Shown here piece after piece: positions 1-64,000 of a stretch of DNA of 64,000 bases. Under the pieces are notes generated by a model. That model searched no databases and was not told the DNA's origin. It saw nothing but the letters and a program-made list of their open reading frames with translations. Source of the DNA: Ekhidna lutea (lineage in GTDB: Bacteria; Bacteroidota; Bacteroidia; Cytophagales; Cyclobacteriaceae); the NCBI RefSeq assembly GCF_900188325.1, contig NZ_FZPD01000005.1:372001-436000 (forward strand), read 5' to 3'. Within the stretch, counting starts at the first letter, position 1, and each line of letters begins with the position of its first letter. A program made the translations under genes and the position numbers.

Positions 1-2148
1 ACGGTAGATTTTTACGGCTCAAATAATTTTGGTGACATCAGATCATGGATTGCCTTATACCCGAAGGTCAAGGAATCGCACAAAAACGCATACCAATTTT
101 TCATGACTATTGGTGCAAACATTGACATCAGTGTGGTGGCAGGTAGTGAGGTTCGAGAGCCTAAAAAGTTTGAGTTCAAGAAAGTGGACAGCTACCAAGA
201 TGCCTTATCTTATTTTCAATCGGTAAAGGAAGAGGTGATTACCATTAACAAAGGGCTGAAAAACTTCTTCAAGTTCGCCCCGGGTCCACAGGCAGCTGAA
301 TGGGAAACGTTTCGATCTCAGAACATAGCCGCCTTGGACTTTAGCGAATTGGAGGTGGGCGATATCAGTCAGTATGGCTCGCTGGCTGAACTCAATGTAG
401 CAGCAGGGCTTCCGGAAGACAGTCAGTCCAATAAGACTTGGAATTTGTGGCATTTCTTCAATGCCAACAAAGGGGATGTCCTATTTGCCACACGAGGAGT
501 TTCAACTTGTCTTGGAGTCGGCGTGATTGACAGTAAGTACGAGTACAATACAAGTACCGATAGTTACCGACATACAAGAGAGGTGAAATGGATAGTGGAT
601 AAGGTCTACCAATATAAGTCCAATGACTTGAAGGGATACAAAAACCTTTTCAGACCTGACACATTTAGTCCGGTTTTGATTTCGGACTTTTTACTTTCTG
701 AGTATGTACGTCTATATCCAGAACTCACTACTGTTTTTGCCAAGGACAAGATAGAAGTGAAACCAATCACCAAAGCATCGGAGAAAGCGAAAGAGGAAGT
801 TGATGAAATTGAGGAGGAAGTTGGTGAGGAAGCTTCATTCTGGTGGTTGAATGCTAATCCCAAAATGTGGAGCATTACCTCTCATAATGTGGGTGATGTC
901 CAGACTTATACCTCTCGCAATGAGAGAGGGAACAAGCGAAGAATTTATAAGCATTTTGAGGCGGTGAAACCCGGCGATTTGATGATAGGTTATGAGAGTA
1001 GTCCTGTCAAACAAGTGAAGGCCTTATTTCAGATCACCAAAGGACTGCATACTACCCAAGAAGAAGGAGAAGTCATTGAGTTTGAGTTACTGGAAAAACT
1101 CGAAATTCCGATTGACTGGAGTGAGTTAATTGACATCAAAGGATTGATCGAATGCGAGGTGTTGATTAACAATCAAGGCAGCCTTTTCAAGCTTACAGAA
1201 GATGAGTTTGACATCATCCGTGACCTGGTGGATAGCCGTAACATTGAGTATGAAAAGAAACAGGTAGGGGCTAAGAAAAAGGCGTACACCTATGAAGAAG
1301 ATGCCGATAAACCATTTATTCCTATTGATGAGTTTCATTCGATTACCCAGCTGCTCCTGAGAAAAAAGAATATTATTCTTCAGGGACCTCCTGGTGTTGG
1401 AAAAACCTTTGTTGCAAAGCGGATTGCGTACGAAATCATGAAAGAGGCCAATGATTCGCAAATTGAAATGGTGCAATTTCATCAGTCGTATGCGTACGAA
1501 GATTTTATTCAAGGCCTTCGGCCATCCACATCAGGGTTCAAAAGGAAAAATGGCATTTTTTATTCTTTTGCAAAGCAAGCACATGCGCATCCTGATAGAA
1601 AGTTCTTTTTCATCATAGATGAAATCAATCGAGGTAACCTTAGTAAGATTTTCGGAGAGTTGATGATGCTCATTGAGCATGATAAGCGATCTTCCAATAA
1701 TGCCATCAAACTCACCTATGCTGAAGACGAAGAAGAGTCCTTTTATCTTCCAGAAAATCTTTATCTGATAGGGACAATGAACACCGCGGATCGATCATTG
1801 TCAATTGTAGATTATGCCTTGCGTAGAAGGTTTTCGTTTATCAGCCTTAAACCCAATTTTGGTGAAGTATTTCTTGAATTCTTAAAAAGCAAGAATGTGA
1901 GTCCAGATTTTGGCAAGAAGCTTTCCCAAGCACTTGAAGGAGTAAATAAATCCATAAGAGAAGATGATAATTTAGGTGATGGTTTTCAAATTGGTCATAG
2001 TTATTTCTGTCCCTCTGAAAATATTACCAATGAGCAGGAATGGTTTCAGAGTATCATAAGATTCGAAATACATCCATTGCTGGACGAGATATGGTTTGAT
2101 GATTCAGATCAGGTGTCGAAGATGTTATCCGCATTAACCATTGCTTGA
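1..2148 (+). CDS. mcrB: McrB-like GTPase/AAA+ subunit of a modification-dependent restriction system (5' end outside window)
   Basis: Motor subunit of a McrBC-type restriction system: it reads modified DNA through N-terminal modules and uses NTP to drive translocation that activates the McrC nuclease. The frame is open from base 1 with protein-like sequence before the first ATG (103), so the gene starts left of the window. N-terminal modules include an EVE-like region (about 832-1030, starting FWWLNANPKMWSI). The AAA+ core shows Walker A GPPGVGKT (1384-1407), Walker B DEINRGN (1618-1638), the McrB signature GTMNTADRS (1771-1797) and a downstream LRRRF arginine segment. An acidic linker lies at about 770-830. 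The stop overlaps the mcrC start. Family call is firm from the motifs; the modification recognised cannot be told. Confidence 0.93.
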   Translation, partial: TVDFYGSNNFGDIRSWIALYPKVKESHKNAYQFFMTIGANIDISVVAGSEVREPKKFEFKKVDSYQDALSYFQSVKEEVITINKGLKNFFKFAPGPQAAEWETFRSQNIAALDFSELEVGDISQYGSLAELNVAAGLPEDSQSNKTWNLWHFFNANKGDVLFATRGVSTCLGVGVIDSKYEYNTSTDSYRHTREVKWIVDKVYQYKSNDLKGYKNLFRPDTFSPVLISDFLLSEYVRLYPELTTVFAKDKIEVKPITKASEKAKEEVDEIEEEVGEEASFWWLNANPKMWSITSHNVGDVQTYTSRNERGNKRRIYKHFEAVKPGDLMIGYESSPVKQVKALFQITKGLHTTQEEGEVIEFELLEKLEIPIDWSELIDIKGLIECEVLINNQGSLFKLTEDEFDIIRDLVDSRNIEYEKKQVGAKKKAYTYEEDADKPFIPIDEFHSITQLLLRKKNIILQGPPGVGKTFVAKRIAYEIMKEANDSQIEMVQFHQSYAYEDFIQGLRPSTSGFKRKNGIFYSFAKQAHAHPDRKFFFIIDEINRGNLSKIFGELMMLIEHDKRSSNNAIKLTYAEDEEESFYLPENLYLIGTMNTADRSLSIVDYALRRRFSFISLKPNFGEVFLEFLKSKNVSPDFGKKLSQALEGVNKSIREDDNLGDGFQIGHSYFCPSENITNEQEWFQSIIRFEIHPLLDEIWFDDSDQVSKMLSALTIA

Positions 2149-3179
2149 TAGTGATTCCTATTCAAAATATATATTATCTGCTATGCTATGCGTGGAACAA
2201 GCTAGATGAAAAAGATCATGTCAAAGTTGATGGAGATGATCTGACTAATCTTGTGGATTTATTTGCGAAGATTTTGATAAATGGAACCAGAATACTCTTA
2301 AAAAGAGGACTGGATAGTAATTACAAGACCAAAGTAGAAACGATAAATGGGGTGAAAGGGAAGATTGATTTTGGCACTTCCCTTAAAAGAAACCAATTTG
2401 CTCAACTCCAAGCTACATGTGAATTTGATGAGTTTTCCTCTGATGTAGTTACCAACCAGATTTTGGTAGCTACAATGCACAGTATACTAAGGATTGAAAC
2501 AGTTGATAAAGAGCTCAAGAAACAAATTAGAGGATTGATTTTGCGCTTTCCTGAAGTATCTCATATCGCTCTATCCAAAAATCATTTTGAGTCAGTCCGG
2601 TTACATCGAAACAATCAGTTTTATGGTTTCTTACTAGATGTATGCAAAATCATCTTCGATTCGATTCTCCCCGCGGAAAACAAGGGTGAATACTCATTCA
2701 TTGATTTCACTAAGGATGAACGAAAGATGAATCAGCTTTTTGAACATTTTATATTCAATTTTTATCGTCAACATTATTCAAAAAGTCAGGTGAGAAGGGA
2801 TCATATCAAATGGCAGTTTACTTCCACCAATGATATCGATCACAAATACATTCCTCAAATGAAGACGGATATTACCATCGAAAGGAATGGTCAAAAGACA
2901 ATCATTGATGCAAAGTATTACAAGGAGACTTTGTCCTCATTTTATGATACTGAAAAGGTCAAGTCCGTAAACCTATATCAGATATTTTCCTATCTGCTAA
3001 ACCAGAGAGATGGTACGGAAGGGTCGTCAAAAACAAAGGGTATTTTATTATACCCCACCATAGACAAGGAGTATAATTTAGTATACCAATACGATAAACA
3101 TCCAATTCAAATTAGGACTGTAGATCTAAATCAACATTGGACATTAATTGAGGAGAGGTTAATGAAAATTTTAAGTTAG
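2145..3179 (+). CDS. mcrC: McrC-like nuclease subunit
   Basis: Nuclease partner of McrB, about 344 aa, the usual McrC size. The C-terminal half holds the PD-(D/E)XK core: D242 in KTDIT, then D255-A-K257 in IIDAKYYK, the form typical of McrC. The N-terminal part, starting IPIQNIYYLLCYAWN, is also typical of the family. The start used is TTG at 2145, overlapping the mcrB stop (TTGA); GTG at 2151 is an alternative, and no ATG fits. The coupling implies co-translation with McrB. The next gene begins 4 bases after this stop, so all three genes should share one transcript. Confidence 0.92.
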   Translation: MIVIPIQNIYYLLCYAWNKLDEKDHVKVDGDDLTNLVDLFAKILINGTRILLKRGLDSNYKTKVETINGVKGKIDFGTSLKRNQFAQLQATCEFDEFSSDVVTNQILVATMHSILRIETVDKELKKQIRGLILRFPEVSHIALSKNHFESVRLHRNNQFYGFLLDVCKIIFDSILPAENKGEYSFIDFTKDERKMNQLFEHFIFNFYRQHYSKSQVRRDHIKWQFTSTNDIDHKYIPQMKTDITIERNGQKTIIDAKYYKETLSSFYDTEKVKSVNLYQIFSYLLNQRDGTEGSSKTKGILLYPTIDKEYNLVYQYDKHPIQIRTVDLNQHWTLIEERLMKILS

Positions 3180-3183
3180 TACC

Positions 3184-4890
3184 ATGGCACAGCTCCCAAA
3201 TCTTCCCGGTTATGCAACCATTTCCAAATTAGGCGGAGGGGGTTTTGGTAATGTCTATTTAGCCAAAGAAAATGTTTCAGGAAGACTCGTCGCTATAAAG
3301 TCTTTAAAAAATGACGATCCTGATGTTCAGCAAGAGTTAATTGATGAAATTCAATTGATTGCAAAACTTGATCAACCCAATGTTGTGAATTACTATCATC
3401 CAATAATTCATGATAATAAGATTCACTTTGTGATGGAATATTGTGAACGAGGAGATTTATATAAAGGGAAGGGTACACAGCAAGAAATAATTAGATGGAT
3501 TACAGATTGCTCATATGCTTTGTCAAAATTGCACGATGAGGGAGTGTTTCATAATGACCTGAAACCAGGTAATATTCTAATTTCTAATAATGGGATTGCT
3601 AAGATTAGCGACTTTGGTTGTGCAAACCTTTATCGTGGCACAATAGCATTTATGCCTCCTGAGTTCCTTGCTGGTGAATTCACCACACTGCAGGACCCAA
3701 GGCGTGATGTGTATGCTTTGGGTCTTACACTTTTGGAGTTGCTGTGTGGTACTAATCCTTTTTACGATCTTGAAAGAGAACAAATTATTGAAAAGCACTT
3801 AGCTGGGGACATTTGGATGGCCGATACCCCAGAGTGGTTGCAGGAAGTTATTCTGAAGTCTATGCATAGAATACCGGAGTTGAGGTTTCAATCAACACTA
3901 GAATTTGCAGAAGCACTAGAAGCAAAAAGTATACCCTCGATTTTAAATAAAAGAAAGTTACTTGCCGGAGCATTAGCGAAGAAAATAGATAATCTTTCAC
4001 GTCAGAAAAAGTGGGCTAAAGCTAGGTCAGTCGTGGATGCCGGGCTGATAGAATATGCTGATGATGTATCAGTCCTAAGAGCATCTGGAGCCTTCTTTCT
4101 TAAAAGGAATGATTTAGCTAATGCATATTCAACGCTTTCTAAGGCTGTTAAGATTAACCCAAGGGTTGATATTCAAAAAGAGCTCGGACTTTGTCAATTG
4201 GAATTAGGAAATCATACCAAAGCCATTAGCTTAATTAATGATCATCTATCTCGGTCTGGCTTAGATCTGGAAGCTTATAATGCACTAATTAGGTGCTATT
4301 ATGAGACAGGACGATATGAATATGCAATTGATTTAGCCAACGAATTACTTTCAACAAAATCCATGAAATTGGACTGCCTAGTTAATAATAAAATGATTTG
4401 CGAAATAATGAGGGAGAAATGTTCTTTCGACCATCTACTTAGATCTCCTAATCCTTTTATACAATACCATCTAAAACTTATATCTGAAGATAAAGAAACT
4501 TTTTCTCGGAATGGTAAGCCATCTTTAAAGTCCAAATTGTTATTTCAAGAATATCGATTCGATCGATTAAGGGATGGAGCAAATAGCTTTTGGATTTCAA
4601 AGTCTGCAGAAAGTACAACAGGCCATCTCAGCGAAATATCAAAAGCCATCTATCGGATTGGTCGATTAGATTATGAAAATGATTTGGAATTTCCAACCAA
4701 CAAGGTTAGCCGTAGACATGCGGTAATTATCAATCAGAGAAATGATGTTTGGTTATATGATTTAGGCAGTACAGGAACGCAACTTAATAGAAAACAAATT
4801 TCAAAGTCACCCATAATGGATAGGAGTAGTATTACGATCAATAAAGATTTCTCCTTCAGCTACATCTCTGATCCCACAAAACTTTTGTAG
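3184..4890 (+). CDS. Hanks-type Ser/Thr protein kinase with TPR middle and C-terminal FHA domain
   Basis: Predicted cytoplasmic kinase of 568 aa in the McrBC operon, 4 bases after mcrC. Kinase domain about 8-250: glycine loop LGGGGFG (16-22), K39 in VAIK, catalytic loop H123-N124-D125 with K127 and N130, DFG 143-145, then GTIAFMPPE (152-160). HRD has become HND (a non-RD kinase) and only 14 residues lie between DFG and PE, a very short activation loop. Residues about 260-440 read as TPR-like helical repeats. An FHA domain ends the protein: R494 in RIGR, SRRH (509-512) and DLGSTGTQLN (526-535), the phosphothreonine-binding set. No membrane segment is seen. Position suggests phospho-signalling tied to McrBC; that is inference. 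Its last 35 bases overlap the convergent gene. Confidence 0.9.
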   Translation: MAQLPNLPGYATISKLGGGGFGNVYLAKENVSGRLVAIKSLKNDDPDVQQELIDEIQLIAKLDQPNVVNYYHPIIHDNKIHFVMEYCERGDLYKGKGTQQEIIRWITDCSYALSKLHDEGVFHNDLKPGNILISNNGIAKISDFGCANLYRGTIAFMPPEFLAGEFTTLQDPRRDVYALGLTLLELLCGTNPFYDLEREQIIEKHLAGDIWMADTPEWLQEVILKSMHRIPELRFQSTLEFAEALEAKSIPSILNKRKLLAGALAKKIDNLSRQKKWAKARSVVDAGLIEYADDVSVLRASGAFFLKRNDLANAYSTLSKAVKINPRVDIQKELGLCQLELGNHTKAISLINDHLSRSGLDLEAYNALIRCYYETGRYEYAIDLANELLSTKSMKLDCLVNNKMICEIMREKCSFDHLLRSPNPFIQYHLKLISEDKETFSRNGKPSLKSKLLFQEYRFDRLRDGANSFWISKSAESTTGHLSEISKAIYRIGRLDYENDLEFPTNKVSRRHAVIINQRNDVWLYDLGSTGTQLNRKQISKSPIMDRSSITINKDFSFSYISDPTKLL

Positions 4891-5551
4891 CCTTCATTAA
4901 TTCCAGATTGATAAAAATATCTGCCATATATTTCGATAATTTGTGCCTGCGGATTCCAAGGAAAGACTTCATGAGTGCAATAGCACCTTCCCATTCTTCT
5001 TTCGTCTTTGGACCTTTCACAGTTTCATCATTGATGAAATAAACATTGATAAGATAAGCTGGAATATTATTAAGAGTTCTCAGATACCATAAATGTGCAA
5101 TACGGTTAGTGTATTGATAAAAGGTGCTGGTCCAGTCATACTCATTTTTGACATTTAAATCTGCTTTTACTCTTTCTAGGCTTTTTTGAATTAATTGAAA
5201 AGACACATCACTTGCTTGCGTCCCCGGACTTACGATTTCTGGGATATTTGCTTTTGCTTCAACTAGAATTGGAGAAGAACCTGATTTACCAAGAGCATCC
5301 CACTGTGGTCCTCTAGATGGCCAGAATTCTTTCAACGGATGAGTTGGCTGAACACCTATCTTTTGAATGAAATTCTCATCTCGATACTCTGCAAACTCAT
5401 CTTCTTTTATTGGTGAAAGCCATTCAAATTCCTTCAGTTTTGGAAATTGCTTGGAAAGTTCATTATTAAGAAATTCGGGATGATGGTTAATCAAGATTTG
5501 AATGTCTCTCAGACTCCCTTTTCCATCAGATTTTTGCTTGATCCTACCCAT
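4856..5551 (-). CDS. Predicted PD-(D/E)XK nuclease-like protein
   Basis: Unnamed protein of about 231 aa, last gene of the leftward unit. From ATG 5551 the motif GPQWDALG (D85) followed 13 residues later by ILVEAKA (E98, K100) matches the D...(E)XK pattern of the PD-(D/E)XK nuclease fold; the rest is alpha/beta with no membrane segment. I could not assign a named family. The start was chosen at 5551 because it overlaps the upstream stop by 8 bases (ATGGGTAG); an in-frame ATG at 5587 would overlap by 44 bases. The 3' end overlaps the kinase gene tail by 35 bases on the opposite strand. A DNA-cleaving effector role is inferred only. Confidence 0.7.
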   Translation of the reverse strand: MGRIKQKSDGKGSLRDIQILINHHPEFLNNELSKQFPKLKEFEWLSPIKEDEFAEYRDENFIQKIGVQPTHPLKEFWPSRGPQWDALGKSGSSPILVEAKANIPEIVSPGTQASDVSFQLIQKSLERVKADLNVKNEYDWTSTFYQYTNRIAHLWYLRTLNNIPAYLINVYFINDETVKGPKTKEEWEGAIALMKSFLGIRRHKLSKYMADIFINLELMKATKVLWDQRCS

Positions 5552-6053
5552 TTCCAGTTTGACTAAATTTTGTTTGCTTTGATGCAATCCTCAGCTCTAT
5601 CATTTTAATGACTTCTGCTGAAAATCCATTCCTTTTATAAATCCACAACATGACCTGTTTTTGAACAAGATCAAGAAGCGCATTGACACTTAATCTATTA
5701 AAAACAATAAAGGATGATATAGAAGTTAGAAGAGTGACCACCAGCATCGTTCCTTCCAGAGCACTGATCCAAGGAATACCAAAATAAATCAGAAAACCAT
5801 TGACTCCCAGAAAAACAACTATGACAAGGCATGCAATCATTCGAAACATAGTTTGTGCTTTTTTCTCCAGCTGGGCTTGTTTCTCTCTAGCTAATTTCAA
5901 CCGAATCAAATCATCACTTATCTTTTTCTTTAAGCTACTCACTTTACTTGATACAGCATCAGTAGGAGCCTTTGCCAAGAAGTAGGTGGCCAATAGGATT
6001 ATTGCAACGATTACAATTACCCAAATGACAATTTTCCATTCTTTTCGTTCCAT
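5544..6053 (-). CDS. Small membrane protein with coiled coil
   Basis: Unknown protein of 169 aa. One transmembrane helix at the N terminus (about 6-27, IVIWVIVIVAIILL), a charged coiled-coil stretch (about 38-68), then two more hydrophobic helices (about 70-92 and 97-115) and a soluble tail. No enzyme motif is visible. ATG 6053 is preferred over GTG 6056 because the upstream stop and this ATG share a base (TGATG). It sits between the 57-aa protein and the predicted nuclease, all overlapping, so the three are likely translationally coupled. It could tether the cassette's nuclease or sense the membrane; neither is shown by sequence. Confidence 0.75.
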   Translation of the reverse strand: MERKEWKIVIWVIVIVAIILLATYFLAKAPTDAVSSKVSSLKKKISDDLIRLKLAREKQAQLEKKAQTMFRMIACLVIVVFLGVNGFLIYFGIPWISALEGTMLVVTLLTSISSFIVFNRLSVNALLDLVQKQVMLWIYKRNGFSAEVIKMIELRIASKQTKFSQTGNG

Positions 6054-6226
6054 CACTTCTCCTTTCTAACTCCCTTGAAGGGCTTGCCATCTTGTTTTAC
6101 ATCCATAAACTTCCCTGTTTCAACATCCCGCTTTACCCACTGATGCGTCTTGGTGTTTTGGGTTTGAGATCTCCCTCTCACTGCCCCTTTTCTGGCGTTA
6201 TCTCCGTATGGTTTATTTGTTGCCAT
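6053..6226 (-). CDS. 57-aa basic small protein
   Basis: Short gene, ATG at 6226, TGA at 6055-6053. The protein is hydrophilic and basic, with NARKGAVRGRSQ near the N terminus, WVKRDVETGKFMDVK in the middle and PFKGVRKEK at the end. I recall similar small proteins in other bacteria but know no function. It starts 12 bases after the DUF2779 gene stop and ends by sharing a base with the next ATG, a tight fit that supports a real gene. Its charge would allow nucleic-acid binding or a role as partner of a neighbouring nuclease; that is inference. Confidence 0.72.
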   Translation of the reverse strand: MATNKPYGDNARKGAVRGRSQTQNTKTHQWVKRDVETGKFMDVKQDGKPFKGVRKEK

Positions 6227-6238
6227 ATTCGTACTTGA

Positions 6239-8191
6239 TTAGTTACTTATTAAATCCTGAAACCCCTCCCAAAGCATCACCATGGCCAGTGTATCCAGCT
6301 CGCAGTAATGGTAAAGCGCCGCGATGGTGGCTTTTCTTTCTACTTCACTCATTTCATCAAACTGCATGTAGTTGTAAGCGGTCATCGCTGCTCCTCCGTC
6401 TTCCAATTCATCCGTTGGATTGATCAATCGATCCACCTCATCTCTATCATGCTTTTCCCATAGTTTGGGAAGCTGTTTGTATGGGCTTAAAAGCCAATCA
6501 CCATCCTTTTGCAGCCAGATATGATCCTTGAAATTCAAACTTTCGATTTCACTACCATAGATCGGTTCACCGTACTTTCCTTGCAGCTTTTTACTTCTAT
6601 TGAGAATGGAAGGAAGTATCGCTTTAAGCGAATTGGAGCCATTTGTTTCCGGATCGTAATAGAATCGCTGCACCCAATCGCACAGGTCGATCATATCTCT
6701 TGGGCCGGCAAATTCTGCAGCATCCTTTCCCTTGCCTTCTGTACGATGTGTAATGGAATCAATGAATTTAATCAGTCGATCACTGTCAGTCTCATCCGAG
6801 ACCACTAGCTGCCTCCGTATGGCGTTTAATATAGTATTCTCATGGTGTGAGTATCTGAATACACTGCCGCTATCGTTGGCCAAAGCATCTCGCAATGCCC
6901 GAACGAATTCGAAATTGGGAAATCTCCCAGGCACTTCATTGATCCATTGTGTCGAGTGTCTCACCGATCCATCTTTTTCAATAATGTGATGAGAAAATTG
7001 AAACGCATGTTGCTCATAAGGTCTTGTTCCTTTGTGAAAAGGAATAGGCACAGCTGTTGTTTCAAAATCTATCATATGAAGAGGATAGGTCACTTGAGAC
7101 ATTTCGAATGCCAAACCCTCTCGATCCAAGTAAATAGAGTTGTCCTTTTCGCGTGATTTCTCGACCTGCATGCGTTGGCGCTCTGCTGACTGAAGGCCTG
7201 ATTTTGGTGGATTTGCTTTGATATTCCCTAACTCCTCAGGATCCACATCTTTTTGGAGGTATATCCCATCCTTTATGAAGCTATCTGTTTTTCTGGAGTT
7301 CCAAATACTCGTAACCAATGGCTGTGATACTTGTTCATTGGATAATGGCGTCATAGAAGTCCAGCACTCATGAAATCCACTTTTTAGGCCATTTTCTGAG
7401 CGGAATTGACAGCTTTTGCAAGCTCCCGAAACGCCAAACTCGAGTTTCTTATCAGCAGCATAGGCTTCTGAAAGTGCATGCACATAGTCTGCGAACGAAA
7501 GTTCTTCATCACCGAGCATTTCCTTTCCGTTCCAGATTAGCTCAATGGCATGATCTACATTCTCCGCTTTTAGGATCGGAACACCTAAATCATCCGTATC
7601 TTTTGCAGTAATGGATAATCTGCCAGTGCCAGTATCATTGATTAAAAATCGTTGATACAGGCCATCCACGGTAGCATTCACTGTTTTGTCAGCAAGCATG
7701 AGCATTCCCTCCACGGTAAACTCAGGATATGCTTTAGTCAAAACGTGTTTCTGAAAGGCAACATCGTATAAGTATGGCTTCCATTCTGATTTGATGCCGG
7801 TTTGGGTATAAAATTCATCGACCGTTCTGAGTGACTTGGATTTTACTTCAATCAACTTCACATGGTTCCCTTTTTTCACAAGCACATCTACACGGACAAA
7901 CAAATTTTCAAACCTGATCGCCGCTTCATAGATGATGACATTTTCTTGCTTTAGCAATTCTTCAGTTTGACTCAAGGATTCTTCATAATCGAGTGAATCA
8001 ATATCATGGCCTCCGGAAAAGTAATACTTAGCCAGTTCACCCACTTGGTAGCCGCCTTTGGCTAGTGCCATTAGGAAATCATCCGTCTGAGAATTATCCG
8101 CATACTCATCCTTCTTACCAGTGTAGAAGAGTTTTGTGGGACACTCCAGTGCTTGCTTAAACCTTGACTTTGTTAAATACCTTGGTCTCAT
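6239..8191 (-). CDS. DUF2779 protein: Cas4/RecB-like Fe-S nuclease domain plus DEDD-type exonuclease-like domain
   Basis: 650-aa protein with two nuclease-like parts. The N-terminal half has D102 (VRVDVL) and E115-V-K117 (LIEVKSK) of a RecB/Cas4-type PD-(D/E)XK site. Cysteines C17, C258, C261 and C276 are arranged one before and three after it, as in Cas4/AddB 4Fe-4S nucleases. The C-terminal half is the DUF2779 region: HMIDFET (D375, E377), a middle FRYSHHENT segment, and HYCELDTLAM near the end, which resemble the Exo motifs of DnaQ-like DEDD enzymes. It lies 32 bases after rmuC and 12 before the 57-aa gene. Known DUF2779 proteins lack a settled role. A DNA end-processing function is inferred from the motifs. 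Confidence 0.85.
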   Translation of the reverse strand: MRPRYLTKSRFKQALECPTKLFYTGKKDEYADNSQTDDFLMALAKGGYQVGELAKYYFSGGHDIDSLDYEESLSQTEELLKQENVIIYEAAIRFENLFVRVDVLVKKGNHVKLIEVKSKSLRTVDEFYTQTGIKSEWKPYLYDVAFQKHVLTKAYPEFTVEGMLMLADKTVNATVDGLYQRFLINDTGTGRLSITAKDTDDLGVPILKAENVDHAIELIWNGKEMLGDEELSFADYVHALSEAYAADKKLEFGVSGACKSCQFRSENGLKSGFHECWTSMTPLSNEQVSQPLVTSIWNSRKTDSFIKDGIYLQKDVDPEELGNIKANPPKSGLQSAERQRMQVEKSREKDNSIYLDREGLAFEMSQVTYPLHMIDFETTAVPIPFHKGTRPYEQHAFQFSHHIIEKDGSVRHSTQWINEVPGRFPNFEFVRALRDALANDSGSVFRYSHHENTILNAIRRQLVVSDETDSDRLIKFIDSITHRTEGKGKDAAEFAGPRDMIDLCDWVQRFYYDPETNGSNSLKAILPSILNRSKKLQGKYGEPIYGSEIESLNFKDHIWLQKDGDWLLSPYKQLPKLWEKHDRDEVDRLINPTDELEDGGAAMTAYNYMQFDEMSEVERKATIAALYHYCELDTLAMVMLWEGFQDLISN

Positions 8192-8223
8192 AACGAGTCG
8201 TTTTATACCAAATTAATCATTTC

Positions 8224-9504
8224 TCAGCTCGCCATCTTCTTTAGAAGCTCTTGTCGATCGCCTCCTGGCTTAACTTTTGCTCCAAGATCTTCTATTCTTG
8301 TTGCCACCTTGATCACATTATTCCTTCCAGTAGAAAGCCTTTTGTATGCACTTTCATAAGCAGTCTTAGCATTGTCAAGTCCTTTTCCAACTGTGTGCAT
8401 GTCTTCCAGAAATTTCATGACTTGACCGTGTAGTTTTCCTGCCTCCTCAGCTATAAGCTCCGCGTTTTCATACTGCTTATTTCTTTGCCACAAGTCAGAG
8501 ACAATTTTCAATGACACGAACAAAGTGGAAGAGGTGGTTATCATCACATTTCGTTCTATGGCATATTGAAATAAGTCCGGATCAGCCTGGATTGCAGCAA
8601 TCAAACTTCCTTCAATGGGCAGGAACATGAAGATCATATCTGGTGAATTGATTTGATAGAGGTCTTCGTATCTCTTCTTGGCCAGTTTGTCTATATGATT
8701 TCGCAAGCTCTTGATATGATCCTTCAGCTCGGCTTTTGCCTCATCTCCTTTAGTGCTGCAAAAACGAGTATATGCATTCAGCGACACCTTAGAGTCAATA
8801 ACAAGATGTCTATCATCAGGTAGATTTATTATGACATCCGCTCTTAGTCGGTGCTCATCAGTTACACCAGCCACTTCTCTTTCATAGTGAAGCTTTTTCA
8901 CGAGACCTGCTTTTTGCAGGAGCGTTTCAAGAATTTGCTCGCCCCAGTTTCCTTGATGTTTAGGATTCAGAGTCAGCGCATTGGTTAGATTACTTGCTTC
9001 CATTTGCAATTCGTGATTCAACTTGCCAAGTTGCTGCAATTCACCTCTCAATGAAGTGGTATCCTTAATTCTGCTTTCATTCGTTTCCTTAATCTGTCGT
9101 TCAATCTTCTCCAGAGATGAACCCAGTGGCTTCAGGATTTGATCCAATTGCTCAGACGAATCCTTTTTGAAGTTGTCGGAATTAGTCCTAGCTATCTTAG
9201 AGGCCATTGACTCGAATTGAGACATCATCTCCGCTTGTATTTCTTTTAGCCTCGCTTTTTCTTTCTCAACGTTGGCCACCTCGTTTTTTAACTGGGTTCC
9301 CAAAACCGCGTTTTCAGTTCTCAGTTTTGTCAACTCATATTCCTTCTCATTCCTGTCGGCTAAGACAGTTTCATGAATATCCTTTCGGACATACTCCTTT
9401 TCAACAGTTACTACTGTTAAGGAAACACTTTGCTTACGCAATAGGTGAACGCTGATCAATCCGCAGACCACCAGCCAAACAATTGATGTAATTAATATTT
9501 CCAT
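8224..9504 (-). CDS. rmuC: RmuC family DNA recombination protein
   Basis: Membrane-anchored RmuC-type protein: N-terminal helix (about 3-23, LITSIVWLVVCGLISV), a long coiled coil (about 30-140), then the RmuC nuclease-like domain with LRADVIINLP and HLVIDSKVSLNAY, a D...DSK pattern of the PD-(D/E)XK fold. RmuC proteins limit DNA inversions and have been linked to defence islands. ATG 9504 is preferred to TTG 9531 because it places the helix directly at the N terminus. It is the first gene of the leftward unit; one of the two operator palindromes lies 57 bases upstream. Its copy inside an island beside DUF2779 suggests a cargo rather than housekeeping role. Confidence 0.9.
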   Translation of the reverse strand: MEILITSIVWLVVCGLISVHLLRKQSVSLTVVTVEKEYVRKDIHETVLADRNEKEYELTKLRTENAVLGTQLKNEVANVEKEKARLKEIQAEMMSQFESMASKIARTNSDNFKKDSSEQLDQILKPLGSSLEKIERQIKETNESRIKDTTSLRGELQQLGKLNHELQMEASNLTNALTLNPKHQGNWGEQILETLLQKAGLVKKLHYEREVAGVTDEHRLRADVIINLPDDRHLVIDSKVSLNAYTRFCSTKGDEAKAELKDHIKSLRNHIDKLAKKRYEDLYQINSPDMIFMFLPIEGSLIAAIQADPDLFQYAIERNVMITTSSTLFVSLKIVSDLWQRNKQYENAELIAEEAGKLHGQVMKFLEDMHTVGKGLDNAKTAYESAYKRLSTGRNNVIKVATRIEDLGAKVKPGGDRQELLKKMAS

Positions 9505-9560
9505 TTTCTTATCCTTTAAGCATTTAGACAATTATTGATACTACAAATGTTTAGCGTACC

Positions 9561-9579
9561 TGTTCAGTGATGCTGAACA
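9561..9579. promoter_or_regulatory. Operator site 1 (TGTTCA-N7-TGAACA), upstream of rmuC
   Basis: Perfect inverted repeat TGTTCAGTGATGCTGAACA (7-bp arms, 5-bp centre). It shares the TGTTCA-N7-TGAACA pattern with site 2. It lies 57 bases upstream of the rmuC ATG, where a repressor would control the leftward unit. The WYL protein is the natural candidate to bind it. Confidence 0.65.
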
Positions 9580-9593
9580 ACTGATAAAAACAT

Positions 9594-9626
9594 AAAAAAA
9601 AGACCGAAACTCCTTGAGAATCGGCC
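9594..9626 (-). terminator. Leftward hairpin with T run between the two operators
   Basis: On the minus strand GGCCGA...TCGGTC (9626-9602, one G-U pair, further pairing inside) is followed by eight T (9601-9594). It points toward rmuC but no complete gene lies upstream of it, so it is either an attenuator in the rmuC leader, a guard against read-through from antisense transcription, or the end of a lost gene. Confidence 0.55.
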
Positions 9627-9716
9627 TTTGTCTAAATGGGTGGTTTACCTGGATAGGATCAAATGGAACACCTAGAGACAGGTAATTATTTTGATGTAGC
9701 AAGACTAATAGGAGGT

Positions 9717-9735
9717 TGTTCAATGATTGTGAACA
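9717..9735. promoter_or_regulatory. Operator site 2 (TGTTCA-N7-TGAACA), upstream of the WYL gene
   Basis: TGTTCAATGATTGTGAACA; the flanks extend the palindrome to 8-bp arms, GTTGTTCA and TGAACAAC (9715-9737). It ends 27 bases before the WYL start codon, the usual place for autoregulation. Centre-to-centre distance to site 1 is 156 bp. Confidence 0.68.
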
Positions 9736-9762
9736 ACTTTTGATTTTGATTAATTTTCAGCT

Positions 9763-10767
9763 ATGCCCGACAATAAAAAACCTTCGATCAGGTACATAAT
9801 AATTGACCGTTGTATTCGTAACACAGCAAGAGATTATGGGTTGTCTGAGTTGCTCGCTGCAGTTAACGAAGAGTTGATTGATAGGGGAGTAGAACCAATA
9901 AAAAGCAGAACAACTATATATACAGATATAAATGATTTAGAATTTCAATTCAATGCCCCAATTGAGAAGGTGCAAAAAGGGAATAGGACCTACTTTAAAT
10001 ATTCAGATCCTAATTATTCTTACGGAAATCAACCACTAAATCAAGAAGAAATTGAACACTTGAGGGATGCAGCCAATATACTTAGTAAGTTCTCTGGTGT
10101 TCCAGGGTTTGATTGGATACATGATATAACATCAAAGCTTGAAATCGGTACATTCAAAGAATCTGGTGATCCTAATGTTATATCATTTGATTCAAGCGAA
10201 TTTCTTAAGGGTAAAAATTTTATTGGACCAATATTCCATGCTATTGTTAAAAAGAAAGTTCTGAAAATATCGTATCAAAAATTCAAAAGCAGCAAAGAGA
10301 AAACTCATCAAGTTCATCCGTATCATTTAAAAGAATATGATAGTAGGTGGTATATCTTAGGCTATTTACCGCATATTGATGACCTGATCACCTTAGGCGT
10401 TGATAGAATTAATAAAGTTGAGGTTGTTAAGAATGATAGCTTTATAGACAATGAAAGGTTTGATTTCGTAGACTATTTTGAGGATTTGATTGGAATCTGG
10501 AAGGAGAAAGATGTAAAGCCAATCAATGTTAAATTAAAGTTTTCCAAAAAGATGTCAGATTACATTCTGACTAAACCAATTCACGGATCACAAAAGGAAA
10601 GGTCTTTGGATGACGGTAGCTTGTTGGTTGAGTTAGAAGTAATCCCTAATTATGAATTAGAAAACCTAATACTCTCTTTTCATAGTCATGTTGAGGTATT
10701 GGAACCAGAATCATTTCGAAATAGGATAATTGAATTGATTACAGATGCAAAATCAAAATATGAGTAG
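9763..10767 (+). CDS. WYL-domain transcriptional regulator
   Basis: 334-aa DNA-binding regulator: winged helix-turn-helix N terminus (about 8-80), WYL domain (about 150-240) with the signature segment YHLKEYDSRWYILGY (WYIL 196-199), and a C-terminal WCX-like extension (about 245-330). WYL proteins sense ligands, possibly nucleic acid fragments, and commonly repress phage-defence operons (BrxR and CapW types). It is transcribed away from the RmuC/DUF2779 unit, and one of two matching palindromes lies just before each transcription unit. Autorepression plus control of the leftward operon is the natural reading, inferred from layout. Confidence 0.92.
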   Translation: MPDNKKPSIRYIIIDRCIRNTARDYGLSELLAAVNEELIDRGVEPIKSRTTIYTDINDLEFQFNAPIEKVQKGNRTYFKYSDPNYSYGNQPLNQEEIEHLRDAANILSKFSGVPGFDWIHDITSKLEIGTFKESGDPNVISFDSSEFLKGKNFIGPIFHAIVKKKVLKISYQKFKSSKEKTHQVHPYHLKEYDSRWYILGYLPHIDDLITLGVDRINKVEVVKNDSFIDNERFDFVDYFEDLIGIWKEKDVKPINVKLKFSKKMSDYILTKPIHGSQKERSLDDGSLLVELEVIPNYELENLILSFHSHVEVLEPESFRNRIIELITDAKSKYE

Positions 10768-10793
10768 TTCAAGATCACTTAACATTCTATTGA

Positions 10794-11033
10794 GGTATTG
10801 ATCGTTTTCATCAAGACTATTTGAGATATGAAGTTGCATTAGTAGATGACGTAAGAGTTGAAGCAACCAAAGGAGCATTGGGTCACCATTAATTACAAAA
10901 TGTGGTAATTTCAAAGTACATCACTGGTCACATAAAAAAAACTGAAATTGTGATCCCTGATAGTGAAGTGAGTCAGAATGGCATAGAGCCTGGAAGAACA
11001 AATTCCCTGATGACTGGCAAGAAGCTTCAAGGC
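10794..11033 (+). pseudogene. Possible decayed gene fragment between the WYL gene and the 289-aa membrane gene
   Basis: The 341-base gap 10768-11108 has no intact gene. One frame runs 80 codons from 10794 to a stop at 11034 with a single internal TAA (10890-10892). The reading is protein-like (RYEVALVDDVRVEATKGALG, then VVISKYITGHIKKTEIVIPD). It may be the remnant of a lost gene or chance; I do not recognise it. Confidence 0.3.
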
Positions 11034-11108
11034 TAAATGGTTGAAACATTCACTAATACGTAAACATTTATTTCCTGAGTCTTAACATTGATGTAAATAA
11101 TCATACAT

Positions 11109-11978
11109 ATGGACTTTTTTGTTGTTAGTTGTTTGATAGTAGCACTTACTTTATTGATTTATCTACTCAGCCCATACATTATATACATTTTTCGCACACT
11201 CGATCTTAAGAAGTTGTATTTGAAATTCTATGATCCACTAGATGAAAGTCAGAATCATTCAAGGTTTAGAGAGTTTTTGGAGTTTCAAATTTCTGCTGAC
11301 AGATTGAGTCATTATGTTGGTATCGAAATACTAAATCGGAGACGATTCAGAAAGAAAGAGAAACAACTCAAAAGCTATAGGGGCGAATTACTGGAACTTA
11401 AACTTAACCTAGTTAAAAGGAATAGGCTGTTTTTCTTAAATCAATGTCAAAAATCGCTAGATGAACTAAATTATGAACTTCACTTTATTCAATTTAAGTA
11501 CTACGATAAACTTTATGATTCTATTAGATCATTGGTCGCCTCTCAGGATCATTCCTCACCAACCAGAGATGAATTACTAAGTAAGCTGAAATACCCCAAC
11601 AAATTTGAATTTTCAAATCATAAATTTCACGAACAGCTTTTTGATCTTATCTATAACAAGTACTTTGATTTCATTAAGGCTGTTGCTCAAGTTCTTGGGT
11701 GGATAGACTGCCAAAATGATTTGTTTCATTTTGATAATAACGTCCCTAAACAACAGATAATCAGGCTGGCAGCTATTTCCCAATATATTTTAGAGGATAA
11801 TGGTGTTTTAGAACTGAAGACCAAAGATCATCAAATGAGAGGGGAGTCCATAATGATCTTATTTAACTGGAAATATGATTACACTGGACCCTCCAATAAG
11901 AAGTTTCAGCAATTTGGTGAGATCATTAGCTCCACGAATAGAGATAAACTTGATAAGGTTTTTGATTCAATAAATTAG
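11109..11978 (+). CDS. Membrane-anchored protein of unknown function
   Basis: 289 aa, not recognised. A single N-terminal transmembrane helix (about 3-28, VVSCLIVALTLLIYLLSP) is followed by a basic, helical region (about 75-130, rich in K/R/L and likely coiled coil) and a mixed C-terminal half ending near MILFNWKYDYTGPSNKKFQQF. No catalytic motif is visible. It follows the decayed region and precedes the repeat-bearing promoter of the HTH gene, on the same strand. No operon partner is evident: 130 bases separate it from the previous remnant's end region and 100 bases from the next start. It could be island cargo. Confidence 0.75.
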   Translation: MDFFVVSCLIVALTLLIYLLSPYIIYIFRTLDLKKLYLKFYDPLDESQNHSRFREFLEFQISADRLSHYVGIEILNRRRFRKKEKQLKSYRGELLELKLNLVKRNRLFFLNQCQKSLDELNYELHFIQFKYYDKLYDSIRSLVASQDHSSPTRDELLSKLKYPNKFEFSNHKFHEQLFDLIYNKYFDFIKAVAQVLGWIDCQNDLFHFDNNVPKQQIIRLAAISQYILEDNGVLELKTKDHQMRGESIMILFNWKYDYTGPSNKKFQQFGEIISSTNRDKLDKVFDSIN

Positions 11979-12007
11979 ATACTCTATCTAGTATTTTAGA
12001 TACTCTA
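11975..12007 (+). repeat. Two direct repeats TTAGATACTCTA, 21 bp apart, before the HTH gene
   Basis: TTAGATACTCTA occurs at 11975-11986 and 11996-12007, a spacing of two helical turns, starting at the stop codon of the preceding gene and ending 71 bases before the ATG of the HTH gene. It looks like a two-site operator for a regulator, possibly the HTH protein itself, or a recombination-directionality site. Confidence 0.5.
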
Positions 12008-12078
12008 GACAGGTCTGTAAGTTTCGTTTTTTCTATTGTACTACAGTGCACATTCGCATCTATACAAAACTATTCACG

Positions 12079-12300
12079 ATGCGAGATACAGAACGAAAAT
12101 TAGAATACATGCCGCTTCAGGCTGTCCTTGAAGAGCTTCAAATCAGTAAGGAATGGGCTTATAAGTTGGCAAGAAAGGGACGTCTTAAAATGTACTATAT
12201 GGACGTCAACAAAAAGGGAGAACCGTCTGGTAAGGTATTTCTAAGAGTTGACCAGATCAATCAAATCTTTTTGGAGAAACAAACTGATGATGTCTTATGA
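12079..12300 (+). CDS. Small helix-turn-helix (excisionase-like) DNA-binding protein
   Basis: 73 aa from ATG 12079; a GTG at 12046 would add 11 residues lacking the fold. The pattern PLQAVLEELQISKEWAYKLARKGRLKMYY...GKVFLRVDQINQIF matches small winged-helix proteins of the excisionase/HTH_17 class: helix-turn-helix, beta hairpin, then a helix with an anchoring RVDQI. Such proteins precede replication genes in Bacteroidota mobile elements and act as directionality factors or regulators. The stop overlaps the next start by 4 bases (ATGA), so it is co-translated with the ATPase gene. Direct repeats upstream may be its target. Confidence 0.75.
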   Translation: MRDTERKLEYMPLQAVLEELQISKEWAYKLARKGRLKMYYMDVNKKGEPSGKVFLRVDQINQIFLEKQTDDVL

Positions 12301-13502
12301 GTTCGTCTAAAGATACTCAATACATCAGAGTTGGTACGACCTACTATAAGTATGTAGATATACCATTAATTTCAGGAGATAAGATAAGAAGACTTGTTCC
12401 CTGGAGTAGACAGACGATTCTTCATGATCATCCATCAAAAATCCTATCTAAGATCAAGAAGTTTGACGGTTTTTGCAATATTCCGAATCACTTAGAATAT
12501 AAAGAGGAACATAATAATTTCCTCAATTTATATAAGCGCGTGCCATACCTTCCAAAAGAAGGAATGTTTGAAACTACAGTTTATTTCCTTAAACACATTT
12601 TTGGTGAGCAGTACGAAATTGGCTTAGACTACCTGACAATTTTGTATAGATACCCTACTCAAATGCTTCCCATTTTATGTCTAGTGAGTAAAGAAAGAAA
12701 AACAGGTAAAACCAAATTTATTGATTTTATGAAGTTGATTTTTTCTGAGAACATGACCTATAATACGAACGAGGATTTCAGGAGTCAGTTTAATTCAGAT
12801 TGGGCCGGAAAACTACTTATTTGTGTTGATGAGGTTCTTCTGGATAGGAGAGAAGACAGTGAACGAATTAAAAATCTAGCAACAGCATCTTCTTTCAAAT
12901 CTGAGGCGAAGGGTAAAGATCGCGTTGAGTCTGAGTTTTTCGGAAAGTTCATTCTTTGCAGTAATCATGAAGATAATTTCATTCAAATTGATTCGGGGGA
13001 GACAAGATATTGGATTAGAAAAATACCACGATTTGAAAAAGAAGATATAAACCTATTACAACGGTTGAAAGAGGAAATACCAGCTTTCCTATTTCATCTA
13101 CTCAATAGAAAGATTTTAAGTAAACGAAAGACTCGTATGTGGTTTGAGGAGTCAATTCTACGGACCGAAGCGTTAAAAAAGGTTATCTATAGAAACAGAA
13201 CTCATCTTCAAGTAGAAGTACTCATGATTTTGAATGGAATTGTTGAAGACTTTGAGTTGGAAGAGATTCAAGTTTGCCTGACGGATCTTCTGCCATTTTT
13301 AAAGCAATCTTCAATAAAAGCCTCAAGGTTTGAAATTAAACAGATTTTTGAAGGGGAATGGAATCTTTCAAGCAGAGAAAACTCATATACCTACACTCGA
13401 TATGAGCTAGTGGGAGGTGCCATTGTAGCCAGATCTCAGCAAAAAGGGAGATACTACACCATCTCTAAAGAGCTACTAAACGAAAAGATGAAGGAAAGAT
13501 GA
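12297..13502 (+). CDS. Primase-helicase-like P-loop ATPase of a mobile element (SF3-like)
   Basis: 401-aa P-loop ATPase. Walker A SKERKTGKTKF (131-141; G137, K138, T139), Walker B LLICVDEV (173-180) and a downstream FILCSNHEDNF segment (sensor-like Asn) fit the SF3 helicase/primase-helicase proteins found in Bacteroidota integrative elements and phages. The C-terminal part contains wHTH-like sequence. It probably unwinds the origin of the excised element. It overlaps the HTH gene by 4 bases and is followed directly by a phased GATGA/TTCATC repeat array whose first copies lie inside its last codons. The exact subfamily is not certain. Confidence 0.8.
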   Translation: MSSSKDTQYIRVGTTYYKYVDIPLISGDKIRRLVPWSRQTILHDHPSKILSKIKKFDGFCNIPNHLEYKEEHNNFLNLYKRVPYLPKEGMFETTVYFLKHIFGEQYEIGLDYLTILYRYPTQMLPILCLVSKERKTGKTKFIDFMKLIFSENMTYNTNEDFRSQFNSDWAGKLLICVDEVLLDRREDSERIKNLATASSFKSEAKGKDRVESEFFGKFILCSNHEDNFIQIDSGETRYWIRKIPRFEKEDINLLQRLKEEIPAFLFHLLNRKILSKRKTRMWFEESILRTEALKKVIYRNRTHLQVEVLMILNGIVEDFELEEIQVCLTDLLPFLKQSSIKASRFEIKQIFEGEWNLSSRENSYTYTRYELVGGAIVARSQQKGRYYTISKELLNEKMKER

Positions 13503-13648
13503 TGACAGATGAGAGTCAGTTATAAGATACTGAATATCAACCTGTTAAATATTCATCTATCGTTCATCTAGGATTCATCAGAAATAGAAAGATGAAAATT
13601 CATCATCTGCAATCTCAAAAGATGATAAAAAGATGACTATTAGATGAT
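13487..13648. repeat. Phased GATGA/TTCATC iteron-like array, candidate replication origin of the island
   Basis: GATGA lies at 13487, 13498 and 13508. TTCATC (its inverse with one more base) lies at 13552, 13563 and 13574, exactly 11 bp apart. A perfect dyad GATGAAAATTCATC spans 13591-13604. GATGA lies again at 13621, 13632 and 13643, exactly 11 bp apart. One more TCATC is at 13688. Regular one-turn phasing in both orientations around a dyad, directly after the ATPase gene and in AT-rich DNA, is what an initiator-binding origin or strong operator looks like. Confidence 0.62.
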
Positions 13649-13696
13649 CTTCTATATATCTGAAAACCAATCGCTTATTAATCAAAATCATCAAAA

Positions 13697-14341
13697 ATGA
13701 CTAGAATATCCAACTACTTGACAAGCTTCGATGCTGTAGTAATGGGATTACTAATTTTCCTCTCCTACAGATTTTTTGAAGTTCAATCCCTATTTGAAAG
13801 GTATCTGCCACTAAGTGATTCAATACTTCAAATTGCATCTCACCTCATTGCTTTTGTAGTAGTATTTACTTTATTAATCTTTAGTGCCAATCTAGACAGA
13901 TTTAAGGTTCACCAACACGATAGTGGATCCTGGATAAAAGTTGCTCTGTTTGTTTTCACAATCACTGTGAACTTTTTCTTTTGGCGCTGCTGGGAGGGTG
14001 GTGTGGAGAATGAACCGTATCAACTAAGCATCTTCTTCAAGATCACTATCACCCTATTTCTTGGAATTTTTGATTACGGTTTTAATCATATTTTCATATC
14101 CGCCTGGAAAGAGAAGCAAAGCCTCAGCAAGTTATCTTTTTCTCTTAGCCAGCTAAAAGAGAAAGAGAGCGAACTACAAGTAAGAGTGAGCAAGCTTTCA
14201 GCAAGCGTCAGCGAGCTTATTGCAAAGCATGATAAAAAGAGATGTCCAAGATGTCATGCTGACTTACCCTCTATACATGCTAGAAATGCCCATTTAAGAA
14301 CCTGTCACGAAACTCCTAAAATCTTAAACAATGAACTGTAA
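13697..14341 (+). CDS. Multi-pass membrane protein with coiled coil and C-terminal C2H2-type zinc-finger-like motif
   Basis: 214 aa. Four hydrophobic helices (about 10-28, 43-65, 78-97, 108-128), then a coiled coil (about 133-178, SFSLSQLKEKESELQVRVSKL) and a terminal CPRC...H...H...CH segment (KRCPRCHADLP, then ARNAHLRTCHE) able to bind zinc. I know no named family with this layout. It lies between the repeat array and the primase gene and overlaps the latter by 11 bases, so it belongs to the replication/mobility block. A membrane anchor that binds DNA or the replisome is a possible role; this is inference. Confidence 0.75.
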   Translation: MTRISNYLTSFDAVVMGLLIFLSYRFFEVQSLFERYLPLSDSILQIASHLIAFVVVFTLLIFSANLDRFKVHQHDSGSWIKVALFVFTITVNFFFWRCWEGGVENEPYQLSIFFKITITLFLGIFDYGFNHIFISAWKEKQSLSKLSFSLSQLKEKESELQVRVSKLSASVSELIAKHDKKRCPRCHADLPSIHARNAHLRTCHETPKILNNEL

Positions 14342-15224
14342 ACAATTGAATAACATGGATCCAGAGATATTGCTTCGTGAGTTAGGGCATGAACCGGTTC
14401 GTCGTAATGGAAATGAACTATTGTACAGAGCACCTTATAGAGATGATTCCCATCCTTCTCTTTCTCTAAACCGAAAAAAGAGGGTATGGATCGATTATGG
14501 TACAGGAGAAGGAGGTAAGATGGTAGATCTAGTGATGCGAATAATGGGAGAAAAATCGGTTTTAAGTATGCTTCAGAGGATCAGGACCTATGGTATTATT
14601 CCGAGTATAGGATCTAATCCTAAACCGGTAGATTTAATTAAAAAATCCTATGAAATATTGTCAGTTACAAAAGTAGGATCAGAGCCTTTGATTAGGTATT
14701 TGAAGAAAAGAGGAATCAACTTAGGAACAGTGTATGAACTAATTAATGAGGTTAGATACAAGAATACAAATGGTGTTTATTATGCACTGGCTTTCGAAAA
14801 CCGAAGTTCGGGTTTCGAAATTAGAAATGAACTCATGAAGAAGGCCATCTGTCTGGGTAATAAAGATATCTCTATTGTGAATGGAGAAGGTCAAGACATT
14901 GCTGTATTTGAAGGCTTTTTCGACTTTCTTTCTTACCTCGAATTATACCCAAATAGACCATATAAGACGCATCTTATTTTGAACTCAATTGCAATGACCG
15001 ACCGAGCAATTTCATACCTCAAAGGTACTGGTCTAAGCCACAATATTGAGTTGTATTTGGATAATGATTCAGCAGGCAGAATGGGGTCTGAAAAATTCAT
15101 GAAAGCTTGTGGTAATCGGGTAATTGATAAATCAGATAGCTACAATTTAAGCAAGGATTTGAATGATCACTTAACGCGTTTGATTAAAAGGAATAATCAG
15201 CATGGGAAAGGATTTGGTTTGTAG
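14331..15224 (+). CDS. Toprim-domain DNA primase of a mobile element
   Basis: 297-aa primase-like protein. The N terminus has the layout of a CHC2-type module (LLYRAPYRDDSHPSLSL...VWIDYGTGEGG) but without the cysteines that bind zinc. The Toprim domain has E194 in VFEGFFDFL and the DxD pair D244/D246 in YLDNDSAGR. Such proteins make primers for mobile-element replication or transfer in Bacteroidota. ATG 14331 overlaps the previous stop by 11 bases; ATG 14355 (MDPEILLREL) is a good alternative. The oriT-like region follows directly. Confidence 0.85.
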   Translation: MNCKQLNNMDPEILLRELGHEPVRRNGNELLYRAPYRDDSHPSLSLNRKKRVWIDYGTGEGGKMVDLVMRIMGEKSVLSMLQRIRTYGIIPSIGSNPKPVDLIKKSYEILSVTKVGSEPLIRYLKKRGINLGTVYELINEVRYKNTNGVYYALAFENRSSGFEIRNELMKKAICLGNKDISIVNGEGQDIAVFEGFFDFLSYLELYPNRPYKTHLILNSIAMTDRAISYLKGTGLSHNIELYLDNDSAGRMGSEKFMKACGNRVIDKSDSYNLSKDLNDHLTRLIKRNNQHGKGFGL

Positions 15225-15344
15225 CGAACAAGGCTTTAGTTCGGGCTACTACAGCGGGATAGATTTAATCCCCTAGCGCACTAGGGGTTCTCCCTCCAAT
15301 CAGCAGAGCTGAAAGTCGTACAAACCCCGTGCGCCCTTCGGGTT
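15221..15344. other. Candidate origin of transfer (oriT): clustered inverted repeats before the relaxase gene
   Basis: The 142-base gap between primase and relaxase is GC-richer than its surroundings and holds three hairpins. The first is GTAGCGAAC / GTTCGGGCTAC (15221-15249, two-base bulge). The second is CCCCTAG-CGCA-CTAGGGG (15270-15287, perfect). The third is AACCC...GGGTT around CCC-TTC-GGG (15323-15344). Hairpins just upstream of a relaxase gene are the normal form of oriT. The nic site cannot be named from sequence alone. Confidence 0.55.
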
Positions 15345-15366
15345 ATAAGTATTTAACAATAGAATC

Positions 15367-16410
15367 ATGAGCAAATCAAGCATCAACTTTCAAGGTGTGA
15401 AAGCATCCTCTGAAATCCATAATGAAAGAGAAGCTTCAATGACTAAAGAAGGGAAGTCAGATCAAAAATTACCAGATTATGTTCGTAAAGATTTAATTGA
15501 TAATAATGATCATTATGTTATTCAGAGAATCCATCAAAGAGGTTTAATAATTCGAGAAAAATATAAAAAAATGGTAGGTAGAAATATGCCTTCCAATTCA
15601 AAGCCAATTCGAGAAGCGGTTATGAATTTGGAAGAGCATCATACTATAGAGGATTGTCGGCGTGTAGCTGCTCGACTAGAGAGAGAATTAAATGTTGACG
15701 TATTTCAAATTCACATCCATAGAGATGAAGGAAGGTGGGTGGATCCTAAACGTGAAAATATTACTTTAGAAACGAAGACTCCTCACATAAAACCTCAGCC
15801 CAATGCAGTATGGTTACCAAATTACCACGCTCACCTGGTTGCTGACTGGACAAATTCCGAGACTGGTAAAAGTATAGACCTAAAAAAGAATGACCTTCGG
15901 GAAATGCAGACAATTGTTTCTCAGGAGTTAGAAATGGAACGAGGACGAAGCTCTAGCAGAAAACACTTGGATCCATTGACTTATAAAATTGAACAGAGAG
16001 GTAAAGAGTTGGAGAAACTTCTCAATATGTCAATGGAAAAACTAGAAGTAACAGAGAAAGGTTTACTAGGTAAAAACAGGGTAAATCAAGAAGCAACCAT
16101 TGAATTGCTCAAGCAAACTACAAAAGATCAAAAACTTCTATTGACTAAGTTTCAAAAAGAAATCAAAGAACTTAAGAATGAGCAATTGCAGGATAAGAAA
16201 ACTTTAAAAAGGTTTGATGAGGTGAGGTTAAAAGTTCAGCGTTCTTTTCAGGTCATTTTTCAAACCCAAGCATCTGGAAAGAACCCTGATTTATCACAAT
16301 TCACGAGAGATGTTGGTAGCCTATTTATGGATGAACTTAGACTGGCCAAAAGCAATATTGATAGTTTGCAGAAAGGTGATAAAGGTAAAGAGCAAGGGAT
16401 AAACCTGTAG
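15367..16410 (+). CDS. MOBV-like relaxase / mobilization protein
   Basis: 347 aa. The N-terminal 165 residues hold the HUH-type pattern of Mob/Pre relaxases: QIHIHRDEG (H116, H118) and NYHAHLVADW (H154, H156). The C-terminal half is a long coiled coil (about 200-280). The relaxase nicks oriT and leads the transferred strand, so the island can probably be mobilized by a helper element; no conjugation channel genes are seen in the window. It follows the hairpin-rich gap directly. MOBV is the best fit, but a related Bacteroidota relaxase class is possible. Confidence 0.8.
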   Translation: MSKSSINFQGVKASSEIHNEREASMTKEGKSDQKLPDYVRKDLIDNNDHYVIQRIHQRGLIIREKYKKMVGRNMPSNSKPIREAVMNLEEHHTIEDCRRVAARLERELNVDVFQIHIHRDEGRWVDPKRENITLETKTPHIKPQPNAVWLPNYHAHLVADWTNSETGKSIDLKKNDLREMQTIVSQELEMERGRSSSRKHLDPLTYKIEQRGKELEKLLNMSMEKLEVTEKGLLGKNRVNQEATIELLKQTTKDQKLLLTKFQKEIKELKNEQLQDKKTLKRFDEVRLKVQRSFQVIFQTQASGKNPDLSQFTRDVGSLFMDELRLAKSNIDSLQKGDKGKEQGINL

Positions 16411-16414
16411 GTGA

Positions 16415-16571
16415 ACTCAATTCGAAAAATGAATGAATTGAGTAAAGGTTGGTCACGGCCAAGCTCAGTCTACCAAATCGCTTCTTCGCTTCTCGGTTTA
16501 ACCTTACTGATTCAACCCGCCTTAAATCCTCGTCTCTCAGACTTCCATTTGGTTTGCACACCCTCGTGACC
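16415..16571. other. Structured non-coding stretch between the relaxase and GIY-YIG genes
   Basis: The 207-base gap holds a hairpin ACTCAATTC / GAATTGAGT (16415-16423 and 16435-16443), a candidate relaxase-operon terminator although without a clear T run. It also holds a wide inverted repeat, GGTCACG (near 16452) and CGTGACC (near 16565), enclosing GC-richer sequence. A non-coding RNA or recombination site is possible. The open frame on the minus strand here shows no protein-like features. Confidence 0.35.
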
Positions 16572-16617
16572 TGTACATGACTCAATTAATCATTGTTTCA
16601 TGTAACCATTAAATCAG

Positions 16618-17316
16618 ATGAAAAACCAAAGTGCAGATGAGATCTTCATCTATGTATTACGACTTGAAAATGGGATGTATTATGTTGGACAGACAAATGA
16701 TCTTACACGTCGTTTCAGGAATCACCATTCCAAATCATCGGGAGCAGAATGGACTAGACTTCACCGACCGATCGAAATTCTTAGGCGTTTCCGGACCGGC
16801 TTGAATGACCCGGACTTAGCACTTAAGTATGAGAATGAATGCACGCTACGATGTATTCATGAGTTTGGATGGAAGAATGTAAGGGGTGGAGATTATATCT
16901 ATGTGGATGAGGAGCAACACTACCTTCATCTTATTCAGGATAGTAATCTAGGCAACTGTATTTGCCCTGTTAAAGTTAAGGATGGTATTGATATATCCAC
17001 TATTGAAAGGTGTGTGTTTACGTTGGAACTGGAAGATGAGAAGTATTTTGTAGGTACTACAAAGAATTTAAACCTTGCTATCCTTAGTGAGCTGAATGGT
17101 AGAGGGGCTGACTGGACCAGGATTTTCAAACCCATACGATTGATCAGAGTAGTTTCAGTCAATTATGATCTGGAGTTTGAGTCTTTGCATCTTCAAGAAT
17201 TAAAAAGAGCATTCCTAAAATATAGATGTGAAGATGTAAGGGGAGGGAGGTTCAATTTGATCCATCCGGAGAGTCATTGGCGGATGGTAGTTCTTCAATT
17301 AGAGTTTAATTTTTAA
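16618..17316 (+). CDS. Tandem GIY-YIG-like protein, second copy degenerate
   Basis: 232 aa made of two related units. Unit 1 (about 8-105) has the nuclease pattern: YVL (12-14), YYVGQT (21-26), RRF (31-33), H37 and an E in YENE (71-74). Unit 2 (about 128-230) keeps the spacing but reads FTL, YFVGTT, with NLNLAI where unit 1 has the arginine. Shared anchors are GAEWTRL/GADWTRI and NVRGG/DVRGG. Unit 1 could cut DNA; unit 2 may only bind it. Single GIY-YIG proteins occur in mobile elements, but this tandem form is unusual. Its 3' end overlaps the convergent T9SS gene by 11 bases. Confidence 0.78.
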   Translation: MKNQSADEIFIYVLRLENGMYYVGQTNDLTRRFRNHHSKSSGAEWTRLHRPIEILRRFRTGLNDPDLALKYENECTLRCIHEFGWKNVRGGDYIYVDEEQHYLHLIQDSNLGNCICPVKVKDGIDISTIERCVFTLELEDEKYFVGTTKNLNLAILSELNGRGADWTRIFKPIRLIRVVSVNYDLEFESLHLQELKRAFLKYRCEDVRGGRFNLIHPESHWRMVVLQLEFNF

Positions 17317-18913
17317 CTAATTTAATAGAAATGATAGAACCATTTGTCTTCTTAATTCTAAGCAAGTAAGTACCTGAAGGTATATATAAATCAAACTTAG
17401 ACCGATTACTGGTTTGAATTTCCTTTCCTTTTAAGTCATAGATTGAGGCTTTTTGGAACTCCTCTATTTCTATAGATAAACTATTGTTTGCAGGGTTAGG
17501 GTATATTTTGCTGTTGTTTTTAAAATTTGATGATAATATAGTTGAGTTAAAAGTTATTGAAACTGGATTTGCTTCTTGCCAAAAACCGTTGCCTTCTTGT
17601 GTGGCTGTAATCTTAACTTCACCCTCATTTGTTATTAAGAGAGTATCCTTGGATATCAACTCAGCATTTTCAGATTCTATTATATAGGTAATTTGTAACT
17701 CTGAAGTGGCATTTGCATCCATTTTTTGATTGCTATTCACATAAAAGAACTCTGGTAAAGGAAAGTCTATTTCTTGCGTTTTGGGAGGATCATAAAAATA
17801 TTTTTTTAAATAGTCCCCTATAATATCTTCTAAATACGTGGTGCTTTTTTCTTCCACCAATCTGCCTACAGGGTCATATTCAAATTCCTCTTCTCGAGTT
17901 ATTATGTTCGTATCGCGATAATAAAACTGATTATATTCTTTGTCAGTTGTCATATGTAATTTCTTAATCAAGAAATTATTATTATCATACTGATTGAGTA
18001 ATCTATATGCATCCTTTGGGTAGGAAAAGGAGTCATATGTTAAAAGGTAATATTCCTCTAAAAGATTAGTATTCTCGAAATAATCGAAAAGCTCTTCTTC
18101 ATGGGGATATCTAAATTCTCCGTATTTATATCTAACTTCTCTTGATAACAATCCTAGTGCGTCATAATAGTACTCAATTCTATCAGTTTTGTCATCATAA
18201 TGATATTCTTCAAAAAGCGAGATTTTTCCTAAAGAATTGTATTGATAAATTTCAGTACCGAATAGTGTTGAGCCATTATAATCCTCGATTTTAGTGATTT
18301 GACCTAGCTCATTAAATATCTCATAGTACCTTATTGGATCACCCCATTCATACTTGTTATTGAATGCGCTAGAGTAGTGCCACCTGTTTCTATTGCCTAC
18401 TGAATCAAATTCATAAACAGTCTTAAAACTTGGTAACCATAATTCATCTATAGAGCTATAAAAATATTTAGCATTCTCTATTAGCAAACCTGATGTATCA
18501 TAAATTAATTCAATTTTTGATTGAGGCTGCCAAGATCTACCAGACTCTTCCCATGTATAAACCTCTTCTAATATTAATTTTCTTCCGTCGTATGTAAAGG
18601 AGTCATCCCTCCATTGAATCCATGTTTCAGCCTCATTTGAATAATAATAATATCTAATGTTTGTAACACTATCATAAACATTGTAATCATTCTCGACCTT
18701 ACTCTGAGGTATCCATCTGTTTATTGAAGAATCTAAAGTAAAGATGATTCTTTCTGTCAAAAGTTTAGATTGCGAATACTTCATTTCAATTTTCTGGGAT
18801 TTATTATCTGTGATAATAAATCTAGAATATATAGGATCTATTGGGTCGCTCGGTTGGCTGAATAAAGGACCAACAAAAATTATACAAATGAATAAGTAAT
18901 AAATCGTTTTCAT
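17306..18913 (-). CDS. Secreted protein with T9SS type A sorting domain
   Basis: 535 aa with signal peptide (1-19, ending LFSQ), a repetitive middle built of Tyr/Asp-rich strands (recurring YD..G, YYYD, EEYYYL), which resembles YD-type repeats, a short Ig-like segment (about 400-450), and a C-terminal sorting signal (YPNPANNSLSIEI at about 461, ending SGTYLLRIKKTNG...KLVKN). Such proteins are exported by the type IX system and attached to or released from the cell surface. It directly abuts the upstream lipoprotein gene (18914), so both are likely one operon. Function beyond surface exposure is unknown. Confidence 0.85.
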   Translation of the reverse strand: MKTIYYLFICIIFVGPLFSQPSDPIDPIYSRFIITDNKSQKIEMKYSQSKLLTERIIFTLDSSINRWIPQSKVENDYNVYDSVTNIRYYYYSNEAETWIQWRDDSFTYDGRKLILEEVYTWEESGRSWQPQSKIELIYDTSGLLIENAKYFYSSIDELWLPSFKTVYEFDSVGNRNRWHYSSAFNNKYEWGDPIRYYEIFNELGQITKIEDYNGSTLFGTEIYQYNSLGKISLFEEYHYDDKTDRIEYYYDALGLLSREVRYKYGEFRYPHEEELFDYFENTNLLEEYYLLTYDSFSYPKDAYRLLNQYDNNNFLIKKLHMTTDKEYNQFYYRDTNIITREEEFEYDPVGRLVEEKSTTYLEDIIGDYLKKYFYDPPKTQEIDFPLPEFFYVNSNQKMDANATSELQITYIIESENAELISKDTLLITNEGEVKITATQEGNGFWQEANPVSITFNSTILSSNFKNNSKIYPNPANNSLSIEIEEFQKASIYDLKGKEIQTSNRSKFDLYIPSGTYLLRIKKTNGSIISIKLVKN

Positions 18914-19225
18914 CTAGTTTAGCCTAACTTCTATTCGGTCACATTGAGCTATAGTAAATGAACCATTTGTGAAAGAAATTATTTCCGCATTTCTGTAGTT
19001 GTAAACATATTCATCTGGAGTTAATTGACGGAAATATTCCGTTTCAACTGAAAAGCCAAACTCCTCATCTCCTAAAAAGACATAGGCATATTCTGTAGAA
19101 GTATTATTTATAAATACAACACTTCCAGTATTATTGGCTTCACATTGTTGGGTTTCTTCTTTGCATGAAGAAAACATCAGGACAGTGGTAAATAATAAAG
19201 CGAGGGATTTTAGAGTTTGATTCAT
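18914..19225 (-). CDS. Small lipoprotein of unknown function
   Basis: 103 aa. Lipoprotein signal peptide with lipobox FSSC (C21), then a short beta-rich domain (SVVFINNTSTEYAYVFLG). No known domain. It ends at the base before the T9SS protein's start codon, suggesting co-transcription and perhaps a chaperone, anchor or immunity-type role for the secreted partner; this is inferred from adjacency only. Confidence 0.75.
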   Translation of the reverse strand: MNQTLKSLALLFTTVLMFSSCKEETQQCEANNTGSVVFINNTSTEYAYVFLGDEEFGFSVETEYFRQLTPDEYVYNYRNAEIISFTNGSFTIAQCDRIEVRLN

Positions 19226-19348
19226 AATAAAGATAAAAAATAGGCCGTCTACAATTTGATGAAATCAGCTTATATTTTTGTAATCTCAAACTCAATTAGG
19301 GTGGTTTAAGTAATCAAGTCCATAAGATAAGTAACGAATCGAAACAGT

Positions 19349-21043
19349 TTAAAAGCTTTGAGCGAGCTCTCTTGCCTCATTGGCACTGAGATTTACCTCC
19401 TTGATTCCAGCTGGAGTCTTAAAGATTACTTTAGGGTTCTTGCGATCTACCTTCCTAATGTACTTCTTATTGACAACTATCGATCGGCCTAACCTTATGA
19501 AGGTTTGATTGTTCAAACTAGTTTGAATTGCACCTAGATTAGAACTGGAAATGATACCACCATTATCTGTGGTCTGAACGACTGTGTATTTCCCATCAGC
19601 TTTGCAAAACAAAATTTCATCTTGAGGAATTATCTCAAATCCTGTGCGAGTATTTAAGCGGAGTGTATTTACCTTCTTTATTTTTTTTAACTTGATCAGG
19701 TGCCATGGTACAAGTAAGTAACTTCCAAAGATTAATAAGACTGATAGCATAGCAACCCAAAACCTGTACTTAATTAAAGGAATATCTGATATCGTATAAT
19801 AGTAGTTTTCAAATAGATGACTGACCAATAGTACGCGCTGACTTTCCCTAAATCCAATACTATATTGGACCCCTGGTTTGTATTCAATCCCATCAATTTT
19901 GATCGGAATTGCATTTACAGAGGCAGCATAATACAAATCATGATTATTCCTATCAAAGTAGATAATACTTTGATCCTTTAACAACCTAATTACATTATGA
20001 TTTTCAGCCAAATCTATTTTATTGATAATCTCAAATTCTTCACCAATGCTAATCCAACAGAAGTTTCCGTCCTCAATCATTTGGAAAACAGAAGAGTTAT
20101 GTACATTACTGTATTGTAAAATTCTATTTGAGTTGAGTGTCTCAACTAGTTCTTTTCTTCCAGAACTCTGATAACTATATATTTCCGTTTTTTTAGATCT
20201 TCCGGAATACAGACCCATATATTTATTTATAGAGTCACTTATATAGAATGAATAAGATGGTAATCCTTCAGCTTTCATCCAATCGATTAGCTTTAGCTCC
20301 TGATCATAGACCATTATGTAACTGTTCTGGTCGCTAAATCTGGCTCCATCATGATTATTGTCTGGTGCTCTACCCCAGGTAATAAGTTCATTCCTGCCAT
20401 CATTGTTGATGTCATCACTACCAAAAAATTGCTGATAATTCTGCAAGCTATCCGGAGTTTTGATCCAAAAGTCCCCTGCAAAATCATACATAAAGATGTT
20501 CCTTGGCTTGGCTCCATATCCGCTCATTACAGAAATGATTAAGTGATCTTTTCCAGATTTTTTCAGAGATAAAATTTCTCCTTTGAATTGTGAGGATGGG
20601 AGATCTGAAAACCCCGACGTAATATATTCGGAGTCTATAATTATTTTATTGGGATATTCTAAACCACTAATAAATAGACTATCATTTGCAAACTGAAAAC
20701 CATAGATTTCCAAAATTTGATTTTTGTTGTAATCACCAAAAAATAAAGGTTCTGATTCTAGCCAATTAATTCTAAAATTGCTTTGGTAATCGCCAGATTC
20801 AGTGATAATATGTATAGATGCATGATTATCTAATTCATTCTTTTTCAGAATCTCCTCCGTAATTCCATCACCATCCAAGTCACGAAGCAAAGAGCTATTA
20901 TTTGGATTTATTTTGATGCGTTTTTCTGATAGCTTGATCGAGTGAAGAGGGATCCCCCCTAAATATGAATATAGTACTGTGCCTAAGATTGATGTAACAA
21001 TAAAGGCAATGATATTTTTGTTATTAAGATGTTTAAGCAACAC
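19349..21043 (-). CDS. Membrane-bound LytTR transcription regulator with FG-GAP/VCBS-like extracytoplasmic sensor
   Basis: 564 aa in three parts. An N-terminal helix (about 10-30, NIIAFIVTSILGTVLYSYLG) leads into a large domain outside the membrane (about 35-420) with Ca-binding-like repeats: LRDLDGDGITEEIL, FGDYNKNQILEIYG, DINNDGRNELITWG. A second helix (about 425-447, FWVAMLSVLLIFGSYLL) precedes a cytoplasmic LytTR DNA-binding domain (about 465-564; FCKADGKYTVVQT, FIRLGRSIVVNKKYI). The layout is a one-component transmembrane regulator: external beta-propeller sensor joined to an internal DNA-binding domain, with no kinase. It lies upstream of the lipoprotein and T9SS genes on the same strand and may control them. 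Confidence 0.82.
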   Translation of the reverse strand: MLLKHLNNKNIIAFIVTSILGTVLYSYLGGIPLHSIKLSEKRIKINPNNSSLLRDLDGDGITEEILKKNELDNHASIHIITESGDYQSNFRINWLESEPLFFGDYNKNQILEIYGFQFANDSLFISGLEYPNKIIIDSEYITSGFSDLPSSQFKGEILSLKKSGKDHLIISVMSGYGAKPRNIFMYDFAGDFWIKTPDSLQNYQQFFGSDDINNDGRNELITWGRAPDNNHDGARFSDQNSYIMVYDQELKLIDWMKAEGLPSYSFYISDSINKYMGLYSGRSKKTEIYSYQSSGRKELVETLNSNRILQYSNVHNSSVFQMIEDGNFCWISIGEEFEIINKIDLAENHNVIRLLKDQSIIYFDRNNHDLYYAASVNAIPIKIDGIEYKPGVQYSIGFRESQRVLLVSHLFENYYYTISDIPLIKYRFWVAMLSVLLIFGSYLLVPWHLIKLKKIKKVNTLRLNTRTGFEIIPQDEILFCKADGKYTVVQTTDNGGIISSSNLGAIQTSLNNQTFIRLGRSIVVNKKYIRKVDRKNPKVIFKTPAGIKEVNLSANEARELAQSF

Positions 21044-21297
21044 TCCTATAAAAATCAGATATTATAAGTATTAATGCAAGCAGTTGTGCTTTGTATATTG
21101 GTTAGGACAAGAAGGATTTAACTAGGTCATGAGCAACTTATTTCCAAGTGAATGTTTGTGATTTTGACCATGAAATAGGTTCTTGCCTTTCAACCTAGCC
21201 GGTATATCTGATATTGTGAATAACTTCCCTTGAATTACCTCTGAATTTTACTAGGCTTGACCTAGAGAAGCAGTTATCAATTTAATCGTATTTGAAA

Positions 21298-22572
21298 TTA
21301 TGAAAAAGCGCTTCTCATCTGCTCCTTAATTGTTTCCTTGTCTATTCCATAATAGTGTTTGATGATGATCTCAACGCTTTTACCGGTAATCTCTGATACA
21401 GCTTTAGGAGAAATGCCTTTCTTTCCGCACAATGAAATAAAGGTCTTGATAGCTATGTGAGAAGTGATTGTTTTCCATTTGGGTTCATACTTGTATGACT
21501 TATTTCCGGAGGATGTTTTAATCAGTTCTACTTGACTATGAATTTTGGCTATATCACAAGCTTCTTTGATATAGGAATTGAATTTTTGTTCCGAGAGTTG
21601 AGGAAGCTCATAGTTGTATTTATCTAGTATTTCAAGTGGCCGTTTTGTCAATGGAACAAAGAGATCGTTCTGATTTTTATATGCTCTCATTACAATGGCC
21701 TCATCATGGATATGATTTTTATTTAATCTTTGTAAATCTGAGTAGCGCAGACCAGTGTAGCAGTTCAATACAAAAACATCTCTAACTCGTTCATATTTTG
21801 TTTTTTGGAAAGTATGATAGTATAACTGATCTATTTCGTTTTCTGTGAGATAAATAATTGTCTTGTCAATTCGAGGCACCTTTATTTTTGAGGCGATATC
21901 AGGTACATCATAATTTCTATCAATAAGGTAGTTGAGAAACACTTTTATATTCCTTAGGGATGTGCCAGCGGAGTTGTCAGAAATGCCTTTTTCTTTTCCT
22001 CCTGGTTTAACAAGATCATTATGTAGGAATCTTCTGAAATCATCTATTAAATCAAGACTGATGTTTGATAACCTTAGTGGCGATTTAAGTTTAGCTGTTT
22101 GGTATTTTTCTAAATGATAGATAGCCGTTCTATAGTTTGCTTTTGTTCCATCGCTTTTGGAAGTTTTCTTAACAAAATCTTCAAACAATGGGATGAGCTC
22201 CAGATCAACCCTAGGTGTAGGGGACTCCTTTTCAAAATACTTGTTTTTGACCAGACCTACTTCTGGATCAATCTTGTTTAGTTGGAGCTTCCGTGCAATT
22301 TGCAGAATCCTGGACTTAGCATGTTCAATTTTTGTATTGACGATAAGGTCTGATTGTCTTTTGGACTCAATGAGATCCTCATTCAGTTTTGTCTTACGAA
22401 TCCCTTTAGTTGAATTTACCTTTTGATTTTTTTCATCCCATTGAGAAGCCACTACTTTGACGCCTGAGCTGATGTCTTTTACTTTTTGATGATGTCCATA
22501 TCTGAGGTAGATAACAGCCTGGCCGTTGCTATTAACCTTGTTCTGTCTTATGAGTGCTTTTACTGTTGCCAT
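21298..22572 (-). CDS. Tyrosine recombinase (island integrase)
   Basis: 424-aa integrase of the Bacteroidota type: Arm-binding N terminus (MATVKALIRQNKVNSNGQ), SAM-like core-binding domain (about 110-215), catalytic domain (about 230-420). Visible catalytic residues are R in CYTGLRYSDL, H in SHIAIKTF, and Tyr in IIKHYYG. The usual HxxR arginine is replaced (HIAI) and the GH before the tyrosine helix reads GK, so the active site is not canonical. This may be a subfamily trait or loss of activity. It lies at the island's right end, reading inward, 145 bases from a 47-bp repeat that includes tRNA 3' sequence, as expected for the enzyme that inserted the island. Confidence 0.88.
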   Translation of the reverse strand: MATVKALIRQNKVNSNGQAVIYLRYGHHQKVKDISSGVKVVASQWDEKNQKVNSTKGIRKTKLNEDLIESKRQSDLIVNTKIEHAKSRILQIARKLQLNKIDPEVGLVKNKYFEKESPTPRVDLELIPLFEDFVKKTSKSDGTKANYRTAIYHLEKYQTAKLKSPLRLSNISLDLIDDFRRFLHNDLVKPGGKEKGISDNSAGTSLRNIKVFLNYLIDRNYDVPDIASKIKVPRIDKTIIYLTENEIDQLYYHTFQKTKYERVRDVFVLNCYTGLRYSDLQRLNKNHIHDEAIVMRAYKNQNDLFVPLTKRPLEILDKYNYELPQLSEQKFNSYIKEACDIAKIHSQVELIKTSSGNKSYKYEPKWKTITSHIAIKTFISLCGKKGISPKAVSEITGKSVEIIIKHYYGIDKETIKEQMRSAFS

Positions 22573-22591
22573 GACCCAAATATATAATACA

Positions 22592-22647
22592 ATAGGTCAA
22601 GTTATAGGTCAAGTTTATAGACGTCAATAGCAGTGTATAGACGTCAA
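22592..22647. promoter_or_regulatory. Two pairs of direct repeats in the integrase promoter
   Basis: ATAGGTCAAGTT stands twice head-to-tail (22592-22603, 22604-22615), followed by TATAGACGTCAA twice, 20 bp apart (22616-22627, 22636-22647). They sit 20 to 75 bases upstream of the integrase ATG and look like regulator or recombinase arm sites. A CAAATATA box (22577-22584; TATATTTG on the coding strand) lies only 5 bases before the ATG, implying either a leaderless message or another promoter. Confidence 0.5.
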
Positions 22648-22716
22648 CGAAAATTTAAAAAAAGCATTTAAATCAATTAAAAGCCAATTAATGACAAATA
22701 AAGCTATATTGGTTCG

Positions 22717-22763
22717 AATCCGACTGGAGGCTCTCAGAACCCACTCGTTTGAGTGGGTTTTTT
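22717..22763 (+). other. Attachment-site core, copy 1 (tRNA 3' fragment plus terminator)
   Basis: A 47-base sequence identical to 22848-22894. With the preceding GGTTCG it reads as a tRNA T-loop (GGTTCGAATCC) and acceptor 3' strand (TGGAGGC), followed by a perfect terminator hairpin AACCCACTC-GTTT-GAGTGGGTT and T run. No tRNA body lies upstream, so this is a 3' fragment of the kind left at one end of an element inserted in a tRNA gene. Confidence 0.7.
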
Positions 22764-22847
22764 GTTTTTATATTCGGATGAGAACCAACGAAGTGGTTCG
22801 AAAGCGCAGCTTCACGAGGGGCAAAGCGTATGGCTGTGGGTATAAGT

Positions 22848-22894
22848 AATCCGACTGGAGGCTCTCAGAACCCACTCGTTTGAGTGGGTTTTTT
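22848..22894 (+). other. Attachment-site core, copy 2
   Basis: Second identical 47-base copy, 131 bp after copy 1; here the T-loop bases before AATCC are different (AAGT). Between the copies lies an 84-base spacer with the hairpin GAACCA / TGGTTC and GC-rich sequence. From 22895 to 23093 I see no gene, RNA or repeat. Two tandem cores suggest stacked insertions or a duplicated tRNA tail. Confidence 0.6.
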
Positions 22895-23093
22895 TGTTTA
22901 AAAGCATCTATTTCTGATCCAAAATCCTACCTTTACCCCAGCTCTGGTTCAGCAGTATACAAATCTGAGAATGTAACAATAAATGAGCTTGTTCGATTCG
23001 CTAGATCACGCCCACTATGGGGATCATCGAATGTATCGACTTGCATCATAATCCTTCTAATAAGAGGTTTGATATAGGCGGGCCAGAGTTTTT

Positions 23094-23537
23094 TTATTTT
23101 AAAGCACCAACTACCACAGAAGTGGCTATAATTCCACCCAAGAAATAGTAGATTCGGGATTGCCTGATTCGTTGGATATCTGCTCTTAAATGAACATTTG
23201 TTTTTCGCTCTTCTTCCAGCATAGCATCATTTGCTAATAGCTTTGAGTTCCAAAAGTCAGCCTCCATTTTTCTAAGTTGAGTGGCACTGTCAGCAAGAAA
23301 TATGCGCTCCTCGTATGTTTTAAGCTTTTCCTGATAAAGTACGATTCGTAGTGAATCAAATTCTGCTTTCGTTTCAAGGTTTTTGAATTCTACTACCTTT
23401 TCTCTAGGCATATAAAACAGGTTGAAGTCAAAAGGGTTTCTGAAACTCTCTGCTGGTCGGATCATTCCGGTTGTGTTTTGTGAAAAAGAGAGGAGCGAAA
23501 CCAATGTCGCAAAGACAAATAATATTAAATTCTTCAT
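23094..23537 (-). CDS. Spanin-like secreted coiled-coil protein
   Basis: 147 aa: signal peptide (1-19, ending LSFSQ), a charged helical middle (about 45-125, coiled coil), and a C-terminal hydrophobic helix (about 129-147, YYFLGGIIATSVVVGALK). A protein that spans the periplasm by coiled coil, in last place after amidase and two membrane genes, is what a spanin in a lysis cassette looks like. No sequence family is recognised, so this rests on layout and topology. Four bases separate it from the gene upstream. Confidence 0.6.
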   Translation of the reverse strand: MKNLILFVFATLVSLLSFSQNTTGMIRPAESFRNPFDFNLFYMPREKVVEFKNLETKAEFDSLRIVLYQEKLKTYEERIFLADSATQLRKMEADFWNSKLLANDAMLEEERKTNVHLRADIQRIRQSRIYYFLGGIIATSVVVGALK

Positions 23538-23541
23538 AAGA

Positions 23542-23952
23542 TCAATTTCTGAGCCAGTCTAGCAACTCATCGTCACTGAGATCGGTGTTTTTCTTTAGCG
23601 CTTCTTTTTCAGCAGCATCGAGATTTCCTAGTTGTTTAGATATGGTGGCTGACTTGTAATCGAGATAGTCCATACGTGCTTTGATTGCTCTGAATTTGCT
23701 ATCATACTCCTCACGGATGAGCTCCCAGTTTTGACGCTTAGTTGCATGTTCGGTTTCTATTGCTTCAATTTCCTCTTCCACATTGATTTTGGAAGAGTTA
23801 AAGAGTTTCGCTTTAAAGGCGGCAAATCCACCTGCCAGTACAGCAAAGATTTGGCCGATATACTCGCCAACAGACTCGCCTTTAAACACAAGTAAAATCA
23901 CTACTCCTACAGCTAGCGCTACTATTATAATTGTTTTTAGTGACTTGCTCAT
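23542..23952 (-). CDS. Small membrane protein with coiled coil, lysis-cassette member
   Basis: 136 aa: two N-terminal hydrophobic helices (about 5-24 IIIVALAVGVVILLVF and 29-47 YIGQIFAVLAGGFAAF), then a charged coiled coil (about 55-130). Two adjacent helices with a charged tail fit a holin or holin-accessory protein. It is separated by a single base from the preceding gene and 4 from the next, so it is in one operon. Function is inferred from neighbours only. Confidence 0.6.
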   Translation of the reverse strand: MSKSLKTIIIVALAVGVVILLVFKGESVGEYIGQIFAVLAGGFAAFKAKLFNSSKINVEEEIEAIETEHATKRQNWELIREEYDSKFRAIKARMDYLDYKSATISKQLGNLDAAEKEALKKNTDLSDDELLDWLRN

Positions 23953-23953
23953 A

Positions 23954-24367
23954 TCAATCAGGTTCTGATCCTACAGTTTCGGTTCCATCTGTGTTCACTT
24001 TCACTGTAGACGGGTGGTTTGGTGCCTGTATCATGGCTGCCACCTTTTCTTTGGTCTCCAGGCGCTTATCAAGCGCAGCTTTCTCATTCTTATCTCTTTT
24101 TTCAGAGATACGAAAGACTTCTTTCATACCAAAGATCAGCGCCCATATGGTCGTGTTGAAAGTGACCCACTGTGTACTGCTAAAGCTCAGTTCGAAGGTC
24201 TTGCCTCCAATATCAATGACTTTTTGGTTCAGAAGTAAATAGGTGGAAATCCAGGTTCCTGCTACTAACCCCCATACCTTCACGCTTATGAGTGTGAAAA
24301 GTAGCTTTGAGAACCACTTGGACCAAAAGCCATCTTCTCCGATAAATACTTTTTCTGGTTTCTCCAT
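23954..24367 (-). CDS. Holin-like membrane protein
   Basis: 137 aa with about three hydrophobic helices (about 20-48 FTLISVKVWGLVAGTWISTYLLL, and 66-84) and a hydrophilic, charged C-terminal tail (85-137). It follows the amidase gene by 6 bases. Size, topology and place match a holin that would let the amidase reach the wall. No named holin family is recognised. Alternative: an unrelated small membrane protein of a phage-derived operon. Confidence 0.6.
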   Translation of the reverse strand: MEKPEKVFIGEDGFWSKWFSKLLFTLISVKVWGLVAGTWISTYLLLNQKVIDIGGKTFELSFSSTQWVTFNTTIWALIFGMKEVFRISEKRDKNEKAALDKRLETKEKVAAMIQAPNHPSTVKVNTDGTETVGSEPD

Positions 24368-24373
24368 TGTGGT

Positions 24374-25084
24374 TTATTTAGTGAGTTCTAATAATCTGCT
24401 CCATGTCTTTGGACCTACGATACCATCTGCGTGCAAGCCTTGAGCAGCTTGGAATTTTCTTATAGCCGCTAGCGTCTTTATTCCGTGGACTCCATCTACT
24501 GGACCTGCAGCAAAGCCAAGTTTATTGAGTCTCTTCTGGACTTCATTTATAGATTTATTCACTTTGGACTCGACACTAACAATATTCTCTCTTTTGGACT
24601 CCACGTATTTTTGAAGTTCATAACCGGGACATGCAGGCTTACCAAAATGATAATGACCGTATAGATCCTGGTTTGTAAGTTTTAATGACTTCTGAAGATA
24701 GTTTACCAAAAAGTCGATCGAGTCAATTTGCTCTTTCGTAGGTTCTGAACTACCCATATCGTATCCGGGTCCATTAAAGTTTCCAACAGCCATGATTCCA
24801 ACTGCTTCAATATTTTGTCCTTTACAATGCCAGGTCACACTGGATAGCTCATTGGCTTGTATGATCTCTCCATTTTTGCGTATCGCATAATGATAACATA
24901 TATGTGGACAGCCTTTGGAAGAAATATGGTTGGGTTTGATGTGGTAATTATTCACATCTTCCACATCTGCTTCGCCAAGTTCCTGGTGAATAATGATTTT
25001 GTTGATAGACGAAAGTTGCCGTACTCCCCATCTTCTGGTAGGATGCCATGGCAGTATCGAAATCAGGTTTTTAATTTCTGACAT
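24374..25084 (-). CDS. N-acetylmuramoyl-L-alanine amidase with C-terminal peptidoglycan-binding domain (endolysin-like)
   Basis: 236 aa. An Amidase_2/PGRP-type domain (about 10-165) has the zinc set H33 (KIIIHQ), H144 (YGHYHFG) and C152 (PACPG), as in T7 lysozyme; it cuts the bond between MurNAc and L-Ala. A PG_binding_1 domain closes the protein (about 180-234; NEVQKRLNKLGF...GPVDGVHGIKTLAAIRKFQ). No signal peptide is seen, so it would need a holin to leave the cytoplasm, as a phage endolysin does. It is the first gene of a four-gene leftward operon of lysis-like proteins, right next to the island att site. Confidence 0.9.
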   Translation of the reverse strand: MSEIKNLISILPWHPTRRWGVRQLSSINKIIIHQELGEADVEDVNNYHIKPNHISSKGCPHICYHYAIRKNGEIIQANELSSVTWHCKGQNIEAVGIMAVGNFNGPGYDMGSSEPTKEQIDSIDFLVNYLQKSLKLTNQDLYGHYHFGKPACPGYELQKYVESKRENIVSVESKVNKSINEVQKRLNKLGFAAGPVDGVHGIKTLAAIRKFQAAQGLHADGIVGPKTWSRLLELTK

Positions 25085-25250
25085 TGATTAGGTTGGTTAG
25101 ATGACTTTCCAAGCTAGTACTTATTCAATTTAATTACAAGAGGTATTTGTAAATTAAAGAATGGGTAATTCTAAAAAAAAGAATTTTTAGGTTACTTAAG
25201 TTATTGCTAAAATTCATTTGTTGTAGTTTTATCATACATAAGTATAGAAT

Positions 25251-25766
25251 ATGAAAAATAGGCTATTACCACTGCTACTATTCTGTTTATTGACTTTTGA
25301 GGGCTCTTCTCAAATTTGTAAGTATGTAGTAAATGAACAGGATCCACTAACAGATGACATTATACGGACAGTCAGAACCCGTCTGACAGGGCCTACGCCT
25401 TACTACTACTTTTCTTATATCAGAAATGGAGATGACTATAAGTTTAATGTGGAGGTGGGAGATTACGGGGAGCTGGATAATACCATTCCACAGGATAGCG
25501 AATTGATCATGAGAGCAGGAAATGGAGAGGTTATCCGGATGAAAGCTATTGAAAGTGCTAACCCTGAAATCATTGATGATTTCGGAAGTAAAATAACAAG
25601 GTACGAAATCACCTATCAGATGACCGAAGAAAACATGCGCGATATTGCAGATTCGGGAATTGTTTTTATTCGAATTCAGGATATGAAAAATACATTCAGC
25701 GATCAGGAAATTCCTGAAGCCGTGATCCAAATTTCAAAAGAAAACGGGGAGTGTATTTTTAAGTGA
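25251..25766 (+). CDS. Secreted hypothetical protein
   Basis: 171 aa with a signal peptide (1-20, ending EGSSQ) and a compact beta-rich domain of unknown family (CKYVVNEQDPLTDD at the start of the mature protein; a late Cys in NGECIFK could pair with the first). No catalytic motif is visible. It stands alone on the plus strand between the leftward lysis operon and the leftward permease gene, whose stop abuts it directly (25766/25767). Likely periplasmic. Confidence 0.7.
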   Translation: MKNRLLPLLLFCLLTFEGSSQICKYVVNEQDPLTDDIIRTVRTRLTGPTPYYYFSYIRNGDDYKFNVEVGDYGELDNTIPQDSELIMRAGNGEVIRMKAIESANPEIIDDFGSKITRYEITYQMTEENMRDIADSGIVFIRIQDMKNTFSDQEIPEAVIQISKENGECIFK

Positions 25767-28178
25767 TCACTCCGCCCGTAATGTTTCCGTGGGATTTTTA
25801 TTGGCATTTACCCAAACCTGCGAAATGATAGTCGCAGCAGCGATGCTGAGAATTATTGCAACGGTCGGGATTATAATAGTTGCATCTATTGGCGCATGAA
25901 AGGCTATCTCATTGACCCATAAGCTGTTGACCCATAGAGCAAATGGGATCGCAATAATAGAACTCATAATGATAATGACAATAAAGCCCCTGGCCATTGA
26001 AAATGTCAATGATTTGAAAGATGCACCCAAAACTTTGCGAATGCCTATTTCTTTTATCTTGGTTTTTAGCTCAAAGCTGACCATCCCCAAGAACCCTAAT
26101 CCGGTAATGGAAAGAGCAATTAATGCGATGTACGTTAGGATGTCTCCAAAATCATAATAGAATTGGTAAAACTCATCCAACTGCTCATCTAAAAATCCTC
26201 CTTCAAACTCTCTTGTGGGGTCGAAAGCAATCCACGCATTCTCAAAACGCTTGGCTTCATTGACCATGTCATCACTTTTGACTTTAAGGTAAGCATATTC
26301 ATATCGCTCCGGCTGAATTCTTAATCCCATTGGCCGAATGGATTTCATCAGGGGCTCCCAATGGTAATCCTTGACAACTCCTGTAATTGTAAGTCCAAGC
26401 GTATCTAATAGAAGCGTTTCTCCAATAGCCTGACTGGCTGATTCAAATCCATAGGTCTTTATTGCGGTCTCATTAATAATTAAGAACTTTTCATTTTGAT
26501 CACTGGCTTTTGGGAAGTTATTCCCAGCTACAAGTTCCAATTCCATTATGTCTACATAATTAGGGTCAACGGAAAAATGATAAAGCGTTATTGGTTCTTG
26601 ATCTTCTTTCCATTTTGCCCGGTTTCCATGAGATCTTCCAACCGCAGGGTGATGTGATGTGAATGACACTTGCTCCACCCCAGCCAACTTACTATAATGT
26701 GACTTTATCAATTCTGGGTCATGATCATGTGTGTTTACATAAAACACCTCCGATTCATTAAATCCATAGCTTGCATTTACCAAAAAATTGGCCTGTTTAT
26801 GCAAAATTAAAATGGTTACAAGCATTAGAATTGAAAGGCAAAACTGAATGCTTATTAGCGTTCTTTTACCTGTGAAAAGTGAGACAAATGATTTTCGCTT
26901 AGTGAATGATTTGGAAAGGGATCCTTTAAGTGAATTAACTGCTTTAATTCTAGATAAGAATAAGGCTGGTCCTATGCCTGTAAAAAGTCCCAAAATAATC
27001 GTGAAAAGTATGAAATAACCATATGTACCAATAGAATCCTGGAGTGTGATTCCAACCTGGTTAAATATCCAGATTTCATTAAATACATTGATGAGATACC
27101 GATAAATGAAGACAGATATGACGAGTGAAATAAGAGCCGTAAGTATAGATTCTGTTAAAAACTGAAAGATGATCTGTTTTCTGCTAGCACCGTTTACCTT
27201 TCTAATTCCAATCTCCTTTGCTCTGCTTAGCGATTTGGCAATTGACAAATTGGTGTAGTTGATTGAAGCGGTAATCAGGACAATAAGACCTAGGAGTCCA
27301 AAAAAGGCTAAAATAAACCAGGGGAGAGCAAAAGAAATTTCATTGGACATTATTCGTCCGGGAACAATTTCATTTAGGGCCTGAAGCCGAAAAACACGAT
27401 TGGGTCTATCCTCCGGAATTTCAAGGTTTGCCTGTGCAATTTCATTTATGATTTGTTCTGTTTTTGCTCTATCAGAAGTGGTGTTTAATACCAGGTAATT
27501 GTAATTGTCCCATACGTTTTCCCACTCATCATAGCGATCGCTTATAAGATCTTTCTCTGCCAATATAGGTAGGGTAGACATTGAAGCGAGTGCCTCAAAC
27601 TCAAGGTGTGTATGCTCATTTACTGGTGATACAATACCAGTTATTTTATAGCTTCCATGGTCCTCAAATTCAATAGTTTGACCAAAAGCCGACTCATCAG
27701 GGAACAGTTTATCTGCCAGCTCACGGCTCAGTACCACACTAAATGGATCACTTAATGCCTTGTTAGGATCACCTTCATCCAGTTTAAAACCAAAAACTTC
27801 AAAAAAATCATGATCGGCATATAGTGATTGCGTATTAAGAATTTTGTGTGGGGATCGTATTTCTCCCCTGAAATCACTATTTAGATTCGTGCCTGTTTTT
27901 ACGAAAGAGTAATCATCAATCAGATGCTTTTTGAAAAGCAATGAGGATGTTGCATAACCCTCATCGAACATCCCTTCCTGACCTTCAGTGTAAGTTGTGA
28001 TTCTATAGGTGGTATCGCCATGTGGGTGGAACTTATCGTATTGAAAGTGATCATAAACCAGCAGAATTAAGACAAGGCAAATGGACATACTCAGTGAAAG
28101 TCCAAATATGTTTAAGCCGGTAAATAACTTATGCTTCCATAGATTTCGAATCGCAATTGTTAGGTAGTTCTTTATCAT
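25767..28178 (-). CDS. FtsX/MacB-type ABC transporter permease, no ATPase nearby
   Basis: About 803 aa from ATG 28178 (MIKNYLTIAIRNLWKHKLF, the family's usual N terminus); an upstream in-frame extension to 28394 would run into the divergent gene and is rejected. Topology: TM helix (about 20-40), periplasmic MacB_PCD domain, three-helix FtsX unit, TM break, second periplasmic domain, three-helix FtsX unit ending NPTETLRAE. The segments KEIGIRKVNGAS and KEIGIRKVLGAS mark both FtsX repeats. These double permeases are common in Bacteroidota and act with shared ATPases in mechanotransmission or export. It is divergent from a paralogue at 28303. Confidence 0.88.
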   Translation of the reverse strand: MIKNYLTIAIRNLWKHKLFTGLNIFGLSLSMSICLVLILLVYDHFQYDKFHPHGDTTYRITTYTEGQEGMFDEGYATSSLLFKKHLIDDYSFVKTGTNLNSDFRGEIRSPHKILNTQSLYADHDFFEVFGFKLDEGDPNKALSDPFSVVLSRELADKLFPDESAFGQTIEFEDHGSYKITGIVSPVNEHTHLEFEALASMSTLPILAEKDLISDRYDEWENVWDNYNYLVLNTTSDRAKTEQIINEIAQANLEIPEDRPNRVFRLQALNEIVPGRIMSNEISFALPWFILAFFGLLGLIVLITASINYTNLSIAKSLSRAKEIGIRKVNGASRKQIIFQFLTESILTALISLVISVFIYRYLINVFNEIWIFNQVGITLQDSIGTYGYFILFTIILGLFTGIGPALFLSRIKAVNSLKGSLSKSFTKRKSFVSLFTGKRTLISIQFCLSILMLVTILILHKQANFLVNASYGFNESEVFYVNTHDHDPELIKSHYSKLAGVEQVSFTSHHPAVGRSHGNRAKWKEDQEPITLYHFSVDPNYVDIMELELVAGNNFPKASDQNEKFLIINETAIKTYGFESASQAIGETLLLDTLGLTITGVVKDYHWEPLMKSIRPMGLRIQPERYEYAYLKVKSDDMVNEAKRFENAWIAFDPTREFEGGFLDEQLDEFYQFYYDFGDILTYIALIALSITGLGFLGMVSFELKTKIKEIGIRKVLGASFKSLTFSMARGFIVIIIMSSIIAIPFALWVNSLWVNEIAFHAPIDATIIIPTVAIILSIAAATIISQVWVNANKNPTETLRAE

Positions 28179-28302
28179 CCTTTTTGAGTTTTCTGATATT
28201 AATATGACATAAGACATACCTAGGATGTTGCTAAGTCGAGATAGTTGTACGAAACCCGAATGCATTTTTAGAGTATAATGGATCAGACTATAATTCTTCC
28301 CC

Positions 28303-30741
28303 ATGTTTAAAAACCTGATAGTTTCGGCGCTAAGAAGCTTAAGAAAGAAACCTGCTTTTTCAGCCATTAATATTTTGGGACTCGCCCTTGGCATGGCTAC
28401 CTGCTTAACTATTTTACTCTACGTTAATCATGAAATCTCCTTCGATGAATTCCAGAAGGATAATGTTTACAGGATAGCATTGAACCGTGTGTATCCTGAA
28501 AGAGAGGTTGATTACACTTTTATCCCACATTCCATCGGACCACAGTTGGTGAAGGATTTTCCTGAAGTACAAAGTCAGGCGCGTTTCTTTAAACCGAACA
28601 ATGTGGCAACCTTTCAATACGAAGATAAGACACTCACGGAAGAGCATTTCGTCATAGGGGACTCTACTATATTCTCAATTATGTCCATTGAATTCATTGA
28701 AGGTGATCCTAAAACTGCACTGGTAGAGGATAATTCAATTGTCCTATCGGAAAGCACAGCGAAGAAGTTTTTTGGAGACCAATCGGCCATTGGAAAAATA
28801 CTTGGGACACCAGGTGGAAATAGTGTGGAAGTAACAGCGATAGTTGCTGATTATCCGAATAAATCTCACTTTGAATTTGGAGCCATCATTCCACTCCATT
28901 CCATTCCGTTTTTCAGACAAAGTAACTGGGCGGGATTTTCTACCCTGACTTACATAGAACTGGTAGATGGTGCTGACCCGGATGATTTTGAAGAAAAGAT
29001 ACCAGCATTTATTAAGCAATATGCGGAAGGGGAAATACAACAACGAAATGGAATATCCTACGACGAATATATTGCTGCAGGAAACGGCTACAACTATTAT
29101 TTACAGCCGATTAAAGATATTTATCTGATAAGCCATATTTCCGGAGAGCTTAAACCAAACGGGAACATTACTTATGTTTATATATTCTCAATTGCTGCAG
29201 CTTTCATCTTACTAATCGCCTGCATCAATTTCATGAATCTGGCCACAGCGAGATCGGTGGAACGAGCGAAGGAGGTAGGAATACGTAAGGTTATGGGCTC
29301 TCATAAAAAACAGCTGGTTGCTCAGTTTTTGTCTGAATCGACTTTCGTTGCTGTCATTAGCGCAGTAATTGCACTGTTGATCACGTATCTTTCTGAAGGG
29401 AACTTTGCACAGCTTGCAGGAAAGAATCTTTCATTACTCGAATTTTTAACCACTCCAAATATTATAATCCTCATTGTTTCTGTGCTGATTATCGGGATTT
29501 TAGCTGGCTTGTATCCTGCCTTCTTTATTTCTTCTTACTCACCAATAGGTATTATGAGAGGAAATCTAAAGACTTCCAAAAAAGGGGTTGGACTTAGAAA
29601 TGCTCTAGTGGTTTTGCAGTTCACTATATCTATTGCTTTAATCTCGGCTACTCTTTTAATCTATAATCAGATGGATTATTTATTGAAGAAACCACTAGGT
29701 TTTGAAAAGGAACAGTTAGTGGTGATTGAAAATGGTTTCAGCATCAATAACGATCCGAATAACCCGAACTGGGAGCGCTTTGAGACCTTCAAGAATGAGA
29801 TTGCTAGCTTACCAAATATTGCAGGAGCCGGCTATACATCTGCGCTTCCGGGAGATATCCTCCAGGGTTTTATTGTCCGTGTGCCCGGATATGGCGAGAA
29901 AGAGAGTTTGGTAACCAGAATGATTTCTGCAGATGATGATTTTTTGACCAATATGAATATGGAGATATTGGAAGGTCGAAATTTTTCTAAAAATTATAAT
30001 GACTCTTTATCAGTGATTATTAACCTGACTACAAAAGATAAATTAGGATTTACTGATCCGATCGGGAAGAAGATTATTCATGTGGACGATTCTTCACAGG
30101 TATCTTATACGGTTGTTGGCGTTGTTGATGACTTCCACTTCGAATCACTTCATACGGAGGTGGAACCTATGATAATTACAAAAATGGGATCAGCACAAAG
30201 TTTTGTAAACAAGTATGCAATCAAAATCGATGGTGATAATATTCAACAAGCACTTGCAAGTATGGAAGAAGTATGGGGTCGTTTTGTTCCTAATGCACCG
30301 TTTAGGTACTATTTTCTGGATGAAAGTCTTGAGCAATTTTATCAGTCTGAGCAAACATCAGGTAAATTATTTACAGCCTTCACCTCATTAGCTATCATAG
30401 TCGCTTGTATTGGCTTGCTAGGTTTGTCTGCTTTCATTATCAATCAAAAAAGAAAAGAAATAGGAGTGAGGAAAGTGTTGGGTGGGAGCGTTTTTTCGAT
30501 CGTTTTTTTGCTGTCTAAAGACATACTCAAATTGATTCTTATTGCCACATTGATCGCCATTCCTGCTGCCTATTTTTGGGCAGATAGCTGGCTTCAAAAC
30601 TTCGCTTATTCCACAGGAGTAAGCTGGCTGGTTTTTGTATTTGCAGGAGTGGGAGCGCTTCTCATAGCTTTGATTACGGTCAGTTTCCAATCCACCAAAG
30701 CGGCTATGGCTAATCCTGTAGACTCGTTAAAGGATGAATGA
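28303..30741 (+). CDS. FtsX/MacB-type ABC transporter permease (paralogue)
   Basis: 812 aa, same layout as the divergent neighbour: N-terminal MFKNLIVSALRSLRKKPAFSAINILGLALG, MacB_PCD periplasmic domain, FtsX unit with KEVGIRKVMGSH, a second periplasmic domain, and a second FtsX unit with KEIGVRKVLGGS, ending NPVDSLKDE. The 124-base gap to the divergent start holds both promoters. No ATP-binding subunit is encoded next to it. The stop abuts the stop of the convergent M48 gene (30741/30742). The exported substrate is unknown. Confidence 0.88.
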   Translation: MFKNLIVSALRSLRKKPAFSAINILGLALGMATCLTILLYVNHEISFDEFQKDNVYRIALNRVYPEREVDYTFIPHSIGPQLVKDFPEVQSQARFFKPNNVATFQYEDKTLTEEHFVIGDSTIFSIMSIEFIEGDPKTALVEDNSIVLSESTAKKFFGDQSAIGKILGTPGGNSVEVTAIVADYPNKSHFEFGAIIPLHSIPFFRQSNWAGFSTLTYIELVDGADPDDFEEKIPAFIKQYAEGEIQQRNGISYDEYIAAGNGYNYYLQPIKDIYLISHISGELKPNGNITYVYIFSIAAAFILLIACINFMNLATARSVERAKEVGIRKVMGSHKKQLVAQFLSESTFVAVISAVIALLITYLSEGNFAQLAGKNLSLLEFLTTPNIIILIVSVLIIGILAGLYPAFFISSYSPIGIMRGNLKTSKKGVGLRNALVVLQFTISIALISATLLIYNQMDYLLKKPLGFEKEQLVVIENGFSINNDPNNPNWERFETFKNEIASLPNIAGAGYTSALPGDILQGFIVRVPGYGEKESLVTRMISADDDFLTNMNMEILEGRNFSKNYNDSLSVIINLTTKDKLGFTDPIGKKIIHVDDSSQVSYTVVGVVDDFHFESLHTEVEPMIITKMGSAQSFVNKYAIKIDGDNIQQALASMEEVWGRFVPNAPFRYYFLDESLEQFYQSEQTSGKLFTAFTSLAIIVACIGLLGLSAFIINQKRKEIGVRKVLGGSVFSIVFLLSKDILKLILIATLIAIPAAYFWADSWLQNFAYSTGVSWLVFVFAGVGALLIALITVSFQSTKAAMANPVDSLKDE

Positions 30742-31527
30742 TTACAAGATTTCTTCAATTAACTTCTTCCACTCTATCTCAAATTCTCTTTCTTCAAAAG
30801 CCTTTGGAAGAGGGTGGGAGAGTGCACCCTCTATTCTGTTTTTTGAATTGGGATGTGAAGCAATGATTTCCATGTTGTCTGGATAGCTTTTTTCTTCGGC
30901 TTTGAGTTTTGTAAAAAAGTGGGCGAGTCGAGCAGGATTTATTTGAGATTTGATCATCAAATTATAAGCAAATTCATCTGCTTCTCTTTCTTGTTTTCTG
31001 TCAAATCCGGTAGAAATAAGAATCTTGCTGATTTCCGAAACCATGACTGCATCTCCTCCTGTCATTACTGCTAAAAGTACGCTAAGTCCTAATTCCTTCA
31101 TCAATCGATCCACCAGATCGCCATTTTCATGATGCCCAATTTCATGAGCCAAGATGCCTGCAAGTTGCTCAGGGTTATCAACAAACTTCAACAAGCCAGA
31201 GAATACATAGATATGTCCGTCAATAGTAGCAAAAGCATTAATTTCTCCACTGCTGTCAATGAGATGAAACCTGTATTCGTATTTTTTTGGATTTAAAGAA
31301 TCAAGTAACCTGGATGTGATAGGAGAGAGTAGCATATTAGTTATTGAATCATCATAAAATTCATACTGATTCTTTATGTCGTCCAATATCAGTTCGGCTA
31401 AATCTTCCTCACGCTCACTGCTAAGGTTAAAGTCAGAATCTGGAAGACTCAAGGGTCTCCAGGTGAATGCCAGCCAGATTAGCCCAAAAACCAATACTAA
31501 AATGAGAAGCTCACGCCATATTTTCAT
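30742..31527 (-). CDS. M48 family zinc metallopeptidase
   Basis: 261 aa. N-terminal membrane helix or uncleaved signal (5-22), then the peptidase: H128-E129-xx-H132 in ILAHEIGHHENGD and the third ligand E182 in READEFA. The family (BepA/YcaL/Oma1 type) degrades or refolds misassembled envelope proteins. Third gene of a 4-base-overlap operon with DUF4389 and DUF4870 genes, both membrane proteins, so a role in membrane protein quality control is likely. Confidence 0.9.
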   Translation of the reverse strand: MKIWRELLILVLVFGLIWLAFTWRPLSLPDSDFNLSSEREEDLAELILDDIKNQYEFYDDSITNMLLSPITSRLLDSLNPKKYEYRFHLIDSSGEINAFATIDGHIYVFSGLLKFVDNPEQLAGILAHEIGHHENGDLVDRLMKELGLSVLLAVMTGGDAVMVSEISKILISTGFDRKQEREADEFAYNLMIKSQINPARLAHFFTKLKAEEKSYPDNMEIIASHPNSKNRIEGALSHPLPKAFEEREFEIEWKKLIEEIL

Positions 31528-32009
31528 CGAGGGGGCAAATTTTGAATTTCACTCATATCTTCATCTTTCTTCTTAAAAACAGCTTCATAGGATAGTCTTC
31601 CAAAAAAGAGAAAATAATACATTCTTCCTTTTTTGGCTTTCACAGCTCCTACAATGCTAAATACGAAATAAGCCAGATTAAAGATTATAGCCATGATTAT
31701 ATATCCTTTGAATGAATCTGAAAGCTCCCAGTCAAAGAAATAGATTCTGATTCCCCAGAACACCCCAATTGCATTGATGATAGTTGTTGGGAGCTGGCTA
31801 ATCAGTGATTGAAGTGAGTGAAAATGCACAAACAGACCCTTCGATCTGTTTGTGAAGTAATAAACTATAGCAGCGATAAGGTTAATGATCGGCAAAGGGA
31901 GGCCTATGGCCACCGATGCAAACATCATAAGGTAAGACCCCATGGCATCATCTTTTTCTCTATCGCTTAATTCGTTTGGTTGTGGAATGGAGTGATATTC
32001 GCTACTCAT
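31524..32009 (-). CDS. DUF4870-type membrane protein
   Basis: 161 aa with an N-terminal soluble start (SDREKDDAMGSYLMMFASVA), four hydrophobic helices and a charged C terminus; the pattern PIINLIAAIVYYFTNRSKGLFVHFHSLQSL is typical of DUF4870. Function unknown; the family recurs beside envelope and lipid genes. It overlaps both neighbours by 4 bases, so the three genes are translationally coupled. Confidence 0.8.
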   Translation of the reverse strand: MSSEYHSIPQPNELSDREKDDAMGSYLMMFASVAIGLPLPIINLIAAIVYYFTNRSKGLFVHFHSLQSLISQLPTTIINAIGVFWGIRIYFFDWELSDSFKGYIIMAIIFNLAYFVFSIVGAVKAKKGRMYYFLFFGRLSYEAVFKKKDEDMSEIQNLPPR

Positions 32010-32590
32010 GGTTTGCCTGAAAATGGAGGGTAATCATCTGTCATATTTGACATGTAAACATTTACTCTTGTGGCCCATCTTAATGTTCCTACGTTGAACT
32101 CATGCCAGCTTTGAGGGTAATTACCAGTGAAAAGCACTACCCACCATGCTAGAAATTGCAATACTAAAGTTGCAATTGTTCGGAAAATTAAAACAAATCC
32201 GTGTGGTAGAATCACATATATTCCTCCTAAAAAGAATCTCAGAAGTAGAATTCCTCTGCTCAATCGTTCAGGGTATGGAATTTCTAGTGTTGTTAAGTCG
32301 TCAGTTCCTCCAATTCCAAAGGAAGGATACCCATCACTTAAGTTGTATAACCGTGCATTGACACGCAAATTCCAGCGATAAAGACCTTCCTGAAATTCAA
32401 AAAAACTTTGCGGGTATTTTCCTGTAAACAGGATTATCCAAAAGGAAATAAACGAAAGAATCATACCCCACAACGAAACAAAAAATAGTAAGAAAATGTG
32501 TGGAATTGCTATGTAAATTGTGCCAAAGATGGTACGAAGCAAAAGCTCTCCTCGGGAGTATCGCTCCTGATACTTGATTTCTAAATTCAT
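32006..32590 (-). CDS. DUF4389-type membrane protein with internal duplication
   Basis: 194 aa built of two similar halves. Each begins YQERYSRGELLLRTIFG or YPERLSRGILLLRFFLG, continues with a hydrophobic hairpin and ILFTGKYPQSFFEF or VLFTGNYPQSWHEF, and closes with LRWNLRVNARLYNLSDGYP or LRWATRVNVYMSNMTDDYP. This matches DUF4389, a membrane-associated family of unknown role. First gene of the DUF4389-DUF4870-M48 operon. Confidence 0.82.
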   Translation of the reverse strand: MNLEIKYQERYSRGELLLRTIFGTIYIAIPHIFLLFFVSLWGMILSFISFWIILFTGKYPQSFFEFQEGLYRWNLRVNARLYNLSDGYPSFGIGGTDDLTTLEIPYPERLSRGILLLRFFLGGIYVILPHGFVLIFRTIATLVLQFLAWWVVLFTGNYPQSWHEFNVGTLRWATRVNVYMSNMTDDYPPFSGKP

Positions 32591-32669
32591 CGGTAATAAG
32601 GTTAGGTTTGTATTTGTAAGATAATAATGCCGGCTGAATTAAGAAATCCCAATTTGATTTCAATAAAAA

Positions 32670-32693
32670 AAGCCCCGAACGTTATCGGGGCTT
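32670..32693 (-). terminator. Terminator of the VOC gene
   Basis: AAGCCCCGA-ACGTTA-TCGGGGCTT with a T run on the minus strand (A run 32664-32671 on plus). It sits between the VOC gene (32857) and the DUF4389 start, ending leftward transcription. Confidence 0.8.
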
Positions 32694-32856
32694 CCTTCTA
32701 TCTACTCTAAATATAACTTAACCTAATCGTATTATGAGGTGTGATTTGTACCAATTTATCTGGCGAATAGAATCACGCGATAGAATGACGCAAAGTTCCT
32801 CAAAAATTATACCAAATAGGAATGATTAAGGGAGAATATTTTAGAGAATACAACAA

Positions 32857-33522
32857 TTAATATATTTTGATCCCTGCATTTTCAAAAATCATTTGAAACG
32901 AACGGTTTTGATTTACAAATTCAGCCTCAAAAGGAAAAGGGTAAGCTTTGTCATCATTCGGAATCCAATCTTTTTGATTATAGTCTATAGTGATAAAAAG
33001 ACCAGTTTCTTCGCCTATTGCACAAAACCGCTGGTAATCGCCACTAAATTTTGCAAGTCCGCATTCACGATTTAGAAATTCATAGGTAGATCGTACATCA
33101 CTTACTGGCAATCCAATTTCGCTGATGTGCATAAAAGATCCTGAATCAAATTTTGAATCAGAAGGTATATTCAGATTCTTTCGAGCAATGAATTCTACAA
33201 TATTTCCTGAGGGGTCATAAAAGTATAGCGCTTCAGCATTCCAGTTTTTGAAGTCTACGATTTCTTCTCCATGGAAAGGAAGGACTTTTGTTTTGGCGCT
33301 GATCCATTGATGAGCTTCTTTGATTTGGTACGAAGGAATATTAATCGCGAAGTGGTAATAGCAGTTTTCTGAGGACTTTTTAAATATCAGGGCAGTATTT
33401 CCAATTCTTACTTCGAATTGCTCAGCTCCTGACGCTATTATGTCTGTTCCCAAAAGACCAGAATAGAAGTCTTTTTGCTCTTGAATATGTGAAGTGTAGA
33501 GTTGAAGAGTTTTAAAAAGCAT
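32857..33522 (-). CDS. Two-domain VOC (glyoxalase/dioxygenase-like) protein
   Basis: 221 aa with two VOC modules: residues about 1-115 (TLQLYTSHIQEQKDFYSGLLG ... YFYDPSGNIVEFI) and about 125-215 (HISEIGLPVSDVRSTYEFL). The first has the usual H/E pattern for a metal site (YYHFAINIP, GNIVEFI); the second is shorter. Family members are glyoxalases, extradiol dioxygenases or resistance proteins; the substrate cannot be told. Stands alone with its own terminator. Confidence 0.82.
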   Translation of the reverse strand: MLFKTLQLYTSHIQEQKDFYSGLLGTDIIASGAEQFEVRIGNTALIFKKSSENCYYHFAINIPSYQIKEAHQWISAKTKVLPFHGEEIVDFKNWNAEALYFYDPSGNIVEFIARKNLNIPSDSKFDSGSFMHISEIGLPVSDVRSTYEFLNRECGLAKFSGDYQRFCAIGEETGLFITIDYNQKDWIPNDDKAYPFPFEAEFVNQNRSFQMIFENAGIKIY

Positions 33523-33690
33523 TAGCTCATCATTCTAAACAAAGTTTGAGTTCGAACCTGAATTTTGTCTGATTTAAAGTTAAATCAAACCCTTAAATGT
33601 GGTATACCTTATAATGGTCTTGAATAACGTCTTATGATGTATTAAAAGTTACTATTTTGCGCGCTATTTCAAACTATAAATTAACTTACT

Positions 33691-34377
33691 ATGATCAGAA
33701 AACTAGTATTGCTAATGCTTGTCTCTCCTTTTTTTGCAATTGGACAGGAAAGTATTGAAAGTGAAATAAAACCCATAGGAGGCGAAAAGACACTTGAAGT
33801 TCAATTGACTCCATTTGGGGATACACCTGTAGGAATTAATGGAATAAGAGTTAGATGGTTTAAGTCCGAATCCAAGGTAACACGACTAAATCTCTTTTTA
33901 GGTCTTGATTCTGATACCGATATTATTCAGCAGGAAGATACAGGACAGGAAGAGTTGAAAGCAAGAACATCCGAATTGGTAATTAGTTTACGTCCTGGTT
34001 TTGAAAATCATATTCAAGTTTCTGAGCGAATGTCTCCATATTTTGGACTCGAACTAGACTTAACCTATCAGACTTCTTCGCAAAAAGTAGAAGAGCAGAA
34101 TGGAAGTGATGTTAACTATACAAAGCTGATCAATGGAGCACAATCAGGATTTGTACGATTAGGGGCCAATGCTATTGCCGGAATGGATTATTATGTTGCT
34201 AAAAAACTATACCTCGGTACTGAGTTTGGGTTCGGATTTAGTTACACTGGTTATCTTCCTTCAAAGATCAAAAGTGATATTGCCGGATTTAATGAGCCAG
34301 AGCCTGAAAAGCAAGGAAGTGCATTAGATGTGGGTCCTAATATTGTTGCTCAAATAAGGCTGGGCTATGCGTTTTAG
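33691..34377 (+). CDS. Outer-membrane beta-barrel-like protein
   Basis: 228 aa. Signal peptide (1-18, ending FFAIGQ), then alternating amphipathic strands with aromatic ends and a C-terminal RLGYAF, the phenylalanine end typical of outer-membrane barrels. Segments such as YYVAKKLYLGTEFGFGFSY match small barrel families. It overlaps the following lipoprotein gene by 11 bases, so the two are co-expressed and may form an outer-membrane pair. Substrate or role unknown. Confidence 0.72.
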   Translation: MIRKLVLLMLVSPFFAIGQESIESEIKPIGGEKTLEVQLTPFGDTPVGINGIRVRWFKSESKVTRLNLFLGLDSDTDIIQQEDTGQEELKARTSELVISLRPGFENHIQVSERMSPYFGLELDLTYQTSSQKVEEQNGSDVNYTKLINGAQSGFVRLGANAIAGMDYYVAKKLYLGTEFGFGFSYTGYLPSKIKSDIAGFNEPEPEKQGSALDVGPNIVAQIRLGYAF

Positions 34378-35068
34378 ACTACTGTTTATATCGATCCTTG
34401 TTGGAGTATTCATTTCTTGTGATGACGAAAAAGGAGCCCATTCAATTACAAATCCAAGATCGGAAATTGAAGAAATATTAGAGCTGGCCAGTAAAATTCA
34501 ATTTGTTGGAGAGCTGCCTGATGGCTTAAAGATTGATTTTTCTGTTTCAGCATTTTCGAATACTCCATCCACAAATTATTCTTCGGCAGGTTCAACAAAT
34601 TATGTTGAAAATAATGGTGGGTTGATTTTCCCTGCCAATCAACTATTATTATCTGAAGGAAAATTGGATTTGGAAATTGAAACTGGTGAAAATTTGTCAG
34701 TTAATTTTCAATACGTATTTGTCACTAATTTTAGGGAGCTACAGCGGCTTTATCCGGACTTAAACACTCCAGATCAATTTTTGGATCATAGAATAGCATA
34801 TGGAATAGGAAGCGATCAGTACGATGTAGGTGATTTATTTAACGGAGGAGTTTTTGGAGTAACTGATTATGTGTTTATGGTCTCACCACCAGGTAGTCAA
34901 GTTGGATTTGGGAGGTATTATGCGGCTGGTTACGAGGGAATTGATTTAGATGCACAACAATCAACCTTTACGCACAAAAGGCATGAGAGTGAGGGACGAA
35001 TTATGATCTACTTAAATAGCGGACAGTTTATCGATATTGGAGATTTCTTATTATTACTAACCGAATAA
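34367..35068 (+). CDS. Lipoprotein of unknown function
   Basis: 233 aa. Lipobox VFISC (C18) followed by DDEKG, consistent with a lipoprotein in Bacteroidota. The mature part is beta-rich, with serine/threonine-rich stretches (SNTPSTNYSSAGSTNY) and a C terminus ending FIDIGDFLLLLTE. No known domain. The start overlaps the preceding barrel gene. A strong terminator follows 4 bases after the stop. Confidence 0.72.
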   Translation: MRFRLLFISILVGVFISCDDEKGAHSITNPRSEIEEILELASKIQFVGELPDGLKIDFSVSAFSNTPSTNYSSAGSTNYVENNGGLIFPANQLLLSEGKLDLEIETGENLSVNFQYVFVTNFRELQRLYPDLNTPDQFLDHRIAYGIGSDQYDVGDLFNGGVFGVTDYVFMVSPPGSQVGFGRYYAAGYEGIDLDAQQSTFTHKRHESEGRIMIYLNSGQFIDIGDFLLLLTE

Positions 35069-35071
35069 AAT

Positions 35072-35102
35072 ATCCCCGAGGTTGCCTCGGGGATTCTTTT
35101 TT
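35072..35102 (+). terminator. Terminator after the lipoprotein gene
   Basis: ATCCCCGAGG-TTG-CCTCGGGGAT (35072-35094), a 10-bp stem followed by a T-rich run. It separates the plus-strand pair from the convergent S9 peptidase and may work both ways. Confidence 0.88.
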
Positions 35103-35115
35103 TTAGAAGATTATG

Positions 35116-37278
35116 CTACTCCTCAATTCCTTCCAAATCCAACAAGAAGGCATACTGAAGGGCAGTTGTCTTGTACCGTTTGAAGCGACCTGAAGCGCCA
35201 CCGTGACCTGCTTCCATGTCTGTATCCAGGATCAATGTATTGTTATCCGTTTTCATATCTCGCAGTTTGGCTACCCACTTTGCTGGCTCCCAATATTGAA
35301 CTTGAGAATCAAATAACCCGGTTGTAACAAGCATATTAGGATACTCTTGCGCAGAAACATTGTCATAAGGAGAGTAAGACATCATGTACTCGTAAGATTC
35401 GAGTTCTTTTGGATTACCCCACTCATCAAACTCATTGGTGGTCAAAGGGATCGTTTCGTCCCACATGGTAGAAACCACATCAACGAAAGGAACAGCCGCA
35501 AGAACTCCTTTGTATAGTTCGGGAGCGAGGTTAACCACGGCACCCATCAAAAGACCTCCGGCACTACCGCCCTGAGCATATAAATGCTCTGAAGAAGTAT
35601 AGTTCTCCTCGATTAAGAATTTTGAGCAATCAATGAAGTCGTTGAACGTGTTCATTTTCTTGAACATCTTACCGTCCTCATACCACTGACGTCCCATCAA
35701 CTGGCCACCTCTGATATGAGCAATCGCAAAAGCAAACCCACGATCCAGTAAGCTTAATCTAACCGAGCTAAAGCTTGCATCGATAGTTGCTCCATAAGAA
35801 CCATATCCATATTGGAGCAGAGGTCCATTCCCGTCTTTTTCAAAGCCTTTTTTGTAAACAATAGAGATTGGTACTTTTTCGCCATCTCGTGCTGTAGCCC
35901 AAACACGCTCGGTTATATAATCTTCCGGGTTATGACCGCCTACGACCTCTTGCTGCTTCATCAGAGTCTTCTCTTTAGTCTCCATGTTGTAGTCAAATGT
36001 GGAGTTTGGAGTGGTCATGGATGTATATCCAAATCGCAAGACATTGGTATTAAACTCTGCATTGGTGGAGATGTAAGCATTATAAGCAGGCTCTCCAAAA
36101 TCTAAGTAGTGCTCATCTCCTGACTTTTGATTGATGATGCGAAGGTTGGTCAGGCCATTCTCTCGTTCATCAACTACCATGTATTCGTTGAAAAGCTCAA
36201 CACCCTCCAAGAGCACATTGTCTCTGTGAGGAATCACTTCTTTCCAGTTAGATTCATTCGTGTCGTTAACAGATGTTTCCATCAACTTGAAGTTGGTCGC
36301 ATCCCGATTGGTAACTATGTACCATTTGTCTTCAAAGTGAGCAATACTGTATTCATGCGCTTTTTCATCACGAGGGATAAACTGCTGAAAATCCCCAGTA
36401 GGATTGTTCGCATCGAGTACATGATAATCACTGATCAGCGTACTACTGTTATAAATGATCACAAAATCATCTGATTTTGATTTATAAACACCGATGTAAT
36501 AAGATGGGTCTTTCTCATGATAAACCATCACATCTACTTCAGGCTCGGTACCAAGTTTGTGTCTGTAAATCTTTTCAGAAAGTAATGAAACCTTATTTTT
36601 AGCCGTGTAGAAAAAAGTTTTATTGTCATTAGCCCATGCGCCACCACCAGTCGTGTTTATGATCTGATCATCAAGCATCTCACCGGTCTCCAGATTTTTG
36701 AAACGGATGGTGTATATCCTTCTGCTTAACGTATCTTCTGCAAACGCCAATATCTTGTTGTCAGGACTGACATTTAAACCTCCTGCTGCGTAATAATCAT
36801 AGCCTTCAGCCAGCTTGTTTACATCGATGAGTATTTCTTCTTCAGCGTCCAGTGAACCATTCTTTCTGCAATAGATGGGATATTCTCCACCTTCTTCATA
36901 TCGGGTATAGTACCAATATCCGTTGGACAGATAAGGAACAGACTCATCTGTCTGCTTAATTCTACCTACAATTTCATCGTATAGCTTTTGTTGCAGATCC
37001 TCTGTGTGAGACATTACCGTTTTGGTATAGTCGTTTTCTTCATTGAGGTATGCCAATACTTCTTTAGTATGAGCATCAGGTGTTTCCGCTCGTTTCTGCT
37101 CATCACTTAGACGCATCCAGAAATAAGGATCCACACGCGTTTGTCCGTGCTCTTTCAATAAGGTGTCAGCCTTTGCAGCAATGGGTGCATCAGGTCTCAT
37201 AGGTTTTTCTTCTGTTTTTTTATTCGTACAGGACATTGCCAATACAGCCAGGATGGTGAGATATTTGATCGTTTTCAT
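35116..37278 (-). CDS. S9 family prolyl oligopeptidase (oligopeptidase B-like), lipoprotein
   Basis: 720 aa. Lipoprotein signal (AMSC, C17), an N-terminal seven-bladed propeller (about 80-440) and an alpha/beta hydrolase domain with S572 in GGSAGG, D657 in LFDSQ and H692 in AGHGG. It cuts short peptides, in oligopeptidase B after basic residues. The lipid anchor places it at the envelope, unlike the cytoplasmic E. coli enzyme. Single-gene unit; terminators lie at both ends. Confidence 0.92.
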   Translation of the reverse strand: MKTIKYLTILAVLAMSCTNKKTEEKPMRPDAPIAAKADTLLKEHGQTRVDPYFWMRLSDEQKRAETPDAHTKEVLAYLNEENDYTKTVMSHTEDLQQKLYDEIVGRIKQTDESVPYLSNGYWYYTRYEEGGEYPIYCRKNGSLDAEEEILIDVNKLAEGYDYYAAGGLNVSPDNKILAFAEDTLSRRIYTIRFKNLETGEMLDDQIINTTGGGAWANDNKTFFYTAKNKVSLLSEKIYRHKLGTEPEVDVMVYHEKDPSYYIGVYKSKSDDFVIIYNSSTLISDYHVLDANNPTGDFQQFIPRDEKAHEYSIAHFEDKWYIVTNRDATNFKLMETSVNDTNESNWKEVIPHRDNVLLEGVELFNEYMVVDERENGLTNLRIINQKSGDEHYLDFGEPAYNAYISTNAEFNTNVLRFGYTSMTTPNSTFDYNMETKEKTLMKQQEVVGGHNPEDYITERVWATARDGEKVPISIVYKKGFEKDGNGPLLQYGYGSYGATIDASFSSVRLSLLDRGFAFAIAHIRGGQLMGRQWYEDGKMFKKMNTFNDFIDCSKFLIEENYTSSEHLYAQGGSAGGLLMGAVVNLAPELYKGVLAAVPFVDVVSTMWDETIPLTTNEFDEWGNPKELESYEYMMSYSPYDNVSAQEYPNMLVTTGLFDSQVQYWEPAKWVAKLRDMKTDNNTLILDTDMEAGHGGASGRFKRYKTTALQYAFLLDLEGIEE

Positions 37279-37358
37279 TGTAAGTGATTTAGGCTGGCAA
37301 TTTCCTAATTCAAATGAAAATTTCCTAATTGCATTATATAACCGGTATAATGAAAAAA

Positions 37359-37380
37359 AGCAGTCTCAAATGAGACTGCT
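37359..37380 (-). terminator. Terminator of the 3-hydroxyacyl-CoA dehydrogenase gene
   Basis: AGCAGTCTCA-AA-TGAGACTGCT, perfect 10-bp stem, with seven A on the left that give a T run on the minus strand. It ends the gene whose stop is at 37403. Confidence 0.85.
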
Positions 37381-37402
37381 CATCTTTAATGTGTTTTTGA
37401 TT

Positions 37403-38290
37403 TTAATTAAACATCCCACTTACTACAAGTTCTTTTGAACCCGGGGTGTATTTGTAAAAGCCTTCACCTGTTTTTGCGCCTAGATACCCAGCAGTCACCA
37501 TATTCACCAGTAGAGGACATGGGGCATATTTTGGATTACCAAAGCCTTCATAAAGTACATTCATGATAGAAAGGCATACATCCAACCCAATAAAGTCTGC
37601 CAACTGAAGAGGACCCATAGGGTGAGCCATTCCAAGCTTCATTACTGTATCTATTTCCTCAACTCCAGCAACTCCTTCATGCAAGGTAATGATGGCTTCA
37701 TTGATCATCGGCATCAAGATTCTGTTAGCCACAAAACCAGGATAATCATTCACCTCTACAGGAACCTTCTTTAGGTTCTTGCTCATCTCCATAATAGTGG
37801 AAGTGGTTTCATCTGATGTTGCATACCCCCTGATCACCTCTATCAATTTCATGACTGGTACCGGATTCATAAAGTGCATCCCAATTACTTTGTCAGGTCG
37901 CTTGGTAGCGGCAGCAATTTTGGTGATAGAGATTGAAGACGTATTCGTTGAAAGGATAGCATCTTCTGGTGAATGAGCGTCCATCTTTTCGAAAATCTTC
38001 TTCTTGATTTCGAAATTTTCTGTTGCCGCCTCTACAACCAGGTCTGCATTTTTAACCCCTTCTTCCGTAGATGTGAATGTAGAAATATTCTTCAATGCAG
38101 CTTCCTTGTCAGCTTCAGAAATTTTCTCCTTCTGAACCATTCGATCCAAATTCTTCGTGATTGTCGCGATGGCTTCTTCTAACGCTGATTCATTGATGTC
38201 AATGAGAGAAACATTATACCCACTCTGAGCAAAAACATGAGCAATGCCATTGCCCATGGTACCACTACCTATAACTGATATATTTTTCAT
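37403..38290 (-). CDS. 3-hydroxyacyl-CoA (3-hydroxybutyryl-CoA) dehydrogenase
   Basis: 295 aa. Rossmann NAD-binding motif GSGTMG (8-13), catalytic segment MHFMNPVPVMKLIEVI with the active-site His, and the C-terminal helical dimer domain (VNRILMPMINEAI, LGMAHPMGPLQLADFIGLDV). It oxidises (S)-3-hydroxyacyl-CoA in fatty-acid degradation or the reverse reaction in butyrate-type metabolism. The length fits the short single-domain form (Hbd/PaaH), not the FadB fusion. Confidence 0.92.
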   Translation of the reverse strand: MKNISVIGSGTMGNGIAHVFAQSGYNVSLIDINESALEEAIATITKNLDRMVQKEKISEADKEAALKNISTFTSTEEGVKNADLVVEAATENFEIKKKIFEKMDAHSPEDAILSTNTSSISITKIAAATKRPDKVIGMHFMNPVPVMKLIEVIRGYATSDETTSTIMEMSKNLKKVPVEVNDYPGFVANRILMPMINEAIITLHEGVAGVEEIDTVMKLGMAHPMGPLQLADFIGLDVCLSIMNVLYEGFGNPKYAPCPLLVNMVTAGYLGAKTGEGFYKYTPGSKELVVSGMFN

Positions 38291-38315
38291 TAATGCTTTG
38301 TTGATTATTTAAAAA

Positions 38316-38342
38316 CGTCATTCTGAACTTGTTTCAGAATCC
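38316..38342. repeat. REP-like palindrome (GTCATTCTGAACTTGTTTCAG type)
   Basis: ATTCTGAA / TTCAGAAT arms around CTTG, preceded by CGTC. I recall closely similar intergenic palindromes in many Bacteroidota genomes, where they recur as dispersed REP-type elements. Only one copy is in this window. Confidence 0.5.
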
Positions 38343-38364
38343 ATGACTCTTAAGGAAAAAAAGA

Positions 38365-38398
38365 CCCTGAACTCAGTCCGGCAGGCGGAAGTTCAGGG
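38365..38398 (-). terminator. Terminator of the FBP aldolase gene
   Basis: CCCTGAACT / AGTTCAGGG stem enclosing a GC-rich 16-base loop, with an A-rich run on the left (T run on the minus strand). It follows the aldolase stop by 17 bases. Confidence 0.75.
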
Positions 38399-38415
38399 AT
38401 TTCTTCTATTGATCT

Positions 38416-39480
38416 TTAAGCGTTTTTGCCTACACAATTCAAATCTTCAAATGCGATTTTTAGTCTTTCCACAAAAGACTTTTCAGCTTCTCTGATCCAA
38501 ACTCTAGGATCGTAGTTCTTTTTGTTTGGTTTATCATCACCATCCGGATTGCCTATCTGAGCTTGCAAGTATCCTTCTTTAGCCTGGTAGTAATTTTTCA
38601 CACCATCCCAGTATGCCCATTGAAGGTCAGTATCTATGTTCATTTTGATGGCACCATAACCAATTGCTTCTCTGATTTCTTCTCTTGAAGATCCTGAACC
38701 ACCGTGGAAAACAAAGTTTACCGGATTTTTGTCTGTACTGTGTTTCTCCTCAATGTGATCTTGAGAGTTTTTGAGGATGATTGGTGTAAGCTTCACATTT
38801 CCAGGCTTGTATACACCGTGAACATTTCCGAAAGCAGCTGCAATGGTGAAGTTATCACTCACTTCTTTTAGCTTTTCGTATGCATAAGCCACTTCTTCCG
38901 GTTGAGTATACAGCATGGAATTATCAATACCAGTATTATCTACCCCATCTTCTTCACCGCCAGTAACTCCAAGCTCTATTTCAAGCGTCATCCCCATCTT
39001 GCTCATTCGCTTAAAATATTCAACACAGGTACCAATATTCTCCTCAATTGGTTCTTCAGAAAGATCTAGCATATGAGAAGAATAGAGGGGTTTTCCAGTT
39101 TGCTCGAAATGTTTTTCACCAGCGTCCAGCAATCCGTCAATCCACGGAAGCAATTTTCTTGCAGCATGATCGGTATGTAAGATTACGGATACACCATATG
39201 CTTCAGCCATTTGATGTACATGATGAGCACCAGCTATTCCTCCAGCTATTGCTGCTGCCTGACCATCGTTAGAAAGCCCTTTACCTGCCATAAACGCTGC
39301 TCCACCGTTTGAAAATTGGATCATTACCGGAGAATTAATATCTCTGGCAGCTTCCAACACAGCATTTACGGTACTTGAACTAGTTACATTAACTGCCGGT
39401 AGTGCAAAGTTATTTTCATTGGCATAGTTGAGAAGGTCGGTAACCTCCTGTCCGGTAAGTACACCAGGTCTGAATTTCAT
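38416..39480 (-). CDS. fbaA: Class II fructose-bisphosphate aldolase
   Basis: 354 aa, the length of the class IIA (FbaA) type. Zinc and catalytic segment VILHTDHAA (H102-T-D104-H105), GVTGGEEDGVD loop (about 180), and FVFHGGSGSSREEIR (phosphate binding). It splits fructose-1,6-bisphosphate into DHAP and glyceraldehyde-3-phosphate in glycolysis and gluconeogenesis. Single-gene unit with its own terminator. Confidence 0.95.
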   Translation of the reverse strand: MKFRPGVLTGQEVTDLLNYANENNFALPAVNVTSSSTVNAVLEAARDINSPVMIQFSNGGAAFMAGKGLSNDGQAAAIAGGIAGAHHVHQMAEAYGVSVILHTDHAARKLLPWIDGLLDAGEKHFEQTGKPLYSSHMLDLSEEPIEENIGTCVEYFKRMSKMGMTLEIELGVTGGEEDGVDNTGIDNSMLYTQPEEVAYAYEKLKEVSDNFTIAAAFGNVHGVYKPGNVKLTPIILKNSQDHIEEKHSTDKNPVNFVFHGGSGSSREEIREAIGYGAIKMNIDTDLQWAYWDGVKNYYQAKEGYLQAQIGNPDGDDKPNKKNYDPRVWIREAEKSFVERLKIAFEDLNCVGKNA

Positions 39481-39556
39481 TGTATTGAGTTTGAAGTTTA
39501 ATAACAGATTTTAAGCTGCAAATATAACTTCTACTCGATGGAATGAAAACGCTTGA

Positions 39557-39703
39557 TCACGCTTCGTGGTAGGCTTGTTGAATAGTGCTTGTGTCTATTT
39601 TAGGATCGGAATCAATTAATTGTGATTCCTTATCCCATTTGTAAGCTGCTACGGCGAATAGGGTGACCAGGTACAGAAGTTTGATTAGGATTTTCCACTT
39701 CAT
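39557..39703 (-). CDS. 48-aa single-pass membrane peptide
   Basis: ATG 39703 to TGA 39559-39557. One transmembrane helix with a basic start (MKWKILIKLLYLVTLFAVAAY) and a polar tail (DSDPKIDTSTIQQAYHEA). It lies alone in the 374-base gap between the aldolase and a DUF6249-type gene, which otherwise holds only a hairpin at its right end. Size and topology suggest a small envelope regulator; no homologue is recalled. Confidence 0.5.
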   Translation of the reverse strand: MKWKILIKLLYLVTLFAVAAYKWDKESQLIDSDPKIDTSTIQQAYHEA

Positions 39704-39799
39704 AGGACCTCTTAGACACAGCTTCGTCAATAATGGTTTAAAACGTTTGCGAAAAACGATGATAAGTAGATGAAATGATTGTTTTGTTAGATGAAATAA

Positions 39800-39850
39800 A
39801 ATGGCGCAAGCTCTTGAATTTGAGTTTATTGACCTTTGAGTTGCGCCATT
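39800..39850 (-). terminator. Long-loop hairpin after the 112-aa membrane gene
   Basis: AATGGCGCAA (39800-39809) pairs perfectly with TTGCGCCATT (39841-39850), with a 31-base loop. On the minus strand it is followed by TTTATTTC. It lies 4 bases past the stop of the 39855 gene and probably terminates it. Confidence 0.55.
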
Positions 39851-39854
39851 GTCT

Positions 39855-40193
39855 TTATTCGTTTTTGTCCATTTCCTTCTTCATTATCCCGTAATATATT
39901 AAGAAGCCAACTGCAATGCTGACCGCTTCAATTCCGTAAGGCATAGCCTCATCGCCATCAAGCCCCATGGAATCAATTACAATTAGCCCCAAACCACCAA
40001 ACAAAACAATCAACCCCCATTTTAACGCACTTTGCTTGTTGTCTTGCTTTTTAAACAAGTTCGCAGTTTGGGTATTGACCATGTCTTTATCAATTAATTT
40101 TTTCTTCAGTGAATAATTGGTTAGAATCGTCACAAAAAGGATAGTTGATCCAAATACGGATATAATAGCTACTATGGGTATTAAATCTTGCAT
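39855..40193 (-). CDS. Small membrane protein, DUF6249-like
   Basis: 112 aa: hydrophobic helix near the N terminus (about 4-25), a polar segment (NYSLKKKLIDKDMVNTQTANL), then two further helices (about 57-75 and 88-104). The layout matches small proteins near ECF sigma genes annotated DUF6249, which is my best guess. It is divergent from the sigma factor gene at 40322, sharing a 128-base promoter region, so the two may be co-regulated. Confidence 0.6.
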   Translation of the reverse strand: MQDLIPIVAIISVFGSTILFVTILTNYSLKKKLIDKDMVNTQTANLFKKQDNKQSALKWGLIVLFGGLGLIVIDSMGLDGDEAMPYGIEAVSIAVGFLIYYGIMKKEMDKNE

Positions 40194-40321
40194 ATCGTGT
40201 AATTTTTAAATTGAACATCTTTTGCTCGTAGGACAATGCATAACAAATGAAATGTTGCAGGTTAAAAATATTTTTTTTGTTGCAACCTTTAGCCGGCATC
40301 TCCTGACTTATGATTTAGTCC

Positions 40322-40867
40322 ATGGATGATAAGCAACTAGTAAAGCAAGTAATGAGCGGGAGCGAGTCTGCAATTCGACTGCTCATTGATAAATATGAGA
40401 GGCTAGTGATTCATATGATTGCTCGTGTAGTGCCCGATAATATGGATCGGGAAGAGTTGTGCCAGGATGTTTTTGTTAAAGTGGTTGATAAATTAGGCTC
40501 ATTTCATTTTGATTCTAAACTTTCAACATGGATCGCTACGATCGCGTATCGGGTAGCAGTAAATTTTGCCAAGAAAAAGAAGTTGGAAATGGTTGACCTG
40601 GATGGTGTTGCTTTTAAAGTTGGTGATACACTTGATATGACCGAAAGAGAAGACTCTAAGCAGTTTATATTAAAGCTTGTAGATCAATTGCCTGTAAATT
40701 ACAAGACGGTTTTGACGTTGTTTTATTTGGATGGATTTAGTTATCCTGAGATTGTAGAGGTAACCGGAATGCCGGAAGGAACTGTAAAGAATTATATACA
40801 TAGAGCTCGACTGAAGCTCAAAAAAATAGTAGAAGAACAAGCCGGAAAGGAGGTAGCATTGCTATGA
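40322..40867 (+). CDS. ECF-type RNA polymerase sigma factor
   Basis: 181 aa with sigma region 2 (REELCQDVFVKVVDKL, STWIATIAYRVAVNF) and region 4 (LPVNYKTVLTLFYLDGFSYPEIVEVTGMPEGTVKNYIHRARLKL), linked by a short region. It directs RNA polymerase to stress or envelope promoters. The stop overlaps the next gene by 4 bases (ATGA); that gene encodes a membrane protein in the usual place for an anti-sigma factor. Target genes are not evident. Confidence 0.93.
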   Translation: MDDKQLVKQVMSGSESAIRLLIDKYERLVIHMIARVVPDNMDREELCQDVFVKVVDKLGSFHFDSKLSTWIATIAYRVAVNFAKKKKLEMVDLDGVAFKVGDTLDMTEREDSKQFILKLVDQLPVNYKTVLTLFYLDGFSYPEIVEVTGMPEGTVKNYIHRARLKLKKIVEEQAGKEVALL

Positions 40868-41205
40868 CAAAACAAATAGAACAATTAATTGATGAGGCTT
40901 TAAAAACTGAACCATCATTTAAGCTTGGTGGTAATTTTAAAGATCGTGTTGTACTAGTCCTGCGTAAGAAGGAAAAGTCTAACCAGCGTAAGCTTTATTT
41001 TTTAATGGCCCTTGGTATGCTGGTCATTTTCGGGTTTGGGTATGGTACAATATCCTATTTTTTACCATCCCTGTTTGAAAGTTTTAGCGGATTAAAAAAT
41101 ATGTCTGATCAAATTATCCCACTTGCTGTTTTGATTGGAGTAATGGTGATTATTATTCAATATCTGGATAAGAAGCTGATAAAGAACCGGATGTTGCAGA
41201 CTTAG
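40864..41205 (+). CDS. Small membrane protein, putative anti-sigma partner
   Basis: 113 aa: soluble N-terminal 42 residues (EQLIDEALKTEPSFKLGGNFKDRVV), then two hydrophobic helices (about 44-66 and 82-102). Coupled to the sigma gene by a 4-base overlap. It lacks a clear zinc-binding anti-sigma motif (no HxxxCxxC), so the anti-sigma role comes from position and topology only. Confidence 0.65.
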   Translation: MTKQIEQLIDEALKTEPSFKLGGNFKDRVVLVLRKKEKSNQRKLYFLMALGMLVIFGFGYGTISYFLPSLFESFSGLKNMSDQIIPLAVLIGVMVIIIQYLDKKLIKNRMLQT

Positions 41206-41597
41206 GTCAGGAAGGGGGCATCAATTGGTTCCCAGAGCTCTATTTTGCGTCCCTCAGGATCCATGATCCATCCAAACTTTCCATATTCAAACTCTTCTAT
41301 TTCACCCACTATTTGTACGCCCTCTTTCTTCAAGGCTTCCAATAGCTCCACAAGGTTTTCAACTCGATAATTGAACATGTATTCTTTTTCACTTGGCTGA
41401 AAATAGGTGGTGTCTTTACTGAAAGGCCCCCATGCAGTGGTACATTCTTTCTCTTTGTCTTCATGATCCCGCCACTTAAAGAGTCCACCATATTGATCGG
41501 ACTCAATGCCAAGGTGGTTTCTGTACCAATCTTTCATTTTTTCCGGGTCTTGTGTCTTAAAGAAAACACCTCCAATTCCTGTTACTCGTTTTTTCAT
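41202..41597 (-). CDS. VOC family protein (glyoxalase-like)
   Basis: 131 aa, single VOC module: GIGGVFFKTQDPEKMKDWYRNHLGI at the start and FGWIMDPEGRKIELWEP at the end, the glyoxalase/bleomycin-resistance fold with a conserved metal-binding Glu in KIELWEP. Substrate unknown. Its last 4 bases overlap the convergent anti-sigma candidate. Confidence 0.85.
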   Translation of the reverse strand: MKKRVTGIGGVFFKTQDPEKMKDWYRNHLGIESDQYGGLFKWRDHEDKEKECTTAWGPFSKDTTYFQPSEKEYMFNYRVENLVELLEALKKEGVQIVGEIEEFEYGKFGWIMDPEGRKIELWEPIDAPFLT

Positions 41598-41661
41598 GTT
41601 GCTTGATATTTGAGACCAAATAAAGCGAGAAAATAAAGGGCTTAAAAATGAAATTGAAAAA

Positions 41662-41677
41662 TCACCTGAAAGGGTGA
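41662..41677 (-). terminator. Short terminator of the 80-aa gene
   Basis: TCACC-TGAAAG-GGTGA stem next to the stop codon of the 41679 gene, followed on the minus strand by TTTTTCAATTTC. A modest hairpin. Confidence 0.5.
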
Positions 41678-41678
41678 G

Positions 41679-41921
41679 TCATTTAGATTGGCAATCCCTC
41701 AAAGCCTCTTCTGCTCGGGCCATCTGAAGTGTAGCTTCTGCAGCTGCTTCTTGTGCCATTTCCTGAAGGTTGACAGCCTCATCTCTTAGTCTTTCAGCTT
41801 CTTGTTGAGCGACAGCTACTTGTTCAGCATATTTTTCAGCCTCGCTTGCTTTTATATATGCGAAAATTACGGACGTTATTGTGATCATGATTAAGATCAA
41901 TGTTACTACGTACTTTTTCAT
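41679..41921 (-). CDS. 80-aa membrane protein with coiled coil, paralogous to the end of its neighbour
   Basis: One N-terminal helix (about 4-23) then an Ala/Glu-rich coiled coil ending in ALRDCQSK. The stretch IFAYIKASEAEKYAE...DCQSK matches the C-terminal third of the upstream protein (LFAYIKANDAEKRAY...DCETK), so one arose from the other by duplication. The late Cys is kept in both. Function unknown; 15 bases after the upstream gene, likely same operon. Confidence 0.7.
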   Translation of the reverse strand: MKKYVVTLILIMITITSVIFAYIKASEAEKYAEQVAVAQQEAERLRDEAVNLQEMAQEAAAEATLQMARAEEALRDCQSK

Positions 41922-41936
41922 TGTTTACTATTATTA

Positions 41937-42629
41937 TTATTTGGTTTCACAATCTTCTATTGCTTGAGCTGCCAGATCCGATTGCCTTAGCGCTTCAGCA
42001 ACGGCTTCTTCAGCTTTGGTCTTTAGGGCATCTACCTGGTCTTGCAGTTCTATCACCTGCATCTGTAGTTCTCGAGCTTCATAAGCCCTTTTTTCAGCAT
42101 CATTCGCTTTGATATATGCAAATAATAAGAGTGTAATGCATACCAATGATATGATGCAGTAAATAATGATTTGTGTTGTCTTATTCATAACAGGTCTAAT
42201 TATTAATCTATCGAGTAAAAAAATCGATGCAAGAAATGGGAATACAATAACAGCGACATCAAAATACAGTGCTGGGATAATAGAAAAAACACCTATTACT
42301 TTTAAGTAATCCACCCAATGTTTATCTGGTCTGGATTTAAATCGGTTGAAATAGACAAGTGCTAAAGCTCCTGATAAAATGGCTGGTAGCCAGGTGCCCA
42401 AACCATAAGTTTTTGAAAAGCCTAAAACGATCAAAAAGCCGATAAACAGGATGATTACAGACTTTTTAAATGGTTTATATGGGTTGTCAAGGATGAAATA
42501 ATATACGGAAATGAGTCCAATGAGAATAAGCAATCCCGTTTGCCCGACTTTGATTCCAAGTTCACCTAAAACAATGCGAATTGTTAAAAAACCTAAATAA
42601 GGAACTATGTATCTGATTATTTCCTTCAT
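41937..42629 (-). CDS. Multi-pass membrane protein with C-terminal coiled coil
   Basis: 230 aa with five to six hydrophobic helices (residues 5-145), then a further helix (about 155-173) and a charged coiled coil (about 174-228) ending AIEDCETK. That last helix and coiled coil are the duplicated unit shared with the 80-aa gene downstream. No known family. The two genes are adjacent on the minus strand and divergent from the Prc protease. Confidence 0.7.
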   Translation of the reverse strand: MKEIIRYIVPYLGFLTIRIVLGELGIKVGQTGLLILIGLISVYYFILDNPYKPFKKSVIILFIGFLIVLGFSKTYGLGTWLPAILSGALALVYFNRFKSRPDKHWVDYLKVIGVFSIIPALYFDVAVIVFPFLASIFLLDRLIIRPVMNKTTQIIIYCIISLVCITLLLFAYIKANDAEKRAYEARELQMQVIELQDQVDALKTKAEEAVAEALRQSDLAAQAIEDCETK

Positions 42630-42750
42630 TGGTCTTTAAAAATAATGGTTTGATCTTTATGAGTTTACCACTCACAAAAAAACTTCTAATTTTAAAATCA
42701 ATCTTTTCATTATTGCGTTGAAAAGGTACGTCTAATAGAAATACATATAT

Positions 42751-44805
42751 ATGAACAAGTTGCTGTTGATTGCCGGGTTTGTACTACTCACCTCATTTGG
42801 AGTTTCCACTGAATATGGAGACGATATTCAATTTTTGATTGAAGGGGACACCCTAAAAACTCTTGAGCCAAAAGAGGAACATCCCAGTGAAGCATATGTG
42901 ATTACTAATTTGCTGAAGCGAATTCATTACCGAAAGCTGCCACTCTCTGATTCTATTTCATCGGTGATTTTTGATACCTACTTTGAGTCGCTTGATCCAA
43001 ATAAAGCTTATTTCTATGCTTCTGACCTTGAAGCGTTTGAAAAGTATCGATATGAATTAGATGATCAGATTCCCGAGGGCGAATTACAGTTTGCCTACGA
43101 TGTGTTTGATGTCTATCGTAAACGAGCACTATCTCAAATCGATCATGTCTTTGAGCTTTTGCAGACTGAGTTTGATTTCTCAAAAGATGAAACGTATGTG
43201 TTTGACAGAGACGATGTGGAATGGCCAAAAAATCAAGCGGAGCAGAATGAAGTCTGGAGAAAGATTATTAAAAACCAGGCACTTAGCTACAAGCTAGCAG
43301 GCCGTGAGTGGGATGATATTTCGGAGAGCTTAACCAAGCGATACCAACGTATTCAAAAAGCCATTTATCAATACAATAGTGAGGATGTGTTTCAAAGCTA
43401 TATGAATGCTTACACCAACTCCTATGATCCTCATACCGATTATTTTTCGCCTCCGGATGCAGAAAATTTTCAAATTGACATGAGCCTTTCCCTTGAAGGA
43501 ATAGGAGCGAGGTTGATGCAAAACCTTGACTATACTCAGGTTGCAGAAATCATTCCGGGTGGTCCGGCATACAAAAGTAAGCAGCTCCAAAAAGACGATA
43601 AAATCATAGGCGTAGCGCAAGGAGATGACGGGGAATTTTTGGATGTAATAGGCTGGCGACTGGATGATGTAGTGTCCAAAATCAGGGGAGCTAAAGGTTC
43701 CGTAGTAAGGCTTCAGATATTGAAAGCGAGTGAAGGTATTAACGCATTGCCTGATACACTTAGATTGGTACGGGATAAGATCAATCTTGAACAGCAAGCG
43801 GCAAAATCTGAAATGATTCCAATAACAGAAGGGAATACCACATATAACCTTGGGGTAATTACCGTGCCAAGTTTCTACTTGAATTTTGAAGAACTGCGTG
43901 CCGGAAAAGAAGATTACCGAAGTACTACCCGAGATGTAAAGAAGTTGATTACAGAATTGGAAGGGCAGGGGATGGACGGGCTTTTAATCGATCTTCGATT
44001 TAATGGAGGAGGATCTTTACAAGAAGCCATTGAAATGAGTGGATTGTTTATTCCGGATGGCCCTGTAGTTCAGGTAAGAAATTATGATCAGTCTGTAGAT
44101 AAAATGGATGATGAAGACGGAGGAGAAGTGTTTTACGACGGACCTTTGGCAGTATTAGTAAACAGGGGCAGTGCTTCCGCTTCTGAAATTTTCTCTGGTG
44201 CTATACAGGATTATCGCAGAGGTGTCATCATTGGTGAGAGCACCTTTGGAAAAGGAACAGTCCAAAACGTCATTGATTTAAGCAGATACATCAGAAATCC
44301 GGAATTGAATCTGGGTCAGATTAAGATGACCCTTGCCAAGTTTTATCGTGTTACTGGCAGTAGCAACCAGCGTGTGGGTATTGCACCTGATGTGCAGTTT
44401 CCGTCTATTTATGATGCTGATAACTTTGGTGAGGCTAGCAGGGAAAATGCTTTGCCTTGGGATGAAATTGCCAGCGCAAAGTACAGCCCTACTAACACTA
44501 TCTCTGAAGAGCTTTTGGATTATTTAAACGAGCTCTATCGTGAAGATTTAAATAAAGACCCGGATCTTCAAAAGTTGGTAAGAGATATCGAAAGAGCGAA
44601 AGAAAATCGAAACCGAAAATCTGTTTCATTAAATCTGGAGACCCGTAAAGCCAATACAAATAATGATGAAGATGATCTGGCCACTGCTGTTGATGATGGC
44701 GAAGTAGTTGATAAAGATGAAATTGATGAAAAGCTCAAAAAGGATCCATATCTTAAAGAAAGTTTAAAACTTCTCGCCGCGATGAAGAAATTCAAGGTGG
44801 GCTAA
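42751..44805 (+). CDS. prc: Carboxy-terminal processing protease (Prc/Tsp, S41)
   Basis: 684 aa. Signal peptide (1-20), N-terminal helical region, PDZ domain (about 240-330; SLEGIGARL, VAEIIPGGPAYKSKQLQKDD), then the S41 core with SASASEI (catalytic S476) and FGKGTVQ (K501, 25 residues later as in E. coli Prc), and a C-terminal helical DUF3340-type tail. It trims envelope proteins and lipoproteins by their C termini in the periplasm. It stands 48 bases before a DUF4097 gene on the same strand. Confidence 0.94.
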   Translation: MNKLLLIAGFVLLTSFGVSTEYGDDIQFLIEGDTLKTLEPKEEHPSEAYVITNLLKRIHYRKLPLSDSISSVIFDTYFESLDPNKAYFYASDLEAFEKYRYELDDQIPEGELQFAYDVFDVYRKRALSQIDHVFELLQTEFDFSKDETYVFDRDDVEWPKNQAEQNEVWRKIIKNQALSYKLAGREWDDISESLTKRYQRIQKAIYQYNSEDVFQSYMNAYTNSYDPHTDYFSPPDAENFQIDMSLSLEGIGARLMQNLDYTQVAEIIPGGPAYKSKQLQKDDKIIGVAQGDDGEFLDVIGWRLDDVVSKIRGAKGSVVRLQILKASEGINALPDTLRLVRDKINLEQQAAKSEMIPITEGNTTYNLGVITVPSFYLNFEELRAGKEDYRSTTRDVKKLITELEGQGMDGLLIDLRFNGGGSLQEAIEMSGLFIPDGPVVQVRNYDQSVDKMDDEDGGEVFYDGPLAVLVNRGSASASEIFSGAIQDYRRGVIIGESTFGKGTVQNVIDLSRYIRNPELNLGQIKMTLAKFYRVTGSSNQRVGIAPDVQFPSIYDADNFGEASRENALPWDEIASAKYSPTNTISEELLDYLNELYREDLNKDPDLQKLVRDIERAKENRNRKSVSLNLETRKANTNNDEDDLATAVDDGEVVDKDEIDEKLKKDPYLKESLKLLAAMKKFKVG

Positions 44806-44853
44806 GCAACTATTTCTAAATTTCTTCATCTTTATTGAAAAGCTATTAGAGTC

Positions 44854-45762
44854 ATGAAGAAATTAATCCTGATAATGTCAATCATTGTAGCGTTTCCAAC
44901 CTACGCTCAAAACATATTAGCTCAGTCTGAACTTGAAGCAGAGAATGTGGATGAAGTGCGAGTCGAAGGCTCCTTCGTAGATGTATATGTTACAAATGGC
45001 GACCGAGTGTATTTTAAAGGAGAAATACGTGGGAATGGAGGTGAGGGTGATTATAGTTTTGACACTGACATAGTGGGTAAAACACTTGTTATTCGTGTTG
45101 AAAGAAAAAACAAGGGGAGTTGGAAGAACTATAGAATCGACAAATCAAGGATAGACATCACGATTGTTGATGGAGTAAAACTTGACATTGACAATTCGTC
45201 TGGTGATGTGCATGTCGCTAATCTTCGCGCCAGCGAATCCAAAATAGAAGCAACCAGTGGGGATATCAAACTAAGAAGCATCGTCGCAAATCTGGATGTT
45301 GAGACGTCAAGCGGAGATATTGATATAGATGGACTAACTGGTGATTCTGAGATTGAATCAACAAGCGGTGATCAGGAAATTTATAATTCTAAAGGAAACA
45401 TAGAAACTCGTGCAAGCTCAGGAGATATTACTATCTCAGGTTTCAATGGAAAAATTGAAGTGCAAGCCACTTCGGGAGATGTAGAAATTAGAAAGGGTGT
45501 TGGAGCACTTAAAGTCAGGACTTCTTCTGGTGAGATTGATGGCTATGATATTGAGGTAAATGACAATTGCTACTTTGATGCAACCTCGGGGAACATCGAA
45601 ATTGATTTTGTAAATGATTTGAATGATTTGAGTTTTGATCTAACTGCAACTTCAGGAGACCTGGAAGTAGGTAACAGGTCAGGTGAAAAAAGGTTGGTTA
45701 TTGATAGAGGAGGAGTTAAGGTGATTGGTACCACTTCCAGCGGCGATCAGGAGTATGAATAA
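44854..45762 (+). CDS. DUF4097 beta-repeat exported protein
   Basis: 302 aa with a signal peptide (1-18, ending TYAQ). The body is a regular beta solenoid in which (S/T)SG(D/E/N)(I/V/Q/L) recurs at roughly 20-residue steps (for example SSGDVHV, TSGDIKL, SSGDIDI, TSGDQEI, SSGDITI, TSGDVEI, SSGEIDG), typical of the DUF4097 family of adhesin-like envelope proteins often found beside sigma/anti-sigma genes. Role unknown, probably periplasmic or surface. Confidence 0.85.
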   Translation: MKKLILIMSIIVAFPTYAQNILAQSELEAENVDEVRVEGSFVDVYVTNGDRVYFKGEIRGNGGEGDYSFDTDIVGKTLVIRVERKNKGSWKNYRIDKSRIDITIVDGVKLDIDNSSGDVHVANLRASESKIEATSGDIKLRSIVANLDVETSSGDIDIDGLTGDSEIESTSGDQEIYNSKGNIETRASSGDITISGFNGKIEVQATSGDVEIRKGVGALKVRTSSGEIDGYDIEVNDNCYFDATSGNIEIDFVNDLNDLSFDLTATSGDLEVGNRSGEKRLVIDRGGVKVIGTTSSGDQEYE

Positions 45763-45836
45763 TTCATTTATAAACCCAATGCGTTAGATAATTTCGTATT
45801 TCTATTATAGCAATAGTAGAAATAACCGAAAGCCCA

Positions 45837-46391
45837 TTGAATAGAAATATTTTAAAAGAAAGTGAGCCAGTTCCGAGGATCCAAGCAACTGATATTTTCG
45901 ACAATGAAGTTGATCTGGAATCCTTAAAAGGTAAAAAACTCTTAATCGCATTTTTCAGGCACGTGGGATGTCCATTTTGCAACATTAGAGCTCACACACT
46001 TCAAATGGCGTATCCACATTTGAAAAAGATGGGAATGGAAATGATCTTCTTTTTTGAATCTACCAAGGAAGTTTTGATTGCCAATCATTTCTACGAAAAC
46101 ATGTCTCCGGTTCCGATTATTTCTGATCCGAAAAGAGTGTGGTATACAAAATTTGGAGTTGAAAGCTCCCGTTCAAAATCAATTAAAAGTCACATTGTAT
46201 TTCTGATTCAAACCACTTTGGTTGCTAAATTCAAAAAACTTCCTGTTCATTGGATGGCAGGGGAAGAGTCTTTCAATACCATTCCGGCAGAGTTTTTAGT
46301 TGATGAAAAAGGAGTCTTGCGAAAAGCCAATTACTGGAATAACCTGAAGGATCGGATTTCTATGGATGTGATTATGTCTTTTGTGAAATAA
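45837..46391 (+). CDS. Peroxiredoxin-like (AhpC/TSA, SelL-type) thiol protein
   Basis: 184 aa with a thioredoxin fold and the redox pair CPFC in FRHVGCPFCNIRAHTLQM. Members reduce peroxides or act as thiol oxidoreductases. The only reasonable start is TTG 45837; no in-frame ATG precedes the conserved start SEPVPRIQATDIF. No signal peptide, so cytoplasmic. Convergent with an AhpD-like gene, with a shared terminator between them, which fits a redox theme. Confidence 0.82.
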   Translation: MNRNILKESEPVPRIQATDIFDNEVDLESLKGKKLLIAFFRHVGCPFCNIRAHTLQMAYPHLKKMGMEMIFFFESTKEVLIANHFYENMSPVPIISDPKRVWYTKFGVESSRSKSIKSHIVFLIQTTLVAKFKKLPVHWMAGEESFNTIPAEFLVDEKGVLRKANYWNNLKDRISMDVIMSFVK

Positions 46392-46415
46392 AAAGAAACC
46401 TTTCAGACAAAAAAA

Positions 46416-46435
46416 GGACTGGTATAATCCAGCCC
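46416..46435. terminator. Two-way terminator between thiol genes
   Basis: GG-A-CTGG / CCAG-C-CC stem (one mismatch) with A run on the left and TAATTTTT on the right, so it can serve both converging genes. Confidence 0.65.
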
Positions 46436-46465
46436 TAATTTTTGGTAGACGTCTTATCGTATCTG

Positions 46466-47011
46466 TTAAGCATGCACTAACTCAGGAGCTACAGGAAAGT
46501 CAATATCCGTTTCAGCAATGTGGTTGGTGTAATTGGTAATGGCATTGACAGCTATTAAACCAATCAGTTCAGCCAAAGCGGCCTTATTGTACCCAACTTC
46601 AAAAAAGTTGTTGATCAATTTCTGATCTGGGTTACCTCTTGATTCTACCATTTGCTTAGTTAGTTCAGAAAGTGCTTTTAGCTTCTTATCTTCGATTTCA
46701 CCATTTCTGATTTCTACAGTTTCTTCTTCCGTAAGCCCTTGCATTTTACCTACGGTTGTATGTGCAGAAAGGCAATAATTGCATTCATTTACTTGTGCTG
46801 ATGATAGTGCGATCGTTTCTACTTCTTTGCCTGAAAATTCCCCTTCAGACAAGGTTTGATTTAACTCCAGCACTCCTTCGAGTGCTTTTGAAGAATTTCC
46901 AATTGTAGCATACACGTTTGGCACATTGCCTATTTTTTCTTTTAGGCCATTGAATATTTCTTTTGTTTCGTCTGACACTTGGTCAATACTTAAAGGTTCG
47001 AGGTTTTTCAT
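46466..47011 (-). CDS. Carboxymuconolactone decarboxylase / AhpD-like protein
   Basis: About 181 aa from ATG 47011 (MKNLEPLSIDQVSDETKEIF); the upstream in-frame start at 47053 adds a poor lysine-rich stretch. The family signature is ECNYCLSAHTTVGK: the CxxC pair plus His of AhpD, which acts as an alkylhydroperoxidase or adaptor. It pairs in layout with the peroxiredoxin-like gene. Possible stress-defence role. Confidence 0.87.
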   Translation of the reverse strand: MKNLEPLSIDQVSDETKEIFNGLKEKIGNVPNVYATIGNSSKALEGVLELNQTLSEGEFSGKEVETIALSSAQVNECNYCLSAHTTVGKMQGLTEEETVEIRNGEIEDKKLKALSELTKQMVESRGNPDQKLINNFFEVGYNKAALAELIGLIAVNAITNYTNHIAETDIDFPVAPELVHA

Positions 47012-47254
47012 TTCTATTTTTTTGGTTTTCGTTTTAAAAAAGATTTCAACCATACAACATGACTGGGTTTTGCTGGTTCTTTAATACTGACTTTGGTGGG
47101 CAATGTGTCACAGGCTTGACGATGGAAGGCATATTGACTTGCAAGATGGAACTTAGAAATAGGGGAATGGAATGTGTTTTTGTTTAATCCAATACAAATA
47201 GACATTTTTGTCGGCAATCGAAATCAATACAACCTAACTCAAACCTTTTTTTAG

Positions 47255-49234
47255 ATGGAAAAACCATATATCGATTCCAACACCAGCTTGCCTGAGATTA
47301 CCGTTAAAGCTGTACTCCTGGGAGCAGCTCTTTCTGTGGTGCTTTCAGCAGCCAATGCTTATTTTGGACTATTTGCAGGACTTACTGTATCTGCTTCCAT
47401 TCCGGCTGCTGTGATTTCAATGGCACTTTTAAGGGTGTTTAAAAATTCAAATATCCTGGAAAACAACTTGGTGCAAACGGCAGCCTCTGCCGGAGAGTCA
47501 CTTGCTGCAGGTGTGATCTTCACGATTCCTGCCCTTGTTATCATGGGCTACTGGGAAGAGTTCAATTATTTTGAAACAATGGCTATTGCAATGTGTGGGG
47601 GTATCCTTGGTATCCTTTTTACTATTCCTTTAAGAAGAGCCCTGATAGTAGAAGAAAATCTAAAATTCCCGGAAGGTGTTGCCACTGCTGAGGTATTGAA
47701 AACAGGGGAAGAAGGTGGAAAAGCGGTAAAGTACCTAGTGTGGGGTTCAATTATCGGTGGCCTTTTCAAATTGGCGGATTCTGCTCTTAATTTATGGAGT
47801 GGTCTTTTTGAGAAAGCAGCGCTTGTTGGACAAAAGTTTTATGGGTACTTCAGTTTAAACCTATCACCTGCGTTGGTAGCAGTTGGATACATTGTAGGAC
47901 TAAATATTGCTTTTCTGGTGTTTTTTGGTGGGGTTATTACATGGTGGATCGCCATGCCTATCTACATTGGCTCAAATGGATTTGATGCAGTAGCAGCAGA
48001 ACTGGTTGCTTTAGGAAGTTTTGAAAAAATAAGTGATGTAAACGCTGATAATTTAGGCGGTGCGCTTTGGAGCGCAAAAATGAGATACTTAGGAGTTGGC
48101 GCAATGGTAGTAGGTGGGCTGTGGGCTTTATTAAGTCTTGCCGGATCATTAGGAACTGCTTTTAAAGCTGGAATTTCAGCGTTTAAAAAAGGAGGAACAT
48201 CCATGAAGGATCAGATAAGAACTGAAATGGATACACCTATGTCATGGGTAATTATAGCAATTGGCGTTATGATCGTTCCCGTTTACCTTATTTACCAATC
48301 TGCAATAGGGGATGTAACTGTCTCAATGACTATGACGCTCATAATGGTTGTGGCAGGTTTCTTGTTCGCAGCGGTAGCCGGCTATATGGCAGGTCTTGTT
48401 GGAAGCTCCAATAACCCAATCTCTGGAGTTACTATTGCAACCATTTTGTTCGCTTCCATTCTATTGCTGACACTTATGGGAACAGGTAATGAACTCGCTG
48501 GAGCAGCGGGAGCTATTTTGATTGGTGCTGTGGTTTGTTGTGCAGCAGCAATTGCCGGCGACAACATGCAGGATTTAAAAGCAGGTCATCTATTGGGAGC
48601 AACTCCTTACAAGCAGCAGATTATGCAGGTAGTAGGTGTAGTAGCAGGAGCACTTGCCATTCCAATAGTTTTAAATATTCTTTTGATAGGAAATGGTATT
48701 GGAGCGCCAACCCCTGAGCAACCAGAAGCTTTAGCAGCTCCACAAGCCACTTTGATGATGAGTGTTGCACAAGGAATTTTTGGAGGCGGATTGCCATGGA
48801 ATATTATTTATATCGGAGCAGGAATAGCAGCTGCTATAATTGCATTTGATCAATATTTAAAATCCAAAGGATCAAACTTCAGAATGCCAGTACTTGCAGT
48901 CGCTGTTGGTCTATATCTCCCTTTCGAACTTGATTCATCCATTTTTGTGGGAGGTGTGCTTGCTTATATGCTTACTAAAGCAACAAAACCCAACAAGAAT
49001 ATTGAAAAGGGAAACAACGCAGGTTTATTATTGGCTTCTGGACTTATCACTGGAGAAGCCTTGATGGGTATTTTAATAGCAGGGCTCACAGTGGGTGTGA
49101 TGAAATCCGGTGGTGATCCTAATGCTATGAGAATATTTGAAGATACTTCTAGCTGGCCTGGTTTAATAATTTTTGGCCTGATTATCTACTTTATCTATAA
49201 AACGGTAGTTAAGGTATCTAAATCCGACGAATAA
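47255..49234 (+). CDS. OPT family oligopeptide transporter
   Basis: 659 aa with about 14-16 hydrophobic helices and the OPT hallmarks: LGAALSVVLSAANAYFGLFAGLTVSASIPAAV at the start, EENLKFPEGVATAEVL, and NNPISGVTIAT in the middle. It imports peptides or metal-chelates across the inner membrane, driven by protons. Single-gene unit ended by a strong terminator. Confidence 0.93.
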   Translation: MEKPYIDSNTSLPEITVKAVLLGAALSVVLSAANAYFGLFAGLTVSASIPAAVISMALLRVFKNSNILENNLVQTAASAGESLAAGVIFTIPALVIMGYWEEFNYFETMAIAMCGGILGILFTIPLRRALIVEENLKFPEGVATAEVLKTGEEGGKAVKYLVWGSIIGGLFKLADSALNLWSGLFEKAALVGQKFYGYFSLNLSPALVAVGYIVGLNIAFLVFFGGVITWWIAMPIYIGSNGFDAVAAELVALGSFEKISDVNADNLGGALWSAKMRYLGVGAMVVGGLWALLSLAGSLGTAFKAGISAFKKGGTSMKDQIRTEMDTPMSWVIIAIGVMIVPVYLIYQSAIGDVTVSMTMTLIMVVAGFLFAAVAGYMAGLVGSSNNPISGVTIATILFASILLLTLMGTGNELAGAAGAILIGAVVCCAAAIAGDNMQDLKAGHLLGATPYKQQIMQVVGVVAGALAIPIVLNILLIGNGIGAPTPEQPEALAAPQATLMMSVAQGIFGGGLPWNIIYIGAGIAAAIIAFDQYLKSKGSNFRMPVLAVAVGLYLPFELDSSIFVGGVLAYMLTKATKPNKNIEKGNNAGLLLASGLITGEALMGILIAGLTVGVMKSGGDPNAMRIFEDTSSWPGLIIFGLIIYFIYKTVVKVSKSDE

Positions 49235-49262
49235 ACTGTTCAATAACGAACGATTTAAGTGT

Positions 49263-49306
49263 ACACCTGGCTTCACATTTATATGTGAGGTCAGGTGTAT
49301 TTTTTT
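49263..49306 (+). terminator. Terminator of the OPT gene
   Basis: ACACCTG...CAGGTGT outer stem with an inner CACAT-TTAT-ATGTG stem, then seven T. Confidence 0.85.
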
Positions 49307-49371
49307 GTAAATCAATGAGTTAGTCAATCTGGCATGATTTTCAACCCTATAGATTTGAAAACCCTTCGACC

Positions 49372-51801
49372 ATGCTCAAGAATTATCTTAAAACAGCTCT
49401 TCGGAACCTTTCCAGAAACAAGGTGTATAGCATTCTGAATGTGCTAGGACTTGCATTAGGAATCGGCTGTGCTTTGGTTATTTACAAAGTCATTGTTTTT
49501 GAAAATAGCTTTGATAAGCACCAGGAAAATTTTGAGAAGATATATCGTATTGTTCACCAAAGCATAAGGGCTGGTGAAGTAGAGAAAGGCATGGGTACCC
49601 CACACCCTGTCGGACCGTCAGTTAAACAAGACTTTCCGGAGGTAGAGCATGTAGCAAGAACTCATTATGATTGGGGAAATCAGATCAATGTAAAGGATGG
49701 AACAGATATAAAGAAGTTTCTACTGGAGGAGGGAGTAGTTTATACCGAAAATAGCTTCTTCAATATTTTCACTGTTGAATTTTTAGCAGGAGATCCCGAG
49801 ACGGTTCTCACTGAACCGAATACTGCTGTAATCTCAGCTTCTGAAAGTCGAAAGCTATTTGGAAAATCAGAAGGTGAAGAGGCTGAAGTAATGGGAGAAA
49901 CCTTCAATGTTGGTAATCTGCAGGATTTCAAAATCGTAGGGGTAATAGCAGATCCACCTGAAGCAACAAATTTCAAGTTTACCATTTTGCTTGAATATAC
50001 TTCTCAGAAAGCGATGAATCCTTATTTCAACGAAGGAAATTCATGGAACTCCACTAGCTCCAACACGAATACCTATTTTCTGGCAGGAACGGGCTTCCAT
50101 CGAGATGCCTTCGACAACAAAATGCTTGATTTTGTAGAGAAAAACTACGAAAAAGGTGCTTCTGAACGCCGAAGGTTTGTTTCTCAGCCGCTATCTGAAA
50201 TTCATTTTGATGATGAATATGGAAACTATGTCTACTCTACTTCACCTGCTCTGATTAAAGCACTGGCAGTAATAGCTATTTTTCTAGTATTAACGGCATG
50301 TATCAATTTCATTAATTTGGCCACTGCACAAGCAGCAAGCCGCTCGAAGGAAATTGGCATTAGAAAAGCCATTGGAGGATACTCCAGGCAGCTAGTCATT
50401 CAGTTTTTCACTGAAATAACATTGATTACGCTTGTCGCCCTTTTTTGTTCGTTGGCTATCGCAGAATTCCTGTTTGTTCAGCTTGAAGACGTAATTAGAA
50501 CCAGACTTACGCTTGATCTTTTTGTAGGTTTTGAAACAATCGGCTTCCTTGTGGTTTTGCTGGTTTTAGTAAGCTTCTTATCGGGCTTTTATCCGTCAAT
50601 TTTACTTAGTGGTATGAATACGGTCAAAGCATTAAAAAGTAAGATTTCCGCAAAAGAGCATTCCGGAGGATTAAATCTTAGGAAGGCTTTGGTGGTTGCT
50701 CAGTTTACTATTTCTCAGTTTTTGATTATTGGTACGGTGATCATTTCTGCGCAGATGAGATACTTTATGGAAAAAGATCTTGGGTTTGAAAAGGAAGCGA
50801 TCATAAAGAGCTATTTACCTGAAAGAGACGAGGTGAAAAATGCAAGATTCAAATCATTGATGCTTGAAAATCCGGCTATCGAAAATATTACCTTTTCTTT
50901 AAGCTCTCCAACAGGTAATTCGAACTCTCATTCAAATTTTAATTACCCACCCTTAAATGTGGAGGATGATTTTAACGCAAGCTTTAAAACGTGCGATGAG
51001 GAGTATATGAAGCTCTATGGCTTAGAGTTATTGGCAGGTCGTAACATCCGTAAAAATGATAGTAGCAATTATGTGGTTGTTAACCAGAAAATTGCAGACC
51101 TGATGGGATTTAAGGATAATTATGCTGGAGCCTTAGGAGAACGATTAACTTCCGGGTGGAGAGGTTATAATCTCAAAGTTATAGGGGTCATGAAAGATTT
51201 TCATACACAGGACTTAAGTGAAGGATTTCAATATGTCTTGTTGCTTAGAGATCCTGATGTGTATTATGAAGTGGCATTTAAAACGCGAGAAGGAGCAAAC
51301 GTGAAAACAGCCATTACTCAGTTTGAAGATTCATGGGAAAAGGTTTATCCGGAATTTGTGATGGACTGGCAGTTTTACGATGAAGAGCTGGCCGAAAATT
51401 ATGAACAGGAACAGAGCGTTGCTACATTGATGACTACCTTTTCTGCCGTTTCTATCATTATTGGATGTTTGGGACTCTATGGCCTTATTGCTTTTATTTC
51501 TGCTAACCGCACCAAAGAAGTGGGGATACGAAAAGTGCTTGGAGCATCAATCCTGAGTATCATTGGGAAATTCACAAAAGAAGTCTTTGTGCTTGTGATT
51601 GTGGCATTTTTAATTGCTGCTCCTGCTGCATATTACATTCTCAATCAATGGCTGAATGATTATCAATTTAGGATTGATATTGGAATAGGTTTTTTCGCTG
51701 TTGCATTTATAGTGACTTTGCTAATCGCAGCACTTACTGTTAGCCACAGAACTATCAGTACGGCGCTAATCAATCCGGCCACCACTTTGAAAGATGAATA
51801 A
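49372..51801 (+). CDS. FtsX/MacB-type ABC transporter permease (third copy)
   Basis: 809 aa, same architecture as the permeases at 25767 and 28303: N terminus MLKNYLKTALRNLSRNKVYSILNVLGLALG, periplasmic MacB_PCD domain, FtsX units marked KEIGIRKAIGGY and KEVGIRKVLGAS, closing INPATTLKDE. No ATPase gene adjoins it. Export or envelope mechanics; substrate unknown. Confidence 0.88.
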   Translation: MLKNYLKTALRNLSRNKVYSILNVLGLALGIGCALVIYKVIVFENSFDKHQENFEKIYRIVHQSIRAGEVEKGMGTPHPVGPSVKQDFPEVEHVARTHYDWGNQINVKDGTDIKKFLLEEGVVYTENSFFNIFTVEFLAGDPETVLTEPNTAVISASESRKLFGKSEGEEAEVMGETFNVGNLQDFKIVGVIADPPEATNFKFTILLEYTSQKAMNPYFNEGNSWNSTSSNTNTYFLAGTGFHRDAFDNKMLDFVEKNYEKGASERRRFVSQPLSEIHFDDEYGNYVYSTSPALIKALAVIAIFLVLTACINFINLATAQAASRSKEIGIRKAIGGYSRQLVIQFFTEITLITLVALFCSLAIAEFLFVQLEDVIRTRLTLDLFVGFETIGFLVVLLVLVSFLSGFYPSILLSGMNTVKALKSKISAKEHSGGLNLRKALVVAQFTISQFLIIGTVIISAQMRYFMEKDLGFEKEAIIKSYLPERDEVKNARFKSLMLENPAIENITFSLSSPTGNSNSHSNFNYPPLNVEDDFNASFKTCDEEYMKLYGLELLAGRNIRKNDSSNYVVVNQKIADLMGFKDNYAGALGERLTSGWRGYNLKVIGVMKDFHTQDLSEGFQYVLLLRDPDVYYEVAFKTREGANVKTAITQFEDSWEKVYPEFVMDWQFYDEELAENYEQEQSVATLMTTFSAVSIIIGCLGLYGLIAFISANRTKEVGIRKVLGASILSIIGKFTKEVFVLVIVAFLIAAPAAYYILNQWLNDYQFRIDIGIGFFAVAFIVTLLIAALTVSHRTISTALINPATTLKDE

Positions 51802-51885
51802 TTCAGTTTTTTGGGTAGTCTTGCTTATCAATCAGCAAGACTGCTCTTTATAAAAAATCGATCTATAAGCCTGCTAAACTTTCCA

Positions 51886-51893
51886 TATATTTG
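51886..51893 (+). promoter_or_regulatory. Bacteroidota -7 box TATATTTG before the NSS transporter
   Basis: Exact TAnnTTTG match. It overlaps a TTG (51891) that could be taken as a start, which argues that the message begins after it and that ATG 51924 is the true start codon. Confidence 0.6.
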
Positions 51894-51923
51894 GCGGAAT
51901 CGCAAAATTGCAACGCGTCATTT

Positions 51924-53408
51924 ATGAGTAAAGAACAGTTTAGCAACCGGTGGGGAATAGTACTTGCAGCCTTAGGAATGGCTATAGGAGCGGGTAACCT
52001 CTGGCGGTTTCCGCGACTTGCGGGTCAGTATGGTGGGTCATTTATTTTACTTTGGATCCTGTTCCTTTTCATTTGGTCAATACCATTACTCTTATCAGAA
52101 TTTGCTATTGGTAAGAAATTTAAAAGCGGCGTTGTTGGTAGTTTCGCCAGATTTGCTGGGAAGAAGTATACCTGGATGGGTTTCTTCATCACCGTCTGTA
52201 CACTAGGTATCGCTTTTTATTACTCCATTGTTACAGCATGGTCTTTCAGATACCTTTCTTTTTCAGTCAATAATATTTTTAGGACTGAGACTTTGAAAGA
52301 AACACTTCAGTCAAACCCGGATTACCTCGCTAATTTTTGGGGCAGCATCTCCAATGGAGATTGGATCACTGTAATCGTTTATATATGTGTCATATTTCTT
52401 GCTGCTTTTATCCTCATACGTGGAGTTAAAAATGGGCTTGAAAAGGCAAATAAGCTCTTAATCCCGTCCCTGTTTATTCTATTAGTCATCATCGTATTTG
52501 TGTCTTTAAATATGGATGGTGGAGTCAGAGGATTGGAATATATGTTTGCTGTAGATTGGTCACTTTTTAGTAATCCTACTATCTGGATTGAGGCCCTTTC
52601 CCAGTCTGCATGGAGTACAGGAGCAGGGTGGGGCTTAATGATGACCCTCTCAGCTTTCTCAAGAGATAACGAGGACGTCACGCTTAATACATTTATTGGA
52701 GCGTTCGGAAATAATACAGCTTCATTGCTTTCCGGAATGGCAATTTTACCAGCCGTTTTTGCTCTTTCAGTTTCGGATGCAGAAGCAATTTCCTTCCTTC
52801 AGTCTGGAAACCAGGCCTTGACATTTACAATCATTCCAATGCTTTTTGCAAATGTTCCGGGTGGAGACTATCTGTCCGCACTTTTCTTTCTCGCACTTTT
52901 TGTAGCAGCATTTAGCTCGTTATTGCCAATGATTGAGCTTTTCCTTCAAAATGTTGCTGATCTGAATTTATCTAAGCGAAAAACACTAATTGTAGTGATT
53001 GCGTGCTTTGTGATATTTGGCTTCCCTTCCGCCTGGTCACTTGATTATTTCTCTAACCAGGATTGGGTGTGGGGTGTAGGCTTGATTGTAACAGGTCTCT
53101 TCATATTGATTGGAGTTGCTATGAACAATCCTATCGCATTCAAAACCTCAACTATAGATGTGGGTTCAGATATGATATTGCCTTCCGGCTTTTTCAGGTT
53201 CGCGATTTTCTTCAATATTGCAGTGGGTTTCTTTTTGATCTACTGGTGGCTTTCGCAGGATTTTAGCTCTACCTGGTTCAATGAACAAGGTCAGTGGGAT
53301 GTATTTGGTGTTTATAGTAATGCGTCAACAATCACTCAATGGGCATTAGTGATGGTAGTAGGATTAATTTTGAATGGATACTTGTATAAAAAGTTTGTAA
53401 AACAATGA
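51924..53408 (+). CDS. Sodium-dependent (NSS/SNF) amino-acid transporter
   Basis: About 494 aa, 12 hydrophobic helices. TM1 carries the family sodium/substrate segment GAGNLWRFPRLAGQYGGSF. It imports an amino acid or related amine with Na+. The start is ATG 51924, just after a promoter box. The stop overlaps the start of a 36-aa gene (ATGA) that encodes its small subunit, as in the MetPS methionine transporter of Corynebacterium; the substrate here is not shown. Confidence 0.93.
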   Translation: MSKEQFSNRWGIVLAALGMAIGAGNLWRFPRLAGQYGGSFILLWILFLFIWSIPLLLSEFAIGKKFKSGVVGSFARFAGKKYTWMGFFITVCTLGIAFYYSIVTAWSFRYLSFSVNNIFRTETLKETLQSNPDYLANFWGSISNGDWITVIVYICVIFLAAFILIRGVKNGLEKANKLLIPSLFILLVIIVFVSLNMDGGVRGLEYMFAVDWSLFSNPTIWIEALSQSAWSTGAGWGLMMTLSAFSRDNEDVTLNTFIGAFGNNTASLLSGMAILPAVFALSVSDAEAISFLQSGNQALTFTIIPMLFANVPGGDYLSALFFLALFVAAFSSLLPMIELFLQNVADLNLSKRKTLIVVIACFVIFGFPSAWSLDYFSNQDWVWGVGLIVTGLFILIGVAMNNPIAFKTSTIDVGSDMILPSGFFRFAIFFNIAVGFFLIYWWLSQDFSSTWFNEQGQWDVFGVYSNASTITQWALVMVVGLILNGYLYKKFVKQ

Positions 53409-53515
53409 GTACTGGAGCAATTGTGAGCATGGTCATCATACTTTCTGTAGTGGTAGGTGGCTTTATTTATTTCTTAACACGTGCAATTAAAAAAGAACGC
53501 AATATCAATGGATAA
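53405..53515 (+). CDS. NSS transporter small subunit (MetS-like)
   Basis: 36-aa single-pass membrane peptide: MSTGAIVSMVIILSVVVGG, then FIYFLTRAIKKERNING. It overlaps the transporter stop by 4 bases and the next gene start by 8. Its place, size and sequence pattern match the small subunit found with bacterial NSS transporters, needed for transporter function in the MetPS case. Confidence 0.85.
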   Translation: MSTGAIVSMVIILSVVVGGFIYFLTRAIKKERNING

Positions 53516-53978
53516 AATAGACCCTTTAAATCAGGTAGCAGAATTTCACAAAACTTTCCGACACCCCATTCTATCCGAACCGCAGATACCATCGGAAGAT
53601 AGGTGTAAACTCCGTGTGTCATTGATTGCTGAGGAGCTCAAAGAGCTACAGGAAGCCATTGAAGATAAGGATATGGTTGAAATAGCGGATGCGCTATGTG
53701 ATATCCAATACGTACTTTCAGGAGCAATCCTTGAGTTTGGACTGGGTGATAAATTTAAAACCCTTTTTGAAGAGGTTCAACGATCCAATATGAGCAAAGC
53801 TTGTGACACAGAAGATGAAGCAAAACAAACAGTAGCTCATTACAAAACTAAAAAAGACACGGACGCTTACTATGAACAAAGAGACGGCAAATGGCTCGTC
53901 TATAGGGTAGGTGACAATAAAACTTTAAAGTCCATTAACTATTCACCTGCAAATCTTAAATCCATTTTGGACAATTGA
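53508..53978 (+). CDS. MazG-like all-alpha NTP pyrophosphohydrolase
   Basis: 156 aa from ATG 53508 (MDKIDPLNQVAEFHKTF). Helical NTP-PPase fold with the metal-binding pattern EELKELQEAI (ExxE) and EIADALCDIQYVL (ExxD). It hydrolyses nucleoside triphosphates, often damaged ones, to monophosphates. An in-frame ATG at 53481 is inside the small-subunit gene and less likely. The overlap suggests transport and nucleotide clean-up are co-expressed, perhaps only for convenience. Confidence 0.85.
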   Translation: MDKIDPLNQVAEFHKTFRHPILSEPQIPSEDRCKLRVSLIAEELKELQEAIEDKDMVEIADALCDIQYVLSGAILEFGLGDKFKTLFEEVQRSNMSKACDTEDEAKQTVAHYKTKKDTDAYYEQRDGKWLVYRVGDNKTLKSINYSPANLKSILDN

Positions 53979-54011
53979 TAGGGAGATCATTTCATTGATT
54001 GTTTTGTGAGC

Positions 54012-54608
54012 ATGAATCGAATATTATTCATGCTCCTGCTGAGTTTATCAGTATCAGCGCTTGCTCAAAAATCAAGGATTTTATTTGTTGGCAACAGCCT
54101 TACGTATACGAATAACCTTCCCGAACTGGTTAAAAATGAAGCCAGGAAAAAGGGCTTTAAAGTACAGACAACAATGATTGCATATCCAAACTATGCACTT
54201 ATTGATCACCTTGATGATGGTGAAGTTCAAAAAAGAATTCGAAGTGGCAAATTCGATTATGTGATCGTCCAACAGGGCCCTTCATCACAATCGGAAGGTA
54301 GAGAAATGCTTTTGGATGCCGGGAGAAAATTTCAGATGCTATGTCAACAGAATGAAACTGAGTTGGTGTTTTTTATGGTATGGCCATCACTGACTAATTA
54401 TCACACATTTGAAGGTGTCATAAAGAACCATCGGGATGCTGCAATAGAGAACGAAGCACTACTTTGCCCTGTAGGCGAAGCATGGAAAGATTATTTTGAA
54501 CGGACAGATGATTCCACTTTATACGGCTTGGATGGATTTCACCCATCACGTAAAGGAAGCAGACTTGCCGCTGAGGTGATAGTTAAAACATTGTTTGATA
54601 ATGGATAA
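54012..54608 (+). CDS. SGNH/GDSL hydrolase, exported
   Basis: About 198 aa from ATG 54012; a GTG at 54006 is possible. Signal peptide (ending ALAQ), block I RILFVGNSLTYTNNLP with the nucleophile Ser in GNS, and block V DGFHPSRKGSRLAAE with D-x-x-H. Esterase or sugar deacetylase in the periplasm. It overlaps the DoxX gene by 8 bases. Confidence 0.85.
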   Translation: MNRILFMLLLSLSVSALAQKSRILFVGNSLTYTNNLPELVKNEARKKGFKVQTTMIAYPNYALIDHLDDGEVQKRIRSGKFDYVIVQQGPSSQSEGREMLLDAGRKFQMLCQQNETELVFFMVWPSLTNYHTFEGVIKNHRDAAIENEALLCPVGEAWKDYFERTDDSTLYGLDGFHPSRKGSRLAAEVIVKTLFDNG

Positions 54609-54999
54609 GTTAAAAAAGTATGCTGATTTGCCAATTCGGTTGACTGTTGGATTTCACTTGATTTATGGCACTCAGGATAATGTTTTTTCGTGGGATCGAA
54701 TGTTGGAGTTCAGAGACTTTCTTGAAGTATTTGGAGCTCCATTTCCATTATTTTCAGCGATTATTTCAGTCTATGCCCAATTTATCTGCGGCATACTTTT
54801 CATTATTGGTTGGAAAGTAAGGATTGCAGGAATTATCATGATATTCAATTTTATTGTGGCTATTCTACTAGTTCACTTAAAAGATCCATATCCAAATATT
54901 TATCCAGCAATTTCCATGCTGGCAGGGGCAATATTTATGAGTTTGTATGGGATGGGAGATTTTAGTTTGGAGAATGAAATAAGAAAGGCAACCAACTAG
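54601..54999 (+). CDS. DoxX family membrane protein
   Basis: 132 aa, four hydrophobic helices; pattern LPIRLTVGFHLIYGTQDNVFSWDRMLEFRDFLEVFGAPFPLFSAIISVYAQFICGILF is typical of DoxX. ATG 54601 is the natural start, 8 bases inside the previous gene's end. Family members work with thiol/sulfur redox or respiratory partners; the role here is unknown. Confidence 0.82.
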   Translation: MDKLKKYADLPIRLTVGFHLIYGTQDNVFSWDRMLEFRDFLEVFGAPFPLFSAIISVYAQFICGILFIIGWKVRIAGIIMIFNFIVAILLVHLKDPYPNIYPAISMLAGAIFMSLYGMGDFSLENEIRKATN

Positions 55000-55051
55000 A
55001 AGTTGATTGCCTTAAAGAAATAGTGATTAATGATTATTGATTAATGATTAT

Positions 55052-55519
55052 TTAGTTGTCTACTTTAGTCATATAGACAGAGCGATCTTTTTCATTTTCA
55101 TCACTAACAAGAATGCCATCTATTAGCTTCCACTCATCATCATCTGAACTGATGTGAAAGTCATCGTCATCATCTTCGATATCTTCTATAACTAGATAAC
55201 CTCGTTTATTGATGTACCAAGAACCTCTCTCGGTTTCTGTTTCATCATATGCATTTACCGTAATCTTCACATCATTGTCGGCCTGAAACTCAAAGTAAAT
55301 TTCAATATCCTCCATGATGCCGCCTACAAACCCGGAAATGGCCTTGATAAACACTTCCTCAAGCATGGTATCCGCTTCTTCAGCTTCTTCTTCCATTTCT
55401 TCTTCGATGTTTATCACCAGTTTCCATGTACCAATGATATCTTTTTCTTTTACTTTTTGTGCGTCCACAATAAATGACGCACTAATTAGAATAGCAAGTG
55501 ATAAAATAGTCCTTTTCAT
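55052..55519 (-). CDS. Acidic exported protein, lipocalin-like
   Basis: 155 aa with signal peptide (1-20, ending VDAQ), the lipocalin-like start DIIGTWKLVINIEEE, and strikingly acidic stretches (EEEMEEEAEEADTMLEE and EDIEDDDDDFHISSDDDEW). The strand pattern and closing VYMTKVDN fit small lipocalin-like proteins of Bacteroidota. The acidic runs may bind calcium. Single-gene unit. Confidence 0.7.
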   Translation of the reverse strand: MKRTILSLAILISASFIVDAQKVKEKDIIGTWKLVINIEEEMEEEAEEADTMLEEVFIKAISGFVGGIMEDIEIYFEFQADNDVKITVNAYDETETERGSWYINKRGYLVIEDIEDDDDDFHISSDDDEWKLIDGILVSDENEKDRSVYMTKVDN

Positions 55520-55616
55520 TTTAGTTGTATTTTGTTATGCAAGGTACTAAGTTATACTGTATTGATTTTAAAAGGTTTCATTTCGGTTGAACTATCATTC
55601 ACTAAAGACTATTTTA

Positions 55617-55624
55617 TACCTTTG
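55617..55624 (+). promoter_or_regulatory. Bacteroidota -7 box (TACCTTTG) of ffh
   Basis: TAnnTTTG match followed by CAG, 26 bases before ATG 55650. It lies inside an in-frame extension of the ffh reading frame (from 55587), which supports ATG 55650 as the start codon. A TTG lies further upstream, but the spacing is longer than usual. Confidence 0.6.
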
Positions 55625-55649
55625 CAGTCGGATTTTTTTAAGAGCAATT

Positions 55650-56978
55650 ATGTTTGATAGTTTAAGTGTAAAGCTGGATAGGGCGTTTAAAACGCTGAAA
55701 GGACAAGGGCAGATCACCGAGATCAATATCGCTTCGACGATAAAAGAGATCAGGAGAGCATTAGTAGATGCCGATGTGAACTATAAGGTCGCGAAAGACG
55801 TGACCGATAAGATTAGGGAAGAGGCATTGGGACGTGATGTATTAATCTCTGTTTCTCCTGGGCAGCTTCTTACCAAAATTGTTTCTGAAGAGCTTACCAC
55901 GCTCATGGGGGAAACCAATGTCCCTATTAGTCTTGAAGGTAATCCGAACATCATCCTAATTTCAGGTTTGCAGGGTTCTGGTAAGACTACATTTACTGGG
56001 AAGCTCGCTAACCTGATGAAGAAGCAGGGACGTACTGTATTGTTGGCAGCATGTGATATCTACCGGCCTGCCGCAATTGATCAATTGAAAGTTCTTGGTG
56101 AGCAAATTGGGGTAGAAGTATATGCTGAACCTGAAAATAAAGATGCTGTTAAAATCGCTAAGAATGCCATAAAATTCGCGAAGGATAACGGCAAGAAGAC
56201 ATTGATCATTGATACTGCAGGTCGATTGGCTGTGGATGAGCAGATGATGAATGAAATCTCTGATCTTAAAGAGGCAGTGAATCCAGCAGAAACTCTTTTT
56301 GTGGTTGACTCGATGACGGGTCAGGATGCTGTAAATACTGCTGCCACGTTCAATGAACGATTGAATTTTGATGGTGTAGTATTAACCAAATTGGATGGCG
56401 ATACTCGAGGTGGAGCGGCCCTTTCCATTCGAAAGGAAGTTGAAAAACCAATCAAGTATATCTCCACAGGAGAGAAGATGGATGCCATAGACCTGTTTCA
56501 CCCGGACAGGATGGCAAGTCGAATCCTTGGAATGGGTGATGTTGTCAGTTTAGTAGAGCGTGCTCAGCAGAACTATGACGAAGAGGAAGCCAGAAGAATC
56601 AATAAGAAGATTCGTAAGAACCAATTTGGCTTTGATGACTTCCTGGCTCAGATGGAGCAGATGAAGAAGATGGGGAGCATGAAGGACTTGCTGGGTATGA
56701 TCCCGGGGATGGGAAAAGCCATCAAAGATATTGATATTGATGACGATTCACTTAAGCCAATTGAAGCGATCATAAAATCCATGACCCCTAAAGAACGCAC
56801 ACAGCCTGAAGTGTTGAATGGGACTCGTAAGCAGCGAATAGCAAAGGGTAGTGGAACTTCAATTCAGGAAGTGAACCAATTGCTGAAGCAATTTGAGCAA
56901 ATGCGCAAGATGATGAAAATGATGAATAAGTCAGGAGGAAAGAGAGCGCTCGCGAATATGCTTGGTGGGATAAAGTAA
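55650..56978 (+). CDS. ffh: Signal recognition particle protein Ffh
   Basis: About 442 aa. N domain (about 1-85), GTPase G domain with SGLQGSGKTTF, DTAGR, TKLDGD, and a methionine-rich M domain (FDDFLAQMEQMKKMGSMKDLLGMIPGMG ... KQRIAKGSG ... MRKMMKMMNKSGGK) that binds SRP RNA and signal sequences. It delivers membrane proteins to FtsY. The start ATG 55650 follows a clear promoter box. Confidence 0.96.
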   Translation: MFDSLSVKLDRAFKTLKGQGQITEINIASTIKEIRRALVDADVNYKVAKDVTDKIREEALGRDVLISVSPGQLLTKIVSEELTTLMGETNVPISLEGNPNIILISGLQGSGKTTFTGKLANLMKKQGRTVLLAACDIYRPAAIDQLKVLGEQIGVEVYAEPENKDAVKIAKNAIKFAKDNGKKTLIIDTAGRLAVDEQMMNEISDLKEAVNPAETLFVVDSMTGQDAVNTAATFNERLNFDGVVLTKLDGDTRGGAALSIRKEVEKPIKYISTGEKMDAIDLFHPDRMASRILGMGDVVSLVERAQQNYDEEEARRINKKIRKNQFGFDDFLAQMEQMKKMGSMKDLLGMIPGMGKAIKDIDIDDDSLKPIEAIIKSMTPKERTQPEVLNGTRKQRIAKGSGTSIQEVNQLLKQFEQMRKMMKMMNKSGGKRALANMLGGIK

Positions 56979-56989
56979 TAATGGAGGGT

Positions 56990-58810
56990 TTAGGCAGACG
57001 GTAGGGTAAATGAGAAAGTAGAGCCTTCCTTTGGAATGCTACTCACCTTAATTGTGCCTCCATTCCTTTCAATAAACTCTTTGCATAGAATCAGTCCCAA
57101 ACCACTTCCTAGCTCACCTTTTGTGCCGGTAGAATGAATTGTTTCAGTCGTAAAGAGCCGACTAATCTGTTTTTCACTCATTCCTACCCCTTGATCGATG
57201 ACAGAAACCTCAACAGTATCATGAATTTTATTGGCAATTATATAAACTGATGAATCCTGATGTGAAAACTTAATCGCATTCACTATCAAGTTTCTGAGCA
57301 CAATTGTGATTAACCCCCCATCGGCTTTAGTATGTATCTTTTTTGAAACCTGATTGATTAGTTGTATGTCCTTAGCTTCATAAAGACTTGATAGGCTCAT
57401 GATTACATCATCAATCAATTGGTTGAGATTTATGTCTTCAATTTTTAAAGATTCTTCATTCACATACTCATAGGCTAAACCAAAAAGGTTATTCATCAAG
57501 TCGTTAAGATTCTCAACCTTACCTTTCACCATTTTTAAGATTTCTGGCTGATCGCCACCGTTCTCAATTAGTTGAATTACGTTTATCAATTGATTGATGG
57601 GGGCCCTTAAGTCATGAACTATAATAGCAAAGAGCTTATTCTTAAAGTTATTTAACTCCTTCAATTCCTGGTGCTGTTTTTTTATCTCTTGCCTTCTTTT
57701 ATAGATCAGATATAGCAGCAGAATAAAAATGAAAATAGAAACCGATAGGATAACAATGATTTTTTTCCAATAGGAAGATTCTGTTACCAAATGTGAATTA
57801 CGATGTTCGAGTCTACTGATTTCAAGTTGTTTCTTATTAAACTTATCAATAGCCAATTGATTTTTTATCCGTCTGTTCTCAAGTGAGTCACGGTAGGCAA
57901 GTCCAATATTTAAAATTTTAAGAGACTCCTTATACTGCCCACCCTTCTCCAATGCTTTAGATAGCGTAGCGGCACATGTTTGAATTAAGTCTTTAACCCT
58001 GGTATTCACAGCTCTTTCATACGCTTCAGTTGCTAACTTCATCCCTTTATCAACTTCGTTGTTTAAAAGGAAAAGTTCAGCTTTCATTTGCTTAATTCTT
58101 ATGAGTGCTCTTTCGTCCTGGTATTTTGTAGCTTTCTTTTCACAAACGTTTAGTAGAGAATCACTATCAAAGTAATTAAGCTGTCTGAATTTTAAATCAG
58201 CCATATTGAAAAGAAAGATTGGGATCATGAATTCAAATTCAGGTTTGATCGAATTTCCTGCCTGATTCAAATAATATGATGCTGAATCTAGCTCTCCATT
58301 ATCCAGGTAATATTTGCCAATATTGTTGAGCATGGCAAAAATTCTATTCTGATTGTTTAATACTCTAAATTCTTCAAGAGCTTGTTTTGAGTAGTTTACA
58401 GCATCAAAATAATTTCCAGATGCAGCATATACATTAGCAATGTTGCCGTTGTTACGAGCAATTAAGGATCTGCTCTTTATCTTTTTTGCCTGAGCCAATG
58501 ATTTATTGAGGTAAAAGAGCGAGCTATCAAGTACACCAGCAGACCAATAACTGCTTCCAATTCGGTTCAGTGAAATACTCAATAGATCTGGTGAATTTAA
58601 AGCAACCGCAAGACGATATGCTCTCATAGCATAATCATATGATGTCGAAGGTTCATCATAAACTGATAAATCAGCCAATTGAATGTATGCACTGAATTTT
58701 ATGGAATCAGAGCTAGCATTTTCGGCAACAGAGCGAATGCTATCTGAATTGATTTGACTAAATGCGTTAAAGTAGGCAAGGATGAAAAATGCGATCGCAT
58801 TCCTTTTCAT
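56990..58810 (-). CDS. TPR-containing sensor histidine kinase
   Basis: 606 aa. Signal peptide, periplasmic TPR repeats (about 60-320), a transmembrane helix (about 351-369), then HisKA (H399 in FAIIVHDLRAPINQL) and HATPase_c domains (N511 in NLIVNAIKF; DQGVGMS; GSGLGLIL). No receiver or response-regulator gene adjoins it, so the partner lies elsewhere. This TPR-kinase layout is common in Bacteroidota. Confidence 0.92.
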   Translation of the reverse strand: MKRNAIAFFILAYFNAFSQINSDSIRSVAENASSDSIKFSAYIQLADLSVYDEPSTSYDYAMRAYRLAVALNSPDLLSISLNRIGSSYWSAGVLDSSLFYLNKSLAQAKKIKSRSLIARNNGNIANVYAASGNYFDAVNYSKQALEEFRVLNNQNRIFAMLNNIGKYYLDNGELDSASYYLNQAGNSIKPEFEFMIPIFLFNMADLKFRQLNYFDSDSLLNVCEKKATKYQDERALIRIKQMKAELFLLNNEVDKGMKLATEAYERAVNTRVKDLIQTCAATLSKALEKGGQYKESLKILNIGLAYRDSLENRRIKNQLAIDKFNKKQLEISRLEHRNSHLVTESSYWKKIIVILSVSIFIFILLLYLIYKRRQEIKKQHQELKELNNFKNKLFAIIVHDLRAPINQLINVIQLIENGGDQPEILKMVKGKVENLNDLMNNLFGLAYEYVNEESLKIEDINLNQLIDDVIMSLSSLYEAKDIQLINQVSKKIHTKADGGLITIVLRNLIVNAIKFSHQDSSVYIIANKIHDTVEVSVIDQGVGMSEKQISRLFTTETIHSTGTKGELGSGLGLILCKEFIERNGGTIKVSSIPKEGSTFSFTLPSA

Positions 58811-58891
58811 TAGATTAAAATAGCCTAATGAACCATCAATTCAAAAGTTAAGTGGAGCTATTCGGCTAGCCAGGAAAATTACTTCTAATAT

Positions 58892-59872
58892 TTACAGCTG
58901 ATAAGTCACAGCTTTAACTGCTTCAACAGTTCGCGCAACATTAGGAAGTACCTCTTCAATTAACGTTGGAGCATAAGGAAGAGAGACATCTTTATTTGTA
59001 ATACGATGTATTGGAGCATCTAACCAATCAAATGCATTTCGCTGTACATGATGGCTGATTTCAGATGATATGGAAGATAGGGGCCAGGCTTCCTCAACAA
59101 TGACCAATCGATTGGTTTTCTTCACTGACTCGACAATAGCATGATAGTCAATTGGTCGTACGGATCTTAGATCGATCACTTCTGCTTCTGTACCTTCTTT
59201 GGCTAATTCTTCAGCGGCCTGACTTGCAACCTTCATCATTTTACCGAATGATACAATGGTAACATCTGAACCGTCTCGTACGGTATTGGCCTGTCCAATT
59301 TCAAGAAGGTATTCCTCTTCAGGTACTTCACCCTTATCACCATACATGAGTTCCGACTCCATGAAAATTACCGGGTTGTCATCTCTGATAGCAGTTTTAA
59401 GAAGCCCTTTTGCGTCATATGGATTAGAAGGGACCACCACTTTTAGTCCAGCGGTATTTGCGTACCAGTTTTCAAAGTTTTGAGAGTGCTGCTGGCTAAG
59501 CTGTCCAGCGTTTCCTGTTGGCCCTCGAAAGACGATTGGAACATTGTACTGACCACCTGACATTGAAAGCATTTTAGCCGCACTGTTGATGACTTGATCA
59601 ATTGCAACCAAAGAGAAATTAAATGTCATGAATTCAATAATCGGTCTAAGGCCGTTCATCGCAGCACCTACACCTACACCAGCAAATCCAAGTTCTGTAA
59701 TCGGAGTATCGATTACCCGTTTAGCACCAAACTCATCCAGCATTCCTTGACTTACTTTGTAAGCTCCATTGTACTCAGCAACTTCTTCACCCATGAGAAA
59801 GACATCTTCGTCTCTTCTCATTTCTTCACTCATTGCTTCTCCTAATGCTTCTCTAAACTGGATTTCTCTCAT
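58892..59872 (-). CDS. pdhB: Pyruvate dehydrogenase E1 component, beta subunit
   Basis: 326 aa with the transketolase-like PYR domain (EALGEAMSEEMRRDEDVFLMGEEVAEYNGAYKVSQG) and the C-terminal transketolase domain (DLRSVRPIDYHAIVESVKKTNRLVIVEEAW). With the alpha subunit it decarboxylates pyruvate for acetyl-CoA. The alpha subunit and E2/E3 genes are not in the window. A branched-chain keto-acid E1 beta is a close alternative. Confidence 0.92.
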   Translation of the reverse strand: MREIQFREALGEAMSEEMRRDEDVFLMGEEVAEYNGAYKVSQGMLDEFGAKRVIDTPITELGFAGVGVGAAMNGLRPIIEFMTFNFSLVAIDQVINSAAKMLSMSGGQYNVPIVFRGPTGNAGQLSQQHSQNFENWYANTAGLKVVVPSNPYDAKGLLKTAIRDDNPVIFMESELMYGDKGEVPEEEYLLEIGQANTVRDGSDVTIVSFGKMMKVASQAAEELAKEGTEAEVIDLRSVRPIDYHAIVESVKKTNRLVIVEEAWPLSSISSEISHHVQRNAFDWLDAPIHRITNKDVSLPYAPTLIEEVLPNVARTVEAVKAVTYQL

Positions 59873-59976
59873 TGTCTAAGTTAGATTTTACGGTCTGCTA
59901 AATTAATGATGAATGGCTGATTATTGAGGATTTAAAGGAACCTTTTCATTAAAACGTAGAATGAAAGGCACAAAAA

Positions 59977-60000
59977 AAGTCCTGCTGATAAGCAGGACTT
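59977..60000. terminator. Terminator of the OmpA/TPR lipoprotein gene
   Basis: AAGTCCTGCT-GATA-AGCAGGACTT, perfect 10-bp stem with A run left and T-rich right; serves the leftward gene ending at 60024. Confidence 0.88.
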
Positions 60001-60023
60001 TTCAATTTTATTGATGTACTTAA

Positions 60024-61787
60024 TTACTTCACCGCCTCGTTTACAGCGTCAGCATAGTTTGCAAACTCAAGATCGTTTAATGCCATGTCCTTGTAAGAAG
60101 GCTCAGCGTCAACGGCTTTCTTAAGGTTTGATCCTACGTCAGCTGCGTTATTTTGTCTTGCAGCTGAAACTGCTAACAGATAGTAAGCATCAGCTCTTTC
60201 AACTTGCTTGAATTCAGCGTCAGCCATTTTGTAGTCACCGCTAAGTAGGTGAGCAAGGCCTCTGTCGATCATTACATTTTCTGTGTTTTTAGCAGAAGTA
60301 AAAGATGCTTTTGCTTTGTCGTATTCTGCCATTCTTACTTCAACGGCACCTTTCATAGCACTTACTTTGCCATTGATATCGTTGGAAGAAGAGCTTACAC
60401 CACCAAGCGTTTCGTAAGCAGCATCATAGTCACCTTGAAGTACTTGTACAGCAGCCATATTTGCTTGCACTTCAGCTGCACTACCATTTTTGTTAGCAGC
60501 AATTTCAAGCTGAGTAGAAGCTCCGTCAAGTTTAGACTTGTCACCTTTTAAAGCCATCTCAATGTGAGTAGCTGCAAGGTTGTTGTGTGCTTGCCACATT
60601 CCAGACTTGTCAGCAGCAGCTTTGTATATAGAAGCTTTTTCTTCCAAAGAAGGAGTAAGGGTAGCACTGAACATCAACTCTTCAATAGTAAGGGTGTCTG
60701 CATCTGCATCACCGTTAACAATTGCTTTAGCCAATACAGCGATCTCTGCATTTGATTTTTTAGGTTTTACAGTTAAAACTTCTGTTTTAGCTGATCTTAA
60801 ACCAGGATATACATCATTGAACACTTTCTTATATGTAGAAAGCTTTTGCATTTCTTTTTCTTTCTCAACGAAAGATCCAGAACCATTCATGATGTTATTA
60901 TATTCTTTCTTCTCGTCAGCACTGATGCCATCATAAGATGCTAATGCAGCTTTGAATGCAGCCCAATCCTGAATAACAGGCTTAAGGATAAAATCAATCG
61001 AATCAGCAGCTCCTTTGTAATCGTATCGATCCATTCTGTTTCTGTAGAACTTCTCAATTTCTTTCGCACGATCCTCAGAAAGATCGCTGTTGATTGTTTC
61101 AGAACCCTCAGGTGAGTGAGTACCAGTGATGGTTACAGTTCTTGTTACATTTTTCTCAGCAATGAAACCACTTAGCTCATCTCTCTTCGCTCTGTTGGAC
61201 TTACCATCATAAGTCAAAGAAGTTCTAAGGTTGGATCTTCCCTGATCGAAGTAGAAGCTAACGTTTGTTGGAATCAGCTCTTCTTTATCATTGTATCCGT
61301 GCTCAGCATAAGATGTCATTGCAACATCTTTAACCCAGCCGGAAGTCATAATAAGACCTTGAGCAACAGCTAGTCGCTCTCCCTGCTTAGACTTACCATT
61401 TCTGGTGTCGGTAGCAACTCCCTGCACATATAGCGTACCTGGATTCATTCCTTCCTGATAAGGGAATGAGAAATTACTTGCTTTTCTTGAAGTTGTTGAA
61501 GAGCTATTTGGAAAATCAGATGCTTGGAACTCAATTGCTCCCACGCTCACCTCTTGATCACCGTACACATAAATTGTATTAAGTGTAAAGCTGGTGTTTG
61601 ATGGAAGAATTTTTGGAGGTAGAACTGCGCTCACTTCGAATGGCACGTCACCACCGTGTACTTCAAGTGGGTTAGGGTTCACTTGAAGGTCATTCTCCTG
61701 AGCCAATTTTATCATCTTGTCAAGCTTACAACCGGAAAGCAAAATCGCTCCGGCAGCAAATGCCATGGCTAGGTTAAATTTTTTCAT
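60024..61787 (-). CDS. OmpA-family lipoprotein with TPR-like repeats
   Basis: About 587 aa from ATG 61787 (MKKFNLAMAFAAGAILLSGC, lipobox LSGC); upstream in-frame starts give a worse signal. A beta-sandwich region (about 30-170), an OmpA-like peptidoglycan-binding segment (VTITGTHSPEGSETINSDLSEDRAKEIEKFYRN, about 220-250), and a C-terminal TPR-like helical region (about 370-585; AKASFTSAKNTENVMIDRGLAHLLSGDYKMADAEFKQ). Probably anchors the outer membrane to the wall and recruits partners. Confidence 0.85.
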   Translation of the reverse strand: MKKFNLAMAFAAGAILLSGCKLDKMIKLAQENDLQVNPNPLEVHGGDVPFEVSAVLPPKILPSNTSFTLNTIYVYGDQEVSVGAIEFQASDFPNSSSTTSRKASNFSFPYQEGMNPGTLYVQGVATDTRNGKSKQGERLAVAQGLIMTSGWVKDVAMTSYAEHGYNDKEELIPTNVSFYFDQGRSNLRTSLTYDGKSNRAKRDELSGFIAEKNVTRTVTITGTHSPEGSETINSDLSEDRAKEIEKFYRNRMDRYDYKGAADSIDFILKPVIQDWAAFKAALASYDGISADEKKEYNNIMNGSGSFVEKEKEMQKLSTYKKVFNDVYPGLRSAKTEVLTVKPKKSNAEIAVLAKAIVNGDADADTLTIEELMFSATLTPSLEEKASIYKAAADKSGMWQAHNNLAATHIEMALKGDKSKLDGASTQLEIAANKNGSAAEVQANMAAVQVLQGDYDAAYETLGGVSSSSNDINGKVSAMKGAVEVRMAEYDKAKASFTSAKNTENVMIDRGLAHLLSGDYKMADAEFKQVERADAYYLLAVSAARQNNAADVGSNLKKAVDAEPSYKDMALNDLEFANYADAVNEAVK

Positions 61788-61912
61788 TTGATTCAGTTTT
61801 TTTAATTGTACAAACAATAAATAGTATAATTCTTAGTTATAGTGCTGGCAAAATTAATCGAAATTATCATTTTAGTGCACTATTAACCCAACTATCTAAA
61901 AGATGTATTGTT

Positions 61913-61920
61913 TATCTTTG
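61913..61920 (+). promoter_or_regulatory. Bacteroidota -7 box TATCTTTG of the PspC gene
   Basis: Exact TAnnTTTG match, 17 bases before the PspC ATG (61938). Confidence 0.6.
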
Positions 61921-61937
61921 TGGTTAATAATTAAGCG

Positions 61938-62147
61938 ATGCAAGACTATATAGAAAAATATGCGTTTGGAGTGTGTACCCGTTTAGGGGAAAAATTGCGT
62001 ATTCCGACCTCAAGCATCCGTTTATTCTTCATTTATTCTTCATTTCTGACCTTTGGCTCACCCGTTATTATTTACCTTGGACTGGCTTTCATTATGAATT
62101 TCAGAAAGCATTTGCGGAGGAGAAATAATACACTTTGGTATTATTAA
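61938..62147 (+). CDS. PspC-domain membrane protein
   Basis: 69 aa: GVCTRLGEKLRIPTSSIRLFFIYSSFLTFGSPVIIYLGLAFIM is the PspC core with a hydrophobic helix pair. PspC-type proteins sense or buffer membrane stress. Its last 4 bases overlap the convergent glycosyltransferase gene. Confidence 0.88.
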   Translation: MQDYIEKYAFGVCTRLGEKLRIPTSSIRLFFIYSSFLTFGSPVIIYLGLAFIMNFRKHLRRRNNTLWYY

Positions 62148-63130
62148 AGCTGATCAAATTTCCTTTTTCCTCGAAAAAAGTAATCGAAAACAATAAGTTT
62201 TAACACTGACGGTGATGATGTTACTGTGCGCTTTCGTATCGTTTTAATAAGATTGAATAGTACTGCGATATGAGCTTTAAAAATAGCCAAACTGTGGGCT
62301 AATTCACCACCAATCATAAATTTAAAAGCGGCTACCCAATCAAGGACAATCCTGGGAGGTAAGCTCAGTATCAGTTTAGCCAATGGAAGGTTCTTAATCA
62401 GTAGGTAAAGTCCGTTTCTAAAGTTGAGATATGTTTTAAATGGGCTTCCTTTTGCCAACGTACCACCACCAACGTGGTAAACGGTAGACGATGGAATTGA
62501 CTTTATCTTAAAATCAAGACTGTGTATTCGCCAACACAGGTCAATCTCTTCCATATGGGCAAAGAAATCTCTATCAAATCCTCCTGTTTCAATGAATGTT
62601 TTTGATCTTATAAGCATACATGCACCTGAAGACCAGAATATATCTATTTGCTCATTGTATTGGCCTGAATCAGCTTCAAGGTGATTAAAAATACGCCCAC
62701 GACAATAAGGATATCCCAGCAGGTCAATAAAACCACCGCAGGCACCTGCATATTCGAATAAGCTTTTATGATTGTAATCTTTGATCTTAGGCTGACAGGC
62801 AGCATAGTCGTCATTTTCTTCGAGGAATTGGATCAATGGCGGCAACCAGTTTTCCGTTACTTCCACATCTGAATTGAGTAAAAGAAAATAATCTGCATGA
62901 ACCTGTTTTAAAGCTTCATTATAACCTCCGGCATATCCGTGATTTTTATCAAGCGTTATAAGCTTAATCTGCGGGAAGTGAGATTGAAGAAAGCTGATCG
63001 AGTCGTCTGTTGAAGCATTGTCAGCAACTATTATTTCAGCTTCAGTAGAATGGTTTATTACCGTAGGTAAGAACTTTTCAAGATAGTCCTTGCCATTATA
63101 ATTAAGTATGACAACTGCTGTGGTGGCCAT
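62144..63130 (-). CDS. Family 2 glycosyltransferase
   Basis: 328 aa, GT-A fold: VVILNYNGKDYLEKFL, VADNASTDDS, LLLNSDVEV (DxD-type NSDV) and the acceptor segment EEIDLCWRI. It builds an envelope or exopolysaccharide glycan; substrates unknown. It may have a weak membrane segment near the C terminus (LAKLILSLPPRIVLDWVAAF). Abuts the YbaB gene, same strand. Confidence 0.9.
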   Translation of the reverse strand: MATTAVVILNYNGKDYLEKFLPTVINHSTEAEIIVADNASTDDSISFLQSHFPQIKLITLDKNHGYAGGYNEALKQVHADYFLLLNSDVEVTENWLPPLIQFLEENDDYAACQPKIKDYNHKSLFEYAGACGGFIDLLGYPYCRGRIFNHLEADSGQYNEQIDIFWSSGACMLIRSKTFIETGGFDRDFFAHMEEIDLCWRIHSLDFKIKSIPSSTVYHVGGGTLAKGSPFKTYLNFRNGLYLLIKNLPLAKLILSLPPRIVLDWVAAFKFMIGGELAHSLAIFKAHIAVLFNLIKTIRKRTVTSSPSVLKLIVFDYFFRGKRKFDQL

Positions 63131-63463
63131 TTACATCATACCTGAAAGATCCATGCCTGGAATGTTAGGCATTAGGCCTTCTGTTGATTTCTTGATGTGC
63201 TCTTTCCCTTTTTCATCTGCTTCGCCTACAGCTTTATTTACTGCCGCAATTACCAGGTCACGCATCATATTTTTGTCTGTGCTGTTTACTAGCGAATCGT
63301 CAATTTCTAATCCGATTAACTCTTTGTTACCGTTAGCGGTTGCTTTCACAAGACCACCACCGGACTCTCCTTCAGCTGTTATGTCTTTTAATTGATCCTG
63401 AGCCTCCTTCATTTTGGATTGCATCTCCTTCACTTTTCCCATCATTTTCATCATATCAAACAT
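63131..63463 (-). CDS. YbaB/EbfC family nucleoid-associated protein
   Basis: 110 aa: MKMMGKVKEMQSKMKEAQDQLKDITAEGESGGGLVKATANGNKELIGLEID, the YbaB fold with a helical start and a central sheet, closing PNIPGMDL. It binds DNA as a dimer. Its stop abuts the glycosyltransferase start (63131/63130). Confidence 0.92.
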   Translation of the reverse strand: MFDMMKMMGKVKEMQSKMKEAQDQLKDITAEGESGGGLVKATANGNKELIGLEIDDSLVNSTDKNMMRDLVIAAVNKAVGEADEKGKEHIKKSTEGLMPNIPGMDLSGMM

Positions 63464-63469
63464 ATCCTT

Positions 63470-64000
63470 CTATTTTTTTATCAATGCAAAAGTACCTTTT
63501 TGTGACCGGATATCTCCGTCTGCTGTTTCAAAGATTATTTCATACAGATAAGTTCCCTCATTGGCCAAGGAGCCATTGATTGTGCCATCCCACCCGGGTG
63601 ATGGTTGGTCTGAGGTATAAATGAGCTGACCCCATCTCGTATAGATGTTAGTTGTTGCTATTTCCGTTGGAAGTCCAAATAATTCAAGGGTATCATTAAG
63701 TCCATCACCATTTGGAGTGAAAGCATTGGGAACATAAATGACCAATTCATGTCTAACTGTAACAGCATTTGATCGAAGTGTTACTCCATTTGAATACGTA
63801 GATGTAGCTGTAATAAATTGCCTGGGGCTGCCATCTTGAGCGTTGAGACGGATGGTGAACTCTTCTGTAGCAATAACTTCTGAAGTTTGAGAAAATGAAT
63901 TTCCGGACTGATAGGCATTTTGCGGTGCTTCAGTGAAGGAATTAGTCGGTGGAATAAAGGAAACATTATATTCATTTGTCTCAATTCCTTTAGCATCAAC
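63470..64000 (-). CDS. Gliding-motility-associated C-terminal domain protein, 3' end (5' end outside window)
   Basis: The frame is open from the right edge with no internal start needed. The C-terminal domain reads VPNAFTPNGDGLNDTLELFGLPTEIATTNIYTRWGQLIYTSDQPSPGWDGTINGSL...YLYEIIFETADG...KGTFALIKK, the CHU_C/gliding-motility type B sorting domain, which directs the protein through T9SS. The preceding part in the window is an Ig-like or fibronectin-like repeat region. Probably a large surface adhesin. Confidence 0.88.
   Translation of the reverse strand, partial: VDAKGIETNEYNVSFIPPTNSFTEAPQNAYQSGNSFSQTSEVIATEEFTIRLNAQDGSPRQFITATSTYSNGVTLRSNAVTVRHELVIYVPNAFTPNGDGLNDTLELFGLPTEIATTNIYTRWGQLIYTSDQPSPGWDGTINGSLANEGTYLYEIIFETADGDIRSQKGTFALIKK

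Follow-up and report, generated by a model that had tools for sequence, protein, structure and literature searches.

Five co-directional genes stand opposite a WYL-domain regulator in a 64,000-nucleotide stretch of the Ekhidna lutea genome (the window), and their packing raises the question of whether they make up one new defence system or a stack of separately acquired parts. We consider it probable that they are a composite, modular defence operon that would be repressed by the WYL protein, rides on an integrative element at a tRNA-Thr gene and includes the 57-residue protein S57 as a transferable accessory. A sequence-only reading had presented the locus as a tightly spaced leftward cassette of an RmuC, an Fe-S Cas4-like plus DEDD nuclease, a small basic protein, a membrane protein and a PD-(D/E)XK protein. 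Its gene-level account stands: all five frames are open on the minus strand with the spacing it gave (Table 1), the first product matches RmuC (Pfam PF02646, E 4.7e-92), S57 has a computed pI of 10.4 and the operon's neighbours are defence genes rather than a housekeeping region; the profile match and motif residues of the second product, and the motif residues of the last, described below, agree with nuclease-like readings. The gaps are 32 nt between the RmuC and DUF2779 genes and 12 nt between the DUF2779 and S57 genes. Start-stop overlaps within the operon are confined to the last three genes, S57 and the membrane-protein gene sharing TGATG and the membrane-protein and PD-(D/E)XK-motif genes sharing ATGGGTAG.

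Table 1 Features of the operon, its intergenic region and the carrying element, in window coordinates.
Feature	Position	Strand	Detail
PD-(D/E)XK-motif gene	4856-5551	-	231 aa
Membrane-protein gene	5544-6053	-	169 aa
S57 gene	6053-6226	-	57 aa
DUF2779 gene	6239-8191	-	650 aa
RmuC-family gene	8224-9504	-	426 aa from ATG
Operator-like palindrome TGTTCAGTGATGCTGAACA	9561-9579		56 nt before RmuC ATG
Operator-like palindrome TGTTCAATGATTGTGAACA	9717-9735		27 nt before WYL ATG
WYL-WCX transcription regulator gene, divergent	9763-10767	+	PF13280 and PF25583, both E 1.1e-14
Tyrosine integrase of element, adjoining right repeat	21298-22572	-	PF00589, PF13102, PF17293
Right attachment repeat of element	22709-22734		26 bp identical to tRNA-Thr 3′ end

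The operon is cargo of an element of approximately 32.9 kb, and the tRNA-Thr gene with the matching 26-bp 3′ end lies 32.9 kb upstream of the right repeat (L063:9810-9835). Further defence cargo comprises an SNF2/PLD helicase, a type IIG restriction-modification (R-M) protein (PADLOC, 967 bits), an AbiC-like protein, McrB and McrC. Between the divergent genes, the pattern TGTTCA-N7-TGAACA marks one site before each gene, and these two sites (starting at 9561 and 9717) are the only ones in the entire 4.2-Mb genome; the backward control pattern has none. When the intergenic region was resampled 20000 times under a first-order Markov model, a same-arm palindrome pair appeared 16 times. For a winged HTH at the N terminus of the WYL protein there is a weak HTH_11 match (E 0.016), whose 15.5 bits fall short of the cut-off of 25. 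The available sections of the CapW and BrxR reports describe WYL regulators that adjoin defence operons and have palindromic sites near promoters (PMC9122588, PMC9122601). The same combination of a WYL-WCX protein, a neighbouring defence operon and palindromic sites is found here, with putative binding and a different set of target genes. Five loci that pair a WYL gene with S57 have a common site, read by eye, whose sequence differs from TGTTCAN7TGAACA.

S57 matches the PADLOC candidate PDC-S38 over positions 1-57 of 57 (E 8.5e-34), a family named in PADLOC as a candidate only, and also matches phrog_12550. Its AlphaFold model has strands at residues 19-24, 29-34 and 40-43 (mean pLDDT 62.3), and a PDB fold search with this model was uninformative, with a best E of 2.9. 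Across 2628 pairs, the proteins differ by a median of 28% and shared fourfold sites by 72%, synonymous sites being close to saturation, which points to strong purifying selection. Among our sequence sets, A4 contains 69 of the 76 distinct genome S57s plus that of the window, A3 covers 81 of the 83 S57-downstream proteins, and A2 is a subset of A1 with 7 of its 21 sequences.

The neighbourhoods of S57 were drawn from the best-scoring 80 of at least 538 confirmed relatives, a sample that leans towards close relatives. S57 often stands ahead of unrelated immune operons (CBASS, Pycsar, Thoeris and type I R-M), and the association with these operons and with controller genes, described here, goes beyond the naming of PDC-S38 as a candidate. 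A co-directional open reading frame begins within 120 nt downstream in 51 of these best 80 loci and is absent from that interval in 29. The first such frame encodes at least 90 residues in 35 of the 51 and starts within 15 nt or overlaps S57 in 25; in the other 16 it is shorter than 90 residues and may be a chance frame. Among 20 hand-chosen downstream proteins, 13 match PADLOC at 1e-8 or better and 7 have no match; the 20 comprise 18 first genes (11 matching) and two second genes (L127 and L148, both matching), and two of the 13 (L116 and L138) match mainly PADLOC candidate models. Some of the 52 proteins beside control genes also match PADLOC at 1e-10 (31 families), with GajA/GajB, Old, AriA, LeoA and LeoBC, one member each, among the 25 families listed.

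Controllers recur beside S57. A WYL or ImmA/IrrE gene lies within 1.5 kb in 23 of the best 80 loci, against 0 of 29 RmuC control loci, which come from the same phylum and average 4105 bases (3083 for the S57 loci) but are unmatched for island context; none was detected at that distance in the remaining 57. The query set overlooked two WYL genes within 3 kb of S57 (L155 and L162), which another query found. Because 20 loci of the phylum supplied the ImmA queries and one of the WYL queries, the count of 10 in those 20 is circular; the test is the 23 of 80 alone. On a Vibrio gigantis plasmid (L210), an ATP-binding gene and an HTH gene precede S57, which is followed by a hydrolase-SAVED-nucleotidyltransferase operon. 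This arrangement is comparable to CapK and CapS, regulators upstream of diverse immune operons (PMC13373217); the available part of that report contains no mention of S57 that we could find, and the CapK and CapS labels for the L210 genes are putative, assigned from annotation, size and reading, with PADLOC matching neither.

These placements lead us to propose, tentatively, that S57 may be a general, cross-phylum accessory of immunity. It would stand between DNA-damage controllers (CapW, CapH with CapP, perhaps CapK with CapS) and many unrelated effectors. Its target could be nucleic acid or a host component that is conserved, and its role that of a shared sensor, damper or licensing factor; in the window it would lead an undescribed unit of membrane and PD-(D/E)XK proteins.

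A narrower possibility, which we regard as somewhat doubtful, is that the distal genes, for S57, the membrane protein and the PD-(D/E)XK-motif protein, constitute an undescribed unit complete in itself, led by S57 and appended to an unrelated RmuC-DUF2779 pair. The confinement of the start-stop overlaps to these three genes fits this arrangement, as does the position of S57 elsewhere, closely ahead of membrane effectors: PycTM in L071, Cap15 in L085 and, after a 49-residue frame, a 2TM effector in L127. The two partners do not bear it out. The membrane protein has hydrophobic stretches at residues 8-26, 73-91 and 99-117 by hydropathy, a charged segment separating the first from the second. Its profile matches all fall below the curated cut-offs (best in Pfam PIG-F, 19.9 bits against 24.2), PADLOC has no match, and 395 genomes, plasmids and viral contigs yielded no convincing relative; two weak matches in the genomes (E 1.7e-4 and 7e-4, 25-34% identity) were not counted. 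Relatives of the PD-(D/E)XK-motif protein occur without the membrane protein. That protein carries D85 and E98-A-K100, with D85, E98 and K100 invariant in four aligned relatives, a pattern suggestive of a PD-(D/E)XK nuclease. It has no match at E 1 or below in Pfam, PADLOC or NCBIfam and none in a PDB sequence search, and its AlphaFold model, built from two sequences only, has a mean pLDDT of 35.5. Near-full-length relatives are present in two of 394 other genomes and a fragment in one. Scans of viral contigs with single DUF2779, PD-(D/E)XK and membrane-protein queries found nothing, and an aligned PD-(D/E)XK query found one relative. A CapW-controlled CBASS includes an exonuclease, Cap18, and a three-TM protein, Cap19, in the available sections of PMC9122588, and we considered both as possible likenesses to the operon proteins.

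It is unlikely that S57 is instead a passenger, a small gene riding the promoters of immune operons and unconnected with immunity. Copies in Streptococcus prophages lie near a repressor and an integrase, a copy on a 5.1-kb plasmid adjoins a WYL gene with no recognised effector, and in many of the best 80 loci no controller, or no long gene downstream, was detected, all of which would suit a passenger. The purifying selection and the excess of controllers over the control loci argue against it.

The first two genes invite a different alternative. The RmuC-family protein has a single N-terminal hydrophobic stretch (residues 3-21, by hydropathy) and an RmuC domain, and no identity exceeds 41% among the matches listed from 395 genomes of the host's phylum. 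The host encodes a second RmuC elsewhere, 37% identical to the operon copy, which scores 547 bits against RTasRmuC, the PADLOC model for the reverse-transcriptase-associated RmuC of DRT systems, where the operon copy scores 310; because the other RmuC outscores it, this match is uninformative and was dropped. The DUF2779 protein matches PF11074 across profile positions 1-126 of 126 (E 1.4e-21) and combines a Cas4/DUF83-like region at its N terminus, in which four cysteines are conserved, with a DEDD exonuclease-like domain at its C terminus. Cas4-like Fe-S nucleases are marked by four conserved cysteines, an aspartate and an ExK motif. In 13 aligned sequences C17, C258, C261, C276, D102, E115 and K117 are invariant, as are the DEDD residues D375, E377, D502 and D633, so the protein carries the Cas4-like motif set and is predicted to bind an Fe-S cluster. 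RmuC and Cas4-like proteins belong to recombination-related families. The pair could accordingly serve ordinary recombination or repair for the mobile element rather than phage defence, and the host's other RmuC may be counted in favour; we judge this highly improbable, since the pair sits with the island's defence genes, opposite the WYL gene, and apart from the element's DUF5906, Toprim and integrase genes.

Precedents for both proteins are partial. The available part of PMC3985635 places the DUF2779 family, which includes a DUF83 domain, in an RNase H-like clade of 3′-5′ exonucleases; the fusion to DUF83 is as in the operon protein, but the operon copy sits within a multi-gene operon, and we found no experimental function in that part of the source. 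Shield, reported in Pseudomonas only in the consulted sections of PMC10270631, has as ShdA a protein that joins a TM helix at its N terminus to an RmuC domain, set in defence islands and often near WYL genes, with partners encoded downstream. The operon protein shares this domain, helix and island setting and is likened to ShdA on those grounds. The Shield partners there include ShdB (M15-peptidase-like) and ShdD/ShdE (no known domains), not DUF2779 or S57.

Do the five genes travel together? The cassette had been offered as a unit that might stay together across genomes, and here the earlier reading fails. None of 22 DUF2779 neighbourhoods (mean 15.3 kb) holds the RmuC, S57, membrane or PD-(D/E)XK protein, although 10 hold a WYL gene; the four PD-(D/E)XK loci examined all lack the other four genes (a fragment in G203, E 2.3e-6, neighbourhood L062, was excluded); and none of the best 80 of at least 538 S57 loci, with up to 6 kb on each side, holds the RmuC, membrane or PD-(D/E)XK protein. 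DUF2779 and WYL genes occur in two of those 80, in each case with the WYL gene between DUF2779 and S57: L090 reads DUF2779-WYL-S57-ThsB TIR, and in L127 DUF2779-WYL diverges from S57, a 2TM effector and a gene clustering with CBASS cyclases. A single conserved multi-subunit system, in which RmuC and DUF2779 would act with the S57, membrane and PD-(D/E)XK proteins, is favoured by the tight spacing, the overlaps and the single palindrome pair common to the operon, but is very improbable given that the pieces occur elsewhere without the set, and we rejected it.

In the composite operon that we prefer, a CapW/BrxR-like WYL protein would occupy both palindromes and keep both divergent promoters down until infection or DNA damage freed it from them. 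The released transcript would supply stacked modules, each acquired separately. One would be a membrane-anchored RmuC nuclease, a possible counterpart of ShdA in Shield, and another the DUF2779 protein, an Fe-S/DEDD nuclease that may degrade nucleic acid when it is foreign or damaged; S57, the three-TM protein and the PD-(D/E)XK-motif protein would make up the distal module. On this view S57 would not be a subunit dedicated to this operon but an accessory that can pass from one immune operon to another. A neat-looking cassette may thus be exchangeable parts stacked under one controller, which bears on the calling of defence systems from gene order. S57, conserved across phyla and of a size that suits rapid genetics, is a testable candidate for a part common to CBASS, Pycsar, Thoeris and restriction operons, and bears on the question of how unlike immune operons get switched on safely.

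Direct inspection of the sequence confirmed the five cassette genes as real, with the translations, spacing and overlaps described for them. ATG starts at 9504 (RmuC) and 5551 (the PD-(D/E)XK-motif gene) were preferred to the ORF finder's choices, TTG at 9531 and 5587; the start at 5551 agrees with where the homologous region begins in two relatives. Profile searches confidently named RmuC and DUF2779 and identified the 57-aa gene (S57) as the PADLOC family PDC-S38, and left the membrane protein and the PD-(D/E)XK-motif protein without a named family. The gene of the latter converges with a kinase gene, and their ends overlap by 35 nt. Gene content and relatives suggest that the host belongs to the Bacteroidota.

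An alignment of 13 DUF2779 proteins picked from the matches showed invariant C17, C258, C261 and C276. D102, E115 and K117 are invariant as well, and so are D375, E377, D502 and D633; we take these motifs to be Cas4-like and DEDD. In the last cassette protein, D85, E98 and K100 are invariant among four aligned sequences, presumably a PD-(D/E)XK motif; an AlphaFold model built from two sequences gave nothing usable. Published work assigns the DUF2779 family to the 3′–5′ exonuclease clade of RNase H-like folds and describes a DUF83 domain in it (PMC3985635).

The sequence-only reading had treated the five genes as one unit, an arrangement that did not recur at the loci compared. Among 395 genomes of the phylum, host included, matches were found in 62 for DUF2779, 20 for S57, four for the PD-(D/E)XK protein (one a fragment) and at least 243 for RmuC; the membrane protein had no convincing relative outside the host genome. 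By tblastn, RmuC, S57, the membrane protein and the PD-(D/E)XK protein were absent from all 22 DUF2779 neighbourhoods, several of which are shortened by contig ends, and none of the other cassette genes occurred at the four PD-(D/E)XK loci (L060, L061, L203 and L204). On the evidence of these loci, the five genes do not form a single unit. Ten of the 22 DUF2779 neighbourhoods contain a WYL gene (tblastn), one of them with McrB too, and one genome has S57 some 14 kb from DUF2779 on a single contig, outside the neighbourhood compared. At L060 (3–9153), the PD-(D/E)XK relative, whose open frame is longer at the N-terminus, adjoins relatives of the SNF2/PLD helicase and Eco57I-type pair present on the window's own mobile element.

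The window's DUF2779, WYL and S57 genes recur elsewhere in different orders. An Algoriphagus locus (L090) reads DUF2779, WYL, S57, a ThsB-type TIR protein and a 1255-aa protein; at L127, DUF2779 and WYL diverge from S57, which is followed by a 49-aa ORF, a 2TM effector and a gene grouping with CBASS cyclases. Mainly because of these two rearrangements, we favour a composite origin, in which separately acquired defence modules are stacked under one WYL regulator.

A 26-bp copy of the 3′ end of an upstream tRNA-Thr gene, with a tyrosine integrase just inside it, places the cassette within an element whose further cargo includes an SNF2/PLD helicase, a type IIG restriction–modification protein, an AbiC-like protein, McrB, McrC, a kinase–TPR–FHA protein and replication-type genes (DUF5906 and Toprim). 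A second, partial repeat copy, 139 bp past the start of the right repeat, is possibly the scar of an earlier insertion.

Coordinates of the carrying element and associated features
Feature	Location	Detail
Element	G000 (host genome):C11:361810 to 394734	~32.9 kb
tRNA-Thr gene	L063:9760-9834	within 20 kb upstream of window; repeat from 9810
Right repeat	window 22709-22734	26 bp
Partial repeat	window 22848-22865	18 bp
McrB-like protein (with EVE domain) and McrC, then Ser/Thr kinase with TPR and FHA	window 103-4890	
Hairpin-like stretch	window 9594-9630	between the two palindromes

RmuC and WYL are separated by 258 bp, and this gap contains two copies of TGTTCA-N7-TGAACA, one 56 nt before RmuC and the other 27 nt before WYL. 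These are the only two sites in the 4.2-Mb genome (the backward control pattern gave none), with the same outcome when the shared GAT was added. Allowing up to one mismatch, a search of the window again found only these two, a number reached in 2 of 100 shuffles (mean 0.35); a same-arm pair arose in the gap in 16 of 20,000 resamples. For CapW and BrxR, binding to palindromes in comparable positions has been reported (PMC9122588 and PMC9122601). Between the palindromes, a hairpin-like stretch (GACCGAAACTCC...GAATCGGCC) flanked by A and T runs, read by eye and absent from the terminator scan's list, may separate the divergent promoters.

The wider genome scan yielded at least 538 confirmed S57 relatives, of which the best 80 loci, drawn from many phyla as judged by record title, were retained. 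In 51 of these best 80, an ORF of 45 aa or more in the same direction begins no further than 120 nt downstream; it overlaps S57 or starts within 15 nt in 25 of the 51, and the first such ORF reaches 90 aa in 35. Pfam matches (E 1e-4) among 81 downstream proteins comprised SMODS (seven), TIR_2, patatin, PycTM and type I R domains (three each), and SAVED and prok_STING (two each). PADLOC identified cyclases, 2TM effectors, PycTM, PycC and REase_I. Of 20 selected downstream proteins checked one by one, 13 match PADLOC, among them 11 of the 18 first genes in that set. At loci of the phylum, Pfam matches downstream of S57 include PycTM in L071, a cyclase in L078, Cap15 together with SMODS in L085 and, in L083, a protein with a ThiF domain.

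Controllers also adjoin S57: within 1.5 kb, the best 80 loci (of at least 538) hold WYL in 10 and ImmA/IrrE in 13, or 23 in all, versus 0 of 29 RmuC loci. We infer that the ImmA/IrrE genes are CapH+CapP-like. A 5.1-kb Klebsiella plasmid (L201, 2401–3550) carries a divergent WYL–S57 pair with no recognised effector adjoining it, and this may be the association at its smallest in nature; on another plasmid, two regulator-like genes and S57 precede a hydrolase–SAVED–nucleotidyltransferase operon. At five loci (L114, L120, L127, L131 and L146), a palindrome-like site of GCAnATnnnnTGC type, read by eye and unlike the window's palindrome, lies between WYL and S57.

The S57 family is already known as a PADLOC candidate; no account of S57 or PDC-S38 was found in the literature covered, which mostly excludes subscription papers and preprints. 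Structure prediction gives S57 three short strands (low to moderate confidence); a PDB sequence search gave no match and a PDB fold search none of weight. Among 73 ungapped sequences of 79, the median protein difference is 28%, against 72% at shared fourfold sites (2,628 pairs with at least eight such sites), a contrast that indicates strong purifying selection on S57 across long divergence. Tiny DUF2188 and KTSC proteins come next after S57 at two loci (L208 4001–4392 and L209 4001–4488) and are absent from the other S57 loci by tblastn; yegP is located behind capKS in PMC13373217. There are hints here that small accessory genes form a class occupying the slot of S57.
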